Part shown: positions 1 to 56,091 of the stretch, piece by piece
How positions within the stretch are numbered: position 1 is the first letter of the stretch
Layout of the letters: every line of letters begins with the position of its first letter
From: Candidatus Methylobacter titanis
GTDB lineage: Bacteria > Pseudomonadota > Gammaproteobacteria > Methylococcales > Methylomonadaceae
Direction: 5' to 3'
Length of the DNA stretch: 56,091 nucleotides
NCBI GenBank assembly: GCA_029946125.1
Contig: JAQSDX010000011.1
Coordinates: 15,564 to 71,654, forward strand
Made by a program: the position numbers and the translations under genes
Notes under the pieces: generated by a model
Database searches by the model: none
Seen by the model: the letters and a program-made list of their open reading frames with translations, nothing else
What the model was told of the DNA's origin: nothing

Positions 1-126
1 GTCTGGAACAGATTTGCATTTACCCGAAGGGTGTCGGGCAGGAAAGCCCGGCATGACAAATCTGTCTGGAACAGATTTGCATTTACCCGAAGGGTGTCGG
101 GCAGGAAAGCCCGGCATGAATCAAGG
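1..126 (+). repeat. Two tandem 63-bp palindromic repeat units inside hrcA
   Basis: Copies begin at positions 1 and 64 and are almost identical until the last few bases of the second. Each unit holds a hairpin GTCGGGC-aggaaa-GCCCGGC. The junction CAAATCTGT-ctgga-ACAGATTTG forms a second palindrome. The period of 63 bp is exactly 21 codons, so the hrcA frame stays open. A diverged copy on the opposite strand lies at 47072-47131, showing this is a dispersed element and not hrcA sequence. Confidence 0.9.
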
Positions 127-544
127 TCTGCTGGATGCAGTCAAGATGGCACAACTGGCTTTCGATCAGGACAATGACAAAGACAAAGACGATTATGTGC
201 TGACCGGCGAAACTAATTTGATGGGTTTTTCCGAGTTATCCGATATGGATAGACTAAAACAACTGTTTGAAGCGTTTAGTCAAAAGCAGGGCGTGATCCA
301 TTTGCTGGATCAGTGTATGAAAGCCGATGGTGTGCAAATCTTTATTGGCGAAGAATCCGGCTATCGGGCTTTTGATCATTGTAGTCTGGTGACGTCATCG
401 TATTCGGTCGATGATCAAGTAGTCGGAGTGCTGGGCGTTATCGGACCGACGCGTATGGCCTACGAGAAAATCATCCCTTTTGTCGATGTGACGGCAAAAT
501 TGTTGGGTGCCGCCTTGAATCCAAAATCAAAGGCCCCACTATAA
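2..544 (+). CDS. hrcA: HrcA heat-inducible transcription repressor, C-terminal part (5' end outside window)
   Basis: HrcA represses chaperone genes by binding CIRCE operators. Only the C-terminal ~140 residues are recognisable: the segment from NQGLLDAVKM through TNLMGFSELSDMDRL, GVQIFIGEESG and GVLGVIGPTRMAYE to ALNPKSKAPL matches the end of the family. The reading frame is open to the window edge, so the gene is partial, not a short gene starting at the TTG at position 14. Ahead of the HrcA match the frame runs through two 63-bp copies of a palindromic repeat (positions 1-126) encoding two near-identical 21-residue units containing LPEGCRAGKPGM. These units are not normal HrcA sequence. The repeat falls in the region joining the inserted dimerising domain to the C-terminal lobe. 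Position next to grpE-dnaK-dnaJ supports the identity. Whether the repeat-bearing protein works cannot be judged here; no CIRCE-like operator was seen upstream of grpE or dnaK. Confidence 0.85.
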   Translation, partial: SGTDLHLPEGCRAGKPGMTNLSGTDLHLPEGCRAGKPGMNQGLLDAVKMAQLAFDQDNDKDKDDYVLTGETNLMGFSELSDMDRLKQLFEAFSQKQGVIHLLDQCMKADGVQIFIGEESGYRAFDHCSLVTSSYSVDDQVVGVLGVIGPTRMAYEKIIPFVDVTAKLLGAALNPKSKAPL

Positions 545-607
545 ATAACATCTGTTTTTGTGCCGTGTGGCATGGATATTAATTTCAATGTTAAGGAGCT
601 ATAAATA

Positions 608-1222
608 ATGAGTACTGATCAGGAAGCGCCTGAATCTCAGGTTGAAACTGAAACTGAAAGCGAAACGGTTGCAGAGCCGCATACTGAGTTAACCGAACAT
701 GAGTTTACGGTTGACGAGTTAAAGCAGGCCTTGGCCCAAGCTGAGCAAAAAGCTCAGGAAAACTGGGACAAAGCGGTTCGTATACAGGCGGAAATGGAAA
801 ACCTGAAAAGAAGAACCCAAAAGGATCTGGAAGATGCGCATAAATTTGCCTTAACCGGCTTTGCCAAAGAGTTATTGTCGGTATTAGATAGCTTGGTGTT
901 GGGCTTGCAGGCTGCAACCGGCGATAGCGAAGACGTGAAAAAGTTCCGTGAAGGCAGCGAATTAACGATTAAGCAATTCGAATCAGCATTTGCAAAATTC
1001 AAAATTGAAGCGATTGATCCGATCGGTCAGCCGTTTAATGCCGAACTGCATCAGGCCATGGCGATGCAGGTTGTCGAAGACGCGGAGCCGAATACCGTGG
1101 TTAACGTTTTCCAAAAAGGTTATGTGTTGAACGGGCGCTTGCTTCGCCCCGCCATGGTTTTGGTTGCCAAAGCAGCCGAAAAAAAGCCGACGGATAGTCC
1201 TAGCATTGATGAGCAGGCTTGA
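608..1222 (+). CDS. grpE: GrpE nucleotide exchange factor
   Basis: GrpE releases ADP from DnaK and resets the chaperone cycle in the cytoplasm. The 204-residue product has an acidic, Glu/Thr-rich N-terminal tail (about 1-35), a long helical coiled-coil segment (about 36-95, with RIQAEMENLKRRTQKD typical of the family) and the C-terminal beta domain with FNAELHQAMAMQ and GYVLNGRLLRPAMV, the family signature that contacts DnaK. Length is normal for the family. The ATG is preceded by TAAGGAGCT, a good ribosome binding site. It lies 63 bp after hrcA and 70 bp before dnaK, as part of the chaperone operon. Confidence 0.97.
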   Translation: MSTDQEAPESQVETETESETVAEPHTELTEHEFTVDELKQALAQAEQKAQENWDKAVRIQAEMENLKRRTQKDLEDAHKFALTGFAKELLSVLDSLVLGLQAATGDSEDVKKFREGSELTIKQFESAFAKFKIEAIDPIGQPFNAELHQAMAMQVVEDAEPNTVVNVFQKGYVLNGRLLRPAMVLVAKAAEKKPTDSPSIDEQA

Positions 1223-1292
1223 AATCAAATAAAGCAACCTCATAGTTGTAACAACTTTTACTTTTTAAATATATTCAAGTCTGGAGAACTCA

Positions 1293-3221
1293 ATGGCTAA
1301 AATAATCGGCATAGATTTAGGAACAACAAACTCGTGTGTTGCAGTATTGGAAAACGGCGTAGCAAGAGTGATTGAAAACAGCGAAGGTGCACGTACTACA
1401 CCTTCCATTATCGCTTTTACCAGTGATGATGAAGTATTGGTTGGACAGTCGGCAAAACGTCAGGCGGTTACCAATCCAAAAAATACTGTATTTGCGATTA
1501 AGCGTTTGATCGGTCGTCGTTTTAAAGACGATGTTGTACAAAAAGACATCAAAATGGTGCCTTATAAAATCGTCGAAGCTGAGAATGGCGATGCGTGGGT
1601 TGAAGTCCACGGCAAAAAAATGGCGTCTCCCGAGATTTCAGCGCGTATTTTGATGAAGCTGAAAAAAGATGCTGAAGCTTATTTAGGCGAAGAAGTCACC
1701 GAAGCGGTTATTACCGTACCGGCTTATTTTAACGACTCACAACGTCAGGCCACTAAAGATGCCGGTCGTATTGCCGGTCTTGAAGTTAAACGTATTATCA
1801 ATGAGCCGACTGCGTCTGCACTGGCTTTTGGTATGGATAAGCCTAAAGGCGACACCAAAATTGCGGTGTATGATCTGGGCGGCGGTACCTTTGATATTTC
1901 CATTATTGAAATTGCCGAGATAGAAGGCGAGCATCAGTTCGAAGTGTTATCAACTAACGGCGATACGTTTCTGGGCGGTGAGGATTTCGACTCAAGAATC
2001 ATTGAATTTTTGGCCTCAGAATTCAAAAAAGAAAGCGGCGTTGATGTGCATAACGATCCATTAGCCTTGCAACGCTTGAAAGAAGCGGCGGAAAAAGCCA
2101 AGATTGAATTGTCTTCAAGCCAACAAACTGATGTGAATCTGCCTTACATTACCGCAGATGCCTCAGGTCCCAAGCATTTGAATGTTAAATTGACACGAGC
2201 CAAATTGGAATCGCTGGTTGAAGAGCTGATTAACCGGACTAAAGGCCCTTGCGAAATGGCGCTGAAAGACGCGAAGTTATCGGCATCGGATATTGACGAC
2301 GTGATTTTGGTTGGCGGTCAAACCCGTATGCCGAAAGTACAGGAAATGGTAAAATCCATTTTCGGCAAAGAACCACGCAAAGACGTTAACCCAGATGAAG
2401 CGGTAGCCTTGGGTGCTGCGATCCAGGCGGGTGTTTTGGCCGGCGACGTTAAAGATGTGTTGCTGCTCGATGTTATCCCGTTATCGCTGGGTATCGAGAC
2501 GATGGGCGGTGTCATGACCAAGCTGATTGAGAAAAACACCACGATCCCAACCAATGCATCGCAGGTTTTTTCTACCGCAGATGACAACCAAACGGCAGTG
2601 ACCGTTCATGTATTGCAAGGTGAGCGCGAAGTCGCAGCGGCAAATAAATCGCTGGGGCGTTTTGATCTGGCCGATATTCCACCAGCGTCGCGCGGTGTTC
2701 CGCAAATTGAAGTCGCATTCGACATTGATGCTAACGGTATTTTGAATGTGTCAGCCAAAGACAAGGCGACCGGCAAAAAACAATCCATCGTGATTAAGGC
2801 TTCCAGCGGTTTGTCCGATGAGGAAGTTGATCGCATGGTTAAAGATGCCGAAGCCCATGCCGATGAAGATCGTAAACTGACCGAATTGGTTCACGCTCGC
2901 AACCATGCGGACGGTATGATTCATGCGACTGAAAAATCAGTGAAAGAATTGGGTGATCAAGTAGCCGATGATGAAAAAACCAGCATTGAACATGCGATTG
3001 AAGCATTGAAAACTGCGGCTAAAGGCGATGATAAAGCGGAAATCGAAGCCAAAACCAATGACTTAACCGAGTTATCAGGTAAGCTGGCTGAACGCGTTTA
3101 CGCACAAAAATCGGCATCGGAAGAACACGCATCCGGTGCTCATGCTTCTTCAGAGCATCCTGCGGATGACGGTGTTGTTGATGCCGAGTTTGAAGAAGTT
3201 AAAGACGACGACAAGAAATAA
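1293..3221 (+). CDS. dnaK: Chaperone protein DnaK (Hsp70)
   Basis: ATP-dependent Hsp70 that binds exposed hydrophobic segments of client proteins. The 642-residue product is full length. The nucleotide-binding domain starts with [11 protein letters not shown] at residues 6-16, has [10 protein letters not shown] near 190-199 and [12 protein letters not shown] near 340. The substrate-binding domain follows from about 390 ([16 protein letters not shown]). The lid ends in a disordered Ala/Ser/His tail and the bacterial C-terminus [14 protein letters not shown], which corresponds to the conserved co-chaperone-contacting tail. The start is supported by CTGGAGAAC 6 bases upstream. It is flanked by grpE and dnaJ, its partners. 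Confidence 0.99.
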
Positions 3222-3276
3222 AGTGTAGCTTGTGGGGCGTATTCCTTACCCCACATAGGCATTAACTTAAGGCATG

Positions 3277-3343
3277 AAACCACGAAGAACACGAAGCTCG
3301 CGAAGCAAAAACTTCGCGTCCCTTCGTGTTCTTTTTGTGGTTT
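3277..3343 (+). repeat. Nested inverted repeat between dnaK and dnaJ
   Basis: Outer arms AAACCACGAAGAACACGAAG (3277-3296) and its near-complement ending in TTTGTGGTTT (3322-3343) enclose a second perfect hairpin CGCGAAG-caaaaa-CTTCGCG (3299-3318). The sequence resembles a CCACGAAGAACACGAAG dispersed repeat seen in many Gram-negative genomes (recollection, not searched). In the transcript it would form a long stem and could make dnaJ expression lower than dnaK, but this is inference. Confidence 0.8.
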
Positions 3344-3431
3344 AGTCATCAGTCTCTTATCCTCTTACGGGGTATCTCGGACAAAACCAGACGATGATAA
3401 TCATCAAAATCCAACAATAGACTATTGAACC

Positions 3432-4565
3432 ATGGCAAAAGAAGATTTTTACAAGCTTCTCGGTGTAGACAGAAACGCCAGTGATGCAGAGATTAAGAAA
3501 AGCTATCGCAGCAAGGCGATGAAGCATCATCCAGACAGGAACAAAGACAATCAGGTAGAAGCTGAGGCCAAGTTTAAGCAGATTAAAGAAGCTTACGAAG
3601 TTTTATCGGACCCTAAAAAACGCTCGGCTTATGATCAGTTTGGCCATGCCGGGATTGATCCTTCGATGGGCGGCGGGCGTTCCGGCGGTTTTGGCGGCGG
3701 CGAAAGTTTCAGTGATATTTTCGGCGACATTTTTGGCGGCGGAAGACAGCAACAGCAGCGGAGCAACGTTCAGCGCGGCTCGGACCTGCGCTACAACCTG
3801 GAATTATCGTTGGAAGAAGCCGTATTCGGTACTGATGCTAAAATTCGTGTACCGGTGTTGGTTGCCTGTGGGGTGTGTAACGGTTCCGGTGCTAAAAAAG
3901 GTTCTAGTCCTGTCACTTGCTCAACTTGTCACGGCCACGGTCAAGTCAGGATGCAACAAGGTTTCTTTTCAGTCCAACAAACTTGTCCAACCTGTCATGG
4001 TTCCGGCAAACAGATAAAAGATCCTTGCGGTTCATGCCATGGACAGGGTCGTGTCCAGGAAAATAAAACCTTGTCGGCAAAAATCCCGGCAGGCGTCGAT
4101 ACCGGTGATCGCATACGCTTGGCTGGAGAAGGTGAGGCCGGAGAATTTGGCGGCCCGGCCGGCGATCTTTATGTTCAGGTTCAGGTAAAAGAACATGCAA
4201 TTTTTACTCGTGATGGTGCGAATTTATATTGTGAAGTGCCGATCAGTTTTCCTACCGCCTGTTTGGGCGGTGAACTGGAAGTGCCGACCTTGAATGGCAA
4301 AGTGCTGTTGAAAATTCCCGCTGAAACGCAAACCGGAAAATTATTCAGATTGCGCGGCAAAGGCGTAAAACCGGTCAGAGGCGGGCCGGTCGGCGATTTG
4401 TTATGCAAGGTACAGATCGAAACGCCCGTGCATCTGACCAAGGAACAAAAAGCCTTGGTTGAGCAGCTCAGCGAGTCCTTATCCGGCGGCGGTAAGCATC
4501 ATAGTCCGCAGGAGTCTTCATGGACTGATGGCGTAAAAAGTTTTTTCGATAAACTAACAGGATAA
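3432..4565 (+). CDS. dnaJ: Chaperone protein DnaJ (type I Hsp40)
   Basis: Co-chaperone that delivers clients to DnaK and stimulates its ATPase. The 377-residue product has the full type I layout: J domain (about 1-70) with the HPD triad at residues 33-35, a Gly/Phe-rich linker (about 75-110), four CxxCxGxG zinc-binding motifs between about 146 and 205 ([32 protein letters not shown]), then two beta-sandwich substrate-binding domains and a C-terminal dimerisation segment. Length is typical. It sits 210 bp after dnaK, separated by the inverted repeat at 3277-3343, so it may be partly uncoupled from dnaK. Confidence 0.98.
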
Positions 4566-5372
<807 letters not shown>

Positions 5373-5394
5373 GTGATGGGGTGTTAGCATCTTA

Positions 5395-6054
5395 ATGTCC
5401 GCTTTTATCAAGTACCCGATAGCGGTTCTTGCGCTGTTTTCCATGGTCATGACGGTGGACGCCAAGAACATCCAGCAAAACCCAACAACAGAGCAGCCAC
5501 CTGCTGGGGTGTTATTTGATATTCCGAAGCTGGCGGGAAAAACCCAAGCGGAAGTTGAGGTGTTACTGGGTGAGCCTGTTTTCTGTGCCAAGTCAGAATC
5601 AGCGCTGAACTGCTCATTTCAGGAAGATGAAATTGAAATTGTCTTCATTGACGGAAAAGCAGACTGGATTACCGTAAACGGGACGTTTCGCAGTCCCGCC
5701 TACAGTCATAAGGTTGAAGGTAAAACCAAAGCGGAGGCATTAGCGTTACTGGGCGATCCCGCTTTCTGTGTCAAGGAACAATCCGCCTTGCACTGTTCAT
5801 TCAAGGACGGTGATGTCAGTGTCAGTGTTGAATTTATCGACGGAAAGGTCAGTGAAACTACCGTAAAAGGGAGTCTGGCTAATGCGCCATACAGCAAAGA
5901 TACTTTGGTAATGCTTGGGCTCCCTGTAAAGGATGCGAGCTTTAGTAATGAACATGTGATGCGCTGGGATAATATTCCAGGACTGCTGAGCGTCATGTTG
6001 CATTCCGAAGGCAAAACCGTGTCTGTTGCCACCATAAAGGTGAAAACCAAGTAA
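5395..6054 (+). CDS. Secreted protein of unknown function with internal tandem duplication
   Basis: The 219-residue product has a Sec signal peptide (about residues 1-24, hydrophobic core IAVLALFSMVM, cleavage probably near DAK). The mature part contains two clear ~60-residue repeats: GKTQAEVEVLLGEPVFC...NCSF and GKTKAEALALLGDPAFC...HCSF, each followed by a beta-strand ending in (F)IDGK. Each carries two cysteines nine residues apart, suggesting a disulfide in the periplasm. A third, degenerate unit (DTLVMLGLPV) follows at about 177. The xLLGxP pattern resembles the small outer-membrane SmpA/BamE fold, but this is only a resemblance. It lies 22 bp downstream of dapB. I do not recognise a named family. 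Confidence 0.75.
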   Translation: MSAFIKYPIAVLALFSMVMTVDAKNIQQNPTTEQPPAGVLFDIPKLAGKTQAEVEVLLGEPVFCAKSESALNCSFQEDEIEIVFIDGKADWITVNGTFRSPAYSHKVEGKTKAEALALLGDPAFCVKEQSALHCSFKDGDVSVSVEFIDGKVSETTVKGSLANAPYSKDTLVMLGLPVKDASFSNEHVMRWDNIPGLLSVMLHSEGKTVSVATIKVKTK

Positions 6055-6064
6055 GGTCATAATT

Positions 6065-6165
6065 TGTAGGGTGGTTTTTCGTAACGCAAACCGTCAATCA
6101 ACCACAACACCGATTACAGCCTGCCCGACGCGCGGTGGATTGTCATGCTGCGAATCTACCCTACA
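6065..6165. repeat. Short element with TGTAGGGT / ACCCTACA inverted ends
   Basis: The gap between the convergent genes ending at 6054 and 6170 is almost filled by a ~100-bp sequence with 8-bp perfect inverted ends (6065-6072 and 6158-6165). Its right part reads GCGGTGGATTGTCATGCTGC before the terminal arm, like a dispersed intergenic repeat common in gammaproteobacteria (from memory). It has no coding capacity worth naming. Confidence 0.6.
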
Positions 6166-6169
6166 GGGC

Positions 6170-7741
6170 TTAATTATTATCCAGGCGCTTTACCATCCCA
6201 ATGCCTAATAATAAAACCAACGCTCCCCATAATAAACCCGGCACCAGCCAGAACCAGTTCTGATAAAAGGTGGTTGGCGGGTTCTTCAGATAAGGCACGT
6301 CGTATAAGCCAGTCCAGGCTTGATGTATCGGCGAACGTTCCAGGATTTCTCCGGATGCCAGCGATACCGTGGAAATGCCGGTGTTGGTGACGCGTAATAC
6401 CGGACGACGAAATTCCACTCCGCGTGCCAAGGTCATGTACATGTGCTGGTAGGGTTCCTGCCAGGTGCCGTACCAGGAATCATTGGTGACATTGACGATG
6501 AACTGGGCGCCAAGCTCCGCCAGTGAGCGAGTGAATCCGGGGAACAGGCTTTCGTAGCAGATTTGCGCACCCATTTTATAGCCGTTCCAGTTCAGCAAGT
6601 TAGTTGGGCCGTGGCCTCGGGCAAAATGCCCTGTGGTCGGCAGCCAGTTGCGGATTTCAGGAAAAAATTGTTCGCCGGGGATGTATTCGCCAAAAGCCAG
6701 CAAGATCGATTTGCTGTAATGCGGCGGCACGATCTCACCATCTTTATTCAACACAAATAACGAATTGGTAATCAGGCGGGATGGTTCATCGACGCTATAA
6801 GCGCCGGTAATCAGCGGCAGTTGTCGCTGATGAAGAAACTGCGCCAGCGCTACGGGATAGTCGTCGTCTTTAAATTGCTCGCCCAGCAAGGCCGGAAAGG
6901 CGGTTTCAGGCCACAGGGCGAAGTCGATTTTGGCGTCTTGATGGGCTTTGAGTGCGTTATCGGTCAGGGTGATATAGCGGTTGAATATTTCCTTGCCAAA
7001 GCCCTGGCCTAACTCTGCGGCCAGTTTTTCTGTATTGTCGATATAAGCCTGAACCAGCAGGGTTTTAAATGATGCGTCCGGTTGCGGCAGTCTGTTTTTA
7101 AGCCACAGGCCACCGATATTCAGTAGCACAAAACCGGTAACGACAGTCGCTAAGATCATCTTGCCGGTGTTTTGTGTGCGCTTTTCCCAGGCAATATAAA
7201 GCGGCAGATTGCACAGCAGGGTGGCGGCGCTGAGTCCGCTAAAGCCGATGATTTCCGCCCAATGGTAAACGGGAATGTTTGAACCATACCAGGAGTAGCC
7301 GAAGTTCCAGTCGAACAGGGTCAGCGAATAGGCTTCACACAGCGTGGTGATCAACGCCATCAGTCCCAGCGAGAGCCGCTTTGACCAGTTAAATTTTTGT
7401 TGCCCCCAAAACCACAGCACACCGGCCAGCGGCACAAACAAGTGGGCGATCAAGCCATAGACCACCATGCCGACGACTGCTACTGGCCAGTCCAGATGGG
7501 CAAACTCATGTAACAGGTAAGTGACCCAGTTAAAGCCGATCAGCGTAAACACGAATGAGGTAATCATGCCGCCGAGAAAAACGTTTTTTAAGCGGGTTTG
7601 CTGACTCCAGAAAATCCATAACGGTATAAAACAGAATAAAGAGGCCCAGGGCGGGAAGGGGATATAACTGGTACCGATCAGAATGCCGGACAGGATGGGG
7701 AGTAGCCAGGGTTTAAGGTTTGCTGGTGTGGGGGTGTTCAT
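6170..7741 (-). CDS. lnt: Apolipoprotein N-acyltransferase
   Basis: Inner-membrane enzyme that transfers an acyl chain from phospholipid to the N-terminal cysteine of apolipoproteins, the last maturation step before Lol sorting. The 523-residue protein has an N-terminal membrane block of about six helices (roughly residues 10-210), a periplasmic nitrilase-like domain (about 230-490) and a final membrane helix (LVPGLLWGALVLLLGIG). The catalytic triad is visible: Glu in LWPETAFP (about 276), Lys in YSKSILLAFGEYIPG (about 343) and Cys in GAQICYESLFPG (about 393), spaced as in known Lnt. It is convergent with the gene ending at 6054. It would act on LptE, BamB, PilW and the small lipoprotein encoded here. 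Confidence 0.97.
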   Translation of the reverse strand: MNTPTPANLKPWLLPILSGILIGTSYIPFPPWASLFCFIPLWIFWSQQTRLKNVFLGGMITSFVFTLIGFNWVTYLLHEFAHLDWPVAVVGMVVYGLIAHLFVPLAGVLWFWGQQKFNWSKRLSLGLMALITTLCEAYSLTLFDWNFGYSWYGSNIPVYHWAEIIGFSGLSAATLLCNLPLYIAWEKRTQNTGKMILATVVTGFVLLNIGGLWLKNRLPQPDASFKTLLVQAYIDNTEKLAAELGQGFGKEIFNRYITLTDNALKAHQDAKIDFALWPETAFPALLGEQFKDDDYPVALAQFLHQRQLPLITGAYSVDEPSRLITNSLFVLNKDGEIVPPHYSKSILLAFGEYIPGEQFFPEIRNWLPTTGHFARGHGPTNLLNWNGYKMGAQICYESLFPGFTRSLAELGAQFIVNVTNDSWYGTWQEPYQHMYMTLARGVEFRRPVLRVTNTGISTVSLASGEILERSPIHQAWTGLYDVPYLKNPPTTFYQNWFWLVPGLLWGALVLLLGIGMVKRLDNN

Positions 7742-7870
7742 GGTGTTGGGGATGTGATGTGATTATGAGGTGATTAGTATGCTGCCAGAGACGCTCCGCG
7801 ATTTTGGTAAGGATGCACGGGCCGCCTCCGCTCTGGCTTAAGTCTTACCTATTGAACACGGCCTTATTGC

Positions 7871-7922
7871 AGCTGGAGTGCAAGCTTTGCTTGCGCTTGC
7901 AGGCGAAGCCTGCACTCCAGCT
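7871..7922. repeat. Long imperfect palindrome between lnt and parA-like gene
   Basis: The arms AGCTGGAGTGCAAGC... and ...GCCTGCACTCCAGCT pair over about 23 bases with few mismatches, making a hairpin centred near 7896. Flanking TTGC and GCAA extend the symmetry. The 291-bp gap 7742-8032 otherwise shows no gene; open frames across it are by-products of the palindrome. It is likely a dispersed non-coding repeat. Confidence 0.7.
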
Positions 7923-8032
7923 ATCTGCAACGTCCTTAAAAAACCTTTACCCGGGTTTCTTGTCCCTTGTCTGGGGATTTTGGCATCAGCGGAACGTGGG
8001 AGAATAACGATGAACGACGGTGCGTCCACAAA

Positions 8033-8815
8033 TCAACTCCCGTGAAGCTCCGCATGTAACGCACGGTATTCGTCAGTCAATTTATGATTGGGTACATAAT
8101 GCACCAGCGGTTTTGATTCTGAGTGCGATTCCCTGACCTTGACCGATGGCGAGATCATGGCAGCCAGTACCGGCAGTCCTTCGGCAATCAGTTCCTCGAC
8201 TAATTGACGGGGCAGGTTAGCCTGTCGTTGAAACTGGTTGACGATAATACCTTCAATCTCAAGATTTTGATTATGGTCGGCCTTAATCTCAGCTACCACC
8301 TGCATCAGCGAATACAGGGCATCCCGGGCAAAGGTGTCGCAATCGAAAGGGATTAAGCATTTGTCGGCGGCGATTAAGGCGGACTGGCTGTAAAAGTTCA
8401 GGATAGGCGGGGTATCCATATAGATAGCATCGAAGCCCTCCAATTTTTCCAGCGCTTCTTTTAATTTAAAGATTTTCATCCGCGATTCCAAACGGCCTTG
8501 CAACGGTTCAAGCTCGGGGTGGGATGGAATCACAAACAGGTTGGGGAATGGAGTCTGATGAATAGCACTTTCAAGACCGGAACCTGATGAGCCGCCGCCA
8601 AACAGGGACAGGCTCAGGCAATCTTTAAAGAAGCGGGCAATCGTTTTATCGCTATCGCTGATTTTATTGCCGAGCAGGTATTGTGTTGAATTGCCCTGAA
8701 CATCGAGATCGATCACTAAGGTGCGCTTGCCTTCAACAGCACTGATAGCGGCTAAATTGCACGTAATAGTAGATTTGCCGACGCCGCCTTTCTGGTTGAA
8801 AATGACTCTGCGCAT
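8033..8815 (-). CDS. ParA-family ATPase without ParB partner
   Basis: The 260-residue protein starts directly with the deviant Walker A motif, NQKGGVGKST (about residues 7-16, with the signature first lysine), followed by LVIDLDVQGNST and YMDTPP, typical of Soj/ParA/MinD-type ATPases that move or position cargo on nucleoid or membrane. There is no N-terminal helix-turn-helix and no adjacent parB or parS-like site, so this is an orphan family member whose cargo is unknown; it is unlikely to be the chromosomal segregation ParA. It lies downstream of ybeL on the same strand with a 58-bp gap. Possible roles include positioning a protein complex, but nothing in the sequence decides this. Confidence 0.85.
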   Translation of the reverse strand: MRRVIFNQKGGVGKSTITCNLAAISAVEGKRTLVIDLDVQGNSTQYLLGNKISDSDKTIARFFKDCLSLSLFGGGSSGSGLESAIHQTPFPNLFVIPSHPELEPLQGRLESRMKIFKLKEALEKLEGFDAIYMDTPPILNFYSQSALIAADKCLIPFDCDTFARDALYSLMQVVAEIKADHNQNLEIEGIIVNQFQRQANLPRQLVEELIAEGLPVLAAMISPSVKVRESHSESKPLVHYVPNHKLTDEYRALHAELHGS

Positions 8816-8873
8816 GTTATTCCCGTTAAATCAAATAGTTAAGGTTCGCATTATAAGGCTTAGGCCGTTAATA

Positions 8874-9359
8874 TCAAATGCGGATAAAGGTTTTACCATG
8901 GCATTGCGGACATTCGGGGATTTCACTGGGTGTTTTAAACGCAATTTCTTTGCCGCAGTCGTCACAGACAAAGGTTCCCGGTATGGTAATGTCGCCGCTG
9001 TGATAAGTGTGCGCTTCCGCTAATTGTTCAAGTTTTGCCAGTTCCAGACGGGTTTTATCGGCAAGACTTAAAAAAGCATCCAGAGCGAAGTTTTCAATCA
9101 ATTCAATATCGAATTTAAACCACTCGGACAGGGAGTCGTTATCTTCTTTAGGTGACAAGCCGTGTGCTGCATGTTCAATATCACGTTGAACAAACTCTGA
9201 AACCTTGTCCAGTTCATCGCTGGTCAAGTCACTGTCTTTGCGAGTTTTTTCTTTTGATATTTCCAGCGCTTCGGCAAAAGAATGCAGCGTATCTTCCATG
9301 GTTTCATGGAGATGCTTCATAAAATCGGTATAGGCGGCGACTAGTTTGTTTTTATTCAT
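8874..9359 (-). CDS. ybeL: Zinc-ribbon protein of the DUF1451 (YbeL) family
   Basis: Function unknown. The start at 9359 gives 161 residues beginning MNKNKLVAAYTDFM; an upstream extension is possible in frame but AGGAG sits just before this ATG and family members begin here. Most of the protein is helical and acidic (two long amphipathic helices, about 1-110). A C-terminal zinc ribbon follows, with paired cysteines in FVCDDCGKE and PECPQCHGK. It is divergent from leuS (84-bp gap), the same neighbourhood as ybeL beside leuS in Escherichia coli, which supports the assignment. Confidence 0.88.
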   Translation of the reverse strand: MNKNKLVAAYTDFMKHLHETMEDTLHSFAEALEISKEKTRKDSDLTSDELDKVSEFVQRDIEHAAHGLSPKEDNDSLSEWFKFDIELIENFALDAFLSLADKTRLELAKLEQLAEAHTYHSGDITIPGTFVCDDCGKEIAFKTPSEIPECPQCHGKTFIRI

Positions 9360-9443
9360 AAGGTTCAACTCCTGAAAATGGCGCTTTAGATTTAAGTAAC
9401 TGTACGGTATTCTAACGCTTTTGACTGGTAAAAGACGAGAAGG

Positions 9444-11894
9444 ATGCAAGAAAATTATAAGCCGTTGGCAATCGAGCAAGAAGTACAGGCCGCCTGGGAA
9501 GTTTCAGGCGTATTTAATGTGTCGGAATCATCGACGCAACCTAAGTATTATTGCTTGGCCATGTTCCCTTATCCCAGCGGTAAATTACACATGGGGCATG
9601 TCCGTAATTATACTATTGGCGACGTTATCAGCCGCTATCAGCGTATGTTGGGCAAAAATGTTATGCAGCCTATGGGTTGGGATGCATTCGGTCTGCCGGC
9701 AGAAAATGCCGCAATGCAGCACGGCGTACATCCTGCCGACTGGACCTACAGCAACATCGACTATATGCGCGACCAGCTCAAACGGCTGGGTTTCGGCTAT
9801 GACTGGAACCGCGAATTAGCCACTTGCGATCCGCAATATTACAAGTGGGAGCAATGGTTTTTTCTGAAGTTGCTGAACAAAGGTCTGGTTTATAAAAAAA
9901 CCGCACCGGTCAACTGGTGTCCGCATGATAAAACCGTTCTGGCTAATGAGCAGGTCATTGATGGCTGTTGCTGGCGTTGCGATACCCCGGTCGAACGCAA
10001 AGAAATTGCCCAATGGTTTTTAAAAATCACTGCCTATGCGGATGAATTGCTCAGCTCCCTGGAAGCCTTGGATGGCTGGCCGGAACAGGTCAAAACCATG
10101 CAGGTTAACTGGATAGGTCGCTCTGAAGGCGTGGAGATGAATTTCCCTGTGCCTGATTCTGAGCCTGTCAGCATCTATACCACGCGTCCCGATACGCTGA
10201 TGGGGGTGACCTATCTTGCCGTAGCAGCGGAACATCCTCTGGCGTTAAAAGCCGCAGCAAGCAATGCTGACATCAGCGCATTCATAGCCGATTGCAAGAT
10301 GATGGAAACCTCGGAAGCGGCCATGGAAACCATGGAAAAACGCGGTATTGATTCCGGTATTAAAGCGCTGCATCCGATCACCGGTGAACCCGTTCCGGTA
10401 TGGATTGCCAATTTCGTGTTGATGGGTTACGGCACCGGTGCGGTGATGTCTGTTCCTGCTCATGACCAACGCGATTTCGAGTTCGCGCTTAAGTACGGTA
10501 TCGCGATCAAACAGGTGGTTTTTGCCAAAGACGGTGAAGTCGCCGACGATTGTTCAGAGCAGGCTTATACCGTAAAAGGCGTGTTAAAAAATTCAGGCGC
10601 GTTTGATGGTTTGACTTCCGAGCAGGCGTTTGCGGCTATTTCAGAAGCCCTGGAAAAAGATCATAAAGGTCAACGGAAAACCAATTTCCGCCTGCGCGAC
10701 TGGGGCGTTTCCCGTCAGCGTTACTGGGGTGCGCCGATCCCGGTTATTTATTGCGACGACTGCGGTACGGTTGCTGTTCCTGAGCAAGACCTGCCGGTAG
10801 AGTTGCCTAAAGATGTGGTGCTGGACGGCTCGCAATCGCCGCTGGTCGGACATCCGACTTTTTCCCATGTGGCTTGTCCGTCATGCGGCAAAGATGCGCA
10901 TCGGGAAACCGACACCTTCGATACCTTTATGGAGTCGTCCTGGTATTTCGCGCGTTTTGCCGGCAATAACCCGGATTCTATGCTCGATGAAAGCGCCAAA
11001 TACTGGCTGCCGGTCGATCATTATATCGGCGGTATCGAACACGCTATTTTGCATTTGTTGTATGCGCGGTTTTATACCAAATTATTGCGCGATGAAGGCT
11101 TGCTGGTTTGTGACGAGCCGTTTAAAAAACTGCTGACGCAAGGCATGGTGCTCAAAGACGGCAGTAAAATGTCCAAATCCAAGGGCAATACTGTCGATCC
11201 GCAAGGCCTGATCGATCAATACGGCGCAGATACCGTGCGGCTGTTTATCATGTTTGCAGCGCCTCCGGAGCAATCGCTGGAATGGTCTGACAGTGGCGTA
11301 GAGGGCGCATTCAGATTCCTGAAGCGGCTGTGGAAACAGGCTTATCAGCATAGTGAGGCCGGTGGTTCTACGGTGCCGCTCGATAAACAGGCATTAACCG
11401 AACAGCAACAGACAGTACGTCGATCACTGCATCTGACTATCCAGAAAGTGACCGACGATTTTGGCCGACGCTATACCTTTAATACCGTTATTGCCTCGAA
11501 TATGGAGCTGATCAACACCTTGGCTAAATTTGTCGATGACTCCGATAATGCCAAGGCGATTCGGCAGGAGGCATTGGAAGCCATTGTGTTGATGTTGTCG
11601 CCGATCGTGCCGCATATTTGCCATCAATTGTGGCTGGATTTGGGGCATCAGCAAGCCGTAGTTAGTGCATCATGGCCGGAAGTTGATATGACGGCTTTGG
11701 CGCAGGATACTTTGGAGTTGGTGCTGCAGGTTAACGGTAAATTGCGCAGCAAGATCAAGGTTTCGGTCACCGCGACTAAAGATGAAATAGAGGCAATGGC
11801 GTTGAATGATGAACAGGTTAAGCGCTTTATTGAAGGCAAGCCGGTTAGAAAGGTGATAGTGGTGCCTAATAAATTGGTCAATATTGTTGTTTAG
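9444..11894 (+). CDS. leuS: Leucyl-tRNA synthetase
   Basis: Class I aminoacyl-tRNA synthetase that charges tRNA-Leu. The 816-residue protein has the HIGH-type motif HMGHVRNY at about residues 49-56, an editing (CP1) domain with [12 protein letters not shown] near 245-256 and [14 protein letters not shown] near 335-350, the KMSKS loop KMSKSKGN near 575, an anticodon-binding helical domain, and a C-terminal domain ending in the NGK...PNKLVNIVV pattern. Length is slightly below the E. coli enzyme but complete. It begins an operon-like series with lptE and holA. Confidence 0.99.
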
Positions 11895-11950
11895 GCAAAA
11901 GGCGAAGGGCGAAAAAACCTAAACTTCAGGTTCCGTCGCCTTTAGCCTTG
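11895..11950. repeat. Heptad-hairpin repeat, copy A (leuS-lptE gap)
   Basis: Left arm GGCAAAA-GGCGAAG-GGCGAAA begins on the last base of the leuS stop codon. A partly complementary right arm, CGTCGCCTTTAGCCTT, follows across a loop near 11925. It belongs to the family of 7-bp-unit hairpins found at eight places in this window. Confidence 0.75.
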
Positions 11951-12045
11951 AATCTTGTTCTATTCATCCACCGACCTCTATCCGTGGGCGGTTGTCACTC
12001 GATGGATGAGGTCGGGTGTGGATTGAAACATTTAAGGGGAAACCA

Positions 12046-12543
12046 GTGTTAACAAAAAAAGCAGTCATCTTAGGTTTAGCTTTGTTATTGAGCGCTTGCG
12101 GCTATCATTTGCGGGGCGCTTTTCAATTGCCTGAAAATATGAAAAATGTCTATGTAGAGGGCGGGTCCGGGCCGTTACATGAGCAATTTAGTCAGGTCAT
12201 GAAGTCATCTTCCGGTCAGCTTGCCAGTTCTCGTCAGGGAGCGGGCATTGTTATCAAAATATTTAACGAAGAGTTTAATCGGCGCGTCTTATCGCTGAGT
12301 GCTCGCGGCAAGTCTAACGAGTTTGAGCTTAACTATCGCCTGGACTATGAATTGGCCAATGCCGGTGACGCGCTGTTAATGGAACGGCAGACGGTTGACA
12401 TCAGGCGTGCATATTACAATGATCAGCAATTTGTTATTGCCAAAGATAATGAAGAAGCCATGATCCGTAATGAAATGTATCTGCAGGCAGTCAATACCAT
12501 CGTTAATCGTGCTAGGGTCGTATTAGAGGCAGGCGCAAAATAA
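12046..12543 (+). CDS. lptE: LPS-assembly lipoprotein LptE
   Basis: Outer-membrane lipoprotein that plugs and folds LptD and helps insert lipopolysaccharide. A GTG start at 12046 is chosen because AAGGGGA precedes it by 5 bases and the resulting 165-residue product opens with a short lipoprotein signal peptide ending in LLSAC (cysteine 18); an upstream GTG at 12016 would add ten odd residues. The mature protein starts CGYHLRGAFQLPENMKNVYVEG, typical of the family, and has the conserved segment RRAYYNDQQFVIAKDNEE. It is located between leuS and holA, the standard gammaproteobacterial order, and is followed by holA after a 1-bp gap. Confidence 0.95.
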   Translation: MLTKKAVILGLALLLSACGYHLRGAFQLPENMKNVYVEGGSGPLHEQFSQVMKSSSGQLASSRQGAGIVIKIFNEEFNRRVLSLSARGKSNEFELNYRLDYELANAGDALLMERQTVDIRRAYYNDQQFVIAKDNEEAMIRNEMYLQAVNTIVNRARVVLEAGAK

Positions 12544-12544
12544 T

Positions 12545-13561
12545 ATGCGGCTCAAGCCAGATCAAATAGCGGCAGCTTTGCAAAAGGGCTTGTCGCCAAT
12601 TTATTTTATTAGCGGCGATGAGCCTTTGCAGCTGGGCGAGATAGCCGATGCGATCAGGGCGGCGGCACGAAAAGCAGGTTACGATACCCGCGAGGTCCTG
12701 GTTGCGGATACCGGGTTTTTATGGCATGACTTAACCGAGTCGGCAGGTTCTTTATCCATTTTTGCCGATAAGAAAATCATCGATTTAAGGTTGCCCACCG
12801 GTACGCCGGGTACCGAGGGTTCTAAGGCTTTAATCGCTTATTGTGAACGCCTGCCGGAAGATGCGCTGCTGCTGATCACTGCCGCAAAGATGGCCGGTGC
12901 CTCATTAAAATCGCGCTGGTTTCAGGCTTTGGATAAGGCCGGGTGTGTTATTCAGGTCTGGCCGTTAGAAGGCCAGGACTTGATGCGCTGGTTGCAGCAA
13001 AGAATGCTGCGACGCGGGCTACAGGCTGAAGCAGAAGGCATCAAGATACTGGCTTCCCGAATTGAAGGCAATCTGTTGGCGGCCGCTCAGGAAATAGAAA
13101 AGCTTTACGTGTTGTACGGTGAAGGACACCTTAGCAAACAGCAAATTTTTGACGTGGTGGCCGACAGTTCCAGGTTCGATGTGTTTAAACTGATGGATAG
13201 CGTACTGGCAGCCAAAGTCGGGCGGATCTTAAAGATATTGTCCGGCTTGCAGGCGGAAGGCGTTGCGGCTCCGGTGGTATTGTGGGCCTTAACGCGGGAA
13301 GCTCGGGTATTTATCAGGATTAAACAGGCGTTAGCTCAGGGGCAAAATAAAGCGCTGGTTTTCAAAAATAACCAAATCTGGGACAAGCGCCAGCAGCTGG
13401 TCAGTGATGCGTTGAGCCGGTTGGGTGAACATGATCTCAACAGCATATTGCTGTTGAGTGCAAAGGCGGATCGGCAGATTAAAGGTCAGCAGCAAGGAGA
13501 TTCCTGGGAAACGCTGCTAGCGGTTTGTCTGATGTTTGCCGCGAAAGGCGACGGAATTTGA
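12545..13561 (+). CDS. holA: DNA polymerase III delta subunit
   Basis: Clamp-loader subunit that opens the beta sliding clamp. The 338-residue protein shows the delta N-terminal pattern PIYFISGDEPLQLGEIADAIR (about 18-38) with the clamp-contacting region near LSIFADKKIIDLRLP (about 75-90), an AAA+-like middle with EGNLLAAAQEIEKL and the C-terminal collar domain ending DSWETLLAVCLMFAA. It starts 1 bp after the lptE stop, so translation is probably coupled. Length is normal. Confidence 0.97.
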   Translation: MRLKPDQIAAALQKGLSPIYFISGDEPLQLGEIADAIRAAARKAGYDTREVLVADTGFLWHDLTESAGSLSIFADKKIIDLRLPTGTPGTEGSKALIAYCERLPEDALLLITAAKMAGASLKSRWFQALDKAGCVIQVWPLEGQDLMRWLQQRMLRRGLQAEAEGIKILASRIEGNLLAAAQEIEKLYVLYGEGHLSKQQIFDVVADSSRFDVFKLMDSVLAAKVGRILKILSGLQAEGVAAPVVLWALTREARVFIRIKQALAQGQNKALVFKNNQIWDKRQQLVSDALSRLGEHDLNSILLLSAKADRQIKGQQQGDSWETLLAVCLMFAAKGDGI

Positions 13562-13567
13562 AGTTTA

Positions 13568-13605
13568 GTTTTTTTCGCCCTTCGCCCTTCGCCTTTCGTC
13601 TTTAT
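13568..13605. repeat. Heptad repeat, copy B (single arm) after holA
   Basis: Four 7-bp units, TTCGCCC-TTCGCCC-TTCGCCT-TTCGTCT, lie at about 13575-13602 after a T-rich stretch, between the convergent holA and histidine-kinase genes. Only one arm of the usual hairpin is present. It might still terminate transcription, but no partner arm is visible. Confidence 0.7.
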
Positions 13606-13609
13606 TAAC

Positions 13610-14296
13610 CTATGGCAAATACAGTTTAAATCGGGCTCCGCCAAGCTGGCTATGGTTGTCGGTGGTAATAAATCCGCTATTGGGGCCTTTGACATGTAAT
13701 TGTGCAATGGTCTCGGTAAAAAACAATCCTAATCCGGTGTTGCCATTAGCCAGATCAATCTGGGGGAGTTGTTGGTGCTCGGACGGCATCAGGTTTTCAG
13801 GGTAACCCTTGCCATCATCTTCTATGCAAAAAACAATATAATCATCTTCCTTGCTTACAGAAAGCAGGATTTTACTTTTGCAATAGCGTTGTGCGTTATT
13901 GACCAGTGTACAGAGGGCATTACTGATCAGGGTATTGTCGCAATAACACAACAGGTCGTCATCGCATTGGGTAATGAGTTGAATGTTGCCTAAGGATAAT
14001 AAGGTGGATTGCTGGGCGACAACATCTTCCACTATGTCTGCGGCACTATGCTCGTCTATAGCCAGATTAAATTGGGATAAGTCAATTTTATAAAGCGTCA
14101 GTAACTGCATGAGGCTATTGTTCATGCGATTGGTTTCAAATTCTAATTGCTTAAATTCAGTAGGCTTCGGATCTTGATGGCTATTTTCTAGCTGGCCGAT
14201 CAGTACCCGAAGAGTCGTCAGTGAATTCTTTATATCATGTACTGAAGAAGCCAGGATGGCGGGAAAACCGATTGCAAGTATAGGCGTATTGGACAT
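13610..14296 (-). CDS. Short sensor histidine kinase without sensing domain
   Basis: The 228-residue protein consists almost only of a kinase core. An H-box-like SSVHDIKNSLTTLR puts the likely phosphorylated His at residue 20. The N box is in NALCTLVNNAQRY (about 128-140), G1 is EDDGKGYPE (about 158-166) and G2 is GNTGLGLFF (about 180-188). No transmembrane segment or PAS/GAF domain precedes the H box, so it is probably cytoplasmic and receives its signal through a partner. It starts 9 bp after the end of the CheY-TPR gene on the same strand, which should be its cognate regulator. The signal is unknown. Confidence 0.88.
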   Translation of the reverse strand: MSNTPILAIGFPAILASSVHDIKNSLTTLRVLIGQLENSHQDPKPTEFKQLEFETNRMNNSLMQLLTLYKIDLSQFNLAIDEHSAADIVEDVVAQQSTLLSLGNIQLITQCDDDLLCYCDNTLISNALCTLVNNAQRYCKSKILLSVSKEDDYIVFCIEDDGKGYPENLMPSEHQQLPQIDLANGNTGLGLFFTETIAQLHVKGPNSGFITTDNHSQLGGARFKLYLP

Positions 14297-14305
14297 TTTG
14301 GCGGG

Positions 14306-15928
14306 TTATGGATGAGTTTTATATTCAATGGTATTCAGTTCTGTCTGAAGTCCGCTGATTTGATTATGGGATATGCCTACTTGAATGGCCTTGTTGATAT
14401 AGGACTGGGCGCTCATGATTTTTTCAGGGTCAGGTTTAGAGGTCTTAATATCATGAATAATGATTTTTATCATATTTAAAATAATCGTTTGATTATCAGG
14501 TATTTTTATTATGGCTTGTTCAAAAACCGCCAGAGCCCCCTTAATGTTACCTTCCTGAAACAGGCGGACGCCTTTATTGTTGATGTCGACCAATTCTTTT
14601 TTTATCTGTTGAAGCAGCGTTTCCGCATAGTTTTCGCCGATAATGGTGTCGCATAGAGTGACGATATTTTTGATAAAAAGATTATCATCAATATTGGTTT
14701 TAATTAAATCATTAAGGATTTCATCGCAAATCCCGTTGTTCCCGTTCAGATAAAAAGTTTTTGCCATTTCCAGACGCAATTCTTTGGATAGCTGTTTGTC
14801 AAACTGCTCGTTTAGTTTAAATGCTTTTCCATAGGCTTGCTGAGCCATGGTCTTGTTGCCTTTTGCCTGATGAATTTCGATTTCTAACAGGGCCGACCTA
14901 AGTTTAGCCTCAGGATCATCGCGAAACTGCTGGTTCAACTCATACAATATTTTTAGCGCTTCATTAGCAGCGTTACTTTTCAGGTAAATATTGGCCAAGC
15001 CTGAATAGTCGCTGGATGACCGGTGTATGGAGTTTTTTCCCAGTTTAATGGTGGCTGTGTAAGCTTTTTTTGCAACAGGGAGATTCTCAGTCCTTTCAGC
15101 TAGCAAGGCCAGTTTTTTTTGCCTTAAGATAGACAAAGGTGAAAGCGTAACGGCTGAATTAAGTGAAGATACGGCATGTTCATCATTACCCATCAATTCG
15201 TAGGTTTTTACCAACCAATCATAAGCCTCCATCATCACCGGATGCTGTTCGATCAGCGCCTGAAAAGTCTTAACAGCTTGATCATAATAGCCGAGAAAAA
15301 AAGCGGTAGATCCTAACCCCAGTCTGGCCCAGGGCAGTTCTCTTTCTTCCAGGATATCCTGATAAATGGCCTCGGCCGTCTTAAAGTCGCCAACCTTAAG
15401 GGCCAGTTCGGCATGCAGTTTTAATAATGGCAAACGCATTTTTTTATCATTCTGTTGGAGCAGCTGTTTGCAACATTGTATGGCTTGGTAAAGATTGCCG
15501 TTGTCCATTTCATTTTCTATGCCGGCCAAATATTGCTTGCGGGCATGGCATCTTTGAATGCGGCTTAATAATTGCTGTGGGTTAAAAGGTTTAATCAGAT
15601 AGTCATCGGGTTTGTTGTCGATGGCGCTAAGCACCATCTGCTGGCTTTGTTCGCATGTGACCATGATAAAGATGGCATGAACCGGTAACAACTTAAGATA
15701 TTTGGCCTCTTCAAGAACCTGCTGGCCGTTTTTCCCCCTGAGCAGATTGTAATCGCAGAGCACAATATCAAACCGGTCTATTCGCATAGCCGTTATTGCG
15801 CTGATACCGGATTCCGCCTCAACAATAAATCGGGCGCCAAATGAACCTAATATATGTTTAAAGGTTTCGCGCATGATCGCTTGATCGTCAACGACCAATA
15901 TTTTTTTTGAAGCAAGGTTGATTGCCAT
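14306..15928 (-). CDS. Response regulator with receiver domain and TPR repeats
   Basis: The 540-residue protein has an N-terminal CheY-type receiver (about 5-125): acidic pair D14-D15, phospho-acceptor D59 in VLCDYN, T91 and K113 in YLIKPF. The remaining ~400 residues are tetratricopeptide-like helical repeats (e.g. AEAIYQDILEERELPWARLG, YDQAVKTFQALIEQHP), with no DNA-binding or enzymatic output domain. Output is therefore probably protein-protein contact controlled by phosphorylation. It is encoded just upstream of the short histidine kinase, forming a two-gene two-component operon. Related CheY-TPR proteins exist in Pseudomonas and Shewanella-type bacteria with poorly known roles. Confidence 0.88.
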   Translation of the reverse strand: MAINLASKKILVVDDQAIMRETFKHILGSFGARFIVEAESGISAITAMRIDRFDIVLCDYNLLRGKNGQQVLEEAKYLKLLPVHAIFIMVTCEQSQQMVLSAIDNKPDDYLIKPFNPQQLLSRIQRCHARKQYLAGIENEMDNGNLYQAIQCCKQLLQQNDKKMRLPLLKLHAELALKVGDFKTAEAIYQDILEERELPWARLGLGSTAFFLGYYDQAVKTFQALIEQHPVMMEAYDWLVKTYELMGNDEHAVSSLNSAVTLSPLSILRQKKLALLAERTENLPVAKKAYTATIKLGKNSIHRSSSDYSGLANIYLKSNAANEALKILYELNQQFRDDPEAKLRSALLEIEIHQAKGNKTMAQQAYGKAFKLNEQFDKQLSKELRLEMAKTFYLNGNNGICDEILNDLIKTNIDDNLFIKNIVTLCDTIIGENYAETLLQQIKKELVDINNKGVRLFQEGNIKGALAVFEQAIIKIPDNQTIILNMIKIIIHDIKTSKPDPEKIMSAQSYINKAIQVGISHNQISGLQTELNTIEYKTHP

Positions 15929-15958
15929 AAGGGGTAAACCTTAACCTTATATTTTGGG

Positions 15959-15986
15959 CTTGAAAAAACCCAATGCGTCCCCACAT
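15959..15986 (+). promoter_or_regulatory. Sigma-32-type heat-shock promoter of htpG
   Basis: CTTGAAA (15959-15965) and CCCCACAT (15979-15986) are separated by 13 bases. This is close to the sigma-32 consensus CTTGAAA, 13-17 bp, CCCCATNT. Transcription would start near 15993, about 30 bp before the htpG ATG, which fits a heat-shock gene. Confidence 0.8.
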
Positions 15987-16022
15987 CGGCGTTAATCTTA
16001 TAATTAATCAGGATTAGTAAAA

Positions 16023-17957
16023 ATGACTGTTGAAGCAAAAAAAGAAACCTTAGGCTTTGAAACTGAAGTAAAACACCTGCTGCATTTAATGATCCATTCA
16101 TTATACAGCAACAAGGAAATCTTCTTACGGGAACTGATTTCCAATGCGTCGGATGCGGCAGACAAACTGCGCTTTGAGGCGCTGTCCAATGATGGCTTGT
16201 ATGAGGGCGATAGCGAGCTGAAAATTCGTCTGGAATACGACAAAGAAAAACGCACCATTACCGTTATCGATAACGGTATCGGCATGACCCGGGCCGAAGT
16301 TCAGGAACATATCGGCACCATTGCCAAATCAGGCACCAAACAGTTTTTTCAGGCCTTAACCGGCGACCAGGCCAAAGACAGCGAATTGATCGGCCAGTTC
16401 GGCGTGGGTTTTTACTCGGCGTTTATCGTTGCCGATAAAGTAACCTTAACCACCCGCAAGGCCGGTGCCGACAACAGCGACGGCGTACGCTGGGAATCGG
16501 CTGGCGAAGGCGATTACACGTTGGAATCCGTAGAAAAATCCCAGCGCGGCACCGAAATCGTCCTGCATATGAAAGAGTCCGAAAGCGAATTCCTGGACGG
16601 CTATCGCATCCGCTCTATCGTCAGAAAATTCTCCGATCATATTTCCTTGCCTATCGTGATGGACAAAGAAGTCATGCCGTCTATGGGGACTGAAGAAGGC
16701 GAGGAAGAGGAAAAGCCGGTAGAAATCGTCGAAGAGACCGTTAACTCGGCGTCGGCCTTATGGACCAAAGCCCGTCAGGAGATTTCCGATGAGGCGTATA
16801 ACGAATTTTACAAGCATGTAGGGCACGATTTTCAGGACCCGTTAACCCATGTGCACAGCAAAGTCGAAGGTTCCAATGAATACACCCTGCTGCTTTATGT
16901 GCCGTCACGTGCGCCGTTCGATATGTGGGACAGAGACACCAAACACGGGGTAAAACTGTACATACGCAAAGTGTTTATTACCGATGATGCCGAGCAGTTA
17001 ATGCCGCGCTACCTGCGCTTTATCAGAGGGATTATCGACGCCAACTCCCTGCCGCTGAACGTATCGAGAGAAATTCTGCAGCAAAGCAAGCAGATCAGCA
17101 CCATCAAATCGGGCGCGGTTAAAAAAGTTCTGGGTATGCTCGAAGACCTGGCCAAGACCGAGCCGGAAAAATACGAGACTTTCTGGGCTCAGTTTGGTCA
17201 AGTCATCAAAGAAGGCCCGATTGAAGATCATGGCAATAAAGCGCGCATCGCCAAATTGCTGCGTTTTGCTTCAACCCATGCTGATACCGACAAACAAGAA
17301 GTTTCGCTGGAAACTTATGTCAGTCGGATGAAAGAAGGCCAGGACAAGATTTATTATGTCACCGCAGACAGTTTCTCGGCGGCAAAAAACAGCCCGCACC
17401 TGGAAATCTTCCGCAAGAAAGGCATTGAAGTCCTATTGTTATCGGATCGTATCGACGAATGGCTTGTGTCTAATCTTGACGAATTTGACGAAAAGCATCT
17501 ACAGTCTGTCGCTAAAGGCGATCTGGACTTGGGTGTTTTGGATGCCGAAGAAGACAAAGCGGCCCAGGAAGAAGTGAATAAGGACTTTGAAGCGGTACTC
17601 AAACAGATTAAAGACGTGCTGGCCGATAAAGTCAGCGAAGTGCGCTTGAGCCATCGTTTAACCGAATCGCCTGCCTGTCTGGTTGCCGATGTCTACGGCA
17701 TGAGCCTGAATATGGAAAGAATCATGAAGGATGCCGGACAAGGTATGGGCATGGGAATGGGCAGAAAGCCGATTTTCGAGCTTAACCCGACCCACCCTTT
17801 AGTGGTTCGTATGAAAGAAGAGCAAGATGATGCGCGTTTTGCCGATCTGACCCATATCCTGTTCGATCAAGCCATCCTCAGTGAAGGCGGACAACTGGAT
17901 GATCCAGCGGCCTTTGTGCATAAACTGAACGGCTTGCTGCAGGGTTTGCTGCACTAA
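16023..17957 (+). CDS. htpG: Chaperone protein HtpG (Hsp90)
   Basis: Dimeric ATP-dependent chaperone acting late in protein folding, often together with DnaK. The 644-residue protein has the GHKL ATPase domain at its start ([18 protein letters not shown] near residues 35-55, [11 protein letters not shown] near 85, and [17 protein letters not shown] near 125-141), a middle domain with the catalytic-loop region [12 protein letters not shown], and a C-terminal dimerisation domain with a [10 protein letters not shown] segment. Length is standard. It is divergent from the two-component operon, is preceded by a heat-shock promoter at 15959-15986 and ends at a strong terminator. Confidence 0.99.
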
Positions 17958-17970
17958 GCGTTAACAAACG

Positions 17971-18001
17971 AAAAAGGCTGGATATTCTCCAGCCTTTTTT
18001 T
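17971..18001 (+). terminator. Rho-independent terminator after htpG
   Basis: AAAAAGGCTGG-atattct-CCAGCC followed by seven T residues. The G/C stem plus A-tract and T-tract make it functional in either direction, serving htpG and possibly the convergent DUF938 gene ending at 18048. Confidence 0.93.
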
Positions 18002-18047
18002 GCGTGATGGTTTTGTTGGCCGCATTATGTGTGCGATTACCCCGCTC

Positions 18048-18644
18048 TCAATTGTTTTGTAAAACAAGCAAACGATTGTTGGCAGGCATGGCAATATCAT
18101 TCATTAGGTTAAAGCCTCTGGATGTCGCTAAAAACAAGATATCTTCAAGATTTTTAATGCCGCTTAAGGTATTTCGGATTTTAAGCCATTGATCAAATTG
18201 GGCATTACTGGTACTGGTATAGGCGCCGTTATAGTTAAACGGGCCGTAAATACACACTAAGGCTTTGGGATTGAGGTACACCGCCAGGCGATCAAAGAAT
18301 ATATGCACCTCATCCCCGCTCATGATGTGCAGCGTATTAGCGGTAAATAATGCATCAATTGATTCACCTGGCCACACCGCATCGGTGACATTGAGCGGTA
18401 ATGCCGGTTTCAAATTGGCTAGTTGCGTTTCTTGTTGCCACAAACAGATGCCGGGAATATTCTCAGGCTTATCGGTAGGCTGCCATTCAACATGCGGGAG
18501 GTTTTTGGCAAAATAACAGGCATGTTGCCCCGTACCGCTGCCGATTTCCCAAACAGTGGTTGGCTGACAAAAAACGGTGCTAATGGCCTGTAAAATGGGG
18601 TCTTTATTGTTTTCACAGGCTTGAGAAAAAGGTTTCTGGGTCAT
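18048..18644 (-). CDS. DUF938-family SAM-dependent methyltransferase
   Basis: The ATG at 18644 (MTQKPFSQACENNKDPIL) is chosen because family members begin with this segment; the frame extends upstream by 26 unlike residues. The 198-residue product has methyltransferase motif I, VWEIGSGTGQHACYFA (about 31-46), an acidic loop WQPTDK, and the DUF938-specific LFTANTLHIMS and CIYGPFNYNGAYTS segments. The substrate is not known. It is divergent from the FemAB-like gene: the two start codons lie 53 bp apart. Confidence 0.9.
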   Translation of the reverse strand: MTQKPFSQACENNKDPILQAISTVFCQPTTVWEIGSGTGQHACYFAKNLPHVEWQPTDKPENIPGICLWQQETQLANLKPALPLNVTDAVWPGESIDALFTANTLHIMSGDEVHIFFDRLAVYLNPKALVCIYGPFNYNGAYTSTSNAQFDQWLKIRNTLSGIKNLEDILFLATSRGFNLMNDIAMPANNRLLVLQNN

Positions 18645-18696
18645 TGGTTTGATAGATTGATGATATTCTGTCGTTTTCACTGTACTGTTTTTAAAA

Positions 18697-19830
18697 ATGG
18701 AAGTAAAACAAATCCATAGCATGGCTCAAGTTGATGGTGGGGACTGGAACCGCCTTGCCGGTGACGCTTATCCTTTTCTGCGTCATGAATTTTTATTGGC
18801 GCTGGAGCAAAGTGGTTCTGTCTGCGAACAAACAGGTTGGTTGCCGGCGCATTTGTTGGTAATGGATCAAGATAAACTGCTGGCTTTTATGCCGCTGTAT
18901 CTTAAGCAGCATTCCTACGGTGAATATGTGTTTGATCATCAATGGGCCCAGGCTTATCAGCAACAGGGGATCGATTATTATCCAAAATGGTTGACCGCCA
19001 TCCCGCTTACGCCTTGCCAGGGAACCCGTATTGTTATTCAAGCGGAAGGGATAGATCAGTTGGAAATTACTCAATTATTGCTGGCTTTTATTAAACAGCG
19101 TTCGGAGCAGTTGGGCATTTCTTCATGGCATTGTTTGTTTCCTGAGCTACAACAGGCAGAACTGTTACGCTCACTGGGCTTAAGTATTCGCGAAGGCGTG
19201 CAATTTCACTGGTTTAACCAGGGTTACCGTGATTTCAATGATTTTCTGCACACCTTGAATGCCAGTAAACGCAAAATGCTCAAGCGCGAACGCCGCCGGG
19301 TCAGCGAACAGGGTGTACATTTATTGCGGATTGCCGGGCCAGATGTCAGTGAACTGCAATGGCAGGTATTTTTTCAGTTTTACACGATGACCTATTTAAA
19401 AAAAGGCTCTCAGCCTTATCTGAATTTGGCGTTCTTTCACCAAATAGCCGCAACCATGGGTGAGCAATTACTGCTGGTGTTGGCGATTAAAGACGACATC
19501 GCTATTGCGGCGGCATTAAGTTTTGTAGGCGGCGATACCTTGTATGGTCGCTATTGGGGCTGTTATGAAGCATATAACAGCCTGCATTTTGAAACCTGTT
19601 ATTACCAGGGACTGGACTATTGTATTGAACAGGACTTAAAGCGGTTTGATTCGGGCGCTCAAGGAGAGCATAAAATTTCGCGTGGTTTTGAGCCTGTCAC
19701 CACGTATTCTGCGCACTGGATCAACGATGCCCGGTTTGCCAAAGCGATCGAACATTTTTTAGCCAGAGAACAACAAGCGGTGCAGCATTATAAACAGGAT
19801 GCGGCCACTTATCTGCCATTCAAGCAGTAA
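18697..19830 (+). CDS. FemAB-like acyltransferase (DUF482, GNAT fold)
   Basis: The 377-residue protein has the family N-terminal signature PFLRHEFLLALEQSGSV (about 28-44) with GWLPAHLL after it, a basic segment LHTLNASKRKMLKRERRR typical of FemAB-type folds, and the C-terminal half with RYWGCYEAYNSLHFETCYYQG and FDSGAQGEHKISRGFEP. Members are annotated as peptidoglycan or GNAT-related transferases, but substrate and function are not established. Length is typical. The start codon at 18697 lies just after the DUF938 gene's divergent start, so both are likely driven from a shared short region. Confidence 0.88.
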   Translation: MEVKQIHSMAQVDGGDWNRLAGDAYPFLRHEFLLALEQSGSVCEQTGWLPAHLLVMDQDKLLAFMPLYLKQHSYGEYVFDHQWAQAYQQQGIDYYPKWLTAIPLTPCQGTRIVIQAEGIDQLEITQLLLAFIKQRSEQLGISSWHCLFPELQQAELLRSLGLSIREGVQFHWFNQGYRDFNDFLHTLNASKRKMLKRERRRVSEQGVHLLRIAGPDVSELQWQVFFQFYTMTYLKKGSQPYLNLAFFHQIAATMGEQLLLVLAIKDDIAIAAALSFVGGDTLYGRYWGCYEAYNSLHFETCYYQGLDYCIEQDLKRFDSGAQGEHKISRGFEPVTTYSAHWINDARFAKAIEHFLAREQQAVQHYKQDAATYLPFKQ

Positions 19831-19922
19831 ACCGTTGATGGATTATAATTTTGATTAAGCGGTTATGATTGTGCGAGCATTAATAGCCGATTCTATAAAA
19901 ATAGAGCGTTTAGGAATTATTT

Positions 19923-20033
19923 ATGAAAATAAAGGTAATCATGTATATCTGTGTTTTGCTGTTAATTATTTCAGGATGTGACGATATGAAAATGGATCGA
20001 AAAGTAGCGCAACAAACCGCATCGTTACAGTAA
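19923..20033 (+). CDS. Very small putative lipoprotein (36 residues)
   Basis: ATG at 19923 preceded by AGGA eight bases upstream. The product starts MKIKVIMYICVLLLIISGC, a compact lipoprotein signal peptide with lipobox IISGC, followed by 17 mature residues rich in charged and polar side chains (DDMKMDRKVAQQTASLQ). The mature part would begin CDD; Asp after the lipidated Cys favours inner-membrane retention in the Lol scheme. Size resembles entericidin-like lipopeptides but no sequence match is claimed. It lies alone between the FemAB-like gene and tgt. Confidence 0.55.
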   Translation: MKIKVIMYICVLLLIISGCDDMKMDRKVAQQTASLQ

Positions 20034-21392
<1,359 letters not shown>

Positions 21393-21394
21393 TG

Positions 21395-21421
21395 ACGGAC
21401 TTTTTTTACCAAAGAGTCCGT
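21395..21421 (+). terminator. Hairpin just after tgt
   Basis: ACGGACT (21395-21401) and AGTCCGT (21415-21421) form a perfect 7-bp stem three bases after the tgt stop codon. The T-run is in the loop and not behind the stem, so it is a weak terminator candidate or transcript-end protector. Confidence 0.45.
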
Positions 21422-21424
21422 AAA

Positions 21425-21455
21425 GCCCCTTCCTTTAGTAGGTGGGGGATATCAG
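21425..21455 (+). mobile_element. IS200/IS605-type right-end-like sequence, first relic
   Basis: GCCCCTTCC-tttagt-AGGTGGGG followed by GATATCA has the shape of IS605-family right ends: a C-rich arm, a CTTTAG loop, a G-rich arm, then (G)ATRTCA. It is shorter and less well paired than the second copy at 21606-21639. No transposase gene is near. Confidence 0.5.
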
Positions 21456-21509
21456 GATGCTTTTGACTTTGGTTGTTCATCATTTATAATTTTTTCTGTT
21501 GGATGCGCT

Positions 21510-21639
21510 GTTGCTGCGTATCTCCTGCCATCAGGGTAACTGAGATGGCGTGAAGTAAGACGATTTTCAGAGTCGTCCCCTTCGGGCATGGAGGGCTGTA
21601 CTAAGGAATCCTCTTGCTTTAGCGGGGGGTGGATGTCAA
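21510..21639 (+). ncRNA. Orphan TnpB guide-RNA (omega RNA)-like scaffold with IS605-type right end
   Basis: Reading 5' to 3': hairpin GCCATC...GATGGC (21527-21549), hairpin GACGAT-tttcaga-GTCGTC (21559-21577), a CCCCTTCGGG turn, then GAATCCTCTTGC-ttta-GCGGGGGG-TGGATGTCAA (21606-21639). In the last stem every position pairs when G-U pairs are allowed, which points to an RNA structure. The layout matches the 3' end of IS605-family tnpB elements, where the right end doubles as the omega RNA scaffold; the guide would begin just after GTCAA (about 21640). No tnpB or tnpA is present. Family match is from memory of such elements. Confidence 0.55.
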
Positions 21640-21674
21640 AACGCTTTAATTATAATAAATCACCGAGGATAACC

Positions 21675-22025
21675 ATGAGTTTTTTAATTTCCGATGCTGT
21701 AGCCGCCGCTGCTCCCGCAGCCCAATCACCCGGCATTGAAGGCATGCTGTTTCCACTGGGTATATTGGTGTTTTTTTACTTTTTGTTTTTGCGTCCGCAA
21801 TCCAAGCGAGCCAAAGAAAAGAAGGAAATGGTTGCTGCCATAAATAAAGGCTCTGAAGTGGTTACTTCGGGTGGTATTTTAGGAAAAGTTGTTGATCTTG
21901 ATGATAATTTTGTCAAAATTGAAATCTGCGACAATACTTTTATTCAAGTGCAGCGTCACAGTATTGAAAGCATGATGCCGAAAGGAACTTACAAGGCGAT
22001 CACTAAAAAAGTCGCTAAAGTTTAA
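21675..22025 (+). CDS. yajC: Sec translocon accessory protein YajC
   Basis: Small inner-membrane partner of SecDF. The ATG at 21675 has GAGGA ahead of it and gives a 116-residue protein starting MSFLISDAVAAAAPAA; the frame is open further upstream, but there it runs through the omega RNA-like region. It has a single transmembrane helix (LFPLGILVFFYFLFLRPQ), the family signature LRPQSKRAKEKKEM right after it, and a small cytoplasmic beta domain with GSEVVTSGGILGKV. It is followed by secD after a 99-bp gap that holds a hairpin. Confidence 0.96.
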   Translation: MSFLISDAVAAAAPAAQSPGIEGMLFPLGILVFFYFLFLRPQSKRAKEKKEMVAAINKGSEVVTSGGILGKVVDLDDNFVKIEICDNTFIQVQRHSIESMMPKGTYKAITKKVAKV

Positions 22026-22032
22026 TGCTGTG

Positions 22033-22056
22033 GGCGCGAATTTATTCGCGCCTTTT
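22033..22056 (+). terminator. Hairpin between yajC and secD
   Basis: GGCGCGAAT-tt-ATTCGCGCC, a 9-bp perfect stem followed by TTTT (22053-22056). A partial second copy, GCGCGAATAAGTTCGTGCCCGC, follows at about 22066. The motif looks like a dispersed GGCGCGAAT palindrome that could attenuate transcription between yajC and secD. Confidence 0.6.
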
Positions 22057-22124
22057 AACCCTCTGCGCGAATAAGTTCGTGCCCGCAACGTCTCTACGAC
22101 ATAGTTGAATTGTTGGAATAGCAT

Positions 22125-23972
22125 ATGCAAAACAGTTTCCCACTTTGGAAAAATCTACTGGTTCTGATCGTTTTTTTGGTCGGGGTTATTTATACGTTGC
22201 CGAATTTGTACGGTGACGATCCTTCTGTTCAGGTGTCATCGACACGCCCGGCTAAACTAGGGCAGGAACAGGCTAATCAAATCGAGTCTGCGATTAAGGC
22301 GGCAGGATTTACTGCAAAGGCCTTTGAGTTTACAGACGGCCTGGTTTTAGCCCGGCTCAATAGTGCTGATGACCAGCTTAAAGTGGCGGATTTACTCAGA
22401 GATAAAATGGGCGACGATTATAACGTTGCCTTAAATCTGGCGCCTACCACACCTGTCTGGCTAAGATCTTTGGGCGCAGAGGCTATGTATCTGGGTCTGG
22501 ACTTGCGCGGCGGGGTGCATTTTCTGCTGGAAGTGGACATGGATGCTGCCGTTAAGCAGGCGGACGACCGTTATAACGATGATGTGCGGCTGGCGCTAAG
22601 AAATGAAAAGTTACGTTATCAATCGGTGTCGAAAGACAGCGGATTCATTAAGGTTAAGCTGAACTCGGCGGATGACAAACCGGCAGTGTTGACGCTGCTG
22701 GGTAAAGATTTTCGCACTCTGGATGTTACCGAGCCGAACGAGCAGGATCAGATCTGGCTGAAGCTTTCCGAAAAAGAAGTGCAGGACATCAAAAAGTTTG
22801 CCGTCGCGCAGAACATGACCACCTTGCGTAATCGCGTCAACGAACTGGGTGTTGCGGAGCCGGTGATTCAGCAACAAGGTGAAAACCGTATCGTGATTCA
22901 GTTGCCTGGTGTACAGGACACTACCCGCGCCAAGGAAATTCTGGGCACCACGGCGACTTTGGAATACCGCCTGGTTGATGTGGAGCACGATGTGCAAAGA
23001 GCGGTTGAGGGGCATGTTCCGGTCGGCAGTCGCTTATATTATGAAAGAAACGGCAATCCTATCCTGCTGGATCGTCGGGTTATTGTCACCGGCGATCAAA
23101 TCGTTGATGCTTCTTCCGGCGTTGATCAGGACGGCAGACCTTCGGTGAATATTTCCCTGAACGGCGTCGGTGCAAGTAAAATGGGTAAATTGACCCAGGC
23201 CAATGTCGGCAAGCCGATGGCGGTGGTGTTCATCGAATATAAAGTCGAAACCAAACTGGTTAATGGCCAAAAAATCCGCCATAAACAGAAAGTTGAAAAA
23301 GTCATTAATGTGGCAACCATTCAGGGCGTTTTTAGCAATCGATTCCAGACCACCGGCTTGGATAGTCCTCAGGAAGCGCGCAATCTGTCGTTGTTGCTAA
23401 GAGCCGGAGCACTTGCGGCACCGGTTGATATTGTTGAAGAACGCACCGTAGGGCCAAGCTTGGGGCAAGATAATATCAATAAAGGCATGTTGTCTTTTGT
23501 CGTGGGTTTTGCGCTGGTTGTGCTGTTTATGATGGCGTATTACCGGCTTTGCGGCGTCTTTGCCAATATTGCGCTGGTGTTTAACGTATTCATTATTCTG
23601 GCGGTTTTGTCGATGCTGCAAGCGACACTGACCTTGCCGGGTATTGCCGGGATCATCCTGACCGTGGGTATGTCGGTTGATGCTAACGTGTTGATTTTCG
23701 AGCGGATTAAAGAAGAAATCAGGAATGGCAATACGCCGCAATCGGCTATTTACATCGGTTTTGAAAAAGCCTTTGCGACCATTCTCGATTCCAACATCAC
23801 CACACTGCTAGTGGCGGTCATGTTATTCGGTTTTGGTACCGGTTCGGTAAAAGGTTTTGCGGTGACGCTGATAATCGGCATTTTATCATCGATGTTTACC
23901 GCGATTACCGGCACACGGATGATTATGAACTGGGTATACGGTAACCGCAGGGTTGAAAAATTATCTATTTAG
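22125..23972 (+). CDS. secD: Protein translocase subunit SecD
   Basis: RND-type inner-membrane protein that, with SecF, uses proton motive force to complete protein export on the periplasmic side. The 615-residue protein has TM1 near residues 8-27, a large periplasmic P1 domain beginning after the DLRGGVHFLLEVD signature (about 126-138), and five C-terminal helices with the RND motif GIILTVGMSVDANVLIFERI (about 508-527). Length is normal. It precedes secF by 34 bp. Confidence 0.98.
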   Translation: MQNSFPLWKNLLVLIVFLVGVIYTLPNLYGDDPSVQVSSTRPAKLGQEQANQIESAIKAAGFTAKAFEFTDGLVLARLNSADDQLKVADLLRDKMGDDYNVALNLAPTTPVWLRSLGAEAMYLGLDLRGGVHFLLEVDMDAAVKQADDRYNDDVRLALRNEKLRYQSVSKDSGFIKVKLNSADDKPAVLTLLGKDFRTLDVTEPNEQDQIWLKLSEKEVQDIKKFAVAQNMTTLRNRVNELGVAEPVIQQQGENRIVIQLPGVQDTTRAKEILGTTATLEYRLVDVEHDVQRAVEGHVPVGSRLYYERNGNPILLDRRVIVTGDQIVDASSGVDQDGRPSVNISLNGVGASKMGKLTQANVGKPMAVVFIEYKVETKLVNGQKIRHKQKVEKVINVATIQGVFSNRFQTTGLDSPQEARNLSLLLRAGALAAPVDIVEERTVGPSLGQDNINKGMLSFVVGFALVVLFMMAYYRLCGVFANIALVFNVFIILAVLSMLQATLTLPGIAGIILTVGMSVDANVLIFERIKEEIRNGNTPQSAIYIGFEKAFATILDSNITTLLVAVMLFGFGTGSVKGFAVTLIIGILSSMFTAITGTRMIMNWVYGNRRVEKLSI

Positions 23973-24006
23973 CCAATGCAATCCCCCACTTTTGGAAGAT
24001 TAAATT

Positions 24007-24936
24007 ATGTTTAAAACAAATATAAACTTTATCGGTAACCGGAACATAGCGCTGATATTTTCCGCCGTGCTGTCGATTATTGCGATAGGATCGCTGGCTA
24101 CACGCGGCTTGGAGATGGGCATCGATTTTACCGGCGGTACCTTAATTGAAGTCGGTTATCAACAAGCTGCCGATTTGACGGAGCTGCGTAGCACATTGAC
24201 GGCTGAAGGCTTTAGCGATGCTACGGTGCAGAATTTCGGTACTACCAAAGACGTGTTGATTCGTTTGAAGCCTCATGAAGGCGTTAGTAGCGCCGATTTA
24301 AGCGCCAAGGTGCTTGATGCGATTAACAAGACGACTAAAGAGCCGGCAATTATTCATCGTGTTGAATTTGTCGGACCCCAAGTGGGAGACGATCTGGCTG
24401 AGGATGGCTTTTTGGCGTTGTTGTACTCAACGATAGGCATACTGATTTATGTGGCTTGGCGTTTTGAGTGGAAGTTTTCTGTCGGCGCGGTCATAGCGAC
24501 ATTTCATGACGTGATTATCACGCTGGGACTGTTTTCCGTGTTAGGTCTGGAATTTGACCTGACGGTATTGGCGGCTATTTTGGCGCTGATCGGTTATTCC
24601 CTGAACGATACCATTGTAATTTATGACCGTATCCGCGAAGATTTTCGGCTATTGCGCAATAAATCGACTGAAGAAATTATGAATAGCGCGATTAATGTGA
24701 CCTTAAGCCGGACTATTATTACCTCGCTGACAGTATTTCTGGCGCTGGTTTCGCTGTTTTTCCTGGGCGGGCAAATCATCCATAATTTTTCTATTGCGCT
24801 GTTATTCGGCGTGGTTTTTGGTACTTATTCTTCTATCTTTATCGCCAGTCCTGCGGTTTTGCTGCTGGGTATTAGCGCAGAAGATTTGATGGCTCCGGTA
24901 AAAGAAGGCTCAGAACTGATGGATGATAGACCTTAA
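24007..24936 (+). CDS. secF: Protein translocase subunit SecF
   Basis: Partner of SecD in the export motor. The 309-residue protein has TM1 (about 15-34), the signature GIDFTGGTLIEVGY (about 38-51), a periplasmic P4 domain, and five C-terminal helices with ALIGYSLNDTIVIYDRIRE (about 196-214), the RND-type helix motif with the essential acidic residue. Length is typical. It completes the tgt-yajC-secD-secF series. Confidence 0.98.
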   Translation: MFKTNINFIGNRNIALIFSAVLSIIAIGSLATRGLEMGIDFTGGTLIEVGYQQAADLTELRSTLTAEGFSDATVQNFGTTKDVLIRLKPHEGVSSADLSAKVLDAINKTTKEPAIIHRVEFVGPQVGDDLAEDGFLALLYSTIGILIYVAWRFEWKFSVGAVIATFHDVIITLGLFSVLGLEFDLTVLAAILALIGYSLNDTIVIYDRIREDFRLLRNKSTEEIMNSAINVTLSRTIITSLTVFLALVSLFFLGGQIIHNFSIALLFGVVFGTYSSIFIASPAVLLLGISAEDLMAPVKEGSELMDDRP

Positions 24937-24950
24937 GCGCATCAGGTATT

Positions 24951-24981
24951 TTCAAAATACAGCGGTTGATTCAGGTATAAT
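24951..24981 (+). promoter_or_regulatory. Probable sigma-70 promoter of ndk
   Basis: A perfect -10 hexamer, TATAAT, at 24976-24981 lies 43 bp ahead of the ndk ATG. The -35 side is weak: TTCAAA at 24951-24956 gives a long 19-bp spacer. It would also serve rlmN and pilW, which overlap ndk in series. Confidence 0.45.
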
Positions 24982-25024
24982 CCGCCGCTTAACAATATTT
25001 ATTTTTAATTTGGAGCTTTAAAAA

Positions 25025-25456
25025 ATGGCGATAGAACGCACTTTCTCAATCATTAAACCTGACGCAGTAGCAAAAAATGTTATCGGCGAAATTTACAGTC
25101 GTTTTGAAAAGAACGATTTAAAGATCGTTGCCGCAAAAATGCTGCATTTGACTAAAGAACAAGCCGAAGGTTTTTACGCAGAACACAGCGAGCGCGGTTT
25201 CTTTAATGATTTGGTTGCTTTTATGATTTCAGGTCCTGTGATCATGCAAGTGCTGGAAGGCGAAAACGCGGTTCTTAAGCATCGCGACATCATGGGCGCT
25301 ACCAACCCTAAAGAAGCGGCTGCGGGTACTATCCGCGCTGATTTCGCCAGCAGTATCGATGAAAACGCTGTACACGGATCCGATGCAGTCGAAACCGCCC
25401 AAAGGGAAATTGCTTACTTTTTCTCAGACAATGAAATCTGTGCTAGAACCCGTTAA
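25025..25456 (+). CDS. ndk: Nucleoside diphosphate kinase
   Basis: Transfers the gamma-phosphate of ATP to other (d)NDPs through a phospho-histidine. The 143-residue protein has [16 protein letters not shown] at the start, the catalytic His in [20 protein letters not shown] (about residue 117) and ARTR at the end. Length is exactly typical. TTGGAGC precedes the ATG. Its last 26 bases overlap the start of rlmN. Confidence 0.99.
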
Positions 25457-26549
25457 GACAAAAACCATCAATTTGCTCGATTTCGACAGAAAAGGCCTTG
25501 CGGCCTTTTTTGTCGGCTTAGGCGAAAAACCGTTCCGGGCGACTCAATTGCTTAAATGGATCTATCAGGAAGGGGTCGAAGACTTCGAGCTGATGACCAA
25601 TTTGAGCAAGTCGTTGCGTACTTATTTAAGCGAAAATTGTTATATTGCCACGCCGGAAATCGTGCTTGAAAAAATCGCCACAGACGGTACGCGTAAATGG
25701 GTGGTTCAAACCCATTGCGGCAACCGGATAGAAACGGTTTTTATTCCGGAAGAAGGACGCAGCACCTTATGCGTATCCTCGCAAATCGGTTGTGCATTGG
25801 CTTGTACCTTTTGTTCTACGGCTCAGCAAGGCTTTAATCGTAATCTGAGCACATCAGAAATTATCGGGCAGTTAATCGTTGCGCAAAAACGTTTGGGCGC
25901 AGAAAAACGGATCACTAATGTGGTTATGATGGGCATGGGCGAACCGCTGCTTAATTTTAACAATGCAGTCGCGGCGATGAATCTGATGATGGATGATTTT
26001 ACCTTCGGATTGTCCAAGCGCCGGGTGACCGTCAGCACCTCGGGCGTAGTGCCTGCCATGTACCGGTTAACTCAGGAATGCGATGTCAGCCTTGCGGTGT
26101 CGTTACATGCAGTGACCGATGAATTAAGGGATGAGCTGGTTCCTATCAATAAAAAATACCCATTGAAGGAATTAATGGAGGCATGCCGGGATAACGCCAA
26201 GATAGCGCCGCGCCGCACCGTCACCTTTGAATACGTGATGCTGGATGGCATTAATGACTCGCTGCAGGATGCACGGGGATTGATCAAACTGTTAAAAACG
26301 GTGCCGTCAAAAGTCAATTTAATACCGTTTAACCCGTTTCCCTCATCGTCTTACCGCTGTTCAAACAGTGAAACGATCAACCGGTTTAAAACGCTGTTAA
26401 CTGACGCCGGTATAATCACCACGGTCAGAAAAACGCGAGGCGAAGATATTGATGCGGCCTGCGGTCAGCTGGTAGGGCAAGTTCAGGATAAAAGTCGGAG
26501 GCACTTAAAACTCCATGCGGCAGGTTCCGAACGTGCAGGTGCAGCTTGA
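25431..26549 (+). CDS. rlmN: Dual-specificity RNA methyltransferase RlmN
   Basis: Radical SAM enzyme that methylates C2 of A2503 in 23S rRNA and A37 in some tRNAs. The start at 25431 ([18 protein letters not shown]) fits the family and gives 372 residues; in-frame starts further upstream would lie deeper inside ndk. It has the radical SAM cluster motif [16 protein letters not shown] (Cys about 121, 125, 128), [12 protein letters not shown], and the C-terminal methyl-carrying Cys in DAACGQL (about 344). It overlaps ndk by 26 bp and pilW by 35 bp, suggesting tight translational coupling. Confidence 0.97.
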
Positions 26550-27300
26550 GGCATCAAAAAAGTTGAATCGATTTACACCGGTCCTGCTTGCTGTGATGTT
26601 GGTTGCCTGTGGTTCAGCGAGCAACGCTAAGTACGATGATGCCGGCGATATACATTTGCAGCTGGGGGTGCGTTATCTCAGCATGAATAAGCTGGAGCTG
26701 GCTAAGGAAAATTTGCTGCTTGCATTAAAAAATAACTCGGATAATGCACCGGCGCATAATGCCCTGGCTTTTTTGTATGAAAAATTAAATCAACCCGATA
26801 AAGCCAAAGATCATTATGAGACGGCCCTGAATTTGACGCCTGATGACTTGGCGGTGAAAAATAATTTGGGTCGTTTTCTCTGTGAACATGGTGAGCTTGA
26901 AGACGGCATGGCGTTATTGTCTGAGGCGGGTTCAAATCCACTAAACGATAGACAATGGTTAGCATTAACCAATGCCGGACGTTGCCAACTGGGCATGGGG
27001 CAAAAACAGCAAGCCGAGAATTATTTGAGGCAAGCATTGCAATTTAATAAAACCTACGCGCCGGCATTAGCGGAAATGCAGAAAATGGCTTATGAAAAAA
27101 GCGATTTTTGGGCGGCAAAAGGTTTTTTGCAGCGCTATTTGGGTGTTGCGGAACATACCTCGGAAACCTTATGGTTTGCTGCGCAAGCCGAGCGGGCACT
27201 GGGCAATAAAGAGCTGTCCAAGCAATATAAAAACTTGTTACTGGAAAAATTTCCGCTTTCAACCGAAGCAAAGAAAATTTTAGAGCTTAACGGTTTTTAA
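26515..27300 (+). CDS. pilW: Type IV pilus biogenesis/stability lipoprotein PilW (PilF)
   Basis: Outer-membrane lipoprotein pilotin needed for PilQ secretin assembly. The 261-residue product has a signal peptide with lipobox LVAC (Cys 32) and then about six TPR units ([40 protein letters not shown], and so on). The position directly after rlmN matches pilW/pilF in other gammaproteobacteria. The ATG is 13 bases from GGAGG, rather distant, so an internal start is possible. In many relatives rodZ and ispG follow; here a repeat and then hisS follow instead. Confidence 0.92.
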
Positions 27301-27303
27301 TTA

Positions 27304-27381
27304 AAAGACGAAAGACGAAAGACGAAAGACGAAAGGCAAGGGGCGAAGGCTGTGTTTTTTTGCCTTTCGTCTTTTGCCTTG
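27304..27381. repeat. Heptad-hairpin repeat, copy C (pilW-hisS gap)
   Basis: The left arm contains four tandem 7-bp units of GACGAAA type (27307-27334) followed by GGCAAGGGGCGAAGG. The right arm TTTGCCTTTCGTCTTTTGCC is complementary. It is the most regular heptad array in the window and lies 4 bases after the pilW stop. Confidence 0.85.
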
Positions 27382-27453
27382 TTTTGTTTTTTGTAGGTTT
27401 ACCCCTTATTAATGAGAAGTTATTTAAATCCGTGACATCAACCCTATTTAAAT

Positions 27454-28728
27454 ATGGCTAATAATATTCAAGCAATTCGTGGGATGCACGATGTGCTTCC
27501 TGAACAGACACCACTCTGGCAATATATAGAACTTTGCATCAGAGACATACTCGGCGCTTATGGTTACAGTGAAATACGGCTGCCTATCGTCGAAAAAACT
27601 GAACTTTTCAAGCGTTCAATCGGCGAAGTAACCGACATCGTCGAAAAAGAAATGTATACCTTTGATGATCGGAACGGCGACTCCTTGACCTTGCGGCCCG
27701 AAGGTACTGCCGGTTGTCTTAGGGCCTGTCTTGAACATGGTTTGTTACACAATCAGGTACACCGGTTATGGTATTACGGCCCAATGTATCGACATGAGCG
27801 CCCGCAAAAAGGCCGTTATCGCCAGTTTTTTCAACTCGGCGTCGAAACCTACGGCATGGCAGGTCCCGATATTGATGCGGAATTGATTTTGCTGATGGAT
27901 CGGCTGTGGAAAAAGCTGGGCATTCGCGATAAGGTGCGTCTACAGCTTAATTCCTTGGGCACTATGCCTGAGCGCATGGTATATCGCGAAACTCTGGTCA
28001 ATTATTTTCAAGGCCATTTGGAACAGTTGGATGAAGACAGTTTGCGTCGACTAAAGACGAATCCGCTGCGAATTTTGGATACCAAAAATCCGGCGATGCA
28101 GCAGGTTGTCGCCAACGCACCGGAATTGACCGATTATCTGGGCGATGACAGCCGCCAGCATTTTAACGCGATCACCACGATATTGGATGATTTGGGCATA
28201 AGCTACGAGCTTAACTCCCGATTAGTACGCGGCCTGGATTATTACAGCAAGACTGTTTTTGAATGGGTCACCGACGAACTGGGATCTCAAGGCACTGTCT
28301 GCGCCGGCGGGCGTTATGACGGACTGATAGAACAACTGGGCGGCAAGCCGAATCATGCGGTCGGTTTTGCGATGGGTATTGAGCGCTTATTGGCGTTGAT
28401 GGAAACATTGGCTAATGTGCAGCTTGCAAGCCCCGTCGATGTGTATATGATCCGTGTCGGCGAAGCCGCTGAACAAGAAGGCATGCGTTTTGCCGAGGCT
28501 ATCAGGGATGAAATACCCGGTTTGAAATTGCAGGTGAATTGCGGCGGAGGCAGTTTTAAAAGTCAGTTTAAAAAAGCCGACAAAAGCGGTGCCGAATTTG
28601 CGATCATTCTTGGCGACGATGAAGTCAGCCGCGGTGAGGTCAGCGTCAAACCGCTACGTAATAATGAGCAAGAACAGCAGAATATGACTCAGCAGCAGGC
28701 GGTTGAGTTTTTGATAGAACACCGATAA
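27454..28728 (+). CDS. hisS: Histidyl-tRNA synthetase
   Basis: Class II synthetase charging tRNA-His. The 424-residue protein opens with [14 protein letters not shown], has motif 2 [27 protein letters not shown] (in two parts, about 107-133), the histidine-specific [12 protein letters not shown] (about 258-269) and [15 protein letters not shown] (about 282-296), and motif 3 [14 protein letters not shown], then the C-terminal anticodon-binding domain. Length is normal. It is the first gene of the conserved hisS-yfgM-bamB-der cluster. Confidence 0.98.
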
Positions 28729-28740
28729 CATGGGTTTAAA

Positions 28741-28800
28741 AGGCGAAAAGCAAAGGGCAAAAAATGGTACCTTTCGCCCTTTGCTTTTCGCCTTTCGCCA
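28741..28800. repeat. Heptad-hairpin repeat, copy D (hisS-yfgM gap)
   Basis: AGGCGAAAAGCAAAGGGCAAAA and the complementary CTTTCGCCCTTTGCTTTTCGCC form a long stem around 28765-28770. The repeat lies wholly in the gap between the hisS stop and the yfgM start. Confidence 0.85.
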
Positions 28801-28829
28801 TTTTTAAACATCAAACAAGAGAAAAACAA

Positions 28830-29465
28830 GTGGAAATGTACGATACAGAAGAAGAACAGGTTGAAGCCTTAAAAAGATGGTGGAAAGAAAACTCAATCTC
28901 TATCATCGTCGGTTTGGTTATGGGTATTGTCATTATTCTGGGTTGGAATTATTGGCAGGATCATAAAAAAGAGCAGGCGGCGCAAGCTTCCGTAGCTTAT
29001 AGTCAATTACTAAAAGCACTGGACGAGGGTAAAAAAGACACAGTGGACAAACTGGCTGAACATATGCGGGAGCAATTTAAAGGTTTCGAATATGCGGCAT
29101 TCAGTAGTTTATTGCAGGCCAAATTAAAGTCCGAGCAAGGTGATTTCGCCGCAGCAAAGCAAATTTTGAAAACGGTTGCGGCAGAGTCGAATAAACATCT
29201 GAGTAATATCGCCAAGATAAGGCTGGTACGTCTAATGCTTGCTACCGGTGAATATGAACAGGGTTTACAAATAATTAACGATGTCGATGCCAAAACGGCA
29301 GTTAGCTACTCAGCTAATTATGATGAATTAGTCGGTGATTTGTACGTAGCTCTGGATCGCTTGGATGAGGCGCGCACTTCGTATCAGAATGCCTTAAGAG
29401 CTGGCCAACAGTCACCGTTGTTACAGTTCAAAATCGATGATCTGACCGCTCAAGAAAAGCTATAA
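28830..29465 (+). CDS. yfgM: YfgM-family periplasmic chaperone-like protein
   Basis: Ancillary SecYEG-associated membrane protein. The GTG at 28830 gives M-E-M-Y-D-T-E-E-E-Q, matching the usual family opening; the ATG two codons later is the alternative. The 211-residue product has a short cytoplasmic acidic/amphipathic part (EEEQVEALKRWWKEN), one transmembrane helix (SIIVGLVMGIVIILGWNYW) and a periplasmic TPR-like helical domain. The position between hisS and bamB is conserved. The frame is open further upstream into the heptad repeat, but those residues are not family-like. Confidence 0.93.
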   Translation: MEMYDTEEEQVEALKRWWKENSISIIVGLVMGIVIILGWNYWQDHKKEQAAQASVAYSQLLKALDEGKKDTVDKLAEHMREQFKGFEYAAFSSLLQAKLKSEQGDFAAAKQILKTVAAESNKHLSNIAKIRLVRLMLATGEYEQGLQIINDVDAKTAVSYSANYDELVGDLYVALDRLDEARTSYQNALRAGQQSPLLQFKIDDLTAQEKL

Positions 29466-29476
29466 ACTTAAAAATA

Positions 29477-30736
29477 ATGAGTAACTATTCAAGCTATGTG
29501 AGTCAGGCGAAAGGCAAAAGGCGCAAGACGAAAGGTTTTTTCGCCTTTTGCTTTCTGCCCTGTGCCTTCGTTGCTATCACCCTATTAACTGGCTGTACGG
29601 CTATTGATACCCTGGGTGAATCTATTTCCGGCATTACCGATTACTTTAGCGGCGGTGAAGATAATACGGCGCCTCCGAGTCTCCTGGTGGAGTACACCCC
29701 TGAAATTCAGATCGATGTCATCTGGAAGGAATCGGTGGGGGTAGGTGCTGACGAGCAATCGTTAAAATTGATACCCGTCATCGGCAGTGGAAAAATACTG
29801 GCGGCGGATCGTGAGGGCGTGGTGCAAGCCAGAAGCCTGACGACCGGTGATTTGCTTTGGGAGACTGAAACCGAGGTGCCTTTTTCCGGTGGACCGGGAC
29901 TGGGCGAAGGCACCGTGATTGTGGGCTCCAGCGATGCCGAAGTCGCTGCCTTAAATATTGAAACCGGAGCGGTATTGTGGAAAGTCGCAGTATCCAGCGA
30001 AGTGCTTTCGGTGCCGGTTATCGCCAATCATATTGTTATAGTGCGCACCACGGATGGCGCGGTGATCGCTCTTGATGAAAAGGCCGGCGGCAAGCTGTGG
30101 AGTTATGAGCACGCCGTACCTGCATTAAGTGTACGCGGAACTGGATCGCCGTTAATTGTTGAAGGTAAGGTAATCGGCGGTTACGACAGCGGAAAACTCA
30201 TGGCCTTGCGCCTGATTGACGGCAAATATGCGTGGGAAACCAGCATTGCCATTCCCAAGGGGCGGTCTGAGATTGAACGGCTGGTTGATCTGGATGTCGA
30301 TCCTATCGCCATTAACGGGGTGATTTACGTTGCCAGTTATCAGGGCGGCATAGCCGCTATTTCGGAAGTGGATGGCGATGTGTTGTGGCGCAATGAAAGC
30401 ATTTCGTCGCATTCCGGTTTGAGTAACGACTATCGGTACTTGTATCTGGCAGATTCCCAAAGCCATGTCATGCAACTGGATCAGCGTAGCGGTGCGTCCT
30501 TGTGGAAACAAAAGGATTTACATCAAAGAAGATTAACCGCTCCCGGCGTCTATGAAAATTATGTGGTAGTGGGCGATCTTGAAGGCTATGTGCATTGGTT
30601 GTCCAGTACCGATGGCAGGCAACTAGGTCGTGTACAAGTGACCGACGGCCCAATTGATGCCCAGCCAATCGTGGTAGATAATACTGTTTATGTTTATGCA
30701 AAAGACGGCACCCTGGCCGCTTTAAAAGTCCGATAA
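29477..30736 (+). CDS. bamB: Outer-membrane assembly lipoprotein BamB, signal peptide built from a repeat
   Basis: BamB is an eight-bladed beta-propeller lipoprotein of the BAM complex that inserts outer-membrane proteins. The 419-residue product has a lipobox LLTGC (Cys 40) and propeller motifs such as GDLLWETETEVPFSGGPG, GAVLWKVAV and GDVLWRNES, ending KDGTLAALKVR. The signal peptide is odd: its charged part (AKGKRRKTKG) and most of its hydrophobic part (FFAFCFLPCAF) are encoded by a copy of the dispersed heptad-hairpin repeat (29504-29570). Starts possible are ATG 29477 or GTG 29498; neither has a clear ribosome site, and every usable start is followed by the repeat. It lies 11 bp after yfgM. 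Confidence 0.93.
   Translation: MSNYSSYVSQAKGKRRKTKGFFAFCFLPCAFVAITLLTGCTAIDTLGESISGITDYFSGGEDNTAPPSLLVEYTPEIQIDVIWKESVGVGADEQSLKLIPVIGSGKILAADREGVVQARSLTTGDLLWETETEVPFSGGPGLGEGTVIVGSSDAEVAALNIETGAVLWKVAVSSEVLSVPVIANHIVIVRTTDGAVIALDEKAGGKLWSYEHAVPALSVRGTGSPLIVEGKVIGGYDSGKLMALRLIDGKYAWETSIAIPKGRSEIERLVDLDVDPIAINGVIYVASYQGGIAAISEVDGDVLWRNESISSHSGLSNDYRYLYLADSQSHVMQLDQRSGASLWKQKDLHQRRLTAPGVYENYVVVGDLEGYVHWLSSTDGRQLGRVQVTDGPIDAQPIVVDNTVYVYAKDGTLAALKVR
29504..29570. repeat. Heptad-hairpin repeat, copy E, inside bamB coding sequence
   Basis: Left arm in exact 7-bp units: GGCGAAA-GGCAAAA-GGCGCAA-GACGAAA (29506-29533). Right arm CGCCTTTTGCTTTCTGCCC and onward to 29570. It is the only one of eight copies inside a gene, encoding residues about 10-31 of the BamB precursor. 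Confidence 0.88.
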
Positions 30737-30755
30737 AAAAATACCAATTTTATAC

Positions 30756-30907
30756 TGGAACGCGGATGATACGGATTTAAACGGATAAAAAAGGCGAAGG
30801 GCAAAGGGCGAAAAAACCATCTTTCGCCCTTTGCCCTTCGCATTGTTCCGCTGTGTTATTTCTATTTTATCTGTGTTTATCCTATTCATCTGCGTCATCC
30901 ACGTTCA
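30756..30907. repeat. Composite nested repeat between bamB and der
   Basis: Outer arms: GGAACGCGGATGATACGGAT onward (30757-30786) and its near-complement ending CATCCACGTTC (30869-30906). Inside lies a heptad hairpin (copy F): GGCGAAG-GGCAAAG-GGCGAAA (about 30792-30812) with a right arm at 30821-30841. Two unrelated repeat families are therefore nested in one 193-bp gap. Confidence 0.82.
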
Positions 30908-30929
30908 ATTTTTTAACTTTTGAGTTGAT

Positions 30930-32327
30930 ATGTTACCTGTAATAGCCCTAGTAGGGCGACCCAATGTGGGCAAGTCCACATTATTTAATTATTTAACGCG
31001 CAGCCGCGATGCTCTGGTTGCGGATTTTTCAGGATTAACCCGAGACAGGCAATACGGTCGGGTAAAGCTGGGCGATCGTCCCTGTCTAGTCGTCGATACC
31101 GGTGGTATAGCCGATGACGCCGAAGGCATAGAAAGCTTTGCCAGAAAACAGGTGCAGGTCGCGCTGGAAGAGGCGGACATTGTATTCTTTATGGTTGACG
31201 CACGAGAAGGGCTGAGCGCTTCCGACAAGGTCATTGCCGATACCCTGAGAAAGCTGCAAAAGCCGATTATATTGGTCACCAACAAGGTTGACGGCCTTGA
31301 TGCCAGTCTCGCTAGCACCGATTTTTATTCGCTGGCGTTGGGCGAACCGGTGCAGATCGCCGCCTCCCACGGCAGAGGCATACCTGAATTACTGCAAAAA
31401 GTTAACGAACTGTTGCCGCCGGACGCTAGTGACGAGGAAGAGCAACATGGCGGAATCGGCATCGCTGTGGTCGGAAGACCTAATGTCGGCAAATCAACCC
31501 TGGTCAACCGCCTGTTGGGCGAAGAACGGGTTATCGTCTATGATGAACCGGGCACGACGCGCGACAGTATCTACATCCCTTTTGAGCGCAATGGCAAGCT
31601 GTTCACCTTGGTCGATACCGCCGGAATGCGCAGAAGATCCAAAATATCCGAGACTATTGAAAAATTCAGCGTCATTAAATCGCTGCAGGCGATTGAAAAA
31701 TCCAATGTCGTCATCTACCTGATTGATGCCCAAGAAGGCATCACCGATCAGGATGCGCATTTATTAGGTCTGGTATTGGAAGCCGGAAGAGCCTTGATTA
31801 TCGGTTTGAACAAATGGGACGGCATCACTGCCGAGCAAAAAGTCACCATTAACCGGCAACTCGATATCAAACTGTCTTTTCTTGAGTTTGCGGAAAAACA
31901 CCCGATTTCTGCGTTGCATGGCAGTGGTGTCGGCAAAATGTTTGATGTCGTGCAGCAATTGTATGCAGCGGCAATGCTCGATATGTCTACGCCGGTGTTG
32001 ACCCGAATCTTAAAAGAAGCGACAACCGCGCATCAACCGCCGATAGTGAATACGCGGCGTATTAAGCTAAAATACGCCCATCAGGGCGGCAGAAATCCGC
32101 CTGTTGTGGTGATTCATGGCGTACAAACCGATGTCCTGCCCGAGTCTTACAAACGCTATTTAATGAACTACTACCGGGACAAAATGAGTTTGGTCGGCAC
32201 GCCGATACGCTTAGTGTTCAAATCGCCGGTTAATCCCTTTCACGGGCAAAAGAGAAAAATGACCGAATGGCAGGTAAAGAAGCGTGAGCGCTTGATGAAG
32301 CGGGCAAAAAGTAAGAAGAAGGATTAA
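30930..32327 (+). CDS. der: Ribosome-assembly GTPase Der (EngA)
   Basis: Double GTPase needed for 50S subunit maturation. The 465-residue protein has a first G domain with [12 protein letters not shown] (about 8-19) and DTGGI, and a second with [12 protein letters not shown] (about 182-193), [11 protein letters not shown] and GLNKWD. A KH-like C-terminal domain ends in a basic tail ([16 protein letters not shown]). Length is typical. It closes the hisS-yfgM-bamB-der cluster. Confidence 0.98.
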
Positions 32328-32330
32328 AAT

Positions 32331-32391
32331 GCAAGGTAAAGGGTGAGGGCTGTGTTTTTTGCCTTTCGTCCTTTGCCTTTTGCCTGTTATT
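32331..32391. repeat. Heptad-hairpin repeat, copy G (der-tpx gap)
   Basis: Degenerate left arm GGTAAAGGGTGAGGGC and a clear right arm TTTGCCTTTCGTCCTTTGCC. The central GGCTGTGTTTTTT is shared with copy C at 27348-27360, showing common descent of the loops as well as the arms. Confidence 0.75.
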
Positions 32392-32423
32392 AAGGTATTA
32401 AACCAAGACTATAGGAAATCACC

Positions 32424-32918
32424 ATGACTACCATTACATTTCAAGGTAAACCGCTAAATACATCCGCAGAATTACCCGCGGTAGGCAGCGATGCACCCGC
32501 ATTCTCTCTGACCAGTCGCGAGTTAGTCGATGTCACCTTGGCAAGCTATGCCGGGAAAAGAAAAGTACTGAATATTGTCCCCAGTCTGGACACGCCAACT
32601 TGCGCCGCATCAACACGTAAATTCAACCAGAAAGCCTCGCATCTGGACAACACCGTGGTGTTAGCCGTTTCTGCCGACCTGCCTTTTGCCCAAAGCCGTT
32701 TTTGCGAATCGGAAGGCTTAACAGACGTTATTCCCCTGTCTACCTTCCGCTCCAGTTTCGCCGATGATTACGGCGTAACTATTGTTGATACCTTCCTTCG
32801 CGGTTTGACCGCCCGTGCCATCGTCATTATCGATGAGCATGACAAAGTGATATACACGCAATTGGTTGGTGAAATCGCTAACGAACCTGATTATGAAAGC
32901 GCATTGGCGGTGTTGTAA
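32424..32918 (+). CDS. tpx: Thiol peroxidase
   Basis: Atypical 2-Cys peroxiredoxin that reduces alkyl hydroperoxides, recycled by thioredoxin. The 164-residue protein has the peroxidatic Cys 60 in SLDTPTCAAS, the resolving Cys 94 in SRFCESEGL, and family features FQGKPL at the start and FLRGLTARAIVIID near 130. Length is normal. It is a single gene with AGGAAA ahead of its ATG, convergent with uppP. Confidence 0.97.
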   Translation: MTTITFQGKPLNTSAELPAVGSDAPAFSLTSRELVDVTLASYAGKRKVLNIVPSLDTPTCAASTRKFNQKASHLDNTVVLAVSADLPFAQSRFCESEGLTDVIPLSTFRSSFADDYGVTIVDTFLRGLTARAIVIIDEHDKVIYTQLVGEIANEPDYESALAVL

Positions 32919-32973
32919 AACGGATTTTCACTTGGCCACGCGGAACCTGTTCAGTTGTCCTGCCCAAGTTGTA

Positions 32974-33801
32974 TTAGTCAACAGTCCATTGCACTAGGCC
33001 GCTGTATGATGTGGCAATAACAATCAAGCCAAAGGCTATGCGGTACCAGGCGAAAACAATGAAGTCATGATGACTGATATAGCGCAATAACGCCTTGATG
33101 GCCAATAGCGCACTGAGGAATGCGGTGATCAGGCCAGCGATAAAATAGGGTGCGTCGACTGCCAACTCTAATAAATCGCGATGTTTATACAAATCATAAA
33201 TGCTGGCTGCAATCAGCGTGGGAATCGCTAAAAAAAACGAAAATTCAGTTGCGGCTTTGCGCGACAGGCCGAATAACAAACCGCCGATGATGGTTGAGCC
33301 GGATCGTGACGCTCCAGGAATCAGAGCGACAGCCTGCGCGATGCCGAGTTTTAATGCATCCAGTGGGCTCAAATCTTCGATTTCGTGAATGCGGATTTTA
33401 TGTTCCCTTTTCTCTGCCCAGATAATCACGAAAGCGCCGATAATAAACGCCAGAGCCACCGGAATGGGCTTGAACAATACGGCTTTAATGTATTTTCCGA
33501 ACAATAAGCCCAAGATCGCTAACGGCATGAATGCAATCATCAGGTTAATGACGAATTTTCGCGCTTGCGTCGAGTTGGGCAAGCCTCTGATAACTTCGGC
33601 GATTTTGGCGCGATATTCCCAGCACACTGCCAGGATAGCGCCGACCTGAATAACAATTGAAAACAACTTGCCCTTGTCATCATTAAAATCCAGCAAGTCG
33701 CCAACCAGGATTAAATGTCCGGTACTGGAAATCGGTAAAAATTCGGTCAGGCCTTCAACAATGCCCAGAATAATAGCTTTAAGCGTTAATATTAAGTCCA
33801 T
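32974..33801 (-). CDS. uppP: Undecaprenyl-diphosphatase (BacA/UppP)
   Basis: Integral membrane phosphatase that recycles undecaprenyl pyrophosphate to the carrier used for peptidoglycan and surface polysaccharides. The 275-residue protein has [19 protein letters not shown] (about 16-34) and the catalytic [15 protein letters not shown] (about 168-182), with some seven or eight transmembrane helices. Length is typical. It is a single gene on the minus strand. Confidence 0.97.
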
Positions 33802-34132
33802 GATTTATTAGTAAGATGAGTGATGGTGGGTGAAGAATTCGTCTGCCCTGATCGTAGGGTAACTTGGTCTATGATAAACCGTCATGTCGTAAAAAAACAA
33901 ACATCCGGCCATTCGAAACTCGAATGGGTCGTCTTGTTTCAGTATCGAAATGACTAAAACGGGTGCATTGTCCCCTCTGCATTGTTTATACTGTGCGCAA
34001 TAAATAGAGCGTTTCTGGCCTTATTTTTACTATTTCAGTAAAATGCCGGGTTACTTTACGTTCTTGCGCCCTTTAGGTAAAACTAACTCACAATTTTTAA
34101 TCCATGCATACCCGTCGTAACAGGATCAATCA
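33802..34132. other. 331-bp gap between uppP and aceE, probably regulatory
   Basis: No gene is seen. It separates divergent uppP and aceE and should hold both promoters. A hairpin, CATTCGA-aac-TCGAATG (33912-33928), lies mid-gap, followed by an A/T-rich stretch with a candidate -10, TATACT, near 33989. No recognisable PdhR operator was found. No tRNA or small ORF of merit. Confidence 0.5.
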
Positions 34133-36862
34133 ATGACCAACAGTTTAATCTCAAAAATCACCGGACAGAATGACATCGATCCAGCAGAAACCAGGGAGTG
34201 GGTTGAAGCGTTGCAAGCCGTGTTGGAACACGACGGCAGCGAACGTGTACACTTCCTGATTGAGCGGTTGGTTGAGGTTACTCGACATGCGGGCTTCGAT
34301 ATTCCTTTCAGCGCCAATACCGCCTATATCAATACGATTCCTGTTGCACAACAGGCGCAGTTTCCCGGCGACGTTAATATAGAACACAAAATTCGCGCTT
34401 ATGTGCGCTGGAATGCGATGATGATGGTGTTAAGGGCGAATAAGCACACCAATGTTGGTGGGCATATTGCCAGTTTTGCATCGGCAGCTACTCTATATGA
34501 CGTAGGTTACAATCATTTCTGGCATGCGCCTTCAGATCAACATGGCGGTGATTTAATTTTTACTCAAGGTCACTTAACGCCGGGCGATTATGCCCGTGCG
34601 TTTCTGCTGGGGCGATTATCGCTGGAACAGATGGATAACTTTCGCCAGGAAGTGAACGGCAACGGTTTGCCGTCTTATCCTCATCCCTGGCTGATGCCGG
34701 ATTTCTGGCAATTTCCCACGGTTTCTATGGGTCTTGGCCCGATTATGGCTATTTATCAGGCACGATTTATGCGCTATTTGCAGGATCGGGGTTTTGCCGA
34801 TACTTCAGAGCGTAAAGTTTGGAGCTTTCTGGGTGACGGAGAAACTGATGAGCCGGAATCATTAGGCGCCATCGGTATGGCTGGACGGGAAAAGCTGGAT
34901 AATCTTATTTTTGTGATCAACTGCAATCTGCAACGTCTGGATGGACCGGTGCGCGGTAATGGCAAGATTATTCAAGAACTGGAAAGCGAGTTTCGCGGCG
35001 CCGGTTGGAATGTCATCAAGCTGGTTTGGGGGCAGCGCTGGGATGCCTTGCTGGCACGCGATAAAGACGGATTGCTGGCGGCGCGAATGATGTCCTGTGT
35101 CGATGGCGATTATCAAACCTTTAAGGCTAAAGACGGTGCCTACGTGCGCGAACATTTCTTTAATACCCCGGAATTAAAAGCCATGGTTTCCGACTGGTCG
35201 GATCGCGATATCTATGAGCTTAATCGCGGCGGACATGATCCGGTTAAAGTTTTTGCCGCTTTCCATACGGCGGTAAACCATAAAGGCCAGCCCACAGTCA
35301 TTCTGGCTAAAACCATTAAAGGTTATGGCATGGGCGAATCAGGAGAAGCTCAAAATATCTCTCATCAACAGAAAAAAATGAGCCCCAGTTCGTTAAGCAA
35401 CTTCCGGAGCCGTTATGCGTTGCCGGTGACTGACGAAGAGCTGCACGAGTTGCCTTATCTGAGCTTTGCCGAAGGCTCAAAAGAACTGGCCTACATGAAG
35501 AAACGCCGCAACGAACTGGGCGGTCATTTGCCGGCCAGAAGGGTGAAATCTTATGCCTTGGATGTGCCGGTATTGAGCGATTTCAAGCCATTGCTGGAAG
35601 CCAGCGGTGAAGGTCGTGAAACTTCTACGACCATGGCTTTCGTGCGTCTGCTTAATATTCTGACCAAAGATAAAAATATCGGCAAACGCGTCGTGCCGAT
35701 TGTTCCTGACGAATCCAGAACGTTTGGCATGGAAGGCATGTTCCGGCAGTTGGGCATCTGGTCGCAGGTCGGCCAGTTGTATACTCCGCAGGATGCCGAT
35801 CAGCTGATGTTCTACAAGGAAGACAAACACGGACAGGTGTTGCAGGAAGGCATCAATGAAGCGGGCGGTTTGTGCGATTGGATTGCGGCGGGTACTTCGT
35901 ATTCGACCCATAACGTGCCGATGATTCCGTTCTTTATTTATTATTCGATGTTCGGTTTTCAGCGAGTCGGCGATTTAATCTGGGCGGCCGCCGACCAACG
36001 CACCCGTGGTTTTTTAATGGGTGGCACCGCAGGCAGAACCACGCTGAACGGCGAAGGTCTGCAACATGAAGACGGACACAGTCATTTGATGGCGGCAACC
36101 GTACCCAACTGCGTGTCTTACGATCCGACTTATGCCTATGAAGTAGCGGTGATTATTCAAGACGGTTTACGACGCATGTATGTCGATCAGGAAGATGTTT
36201 TTTATTACATCACCGTGATGAACGAAAATTACGCCCATCCGGCAATGCCTAAAGGCGTGGAATTGGACATACTCAAAGGTATGTATAGCTTTAAGAAAGG
36301 GGCTAATGCCGAGGCTGTTCCCGACAGCTCTGCGGCATACACGCCATCCCTGGAGATAAGGAAAGCCCCTAGAGTTCAATTGCTGGGCTCAGGCACGATT
36401 TTCCGCGAAGTCGAAGCGGCGGCTGAATTATTAAGCAACGATTGGGGCGTTGACGCCGATTTATGGAGTTGCACCAGCTTTACCGAACTGGCCAGAAATG
36501 GCCAATCCTGTGAGCGCTGGAATCGCCTCCATCCTACCGAAACGCCTAAGCAATCTCATGTCGCGAGTTGTCTAGCCAGTGCGCAAGGCCCGGTGATCGC
36601 CGCTAGCGATTACACCCGCGCCTTTGCCGAACAGATTCGCAGCCTTATTTCCGCGCCTTATACCGTGCTGGGCACCGATGGTTTTGGCCGTTCCGATACC
36701 CGCGAAAACCTGCGCCGGTTTTTTGAGGTAGACCGTTACCACGTCACCATTGCGGCACTAAAAAGCTTGGTAGACCTGGGGCAGTTCGATGCCGCTAAGG
36801 TGGATGTGGCTATTGCCAAATACGGCATAAACCCTGATGTAACATCTCCCTGGCTAATTTAA
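34133..36862 (+). CDS. aceE: Pyruvate dehydrogenase E1 component (homodimeric)
   Basis: Thiamine-diphosphate enzyme that decarboxylates pyruvate and acetylates the lipoyl group of AceF. The 909-residue protein is of the long single-chain E1 type. Its ThDP-binding motif is WSFLGDGETDEPESLGAI (about 226-243), continuing to NLQRLDGPVRGNGKIIQELE (about 265-284). The second half has MEGMFRQLGIW and GLQHEDGHSHLMA. Length is close to the E. coli enzyme. It is the first gene of the aceE-aceF-lpd operon; the E2 gene starts 15 bp downstream. Confidence 0.98.
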   Translation: MTNSLISKITGQNDIDPAETREWVEALQAVLEHDGSERVHFLIERLVEVTRHAGFDIPFSANTAYINTIPVAQQAQFPGDVNIEHKIRAYVRWNAMMMVLRANKHTNVGGHIASFASAATLYDVGYNHFWHAPSDQHGGDLIFTQGHLTPGDYARAFLLGRLSLEQMDNFRQEVNGNGLPSYPHPWLMPDFWQFPTVSMGLGPIMAIYQARFMRYLQDRGFADTSERKVWSFLGDGETDEPESLGAIGMAGREKLDNLIFVINCNLQRLDGPVRGNGKIIQELESEFRGAGWNVIKLVWGQRWDALLARDKDGLLAARMMSCVDGDYQTFKAKDGAYVREHFFNTPELKAMVSDWSDRDIYELNRGGHDPVKVFAAFHTAVNHKGQPTVILAKTIKGYGMGESGEAQNISHQQKKMSPSSLSNFRSRYALPVTDEELHELPYLSFAEGSKELAYMKKRRNELGGHLPARRVKSYALDVPVLSDFKPLLEASGEGRETSTTMAFVRLLNILTKDKNIGKRVVPIVPDESRTFGMEGMFRQLGIWSQVGQLYTPQDADQLMFYKEDKHGQVLQEGINEAGGLCDWIAAGTSYSTHNVPMIPFFIYYSMFGFQRVGDLIWAAADQRTRGFLMGGTAGRTTLNGEGLQHEDGHSHLMAATVPNCVSYDPTYAYEVAVIIQDGLRRMYVDQEDVFYYITVMNENYAHPAMPKGVELDILKGMYSFKKGANAEAVPDSSAAYTPSLEIRKAPRVQLLGSGTIFREVEAAAELLSNDWGVDADLWSCTSFTELARNGQSCERWNRLHPTETPKQSHVASCLASAQGPVIAASDYTRAFAEQIRSLISAPYTVLGTDGFGRSDTRENLRRFFEVDRYHVTIAALKSLVDLGQFDAAKVDVAIAKYGINPDVTSPWLI

Positions 36863-36877
36863 CGGAAGGAATTGAAC

Positions 36878-38164
36878 ATGGCTGCTCTAATTGAAATTAA
36901 GGTTCCTGATGTCGGCAATGTCGCTGATATTGATGTCGTCGACGTATTGGTTAAGCCCGGTGACACGGTAAAGCTGGAACAAACCCTGGCGATACTTGAA
37001 ACCGACAAGGCCAGCATGGATTTACCGGCCAGTGCAGCCGGTATTGTGCAGGAGGTTTTCATCAAATCCGGCGATAAAGTCTCCGAAGGGACGCTGGTAG
37101 TGACGCTATTACCAAGTACCGAAGCAGTGACTCCGAGCGTAGTCGAAGAAGAGGTTAGTATTGCGCCACAGGAACAACCGGTACAGCAAGCAGTTGCAGC
37201 TGCAGTTGCACCGGTTGAAGCTGTCGTTGTCAAGCCTGAATCCTTGGCTGGCATAGATGCCGCAAGAGCGGCTCATGCTACACCGGCGGTTCGGCTTTTT
37301 GCCCGCGAATTGGGCGTCGATATACAAAAAATAACCTCCGGTAGCGGCCGCAAAGGACGCATCTTAAAAGACGATGTGAAAAATTTCGTCAAGAAGGCCA
37401 TGACCGAAGCTGTCGTACAAAACGGCAGTGGAATTCCGGCAATGCCGAGTATCGATTTTTCCAAATTTGGCGAGATAGAAGAACAAAAGCTGAGTAAAAT
37501 TAAACGACTAACTGGACAGAATTTGAATCGCGTGTGGCTGAATCTGCCTATGGTCACCTATCACGACGAAGCCGATATTACCGAAATGGAAGCATTCCGC
37601 ATTGCGCTGAATGCCGAAAAATCCAAGGATGACATTAAAATCACCGGCCTGCTATTTATCATCAAGGCGCTGGTAGCGGCTATGGAACAGTTTCCGCAAT
37701 TTAACTCATCATTGTCTGCCGATGGCGAAAAACTGATATTCAAGAAATATTTAAATATCGGTATCGCGGTCGATACGCCCAACGGTTTAGTGGTTCCGGT
37801 GTTACGCGATGTCAACCGTAAAGGCATCAACGAATTGTCCGCCGAATTGGCTGAGAAAAGTAATAAAGCCCGATTGGGTAAGCTGATGCCTGCCGATATG
37901 CAAGGCGGTTGCATCACTATTTCCAGTCTTGGCGGTATCGGCGGCACCGCTTTTACGCCTATCGTCAATGCTCCGGAAGTGGCGATACTCGGCGTTACCC
38001 GCGCTAAAATGCAACCGGTCTGGAATGGCAAGGAATTTTTGCCGCGTCTGATGTTGCCGCTCGACCTGACTTACGATCATCGCGTGATTGATGGAGCGGA
38101 AGGCGCGCGTTTCATGGCTGCCGTCAAACAGTATTTGGGCGATATTCGCCGCTTATTACTTTAA
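36878..38164 (+). CDS. aceF: Dihydrolipoamide acetyltransferase (PDH E2)
   Basis: Core of the pyruvate dehydrogenase complex, transferring acetyl to CoA. ATG 36878 is preceded by GGAAGGA and gives 428 residues. There is one lipoyl domain (1-78) with the modified lysine in ETDKASM (Lys 44), an Ala/Val/Pro-rich linker, a peripheral subunit-binding domain (about 128-166, TPAVRLFARELGVDI) and the catalytic domain ending with the active-site His in YDHRVIDGAEGARF (about 400). E. coli AceF has three lipoyl domains; this has one. Confidence 0.97.
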   Translation: MAALIEIKVPDVGNVADIDVVDVLVKPGDTVKLEQTLAILETDKASMDLPASAAGIVQEVFIKSGDKVSEGTLVVTLLPSTEAVTPSVVEEEVSIAPQEQPVQQAVAAAVAPVEAVVVKPESLAGIDAARAAHATPAVRLFARELGVDIQKITSGSGRKGRILKDDVKNFVKKAMTEAVVQNGSGIPAMPSIDFSKFGEIEEQKLSKIKRLTGQNLNRVWLNLPMVTYHDEADITEMEAFRIALNAEKSKDDIKITGLLFIIKALVAAMEQFPQFNSSLSADGEKLIFKKYLNIGIAVDTPNGLVVPVLRDVNRKGINELSAELAEKSNKARLGKLMPADMQGGCITISSLGGIGGTAFTPIVNAPEVAILGVTRAKMQPVWNGKEFLPRLMLPLDLTYDHRVIDGAEGARFMAAVKQYLGDIRRLLL

Positions 38165-38185
38165 GTGTTTAATCAGGGGAATAAT

Positions 38186-39670
38186 ATGGATGCTAATCCA
38201 GCGGTTAATGAGTCGGTGTTGCATGCTGAAGTTCTGGTATTGGGCGGCGGTCCTGGCGGTTACACGGCAGCATTTCGCGCTGCCGATTTAGGCAAGCAAG
38301 TGGTATTGATTGAGCGCTATTCGGTTCTTGGCGGCGTGTGTCTTAATGTCGGCTGCATTCCGTCTAAAGCTCTGTTGCATACAGCACAGGTCATTCATGA
38401 AGCGGATGAGTTTGAGCAACACGGCGTCATTTTTGGCAAGCCAACGCTCGATATAGATAAGATTCGCTTATGGAAACAAAGCGTTAGCGCAGGCTTGAAT
38501 GACGGGCTTGCCCGTTTGGTAAAGCAGCGCAAAATAACGTTAATTCAAGGTACAGGGCGTTTTACTTCATCGAATACAGTCGAAGTGCAAACCGAAACGG
38601 GGGTAACTACCGTCAGTTTCGAGCAGGCGGTTATTGCGGCAGGATCGCATCCCACTAAAATACCCAGTTTTCCGCATGACGATCCGCGTTTATGGGATTC
38701 GACCGACGCACTGGAATTAACAGAGATTCCGAAAAAACTATTGATCGTCGGCGGCGGCATTATCGGTTTGGAAATGGCTACGGTTTATCATGCGCTCGGT
38801 TCCGAAATCAGCGTAGTCGAACTGATGGATCAGATCATTCCCGGTTGCGATAACGATTTGGTGACGCCGCTGTATCGGCGCATTAAAAAGCAGTACAAAA
38901 ACATCTGGCTGAATACACGGGTCAACTCGATTGAAGCCGACAACGAAGGCTTGAAAGTCACATTCGGCCGTGCCGACTCCCAGCCGGCTGACGGCATACA
39001 CACGATCCCTGGCGATAACGGTAAAGGCGCACCGGAATCGGAATTGTTCGATGCGGTTTTAGTCGCTGTAGGACGTAGACCTAACGGTAAGCTGATCGGT
39101 GCGGAGTTGGCAGGGGTTAATGTCGATGAACTCGGTTTCATCGCAGCCGACAAGCAGCAGCGTACCAATGTCCCGCATATCTTTGCGATAGGCGATATCG
39201 TCGGTAATCCGATGCTGGCGCACAAAGCGGTACATGAAGGCAAGGTGGCCGCCGAGGTGGCAGCCGGACATAAGGCCGGTTTTGATGCTTTAACCATTCC
39301 TTCGGTTGCCTATACCGATCCCGAAATAGCATGGATGGGGCTGACTGAAAACCAAGCCAAGCAACAGGGCATAGACTATGACAAAGCGGCTTTTCCGTGG
39401 GCGGCCAGCGGACGCTCATTGAGTATTGGCCGCAAAGAAGGCTTGACCAAAATACTCTGCGACAAACAGACCGGCAGGATACTCGGCGCGGGCATGGTCG
39501 GCACCAATGCCGGTGAATTAATTGCCGAGGCGGTACTGGCGCTGGAAATGGGTGCTGATGCAGAAGATATCGGTTTGACTATCCATCCGCATCCGACGCT
39601 GTCAGAGACCTTTGGTTTTGCCGCTGAAATGATCACCGGCTCAATTACCGATCTTTATATAAAAAAATAG
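38186..39670 (+). CDS. lpd: Dihydrolipoyl dehydrogenase (E3)
   Basis: FAD flavoprotein that re-oxidises dihydrolipoyl groups with NAD+. The ATG at 38186 is preceded by AGGGGA and gives 494 residues; a GTG directly after the aceF stop would add seven. It has the FAD Rossmann motif VLGGGPGGYTAA, the redox disulfide in GGVCLNVGCIPSKAL (about Cys 51 and 56), the NAD Rossmann motif IVGGGIIGLEMA and the C-terminal HPHPTLSE active-site His-Glu pair. It is slightly longer than E. coli Lpd, with an extra loop around DGIHTIPGDNGKGAPE. There is no lipoyl domain. Last gene of the operon. Confidence 0.97.
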   Translation: MDANPAVNESVLHAEVLVLGGGPGGYTAAFRAADLGKQVVLIERYSVLGGVCLNVGCIPSKALLHTAQVIHEADEFEQHGVIFGKPTLDIDKIRLWKQSVSAGLNDGLARLVKQRKITLIQGTGRFTSSNTVEVQTETGVTTVSFEQAVIAAGSHPTKIPSFPHDDPRLWDSTDALELTEIPKKLLIVGGGIIGLEMATVYHALGSEISVVELMDQIIPGCDNDLVTPLYRRIKKQYKNIWLNTRVNSIEADNEGLKVTFGRADSQPADGIHTIPGDNGKGAPESELFDAVLVAVGRRPNGKLIGAELAGVNVDELGFIAADKQQRTNVPHIFAIGDIVGNPMLAHKAVHEGKVAAEVAAGHKAGFDALTIPSVAYTDPEIAWMGLTENQAKQQGIDYDKAAFPWAASGRSLSIGRKEGLTKILCDKQTGRILGAGMVGTNAGELIAEAVLALEMGADAEDIGLTIHPHPTLSETFGFAAEMITGSITDLYIKK

Positions 39671-39788
39671 TACTCAAACGCTATTCATTCATGTATATAG
39701 CTACAGAAATATAGGTAATAAGCTGTTGCTTTAAATGCACAATCAAACAAATATTTTTCTCAGTTCAGCGGAATACTCGAGCAACTAA

Positions 39789-42410
39789 ATGAAAACCAAG
39801 ATAGTTACTGTCATTGCACTCGCACTACTCGTCTTTATTAATTTCAGCATTTGGAGTTATGTTAATAACCCCCTGCAATTGCAACCTTGGACTAAAACCA
39901 CAATGGGCGTCACTTTCGACCCCATGAGAAAGCAGGATACACAAACAAGCAATACTTATCCCAGCGAAGCCGATATTGATCGCGACTTGAGTTTGCTAGC
40001 CAATAAAGTCCACGCCGTTCGTACTTACAGTGTACTTAAAGGTCTGGACAAGATTCCTGAGTTGGCCGCCAAGCATAATCTGAATACCACGGTGGGCGCC
40101 TGGATTGATGGCAATCTGGAAAAGAATCGGCAAGAAATCGAAACCTTAATTAATGTCAGCCGACAGAATAATCCGAACATCGTTCGTATTATGGTGGGCA
40201 ACGAGGTTTTACTCCGTGCCGATATGACTTCGGAACAACTGATCGAATATATCCGCGAAGTCAAAAAAAATACCTGGCGGCCGGTAAGCACTTCGGAAAC
40301 CTGGGATGTCTGGCTTAAACATCCTGAACTGGTTGCAGAAGTCGATTTTATAGGCGTCCATATTCTGCCTTATTGGGAAGGTATTGCGGCGGAAGATGCC
40401 GTCGATTATGTTTTCGACCGTTATCATGCTGTGCAACAGGCTTATCCTAATAAACCTATTGTCATTACCGAGGTCGGTTGGCCTTCAGACGGACAACCGT
40501 TTAAACATGCGACGGCATCGGTGTCCAATCAGGCAAAGTTCCTGCGCAACTTCCTCAATCGAGCCGATACTGAAAAAGTTAATTATTATATTGTAGAGGC
40601 GTTCGATCAGCCTTGGAAAATGTCGTTGGAAGGCTCGGCGGGTGCTTATTGGGGTATTTTTAATGCGGATCGGCAACCCAAATATCCTATGGATAGCGAT
40701 GTTATTGCGATGCCTAACTGGGAGCATTGGGCAGTCGGGGCGGCTATTTTCAGCGTCGTTTTAATGGTTTTGTTTTTATTTACCCGTAGCAGCTTAAAGC
40801 TGCCTGGTTTGTTGTTTTTCGGGCTGATAGCCAATCTTGCCGCATCAACAATTTTCTGGTCTGTATCGATAGGCGCTCAGCAATACCAAACCAATATTAC
40901 CATGGTGTTTTGGGCTATTCTTATCTTGATGCAGGTGATGGCTGCAGTCATCCTGTTAATAGAAAGTCTGGAAATAGCCGAAGTCGTCTGGCACCGAAAC
41001 ACGGCCAGGACTTTTCAGCCGCTTAAGCCGTCCCCTGAGTTTAAATATCCCAAGGTATCGTTGCATTTACCTATTCATAATGAGCCGCCCGATATGGTAC
41101 GCATGACCTTGGAGGCTCTGGACAAGGTTGATTATCCCAATATGGAAGTGTTGGTGATGGACAACAATACCAAAGACCCTGCGGTCTGGGAGCCGGTGCG
41201 TGACGATTGCGAACGTCTGGGGCCGAAATTTAGGTTTTTCCATCTGGAAAACTGGCCGGGCTTTAAAGCCGGTGCAATTAATCATGCGCTTGAACAAACG
41301 GCTCCCGATGCCGAGATTATCGCGGTTATCGATAGCGATTATATCTTGTCGCCGGATTGGCTTAATGCCATGGTGCCTTATTTCGATAATGAAAATGTCG
41401 GATTTATCCAATCGCCTCAGGATTATCGCGATCGCGACCAAAGCGCCTTTAAATCTTTTTGTTACTGGGAATATGCCGGATTTTTCAATATCGGCATGGT
41501 GCAAAGAAACGAATACAACGCCATTATTCAGCACGGCACCATGACGATGATCAGAAAGTCTGCGTTGCTGGAGGTGGGCAAATGGTCGGAATGGTGTATC
41601 TGTGAAGACAGTGAGTTGGGTTTGCGTCTGTATGAGGCGGGTTATGATTCGGTTTACGTCAAGGATTCATTCGGCAAAGGTGTTATGCCCGATACCATGT
41701 CCGGCTACATGACCCAACGTTATCGCTGGGTTTATGGCGCGATGCAAATTATCAAGGCGCATTGGCGCAGTTTTTTGCCCGCTAAAGAACCCAAGCTGAC
41801 ACCCGCCCAGAAGTATTATTTTATTGCCGGTTGGCTGCCGTGGTTTTCGGATGCGCTGGCGTTGGTCTTTACCATGACCAGCTTGATCCTAACTGCAGTG
41901 ATTCTTTACGATCCGATACACAGCGAGCTTCCGGCCAATGCCTTTTTATTGCCGACTGTGGGAATATTCAGCTTTAAAATTATCCGTGGCTTATGGCTGT
42001 ATCAGGCTCGTGTTCCGTGTTCCATCTGGCAATCATTGGGCGCATCACTGTCAGGATTGGCCTTAACCCATACCGTCGCCAAGGGTACCATGCAGGGCTT
42101 GTTTACCTCGGGCAAACCGTTTATGCGCACCCCCAAGTTTGAAAAACATAGTCCTTTATTGGCCGGCTTGGTCACCATACGGGAAGAGTTGTTTTTGTTG
42201 ATATTGTTGAGCGTGGCTATCGGGATGATGGCTTCTCTGGAGCATTTTGATAATTTTAGCGGTAAGCTATGGATAGCCATTCTTTCGGTACAGGCAGTTC
42301 CTTATCTTGCAGCCTTGTTAACCTTATTGATCAGCATAGCGCCGGATTATAAACCTGATTTGGTTGTAGAAACGCCGGCTACTAAGCCTGCGTCCAAAAA
42401 GAAAAAGTAG
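39789..42410 (+). CDS. GH17 / GT2 membrane fusion, NdvB-like beta-glucan synthase
   Basis: An 873-residue inner-membrane protein with two enzymatic parts. After an N-terminal helix (about 5-23) comes a glycoside hydrolase 17-like domain with both catalytic Glu sites: VGNEVL (about 139) and ITEVGWPSD (about 228). Then come three or four helices (about 317-400) and a processive GT2 domain with DNNTKDP (about 458), DSDY (about 515), CEDSELGLRLYEAG (about 604) and QRYRW (about 643), followed by several helices. The set D, DxD, ED, QxxRW is that of cellulose/glucan synthases. The GH17-GT2 order is that of NdvB-type proteins making beta-(1,3)-glucans in Bradyrhizobium and Pseudomonas. The product here is inferred, not shown. 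Confidence 0.88.
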   Translation: MKTKIVTVIALALLVFINFSIWSYVNNPLQLQPWTKTTMGVTFDPMRKQDTQTSNTYPSEADIDRDLSLLANKVHAVRTYSVLKGLDKIPELAAKHNLNTTVGAWIDGNLEKNRQEIETLINVSRQNNPNIVRIMVGNEVLLRADMTSEQLIEYIREVKKNTWRPVSTSETWDVWLKHPELVAEVDFIGVHILPYWEGIAAEDAVDYVFDRYHAVQQAYPNKPIVITEVGWPSDGQPFKHATASVSNQAKFLRNFLNRADTEKVNYYIVEAFDQPWKMSLEGSAGAYWGIFNADRQPKYPMDSDVIAMPNWEHWAVGAAIFSVVLMVLFLFTRSSLKLPGLLFFGLIANLAASTIFWSVSIGAQQYQTNITMVFWAILILMQVMAAVILLIESLEIAEVVWHRNTARTFQPLKPSPEFKYPKVSLHLPIHNEPPDMVRMTLEALDKVDYPNMEVLVMDNNTKDPAVWEPVRDDCERLGPKFRFFHLENWPGFKAGAINHALEQTAPDAEIIAVIDSDYILSPDWLNAMVPYFDNENVGFIQSPQDYRDRDQSAFKSFCYWEYAGFFNIGMVQRNEYNAIIQHGTMTMIRKSALLEVGKWSEWCICEDSELGLRLYEAGYDSVYVKDSFGKGVMPDTMSGYMTQRYRWVYGAMQIIKAHWRSFLPAKEPKLTPAQKYYFIAGWLPWFSDALALVFTMTSLILTAVILYDPIHSELPANAFLLPTVGIFSFKIIRGLWLYQARVPCSIWQSLGASLSGLALTHTVAKGTMQGLFTSGKPFMRTPKFEKHSPLLAGLVTIREELFLLILLSVAIGMMASLEHFDNFSGKLWIAILSVQAVPYLAALLTLLISIAPDYKPDLVVETPATKPASKKKK

Positions 42411-42420
42411 GCGGGAATAA

Positions 42421-42448
42421 GCCTGTTCGAGTGCAAGCGAGAACAGGC
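42421..42448. terminator. Hairpin between convergent ndvB-like and yedK genes
   Basis: GCCTGTTC (42421-42428) and GAACAGGC (42441-42448) form a perfect 8-bp stem 10 bp after the stop of the GH17-GT2 gene. There is no T-run, so it is a weak bidirectional terminator candidate. Confidence 0.4.
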
Positions 42449-42461
42449 GTTTACGGCGCTG

Positions 42462-43115
42462 CTATTTTAAACAACTTTCATCGTTATGCAGCGGATTGTT
42501 GACCCGTGCGTTGATCGGAGTAACCAGCATGCTGCGGTAGGCGTCGGCGGCTAAAAAATCAGCCATCTCGACAGTTGTGGTTTTTTTGGCCAGCCAGCGA
42601 TGGTAATCACCCGGTGCGATAATAACGGGCATTCGCTGATGAATGGGCGCTATTTTGTCGTTGGCAACGGTGGTAATAATCGTGCATGAATAAACCGTTT
42701 CCTGGTCGTGTTCCCAATGTTCCCATAATCCAGCCATAGCGAACAAGGCATGATCCGGTTGGTGTATATGGTAGGGGCTTTTACCAGCATCGGTAGCCTG
42801 CCACTCAAAAAAACCGGTAGCGGGAATCAAACAACGTCGATGCTGGTAAGCATTTTTAAATGACGGTTTTTCAGTCAGGGTTTCCGCCCTGGCATTGATC
42901 AAGTGACTGGAAATTGCTCGGTCCTTTGACCATGATGGAATCAATCCCCAGTGCAAATTAACGGCTCTGTTGCTGCCGTCTTCCAGTTCGACGATGGCGA
43001 GAATTTTTTGCCCCGGCGGAATGTTGTAGTCAGGACGGTGCGCGGGTAAACTCAGCAGACTGAAACAATCCATAATCTGCTGCCCGGTTGCGATCAAGTT
43101 ATAACGTCCACACAT
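42462..43115 (-). CDS. yedK: SOS-response-associated peptidase family (SRAP, YedK/HMCES)
   Basis: SRAP proteins form a covalent thiazolidine crosslink with abasic sites in single-stranded DNA through an N-terminal cysteine. The 217-residue protein starts MCGRYNL, so Cys2 is exposed after Met removal. It has LINARAETLTEKPSF, CLIPATGFFEW (active-site Glu) and the conserved IHQRMPVII with the catalytic His. Length is typical. Its ATG lies two bases from the ATG of the divergent PLP-enzyme gene, so promoters must lie inside the opposite coding region. Confidence 0.95.
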   Translation of the reverse strand: MCGRYNLIATGQQIMDCFSLLSLPAHRPDYNIPPGQKILAIVELEDGSNRAVNLHWGLIPSWSKDRAISSHLINARAETLTEKPSFKNAYQHRRCLIPATGFFEWQATDAGKSPYHIHQPDHALFAMAGLWEHWEHDQETVYSCTIITTVANDKIAPIHQRMPVIIAPGDYHRWLAKKTTTVEMADFLAADAYRSMLVTPINARVNNPLHNDESCLK

Positions 43116-43117
43116 AC

Positions 43118-44014
43118 ATGCACCCCGAACTGATAAAGCTGGAAAAAACTTTCAAGTCATCGATTCTAACAAAGATTGATGATCCGATGCTTGCGCAATA
43201 TCAAATCGAGTTGTGGATGAAACGTGACGATTTGCTGCATCCGGTGATTTCCGGTAACAAATGGCGCAAACTTAAATACAGTCTTGATCATGCCTTGTCT
43301 TTAGGTACGGATACTATCATCAGTATGGGCGGCGCTTATTCTAATCATTTGCATGCTTTGGCTTATGTGGGTAAGGTGTTAGGATTGAAAACTATCGGGC
43401 TTGTTCGCGGTGAGCAACCGGTAACACTGACGCCGACGTTGTCGGACATCAATGACTGGGGTATGGAGCTGAGGTTTGTATCTCGTGCCGATTACCGATT
43501 GCTCAGGCAATACAAAAACCATCAGGCGTTGCCTGGGTTGCAGCCGGGGCAATACTGGTTGACAGAGGGCGGGGCGCACGCATTGGCGTTGAAAGGTGTG
43601 GCCGAGCTGGTTAACGAGATAGAAATTCCATACGACACACTTTGCGTACCTTGTGGAACCGGGACGACTTTGGCGGGTATTATTGATGCAGCTCAGGAAC
43701 AGGTGTCGGTACTAGGGTTTGCGGCATTAAAAAACGCAGGTTTTTTAACGGCGGAGGTTGAGGCTATGTTGTCACAATCACGCAATAACTGGCAGATAAA
43801 CTTGGGTTATCATTTTGGCGGTTTTGCCAAAATCAATGCGGAATTAAGCGCATTTACCGATGACTTCGAGTTGAAAACCGGCATTCCTCTTGAGCCTGTC
43901 TATACCGGAAAAATGATGTATGCGGTCTACGATTTAATCAAAAAACACTACTTCAAGCCTGGTGAGCGCATTATTGCATTACATACCGGCGGCTTGCAGG
44001 GAAAAAGGCACTAG
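43118..44014 (+). CDS. PLP-dependent ACC deaminase / D-cysteine desulfhydrase family enzyme
   Basis: Fold-type II PLP enzyme. The ATG at 43118 gives 298 residues; no good ribosome site precedes it. The PLP lysine is Lys 48 in ISGNKWRKLKYSL, followed by the family motif GGAYSNHLHALAYVGK (about 69-84) and a glycine-rich phosphate loop PCGTGTTLAG (about 184-193). Members break down D-cysteine or 1-aminocyclopropane-1-carboxylate; substrate cannot be told from the sequence. The C-terminus ends ALHTGGLQGKRH, the usual family end. Divergent with yedK. Confidence 0.88.
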   Translation: MHPELIKLEKTFKSSILTKIDDPMLAQYQIELWMKRDDLLHPVISGNKWRKLKYSLDHALSLGTDTIISMGGAYSNHLHALAYVGKVLGLKTIGLVRGEQPVTLTPTLSDINDWGMELRFVSRADYRLLRQYKNHQALPGLQPGQYWLTEGGAHALALKGVAELVNEIEIPYDTLCVPCGTGTTLAGIIDAAQEQVSVLGFAALKNAGFLTAEVEAMLSQSRNNWQINLGYHFGGFAKINAELSAFTDDFELKTGIPLEPVYTGKMMYAVYDLIKKHYFKPGERIIALHTGGLQGKRH

Positions 44015-44022
44015 GTTAAAGA

Positions 44023-44093
44023 TGACAGGCGAAGGGCGAAAAAAACTTGCATTGAGGTTTAAGATTTTTTTTTCAATGTTTAGCCTTTAGCCT
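44023..44093. repeat. Heptad-hairpin repeat, copy H (upstream of ppk)
   Basis: Left arm AGGCGAAGGGCGAAAAAA, long A/T-rich middle, right arm TAGCCTTTAGCCT. It is the most degenerate copy and resembles copy A, whose right arm also contains CCTTTAGCCTT. Confidence 0.65.
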
Positions 44094-44129
44094 AAAATAA
44101 TACCAACCGATTTTAAATCTGAGCGCAAC

Positions 44130-46217
44130 ATGGACATAAACGAAATAGAAGAAATTATCGATCTTCAAAAACCGGAACTTTATATTAATCGGGAGTTGAG
44201 TTTACTGGAGTTCAATAAGCGAGTTTTGGCGCAGGCGAAAGATGAAAAAGTGCCGCTGCTTGAACGGCTTAATTATTTATGCATCTCTTGTTCCAATCTT
44301 GATGAGTTTTTCGAGGTTCGTGTGGCCAGTGTTATCCAGATGGCGGCTATCGATCCTAAAGCTATTGGTCAAGACGGTTTAACACCTAGCGAGCAGCTGG
44401 ATCTGATTGCTATTCATGCGCACCAGCTGGTTGACGAGCAATATCAAGTTCTTAACGAGATTCTGATTCCCAAGCTGGCTGAGGAAAATATTCGTTTTAT
44501 TCGCCGTAAGGAATGGACTGAAGCGCAGCTTAAATGGCTGGAAGCCTATTTTAATGATGAATTGTTGCCGATTTTAACGCCGGTTGGGCTGGATTCTGCG
44601 CACCCTTTTCCGCGCATACTCAACAAGAGTTTGAATTTTATTATTTCCCTGACCGGAAAAGATGCCTTCGGCAGAAACAGCGGTCGGGCTATTTTACAAG
44701 CACCAAGAGCCTTGCCGCGCATCATTCAATTACCTGCCGAGGATACCGCTAGCGGAGCGGCGGATTTTGTATTTTTATCGTCGATTATTCATGCATTTGT
44801 CGATCAGTTATTTAACGGTATGAATGTTAAAGGCTGCTATCAATTCAGAGTCACCCGAAATAGTGATTTTTTTGTCGATGACGATGCCATTGATGACTTA
44901 TTGCTTGCCGTGGAAGGTGAGTTGGCTATGCGTAATTATGGGGATGAAGTTCGTTTGGAGGTTGACGCCAAATGCCCGGACGAAACCGTAACATTTCTGC
45001 TGGATCGTTTTGAAATGACCAGGGGGCGTTTGTTTTTGGTTGACGGGCCGGTTAATCTCAACAGAATTCAGGAGATTAATGATTTGGTCGGTCGACCCGA
45101 TCTTAAGTTTCCACCATTCAAGCCGGCGGTTCCACAACAACTGGAACGTAGCAAAGATATCTTTGCGGCGATTAAGCGCCACGATATTTTACTACATCAC
45201 CCATTTGAGTCTTTTTCGCCGGTTGTTGAATTTATTCGTCAGGCGGCGGTTTCCCCTGACGTGCTGGCTATCAAGCAAACGCTGTATCGTACCGGAGCCG
45301 ATTCGCCTATCGTCAGCGCCTTAATCACGGCGGCGAAAGCCGGTAAGGTCGTGACGGTGGTTATCGAGTTGAGGGCGCGGTTTGATGAAAAGGCCAATAT
45401 CGATTTGGCCGCCAAACTGCAAGAGGCTGCCGTGCACGTGGTTTATGGCGTGGTAGGCTATAAAACTCACGCCAAAATGTGTCTGGTATTAAGAAGGGAA
45501 GGCAAGCAATTGCGTAATTATGTGCATTTGGGTACCGGGAATTATCATCCGAAAACGGCGCAGATTTACACCGATTATGGCTTGTTTTCCTGCGATAAGG
45601 AATTGGGTGAAGATGTCCGGCGGGTATTTGCCCAGCTGACCAGTTTGGGTAAAGTAACTCGCTTGAATAAGCTGTTGCAGTCGCCGTTCACCTTGCATAG
45701 TGGCTTGATGGATAAAATTGAACGGGAAATACGCCATGCCAAAAACGGAAAACCGGCAAAAATAATTATTCAAGTGAATGCTGTTGTTGAAGAGCAGTCT
45801 ATTCGGGCGCTTTACCGCGCAGCACAGGCCGGGGTTGAGGTTAAATTGATTGTCAGGGGTGTGTGCTGTTTGCGGCCAGGCGTTCCGGGTGTCTCTGAGA
45901 ATATAGAAGTGCGTTCTATTATCGGGCGATTTTTGGAACATGCCCGGGTTTATGCGTTTGCAAATGACGGCGACTGGGAGGTTTACGCCTCTAGTGCTGA
46001 TTTAATGAATCGCAATATGTTCCGGCGCGTTGAAATTTGTTTTCCGGTCGAAAATAAAAAATTGCAAGGCCGAATTTTGCAGGATATGAATTTGTACTTA
46101 AACGATAATACTCAAGCGTGGATATTACAGTCTGACGGCAGTTATCAACGGTTGCAAAAAGCCGACGATGAAGAACCGATTCAGGCACAGGCCGTGCTTA
46201 TGCATGATTTGCAATGA
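44130..46217 (+). CDS. ppk: Polyphosphate kinase 1
   Basis: Membrane-associated enzyme that makes polyphosphate from ATP. The 695-residue protein has the N-terminal domain (YINRELSLLEFNKRVLAQA), a PX-like domain, and two phospholipase-D-like catalytic domains with the autophosphorylated His in VGYKTHAKMCLVLRREG (about 446), LGTGNYHPKTAQIYTDYGLF, and RGVCCLRPGVPG. Length is typical. Its last four bases overlap the start of the deformylase gene (ATGA). No ppx is adjacent. Confidence 0.98.
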   Translation: MDINEIEEIIDLQKPELYINRELSLLEFNKRVLAQAKDEKVPLLERLNYLCISCSNLDEFFEVRVASVIQMAAIDPKAIGQDGLTPSEQLDLIAIHAHQLVDEQYQVLNEILIPKLAEENIRFIRRKEWTEAQLKWLEAYFNDELLPILTPVGLDSAHPFPRILNKSLNFIISLTGKDAFGRNSGRAILQAPRALPRIIQLPAEDTASGAADFVFLSSIIHAFVDQLFNGMNVKGCYQFRVTRNSDFFVDDDAIDDLLLAVEGELAMRNYGDEVRLEVDAKCPDETVTFLLDRFEMTRGRLFLVDGPVNLNRIQEINDLVGRPDLKFPPFKPAVPQQLERSKDIFAAIKRHDILLHHPFESFSPVVEFIRQAAVSPDVLAIKQTLYRTGADSPIVSALITAAKAGKVVTVVIELRARFDEKANIDLAAKLQEAAVHVVYGVVGYKTHAKMCLVLRREGKQLRNYVHLGTGNYHPKTAQIYTDYGLFSCDKELGEDVRRVFAQLTSLGKVTRLNKLLQSPFTLHSGLMDKIEREIRHAKNGKPAKIIIQVNAVVEEQSIRALYRAAQAGVEVKLIVRGVCCLRPGVPGVSENIEVRSIIGRFLEHARVYAFANDGDWEVYASSADLMNRNMFRRVEICFPVENKKLQGRILQDMNLYLNDNTQAWILQSDGSYQRLQKADDEEPIQAQAVLMHDLQ

Positions 46218-46747
46218 CAAGGGTGTGTGAAATTGCCCAGTTAGGCGATCCGGTGCTCAGACAAAAAGCCCAGATTGTTGCCGATGTACATGATGGTGAA
46301 ATTTTACAGATCATCAAGGCGATGCAGGCTACCTTGGCGGCGACTCCAGGCGTAGGTATTGCAGCGCCACAGATCAGTCAATCAAAACAGATTATCATTA
46401 TGGCCTCACGACCTACGCCTCGTTATCCGTCGGCGCCATTGATGGCGCCGACGGTAATGATTAATCCTCGCTTTGATGTCTTGTCGGAAATACAAGAAAA
46501 AGACTGGGAGGGTTGTTTGAGTATTCCTGGAATACGCGCCTTAGTGCCGAGGTATCGAGACATCATGATCCGCTATACCGATCAACAGGGCGGCTTGGTG
46601 GAGGCTAAGCTAAGCGGGTTTGTGGCAAGAATATTTCAACATGAAGTTGACCACTTGGAGGGTAAAACTTATCTGGATAGGGTGGAGAATAATGCAGATA
46701 TTTTCGCAGAAAGTGAATTTGTTAAGTTGATTGGTAGCACAGGTTAA
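46214..46747 (+). CDS. def: Peptide deformylase
   Basis: Removes the formyl group from N-terminal Met of new proteins. The 177-residue metalloenzyme has all three signature motifs: GVGIAAPQ (46-53), EGCLSIPG (metal-binding Cys) and QHEVDHLEG (metal-binding His pair and catalytic Glu). The loop before motif 2 is longer than in E. coli Def (RPTPRYPSAPLMAPTVMINP), so this is likely a second-class paralogue; a housekeeping def normally sits with fmt, which is not in this window. It overlaps ppk by 4 bp. Confidence 0.93.
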   Translation: MTRVCEIAQLGDPVLRQKAQIVADVHDGEILQIIKAMQATLAATPGVGIAAPQISQSKQIIIMASRPTPRYPSAPLMAPTVMINPRFDVLSEIQEKDWEGCLSIPGIRALVPRYRDIMIRYTDQQGGLVEAKLSGFVARIFQHEVDHLEGKTYLDRVENNADIFAESEFVKLIGSTG

Positions 46748-46774
46748 TAGGCCGTTAAGAAAACAAATGTACTG

Positions 46775-46801
46775 TTGTTAAAAATGCGTTTATGTTATTA
46801 T
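46775..46801 (+). promoter_or_regulatory. Possible sigma-70 promoter of infA
   Basis: TTGTTA (46775-46780) and TATTAT (46796-46801) with a 15-bp spacer, 31 bp before the infA ATG. The spacer is shorter than ideal, so this is tentative. Confidence 0.35.
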
Positions 46802-46832
46802 TGGCGGTTTTAAATACCCAGGATTATTATAA

Positions 46833-47051
46833 ATGGCCAAAGAAGATCAAATTGAAATGGAAGGGAAGGTGATTGACACGCTTCCTAATACCATGTTTCG
46901 CGTCGAACTGGAAAACGGTCATGTTGTGACTGCGCATATCTCAGGGAAAATGCGTAAGCATTACATCCGTATTCTTACCGGGGACAGCGTTAAAGTTGAA
47001 ATGACTCCCTATGATTTAAGTAAAGGTCGTATCACTTTCCGTATGCGTTAA
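46833..47051 (+). CDS. infA: Translation initiation factor IF-1
   Basis: Small OB-fold protein that binds the ribosomal A site during initiation. At 72 residues it is exactly family length: [20 protein letters not shown] at the start, [20 protein letters not shown] in the middle and a basic end KGRITFRMR. Proximity to clpA (convergent) is a known neighbourhood in gammaproteobacteria. A perfect hairpin follows the stop. Confidence 0.99.
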
Positions 47052-47071
47052 TCCTGTTATCAACAGGATTC
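47051..47071 (+). terminator. Hairpin after infA
   Basis: AATCCTGTT-atc-AACAGGATT, a perfect 9-bp stem starting on the last base of the infA stop codon. No T-run follows, so efficiency as a terminator is uncertain. Confidence 0.5.
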
Positions 47072-47131
47072 ACGTCAGGCTATCCTGCCTGACGCCCTTC
47101 GGGTAAAGGCAAATTTGTTCCAGACAAATTT
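47072..47131 (-). repeat. Second copy of the 63-bp repeat found in hrcA
   Basis: On the minus strand this reads GTCTGGAACAAATTTGCCTT, then TACCCGAAGGGCGTCAGGCAG, closely following the hrcA units in the same order. Its stem is GTCAGGC-aggata-GCCTGAC against GTCGGGC-aggaaa-GCCCGGC in hrcA: one base pair has changed on both sides. It fills the infA-clpA gap. Confidence 0.85.
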
Positions 47132-47170
47132 GTAACGCAAGTTTACTGAATAATTATACGGATAGATCAC

Positions 47171-47240
47171 CGTATTAAAAACCAGTTTCGGCTCGACCGC
47201 CGTATTAAAACCAGTTGCGGATGCGGCCGCCGTATTAAAA
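47171..47240 (-). repeat. 30-bp tandem repeat spanning the clpA stop codon
   Basis: Units start at 47171, 47201 and 47231 (plus strand CGTATTAAAA...), with an exact 30-bp spacing. Each contains a TTA that reads TAA on the minus strand, so the clpA stop is followed in frame by two more at 30-bp steps. The third unit overlaps the last codons of clpA. Confidence 0.85.
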
Positions 47241-49508
47241 ATTGGCTTCAGGAACAATCAACTGAGCGCTTTCTATAGCGAAGTTCAGATCATTATCCTT
47301 CACGTAAATTCGCACATGCCCACCGTGCGCCAACTCGCCAAACAGCAAATCATTAGCCAGAGGTTTCTTGATTTTCTCTTGAATTAGTCGCGCCATCGGT
47401 CTGGCTCCCATTTTTGGGTCGCAGCCGTGTTCAGCCAACCATAAGCGGGCATCGCTATCCAATGCCAGCGTTACGTGCTTGTCTGTCAGCAAGGCTTCCA
47501 ATTCAAAGATGAATTTATCAACCACATGTCCGATAATCGAAATATCCAAGGGTTTAAATTGAATGATGGCATCCAGACGGTTACGAAATTCTGGCGAGAA
47601 GCCTTTTTCGATAACCTTTAAGCTGTCGGTAGCATGATCCTGATGGGTAAAGCCGATAGAGGCACGGCTGCTTTCTTCCGCTCCTGCGTTGGTGGTCATC
47701 ACTAGAATGATGTTGCGGAAATCGGCCTTGCGTCCGTTATTGTCGGTCAATGAGCCGTGATCCATTACTTGCAATAACAGATTAAAAACATCAGGATGGG
47801 CTTTTTCCAATTCGTCCAACAGTAATACCGCATGAGGATGCTTGTTAACCTGTTCGGTTAATAAGCCGCCCTGGTCAAAGCCTACATAGCCTGGAGGCGC
47901 ACCTATCAGCCTGGAAACGGCATGCCGCTCCATGTATTCGGACATGTCAAAGCGAATCAATTCTACGCCCAGCACCTTAGCCAGCTGCCGCGTCACTTCG
48001 GTTTTACCTACGCCTGTAGGTCCGGCAAACAGAAATGAACCGATAGTTTTCTGGGTGTCCCTAAGTCCTGCGCGGGATAATTTTATCGCCGATGCCAGCT
48101 CGGAAATTGCCTCATCTTGACCAAAGACCAGCATTTTCAGGTTTTTTTCCAGATTACTCAGCTTGTCGATATCATTGGATGATACTGATTTTGCGGGCAC
48201 TCTGGCTATTTTGGAAACAATGTCTTCTATTTCGGCAACGTCAATAAGCTGTTTGCGGTCAGCCTCGGCCGTCATACGCTGTTTTGCACCGGCTTCATCG
48301 ATAACATCGATGGCTTTATCGGGCAAATGCCGGTCGGTAATATAGCGATCCGATAATTCCGCCGCGACACGTAACGCTTCAGCGGAATATTTAACGTTAT
48401 GATGTTCTTCAAAGCGTGATTTAAGTCCTTTTAAAATCAGGATAGTGTCTTCAACGGAAGGTTCAAGTACATCAACTTTTTGGAATCTTCTCGCTAGGGC
48501 ATGATCTTTTTCAAAAATGCTGCGATACTCTTGATAGGTGGTAGAACCTATGCAACGCAACTGGCCGGAAGCCAGAGCCGGTTTAATCAAATTGGACGCA
48601 TCCATCACTCCGCCGGAAGCCGAACCTGCGCCGATAATGGTGTGAATTTCATCAATAAACAGAATCGAATCAGGCTCTTTGTTGAGTTGATTTAACAGCG
48701 CTTTAAGCCGTTTTTCAAAGTCCCCCCGGTATTTGGTGCCGGCAACCAGAGCGCCCAAATCCAGCGAATAAATCACACTGTTCATCAGAACGTCAGGCAC
48801 TTGCTCCTCAACAATTCGTTTCGCCAAGCCTTCTGCGATAGCCGTTTTTCCTACACCGGCTTCGCCGACCAGCAAAGGATTGTTTTTGCGACGGCGGCAA
48901 AGCGTTTGAATAGTGCGTTCAACCTCCGCTTCTCTGCCGATTAAAGGGTCAATTCGACCTTTTAGCGCTTCTTCGTTGAGATTGGTGGCGTACTTGTCCA
49001 ACGGGCTGCCCGAAGTTTCGGCATCGGGATTGCCGGATTCCTGAGAAGGGATATTTGGCGAGTCATTCTCAGGGTCAATTTTTGAAATGCCGTGAGCCAG
49101 ATAATTAACCACATCCAGCCGTGAAATATCCTGTTTATTTAACAGATAAACCGCGTGGGAATCCTGTTCGCTGAATAAGGCCACAAATAAATTGGCACCG
49201 GAAACTTCCTTCTTGTCAGATGCCTGCACATGAAAAACAGCACGTTGCAACACGCGCTGAAATCCCAAGGTAGGCTGGGTTTCCCGCTGGATACCGACCG
49301 GAATTAGCGATGTGGTTTCATCAATAAACTGGGTCAACTGGTTGCGTAGCGCCTTAATATCGCAGCCGCAGGCGATTAAAATTGGTTGTGCCGATGCATT
49401 TTCGAGCAATGCCAACAGCAAATGTTCAACCGTGATAAATTCATGACGTTTATCATGCGCATTTTTAAAGGCATTATTCAACGTAATTTCAAGTTCTTTA
49501 CTTAACAT
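47235..49508 (-). CDS. clpA: ATP-dependent Clp protease ATP-binding subunit ClpA
   Basis: Hexameric AAA+ unfoldase that feeds substrates to ClpP. The 757-residue protein has the N domain ([20 protein letters not shown], binds ClpS), a first AAA module with [15 protein letters not shown] (about 217-231) and [15 protein letters not shown], and a second with [19 protein letters not shown] (about 495-513), then the D2 small domain. Length is typical of ClpA and shorter than ClpB, with no coiled-coil middle domain. It lies 12 bp after clpS in an operon; its 3' end is duplicated as a tandem repeat. Confidence 0.98.
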
Positions 49509-49520
49509 AAGCTCTCCAAC

Positions 49521-49844
49521 CTACACTTCTTCCATCGAACACATCAACGGATGGTGATGCTCTCGGGAATAGTCGTTAACTACATAGACTTTGGTTTCTG
49601 CAACATCTTTAGAATACGTACCGCACACACCAACCCCTTGCGTATGTACTTGCAGCATTACCTGAGTTGCTTTTTCTTCAGGCATGGCAAAAAAATCCAT
49701 CAAAATTTCAATGACAAAATCCATGGGCGTAAAATCATCATTTAACAAGATAACCTTATATAAAGGCGGTCTTTTTAACTTGGGCTTGGCTTCCTGAATA
49801 GCCAAGTCGCCATCTTTATCTTTGTACGGATCAAAATCGGACAT
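49521..49844 (-). CDS. clpS: ClpA adaptor protein ClpS
   Basis: Adaptor that delivers N-degron proteins to ClpAP. The 107-residue protein has a flexible N-terminal tail (about 1-25), then KRPPLYKVILLNDDFTPMDFV (about 24-44) with the N-degron-binding pocket, followed by VHTQGVGVCGTYSKDVAETK. Length is normal. First gene of the clpS-clpA operon, divergent from nudJ. Confidence 0.98.
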   Translation of the reverse strand: MSDFDPYKDKDGDLAIQEAKPKLKRPPLYKVILLNDDFTPMDFVIEILMDFFAMPEEKATQVMLQVHTQGVGVCGTYSKDVAETKVYVVNDYSREHHHPLMCSMEEV

Positions 49845-50034
49845 AATTGAAATAGTAAAATATTACAAGTTACTAACATAGTGCTAATTCTGGCGAATTT
49901 CAACTCTTAATATTTGCAACAAAATTAACAAGGCCTGTTATGAAGGGTTGGTATCATTACCCGGGAATCTTTTTTACCAGCATAATATCTCCAGATCTAG
50001 TAAAATGTAAGCTTTTATAGCCCGGAATTTTGCA

Positions 50035-50496
50035 ATGGTTTGGAAGCCGCACGTTACAGTTGCCGCAGTTATTGAGCAAGACCAACGCTTTTTGCTCGTA
50101 GAAGAAGAAACCACTAGCGGGCTCCAATTCAATCAACCTGCCGGGCATCTTGAAGCAGGCGAGGATCTGATTACCGCAGTAAAGCGCGAAGTACTGGAAG
50201 AAACTGCCTGGCAATTTGAACCTGAGCACATTATATCTATCCAGCTTTGGCGAAAAAATCCCGATTTTCCGAGCTTTGTCAGAGTGTGCTTTTCAGGCAG
50301 CTGTCATTCACATAACCCGGCACAAGCACTGGATGACGGCATAATTGCCACACACTGGTTGACGCGCGATCAAGTCGAAGCCGAACGGCATCGTTTACGT
50401 AGTCCGTTAGTGCTTGTCAGTATAGACGAATATCTCAGCGGGCAACGCCACCCCTTATCCTTGCTTAAATCATTTATCGATCTTGACCATGAGTAA
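50035..50496 (+). CDS. nudJ: NUDIX phosphatase NudJ
   Basis: Nudix hydrolase; E. coli NudJ acts on nucleoside tri-/diphosphates and HMP-PP. The 153-residue protein begins [20 protein letters not shown] and has the Nudix box G-x5-E-x7-REVLEE within [20 protein letters not shown] (about 37-56); the position usually Gly after EE is Ala here (ETAW), as in this subfamily. The position ahead of mnmA and an 8-bp overlap with it match the E. coli order. Confidence 0.93.
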
Positions 50497-51580
50497 AAAA
50501 ATAATCGTCGGCATGTCCGGCGGTGTCGATTCTTCGGTAACCGCTTTGCTGCTGTTAGAACAAGGCCATCAAGTCACCGGTTTGTTTATGAAAAACTGGG
50601 AAGAGGATGATGGCACCGAACAATGTACTGCGATGGAAGATCTGGCTGACGCCCAACAGGTTTGCGATAAATTGGGCATCGAATTAAAAACCGTCAATTT
50701 TGCCGCCGAATATTGGGATGAGGTATTTGAAGTATTCCTGGCCGAATTTAAAGCAGGTCGTACGCCAAACCCGGATATTCTGTGCAACAAACATGTTAAA
50801 TTCAAAGCCTTTTTAAATTATGCGATAGAAGATTTGGGGGCGGAATATATTGCTACCGGGCACTATGCGCAAGTAGCCGAGAACGACGGTGAGTTCTTTT
50901 TATTAAAAGGCCTGGACCCCAATAAAGAGCAAAGTTATTTTCTGTACACGCTGGGCCAAAAACAATTATCGCGCACCCTGTTTCCGATAGGTCATCTGCA
51001 TAAACCCGAAATCCGGGCTATGGCCGATAAAGCCGGTTTTGCCAACAGCCGCAAGAAAGACAGCACCGGCATTTGTTTTATCGGCGAGCGCAAATTCACC
51101 GAATTTTTGCAACGCTATCTGCCGACCCAGCCCGGCGAAATGCGCACCCCGGAAGGGCAGTATATCGGCAAGCATCATGGCCTGATGTATTACACCTTCG
51201 GCCAACGCCAGGGCTTAGGCATAGGCGGCGTTAAAAATGCACCGGATGAGCCGTGGTATGTACTGGAAAAAGATTTGGAACACAATATCCTGATCGTCGG
51301 CCAGGGCCACGATCATCCGTTGATGTTGCATAACACGTTGGAGGCCAGTCAACTGGATTGGTGCAGCAACCGGCCGTTGACAGAAGCCCTGCGTTGTACC
51401 GCTAAAACCCGCTATCGTCAGGCAGATCAGGCTTGTTATTTGGAACCGATCGGCGACGACCGATGCAAGGCTACCTTCGACCAGCCGCAAAGAGCCATTA
51501 CACCCGGGCAATCCGTCGTTTTTTACGATGGCGACATATGCCTCGGCGGCGGGATTATTGAATCCAAATATAACGAATAA
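50489..51580 (+). CDS. mnmA: tRNA-specific 2-thiouridylase MnmA
   Basis: Installs the 2-thio group on U34 of tRNA-Lys, -Glu and -Gln. ATG 50489 gives 363 residues. It has the PP-loop [19 protein letters not shown] (about 8-26), the catalytic Cys in [13 protein letters not shown] (about 100) and the second Cys in [12 protein letters not shown] (about 195). Length is typical. It overlaps nudJ by 8 bp. In E. coli hflD separates mnmA and purB; here purB follows directly. Confidence 0.98.
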
Positions 51581-52975
<1,395 letters not shown>

Positions 52976-53056
52976 GGCGTCTGTAGGCGTAGCGACTTCA
53001 CCTGCCGAAGCATCCTGAGCCTATTAAATAACACCGCTACAGCTTCGGCTTTGGCT

Positions 53057-53087
53057 AAAAAAGGGGGGATATTTCCACCCCTTTTTT
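53057..53087 (+). terminator. Rho-independent terminator after purB
   Basis: AAAAAAGGGGGG-atattt-CCACCCC followed by TTTTTT. It closes the nudJ-mnmA-purB unit about 80 bp after the purB stop. Confidence 0.88.
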
Positions 53088-53101
53088 AAGCACCGATTAC
53101 A

Positions 53102-53235
53102 GGCCAGTACTCAGTCAACTTTATTCTGATGGTTAAACAAACTGGATGTGGGGGCGACTTCAGTCGCCACTGGGCGGCTAAAGCCGCCCCCACAGTTACA
53201 GAAATCCGTCATTTCTAAATTGACTAAGTACCAGG
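53102..53235. mobile_element. Small inverted-repeat element (MITE-like) with nested palindrome
   Basis: Imperfect terminal inverted repeats of about 27 bp (53102-53129: GGCCAGTACTCAGTCAACTT...; 53209-53235 ending AAATTGACTAAGTACCAGG) bound ~134 bp with no coding content. Inside lies a second palindrome, TGTGGGGGCGAC...CGCCCCCACA (53147-53194), itself made of two smaller hairpins. The layout is that of a non-autonomous mobile element carrying another repeat. No target-site duplication was identified. Confidence 0.65.
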
Positions 53236-53417
53236 ATAAAATTCATTTCCTCAAGATCACGCGACAAAGATTTACTGGTCATTTTTCCAGTCTGATTGAT
53301 ATACTCAGCGCACATCAAAATTCGGCAGTTGGGTGATAGGGACGTTGGTTTCTAAGCGGCGCGGCTAATTTTACGCTGAGCTAAAACCGGGTTTTCAAGC
53401 GCAAAGGGTATAGGTCT
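53236..53417 (+). promoter_or_regulatory. Upstream region of the RibD-like/MBL/OCD operon
   Basis: The rest of the 442-bp purB-53418 gap contains no credible gene. A candidate -10, GATATACT, lies near 53295. The downstream part (53350-53410) is G/C-rich with AGCTAAAACCGGGTTTTC. The likely ribosome site for the 53418 ATG is the AAAGGG at about 53403. Confidence 0.35.
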
Positions 53418-54257
53418 ATGCACTCAAAACTATTACGGTTTTATCCCGATCCTTGTAAAAAAGTCTTCCTTAAAGGTCTTTATCTTAACCATCAATTACA
53501 TGAACTGGGAACGGCCGCATGTCCGTTTGTTTATGCCAATTTCCTGTCGAGCCTGGACGGACGCATTGCGTTGGAAGATACCGCTCATCAAGGCATCTAT
53601 ATCCCCAAACATATAACAACCGCTTCCGACTTTGGCCTGTTTATGGAACTGCATGCTCAGGCGGATTGCCTTATTACCCATGGCGGTTATATGCGGGCCT
53701 TGGGCGAAGGACGGTTAGGCAATATTTTGCAGGTCAGGAACAAGGATCTTGTTGAATGGCGCCGGAACCATGGTTTACAGCCTCAGCCTGCCGTGATCAT
53801 CGCCAGCGCCAGCCTGAATTTTCCGTTGCACGACAGTCTCAAAGAACATGGGCAAGACGTTTATATAGCCACCGGAAGAAATGCCGCACCTGATAGCATC
53901 CGTTACTGGCAGGACTTGGGGTATCCCCTACTTTTTACCGGAGAAGACAACATGGTTCACGGCGCGCCTTTGATCGATGCGTTAAGCGGACTGGGTTACC
54001 AATCTATTTACCTTATTGCCGGACCGCAAATGCTGGACACTGTCATCCGGGACAAGCAGTTATCAAGGTTATACCTGACCATGACCCACCAGCTAATAGG
54101 CGGCAAAGACTTCCGTACCTTATTGACCGGGTCTATGTTGGGACCGGAAGGCAACCTGATACTCGAAGCACTGTACTACGAACAGGACTCGCCGCCCGGA
54201 TCCGGCCAGTTTTTCATGCAATTCGGCGTAGAGCGATTCACTGACACAGACATCTAA
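53418..54257 (+). CDS. RibD C-terminal (DHFR-like) reductase domain protein
   Basis: The 279-residue protein lacks the deaminase half of bifunctional RibD and consists of the NADPH-dependent reductase fold: CPFVYANFLSSLDGRIAL (about 35-52) with the substrate/NADPH pocket, ADCLITHGGYMRALGEGRLG (about 80-99), a glycine-containing loop YLIAGPQMLDTVI (about 195-207) and LYLTMTHQLIGGKDFRTL. Riboflavin, methanopterin and related pterin reductases share this fold, so the substrate is unknown. It is the first gene of a three-gene operon with a rubredoxin-MBL fusion and an OCD-family enzyme. Confidence 0.85.
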   Translation: MHSKLLRFYPDPCKKVFLKGLYLNHQLHELGTAACPFVYANFLSSLDGRIALEDTAHQGIYIPKHITTASDFGLFMELHAQADCLITHGGYMRALGEGRLGNILQVRNKDLVEWRRNHGLQPQPAVIIASASLNFPLHDSLKEHGQDVYIATGRNAAPDSIRYWQDLGYPLLFTGEDNMVHGAPLIDALSGLGYQSIYLIAGPQMLDTVIRDKQLSRLYLTMTHQLIGGKDFRTLLTGSMLGPEGNLILEALYYEQDSPPGSGQFFMQFGVERFTDTDI

Positions 54258-54281
54258 ACTTAATTTTTTAAGGGGAAGCAC

Positions 54282-54983
54282 ATGAAACAATGGGTCTGCA
54301 AAACCTGCGGCTACAACATGATCGGCGATCCCCCGGATGTCTGTCCCTTTTGCGGAGCCCATCGTGATAAATTCCTCGGTTGGGAAGAAGCCGAAAAAAT
54401 CTATCGCGTCACCGCCACTCAAATCAATGACAGCGTTACCCAGCTGGTTTCGGTGCCCAAACTGGGACTGGAACATGCGGCCTACCGGATTGAAACGGAA
54501 CATGAGGCTGTCTGGATCGACTGCCCTTCCGTATTCAATCGCACACTGGAACCGGTGAGGAAAATATTCTTTACTCACCCGCACTTTATGGGTGCATCCA
54601 ATCAATACCGCGAGCTCTGGAACGCAAAAGTCTATCTGCATGCCTTGGATGCAGACCATCCTTTAATCAAATCATTTCCTGTCGATGAGCGCTTCAGCAA
54701 TGACTTTGCGATTGATGACATAGCAGCGTATCACATAGGCGGTCATACGCCGGGCTATACGCTTTATATTTATCAGGACGTGTTGTTTATCTGCGATTAT
54801 GCATTTCCACCCGGCCCGAAAATGCGTGTAAACCCCTTCGGCCCGAAGACCGAAACCTTACACAGAGCCGAGCGGATATTGACCATCATTAACCGCAACT
54901 CTTTAAAAACCGTCTGCGGCTATAACTATGTCTGCGATTTCAAAGACTGGTTGCCCGATTTTGAACGTGCCATTAAACATTAA
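54282..54983 (+). CDS. Rubredoxin-like / metallo-beta-lactamase-fold fusion protein
   Basis: The 233-residue protein starts with a small rubredoxin-like metal knuckle, WVCKTCGYN...VCPFCGAHRDKFLG (four Cys, residues about 6-30). A metallo-beta-lactamase-like domain follows (about 45-230). The usual THxHxDH site reads FFTHPHFMGASN, so the Asp-His half is missing. The later His in HIGGHTPGYTLY and Asp in FICDYAF remain, but the final His position is occupied by CGYNYV. It is therefore a degenerate or altered metal site; it might bind one metal or act by redox. AGGGGAAGC precedes the ATG. Second gene of the operon, 24 bp after the RibD-like gene. Confidence 0.85.
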   Translation: MKQWVCKTCGYNMIGDPPDVCPFCGAHRDKFLGWEEAEKIYRVTATQINDSVTQLVSVPKLGLEHAAYRIETEHEAVWIDCPSVFNRTLEPVRKIFFTHPHFMGASNQYRELWNAKVYLHALDADHPLIKSFPVDERFSNDFAIDDIAAYHIGGHTPGYTLYIYQDVLFICDYAFPPGPKMRVNPFGPKTETLHRAERILTIINRNSLKTVCGYNYVCDFKDWLPDFERAIKH

Positions 54984-55013
54984 AACCTCCAGCCACTTAA
55001 CCGATTGCGGATA

Positions 55014-56024
55014 ATGAAAATTCTTACCGTTACCGACATCCGGGAACTGATACAGATCATTGGTCTGGAAAATTTCTTTAAGCATGTTATTGCGGCGTTA
55101 GAAGAAGATTTCGGCCGTTGGAACGAGTTTATTTTATCGCCGCGTCACGGAACCTATTATCCTGATGGCGTCATTGAATTGATGCCCTGTGCAGACCGGC
55201 AGTACTATGCATTCAAATATGTCAACGGTCATCCCGGCAATCCGCATAAAGGCAAGCTCAATGTTGTGGCCATAGGACTGTTAAGCGATGTCGGTAGCGG
55301 TTATCCATTGATGATCAGCGAAATGACCTTGTTGACCGCATTCAGGACAGCGGCAACGGGCGTTCTGGCGGCAAAATATCTCGCTCGCAAAGATTCAAAA
55401 TCATTGGCCATTATCGGCACCGGAGCACAGGCGGAATTTCAGGTACTGGCATTCGCCGGGTTTTTTCAACTGGAAGAAGTCCGTTTTTTTGATACCGATT
55501 CGCAGGCTATGGTTAAATTCTCAAAAAATCTAACTAGGCAAAAATTCAGGTTAATTCCTTGCGGGAGCATCGTCGAAGCCGTGCGTCATGCCGATATTGT
55601 GATAACGGCGACCGCCGCAAAAAAACGGCAGTCCTTGTTTGAATTCGCGGATCTTTCACCGGGCGCATTTATACATGCAATGGGCGGCGACTGTCCGGGG
55701 AAAACCGAGCTATCCGCCGAATTCCTGCATCAGGTCAAACTGGTGGTTGAATACAAACCGCAAAGTCTGGTAGAAGGGGAGACGCAGCAATGCGCAGCCG
55801 ATCTTATCTATGCCGAATTGTGGGAACTGGTCTGCAAACATAAGCCCGGAAGGCAGAATAATGACGAGATTACGCTCTTTGATTCAGTCGGTTTTGCTTT
55901 GGAGGATTACTCCATACTCCGGGTTGTCTATGAACTGGCAAAAGAACATCAACTGGGCACAGAGTCGGCTTTAATACCCGAACTCAATGATCCTAAAAAC
56001 TTGTTTGGCTTACTGAGTCTTTGA
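55014..56024 (+). CDS. Ornithine cyclodeaminase / mu-crystallin family protein
   Basis: NAD(P)-dependent enzyme of the OCD family. The ATG at 55014 gives 336 residues; a TTG nine bases upstream is the alternative, and neither has a strong ribosome site. It has the substrate-site segment FKYVNGHPGNPHKGKLNV (about 65-82), LLTAFRTAATGVLAAKYLAR (about 106-125, with the conserved Arg), the Rossmann loop IIGTGAQAEFQVLA (about 134-147) and the catalytic Asp in MGGDCPGKTEL (about 225-235). Key residues look intact. Family members cyclise ornithine or reduce imines; the substrate is unknown. It is 30 bp after the MBL gene. The window ends 67 bp after its stop. Confidence 0.88.
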   Translation: MKILTVTDIRELIQIIGLENFFKHVIAALEEDFGRWNEFILSPRHGTYYPDGVIELMPCADRQYYAFKYVNGHPGNPHKGKLNVVAIGLLSDVGSGYPLMISEMTLLTAFRTAATGVLAAKYLARKDSKSLAIIGTGAQAEFQVLAFAGFFQLEEVRFFDTDSQAMVKFSKNLTRQKFRLIPCGSIVEAVRHADIVITATAAKKRQSLFEFADLSPGAFIHAMGGDCPGKTELSAEFLHQVKLVVEYKPQSLVEGETQQCAADLIYAELWELVCKHKPGRQNNDEITLFDSVGFALEDYSILRVVYELAKEHQLGTESALIPELNDPKNLFGLLSL

Positions 56025-56091
56025 AATATAGTTGTTTGGATGTTTCCGAGAGCTTGTAGGGCGTGGGGTGCGCGCCTTGGAAGCTAAGGCG
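56025..56091. other. Window end without a recognisable feature
   Basis: After the OCD stop comes A/T-rich sequence and then CTTGTAGGGCGTGGGGTGCG, which resembles the start of a TGTAGGG-type dispersed repeat as at 6065, cut by the window edge. Confidence 0.3.

Follow-up and report, generated by a model that had tools for sequence, protein, structure and literature searches.

A dispersed palindromic heptad repeat probably captured as part of the BamB signal peptide in a Methylobacter lineage

The window, that is, the whole 56,091-nt stretch of Candidatus Methylobacter titanis DNA analyzed here (on contig C22 of the genome set), contains a bamB gene, whose nearest named relatives belong to Methylobacter. 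The product scored 408 bits against the BamB profile TIGR03300 (cut-off 285), in a match that starts only from residue 28, and did not reach the threshold of another BamB model, NF008351 (328 versus 423). Because it exceeds the curated cut-off of TIGR03300 and carries a lipobox cysteine (LTGC, codons 37–40), it was assigned as the lipoprotein BamB. The gene and the segments of its 5΄ end are as follows.

29477–30736, + strand: bamB, outer membrane assembly lipoprotein of 419 aa (open reading frame and TIGR03300 match)
29477–29502, + strand: ATG and AT-rich prefix encoding MSNYSSYVS, single copy in the genome and common to the insertion alleles, with the ATG placed as in insertion-free relatives
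29503–29536, + strand: heptad element, left arm: four imperfect units and one partial unit, translated as the basic n-region QAKGKRRKTKG
29537–29569, + strand: heptad element, T-run and inverted right arm, which code for the larger part of the hydrophobic segment, FFAFCFLPCAF
29570–29596, + strand: end of the ancestral signal peptide, VAITLLTGC with its lipobox, recognized by alignment with insertion-free relatives; Cys40 is the predicted lipidation site

Codons 10–31 (29503–29569) constitute an inverted array of imperfect 7-bp units that encodes QAKGKRRKTKGFFAFCFLPCAF. The left arm reads TCAGGCG AAAGGCA AAAGGCG CAAGACG, in which all four units are different, and continues with AAAGGTTTT; the centre is T-rich, and the right arm reads TTTCGCC TTTTGCT TTCTGCC CTGTGCC. 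The two arms are 81% complementary over 21 nt, and the 67-nt array yielded an RNA hairpin z-score of –3.16, with 4 of 200 shuffles folding equally well. A previous interpretation made from the letters alone (the sequence-only reading) had placed a dispersed heptad repeat at 29504–29570, with four 7-bp units of its left arm between the start codon and the lipobox, and had proposed that this repeat supplies the charged residues and the greater share of the hydrophobic stretch in the BamB signal peptide. Our boundaries agree with this to within one base, the four units being imperfect. The net charge of the n-region is +6, and the 40-residue leader would function as a normal signal peptide of a lipoprotein, if a rather long one.

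The array in bamB is a member of a dispersed family. A 20-mer heptad pattern matched the 3.51-Mb genome of the organism at 182 sites with up to three mismatches, compared with 11 for the reversed control, and at 80 sites with two mismatches, compared with 0; therefore, the array is more than a chance occurrence. Part of these matches are AAAGGCT-type arrays, which contain stop codons. Looser scans with a 13-mer were noisy (165 matches against 81 for the control), and the 20-mer was used instead. Across the taxonomic family, at least one 20-mer match was found in 41 of 81 genomes, many of them with counts no higher than the control, and high counts were patchy (306 in G022, 267 in G094 and 96 in G069). 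The 2.1-Mb genome of G094, which belongs to another genus of the family, displayed only two matches when a shorter, stricter G/A pattern was used; its 20-mer matches are presumably mostly arrays of the stop-bearing T variant, AAAGGCT. A sample of approximately 619 kb of the organism's own genome, biased in that many stretches were picked at matches, contained 53 arrays, of which 37 were intergenic and 16 overlapped open reading frames (ORFs). The window itself contains the following additional copies, four of which lie within 2.2 kb of bamB (those beginning at 27304, 28738, 30788 and 32338).

11891–11950, unstranded: heptad element copy at an ORF end, mostly intergenic (pattern scan)
13573–13603, unstranded: single intergenic heptad arm
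27304–27381, unstranded: copy in the intergenic region preceding hisS, containing 4.6 AAAGACG units in tandem (repeat and fold analysis)
28738–28802, unstranded: intergenic hairpin copy between hisS and yfgM (hairpin z-score –6.55)
30788–30847, unstranded: intergenic hairpin copy in the bamB–der gap, enclosed by another palindrome (hairpin z-score –9.52)
32338–32387, unstranded: intergenic copy downstream of der
44025–44095, unstranded: degenerate heptad hairpin (pattern scan)

In the gap between hisS and yfgM (28729–28835 in the window), the window and the loci L002, L008, L009, L013 and L103, from different species, carry unrelated palindromic repeats at the same junction, among them heptad hairpins, CACGAAG-type hairpins and others, as if the junction were an exchangeable landing site or some hairpin were needed there. 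The longest yfgM ORF (28764–29465) begins within the heptad copy, and its true start was taken as approximately 28836; automatic annotation could thus give YfgM a false, repeat-coded N-terminus. In the gap between bamB and der (30737–30929), the heptad hairpin is surrounded by another palindromic repeat (in relatives, of the GGAACGCGGATGACGCAGAT type), and several relatives have only 4 nt between the two genes. Positions 1–119 of the window consist of a perfect 63-bp tandem duplication (1.9 copies).

As to mobility, the genome contains seven Y1_Tnp matches, and within 2.0–3.3-kb loci at these genes only one weak heptad match, with four mismatches, was found (in L124); an origin as a RAYT-mobilised REP element (RAYT being a Y1 transposase) was accordingly set aside. 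No transposase was identified for the heptad element, and no clear target duplication was visible by eye when filled and empty bamB sites were compared; the arms are inverted repeats. The AT-rich prefix behind the bamB ATG has no second copy in the genome and was therefore excluded as part of the dispersed element.

We compared 30 bamB starts, comprising 21 of the first 22 among 80 listed loci, eight loci from the genus and the window; 58 listed loci (L023–L080) and the distant L021 were left out. The genus set amounted to 23 bamB loci, with 22 of 23 genomes matched, from which 14 duplicates of the listed loci or of the window, and the fragment L111, were omitted. The insertion was present in 18 of the 30 starts and absent from 12. 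The signal peptides of insertion alleles span 30–40 residues up to the Cys, most of them starting with M-x-N or M-x-D, and those of insertion-free alleles span 15–17 residues and start with MR. The 40 bases upstream of bamB aligned without gaps in 29 of 30 sequences (L019 was shifted) and the ATG occupies the same place, which indicates that the start codon is ancestral. Since the genome has no second copy of the prefix, the insertion alleles appear to be homologous rather than independent hits of a larger element. The nearest relative, L013, carries an insertion allele of the same length as that of the window. Here a member of a dispersed repeat family, missing from relatives, lies in frame within a gene that is otherwise conserved, as do palindromic repeats of the RU or Rickettsia type.

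The phylogenetic distribution of the insertion is not simple. When mapped onto YfgM, mature BamB and Der trees (30 protein rows; 24 DNA rows), presence and absence required four changes, and the AU test rejected a single clade of insertion alleles (P = 9 × 10^–4 for proteins and 1 × 10^–40 for DNA); a single gain at the base is contradicted by these results. Empty sites occurred in L110, in the outgroups and, within the insertion-bearing clade, in L007, L010 and L011, all three metagenome assemblies according to their titles. In the alignment of bamB starts, the filled alleles contained no trace of the first codons of the short alleles, so the latter do not look like simple excisions. The divergence of the short alleles is similar to that of their flanks, which fits recombination and loss alike. 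The short form of L007, L010 and L011 may have been acquired by recombination with lineages that kept it, and recombination or repeated loss would have to be invoked for the history of the insertion.

What has been conserved in the insertion alleles is probably a property of the encoded protein. In all 18 alleles, the best 12-residue Kyte–Doolittle mean was at least 2.23 and the L-x-G-C motif was present, and the net charge of the n-region was at least +1 in 16 (net 0 in L008 and L009, by our own count). The heptad detector missed one of the 18 rows. The z-scores of the RNA hairpin ranged from –7.1 to +1.1 (60 shuffles each) and exceeded –2 in six alleles. Since hydrophobicity and L-x-G-C are retained in 18 of 18 alleles and the hairpin is weak in 6 of 18, the protein is a likelier object of selection than the hairpin. 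We accordingly consider it unlikely that the element's chief role is that of an mRNA hairpin covering the start region of bamB and tuning translation or transcript stability, with the protein sequence as a by-product. The fold is indeed strong in several alleles (z-scores of –7.1 in L006, –6.2 in L003 and –5.3 in L013), and the intergenic copies next to bamB fold very well; however, the alleles with weak hairpins also possess the open frame, the hydrophobic segment and L-x-G-C, and the hairpin as a conserved function is not supported.

The ancestral ATG is open through the repeat into BamB in all 18 insertion alleles, and no internal stop was present in the bamB matches of the genus. Gaps among the insertion alleles measured 3, 6, 9, 9, 9, 12, 12 and 21 nt, in other words, eight of eight were multiples of 3 and none was 7 nt; with a lower gap penalty, nine of nine were multiples of 3. 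As every row reads openly, its total is necessarily a multiple of 3. For the neighbouring intergenic copies, two sets were compared, with some flanking sequence included, and a further two-row set (1/4) was omitted; the fractions of gaps divisible by 3 were 3/10 and 2/13 (5/23 together; 4/25 at the lower penalty). The difference between bamB and intergenic gaps was significant (Fisher test, P = 1.6 × 10^–4; P = 1.4 × 10^–5 at the lower penalty). The in-frame gaps reflect purifying selection on the frame, as is expected in any coding region under selection.

The sequence-only reading had argued that loss or gain of a unit would shift the frame and abolish BamB export, and had offered two readings of the locus, chance capture and a switch resembling a contingency locus. 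The argument about the frame holds, in that each of the other two frames of the natural downstream sequence ends at a stop, after 5 codons in one and 11 in the other; a 7-nt change would thus abolish BamB. The proposal that slippage of 7-bp units turns BamB export on and off can nonetheless be given very little credence. It draws on the early stops that a 7-nt change in the bamB array would cause, on the 7-nt differences seen between species in the bamB–der copies at every gap penalty tried (in the hisS–yfgM copies at some penalties only) and on the variation of the 7-bp repeats of Haemophilus influenzae hmw1A. However, near-perfect tandem units able to slip are not present, as the array has only four units, all different, and TRF reported a period of 14 with 2.2 copies and 82% matches. 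Alleles differing by whole units in and out of frame were also not seen between species: all 18 are in frame, no 7-nt gap occurs, and L013 has the same length as the window. Moreover, BamB is a housekeeping assembly factor and no variable surface antigen. On the evidence of frame, units and length, a frame switch is not supported by the comparison between species. The comparison of bamB 5΄ ends that the sequence-only reading had recommended did reveal length variation among relatives, but neither a 7-nt gap nor an out-of-frame allele, and the other of its two readings, chance capture, is the one that we regard as best.

It is equally hard to believe that the annotated start is wrong and that the real signal peptide starts downstream of the basic arm of the repeat, because, although 12 of the 18 insertion alleles contain an in-frame TTG in the right arm (codon 24–27), beginning there leaves almost no n-region, the ATG is the same as in insertion-free relatives, and, in the window, none of the start codons ATG, GTG and TTG occurs in frame after codon 8 and ahead of the Cys. 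A start downstream of the repeat, named in the sequence-only reading as what would speak against a repeat-coded signal peptide, was looked for in the window and is ruled out there; apart from the ATG, the sole in-frame start preceding the Cys is a GTG at codon 8, which lies upstream of the repeat.

Heptad units were also found in export leaders outside bamB. In the organism's own genome, the genes for the type II secretion pseudopilins GspG, GspH and GspJ (L132:5572–7751; G000 contig C58, approximately 105.6–107.8 kb) carry the same 7-bp units as bamB directly behind the start codon. GspG exceeded its profile cut-off, and GspH and GspJ were assigned by matches below the cut-off together with gene order. 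The GspG leader reads MKQLLRFKAKGEKRKANNVGSPHQR followed by GFTLLE, and the GspJ leader begins with MSGNSQAKGEGRRAKYP. The leaders at this locus contain 7-bp units of two families, AAAGGCN and AAGGTTC, the latter encoding KVQGSRF. The gsp locus was found in 21 of 23 genus genomes, and heptad pairs were present in the leaders of gspG (13/21), gspH (14/21) and gspJ (12/20, one gene missing), 39 of 62 together, compared with 0 of 21 for gspI, which lies between them; one gspH leader, 187 aa long by the start rule, is surely overlong. Mature segments of equal length in the gsp genes of these 21 genomes contained no heptad pairs. The lengths of the gspG, gspH and gspJ leaders differ greatly between species; for example, the GspG leader has 12 residues in L180 and 19 in L171, L175 and L177, a difference of 7 residues, or 21 nt, or three units. 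Pseudopilin leaders are cytosolic and are removed by prepilin peptidase, so they should tolerate changes in unit number.

Such captures are rare, amounting to 4 leaders among the 53 arrays sampled in the own genome, 1 among 14 in G022 and 0 among 25 in G069. Overlaps between arrays and ORFs were defined by a longest-ORF rule, with no gene finder, and sorted by eye. Among the 16 overlapping arrays of the own genome, four were leaders lacking a later start that fits the protein (bamB, gspG, gspH and gspJ), and the others were start extensions, gene ends, weak single matches or unclear (TilS). In G022, 4 of 14 arrays in 400 kb overlapped ORFs, with bamB as the sole leader, and in G069, a genome of another genus, 6 of 25 did so, none as an export leader as judged by eye. 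The tilS gene of the own genome (L152:1573–2982, contig C101) may start inside a heptad array (VKGERQKAKISP...).

As 7 and 3 share no common factor, arrays of AAAGGCG or AAAGGCA give the same heptapeptide in every frame: KGERRKA for an ideal AAAGGCG array (RLSPFAF on the complement) and KGKRQKA for AAAGGCA (CLLPFAF on the complement); AAAGGCT has stops. In 28 real hairpins, 62 of 168 frames were open (37%, versus 40% in shuffles), and the notion that the heptad family is shaped to code was rejected, as real copies were no more often open than shuffles. Open frames of basic-then-hydrophobic character were four times commoner than in shuffles under thresholds of our own choosing (21/168, 12%, versus 3%). 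We read this as a compositional predisposition filtered by selection and not as a device. A bolder suggestion, which we put forward only tentatively and think rather doubtful, is that heptad hairpins are ready-made export signals, such that landing behind a start codon tends to give a basic-then-hydrophobic sequence in any frame and orientation. If this is the case, insertions of such repeats could allow a repeat-rich genome to acquire, extend or exchange signal peptides, with bamB and the three pseudopilin genes as the cases seen.

Taken together, the filled and empty sites, the in-frame gaps and the conserved protein character make it probable that an old repeat insertion was captured as the BamB signal peptide, its frame being kept by selection. 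A palindromic repeat of 7-bp units would have inserted directly behind the bamB ATG in the ancestor of one Methylobacter lineage, as the filled and empty sites suggest. Its left arm reads as basic and its right arm as hydrophobic, and the insert would thereby have lengthened and largely replaced the old signal peptide of 15–17 residues, with the ancestral ATG and lipobox apparently remaining in use. Selection since then would have kept the frame and the hydrophobic-plus-lipobox character, and between species the sequence, length and RNA hairpin of the repeat itself erode. N-terminal export leaders may be a tolerant landing place for heptad repeats, since heptads of the AAAGGCN and AAGGTTC families also occur in the leaders of GspG, GspH and GspJ. 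The frame-independent 7-bp coding of the ideal unit, with one strand basic and the other hydrophobic, may be a simple reason for this tolerance. The locus documents an intergenic-type repeat turning into part of a conserved protein and being kept in frame, with filled and empty sites and 18 orthologues, and cautions that a non-triplet repeat at the start of a coding sequence is not always a phase switch.

Among the literature matches listed (titles and the starts of abstracts, with subscription literature thinly covered), there was no published report of this heptad repeat in bamB or gsp leaders. The Rickettsia palindromic elements are palindromic repeats that lie in frame within protein genes; the bamB insertion resembles them in this respect, and they are longer and occur in another taxon. 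We know of none that serve as signal peptides. At H. influenzae hmw1A, 7-bp units in tandem likewise lie close to a gene whose product is exported. The hmw repeats, however, form numerous, nearly perfect units within the promoter and show variation within strains; none of these traits was seen in the bamB array.

Dispersed heptamer arrays are also known from Xanthomonas and Nostoc, where G-rich repeats are over-represented in non-coding regions and vary in unit number; in contrast to the bamB heptads, these are quadruplex-forming GGGNATC units and are under-represented in coding regions, according to the sections of the report available to us (Rehm 2015, PMC4692102). The TAACTGA heptamers of Beggiatoaceae are likewise dispersed and mostly intergenic, with those inside ORFs mainly at the protein periphery, and encode a frame-independent peptide, LSVISYQ, in one orientation (MacGregor 2015, PMC4679880). 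They differ in sequence, are direct repeats without a predicted fold and have stops in the forward orientation, and the portions of that account at hand describe no signal-peptide role (PMC4679880). A resemblance in kind also exists to RU-1 and RU-2, small mobile sequences of enterobacteria that are fused to genes, which are likewise dispersed, MITE-like repeats joined in frame to a gene (Delihas 2007, PMC2759123, as far as the available text describes them). Yersinia RU-2 is a precedent in print, and the capture of a repeat as a leader is not new in kind. The RU-2 case, in the available text, concerns a 168-bp element and a putative exported protein, whereas in bamB a hairpin of 7-bp units lies in a conserved housekeeping lipoprotein (PMC2759123). 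A conserved host gene with empty sites, a frame comparison and recurrence in pseudopilins do not appear in the available parts of the RU and TAACTGA accounts. Relative to RU-1 and RU-2 as presented there (PMC2759123), the bamB case adds empty sites, 18 filled orthologues, a comparison of reading frames and a recurrence in pseudopilin leaders.
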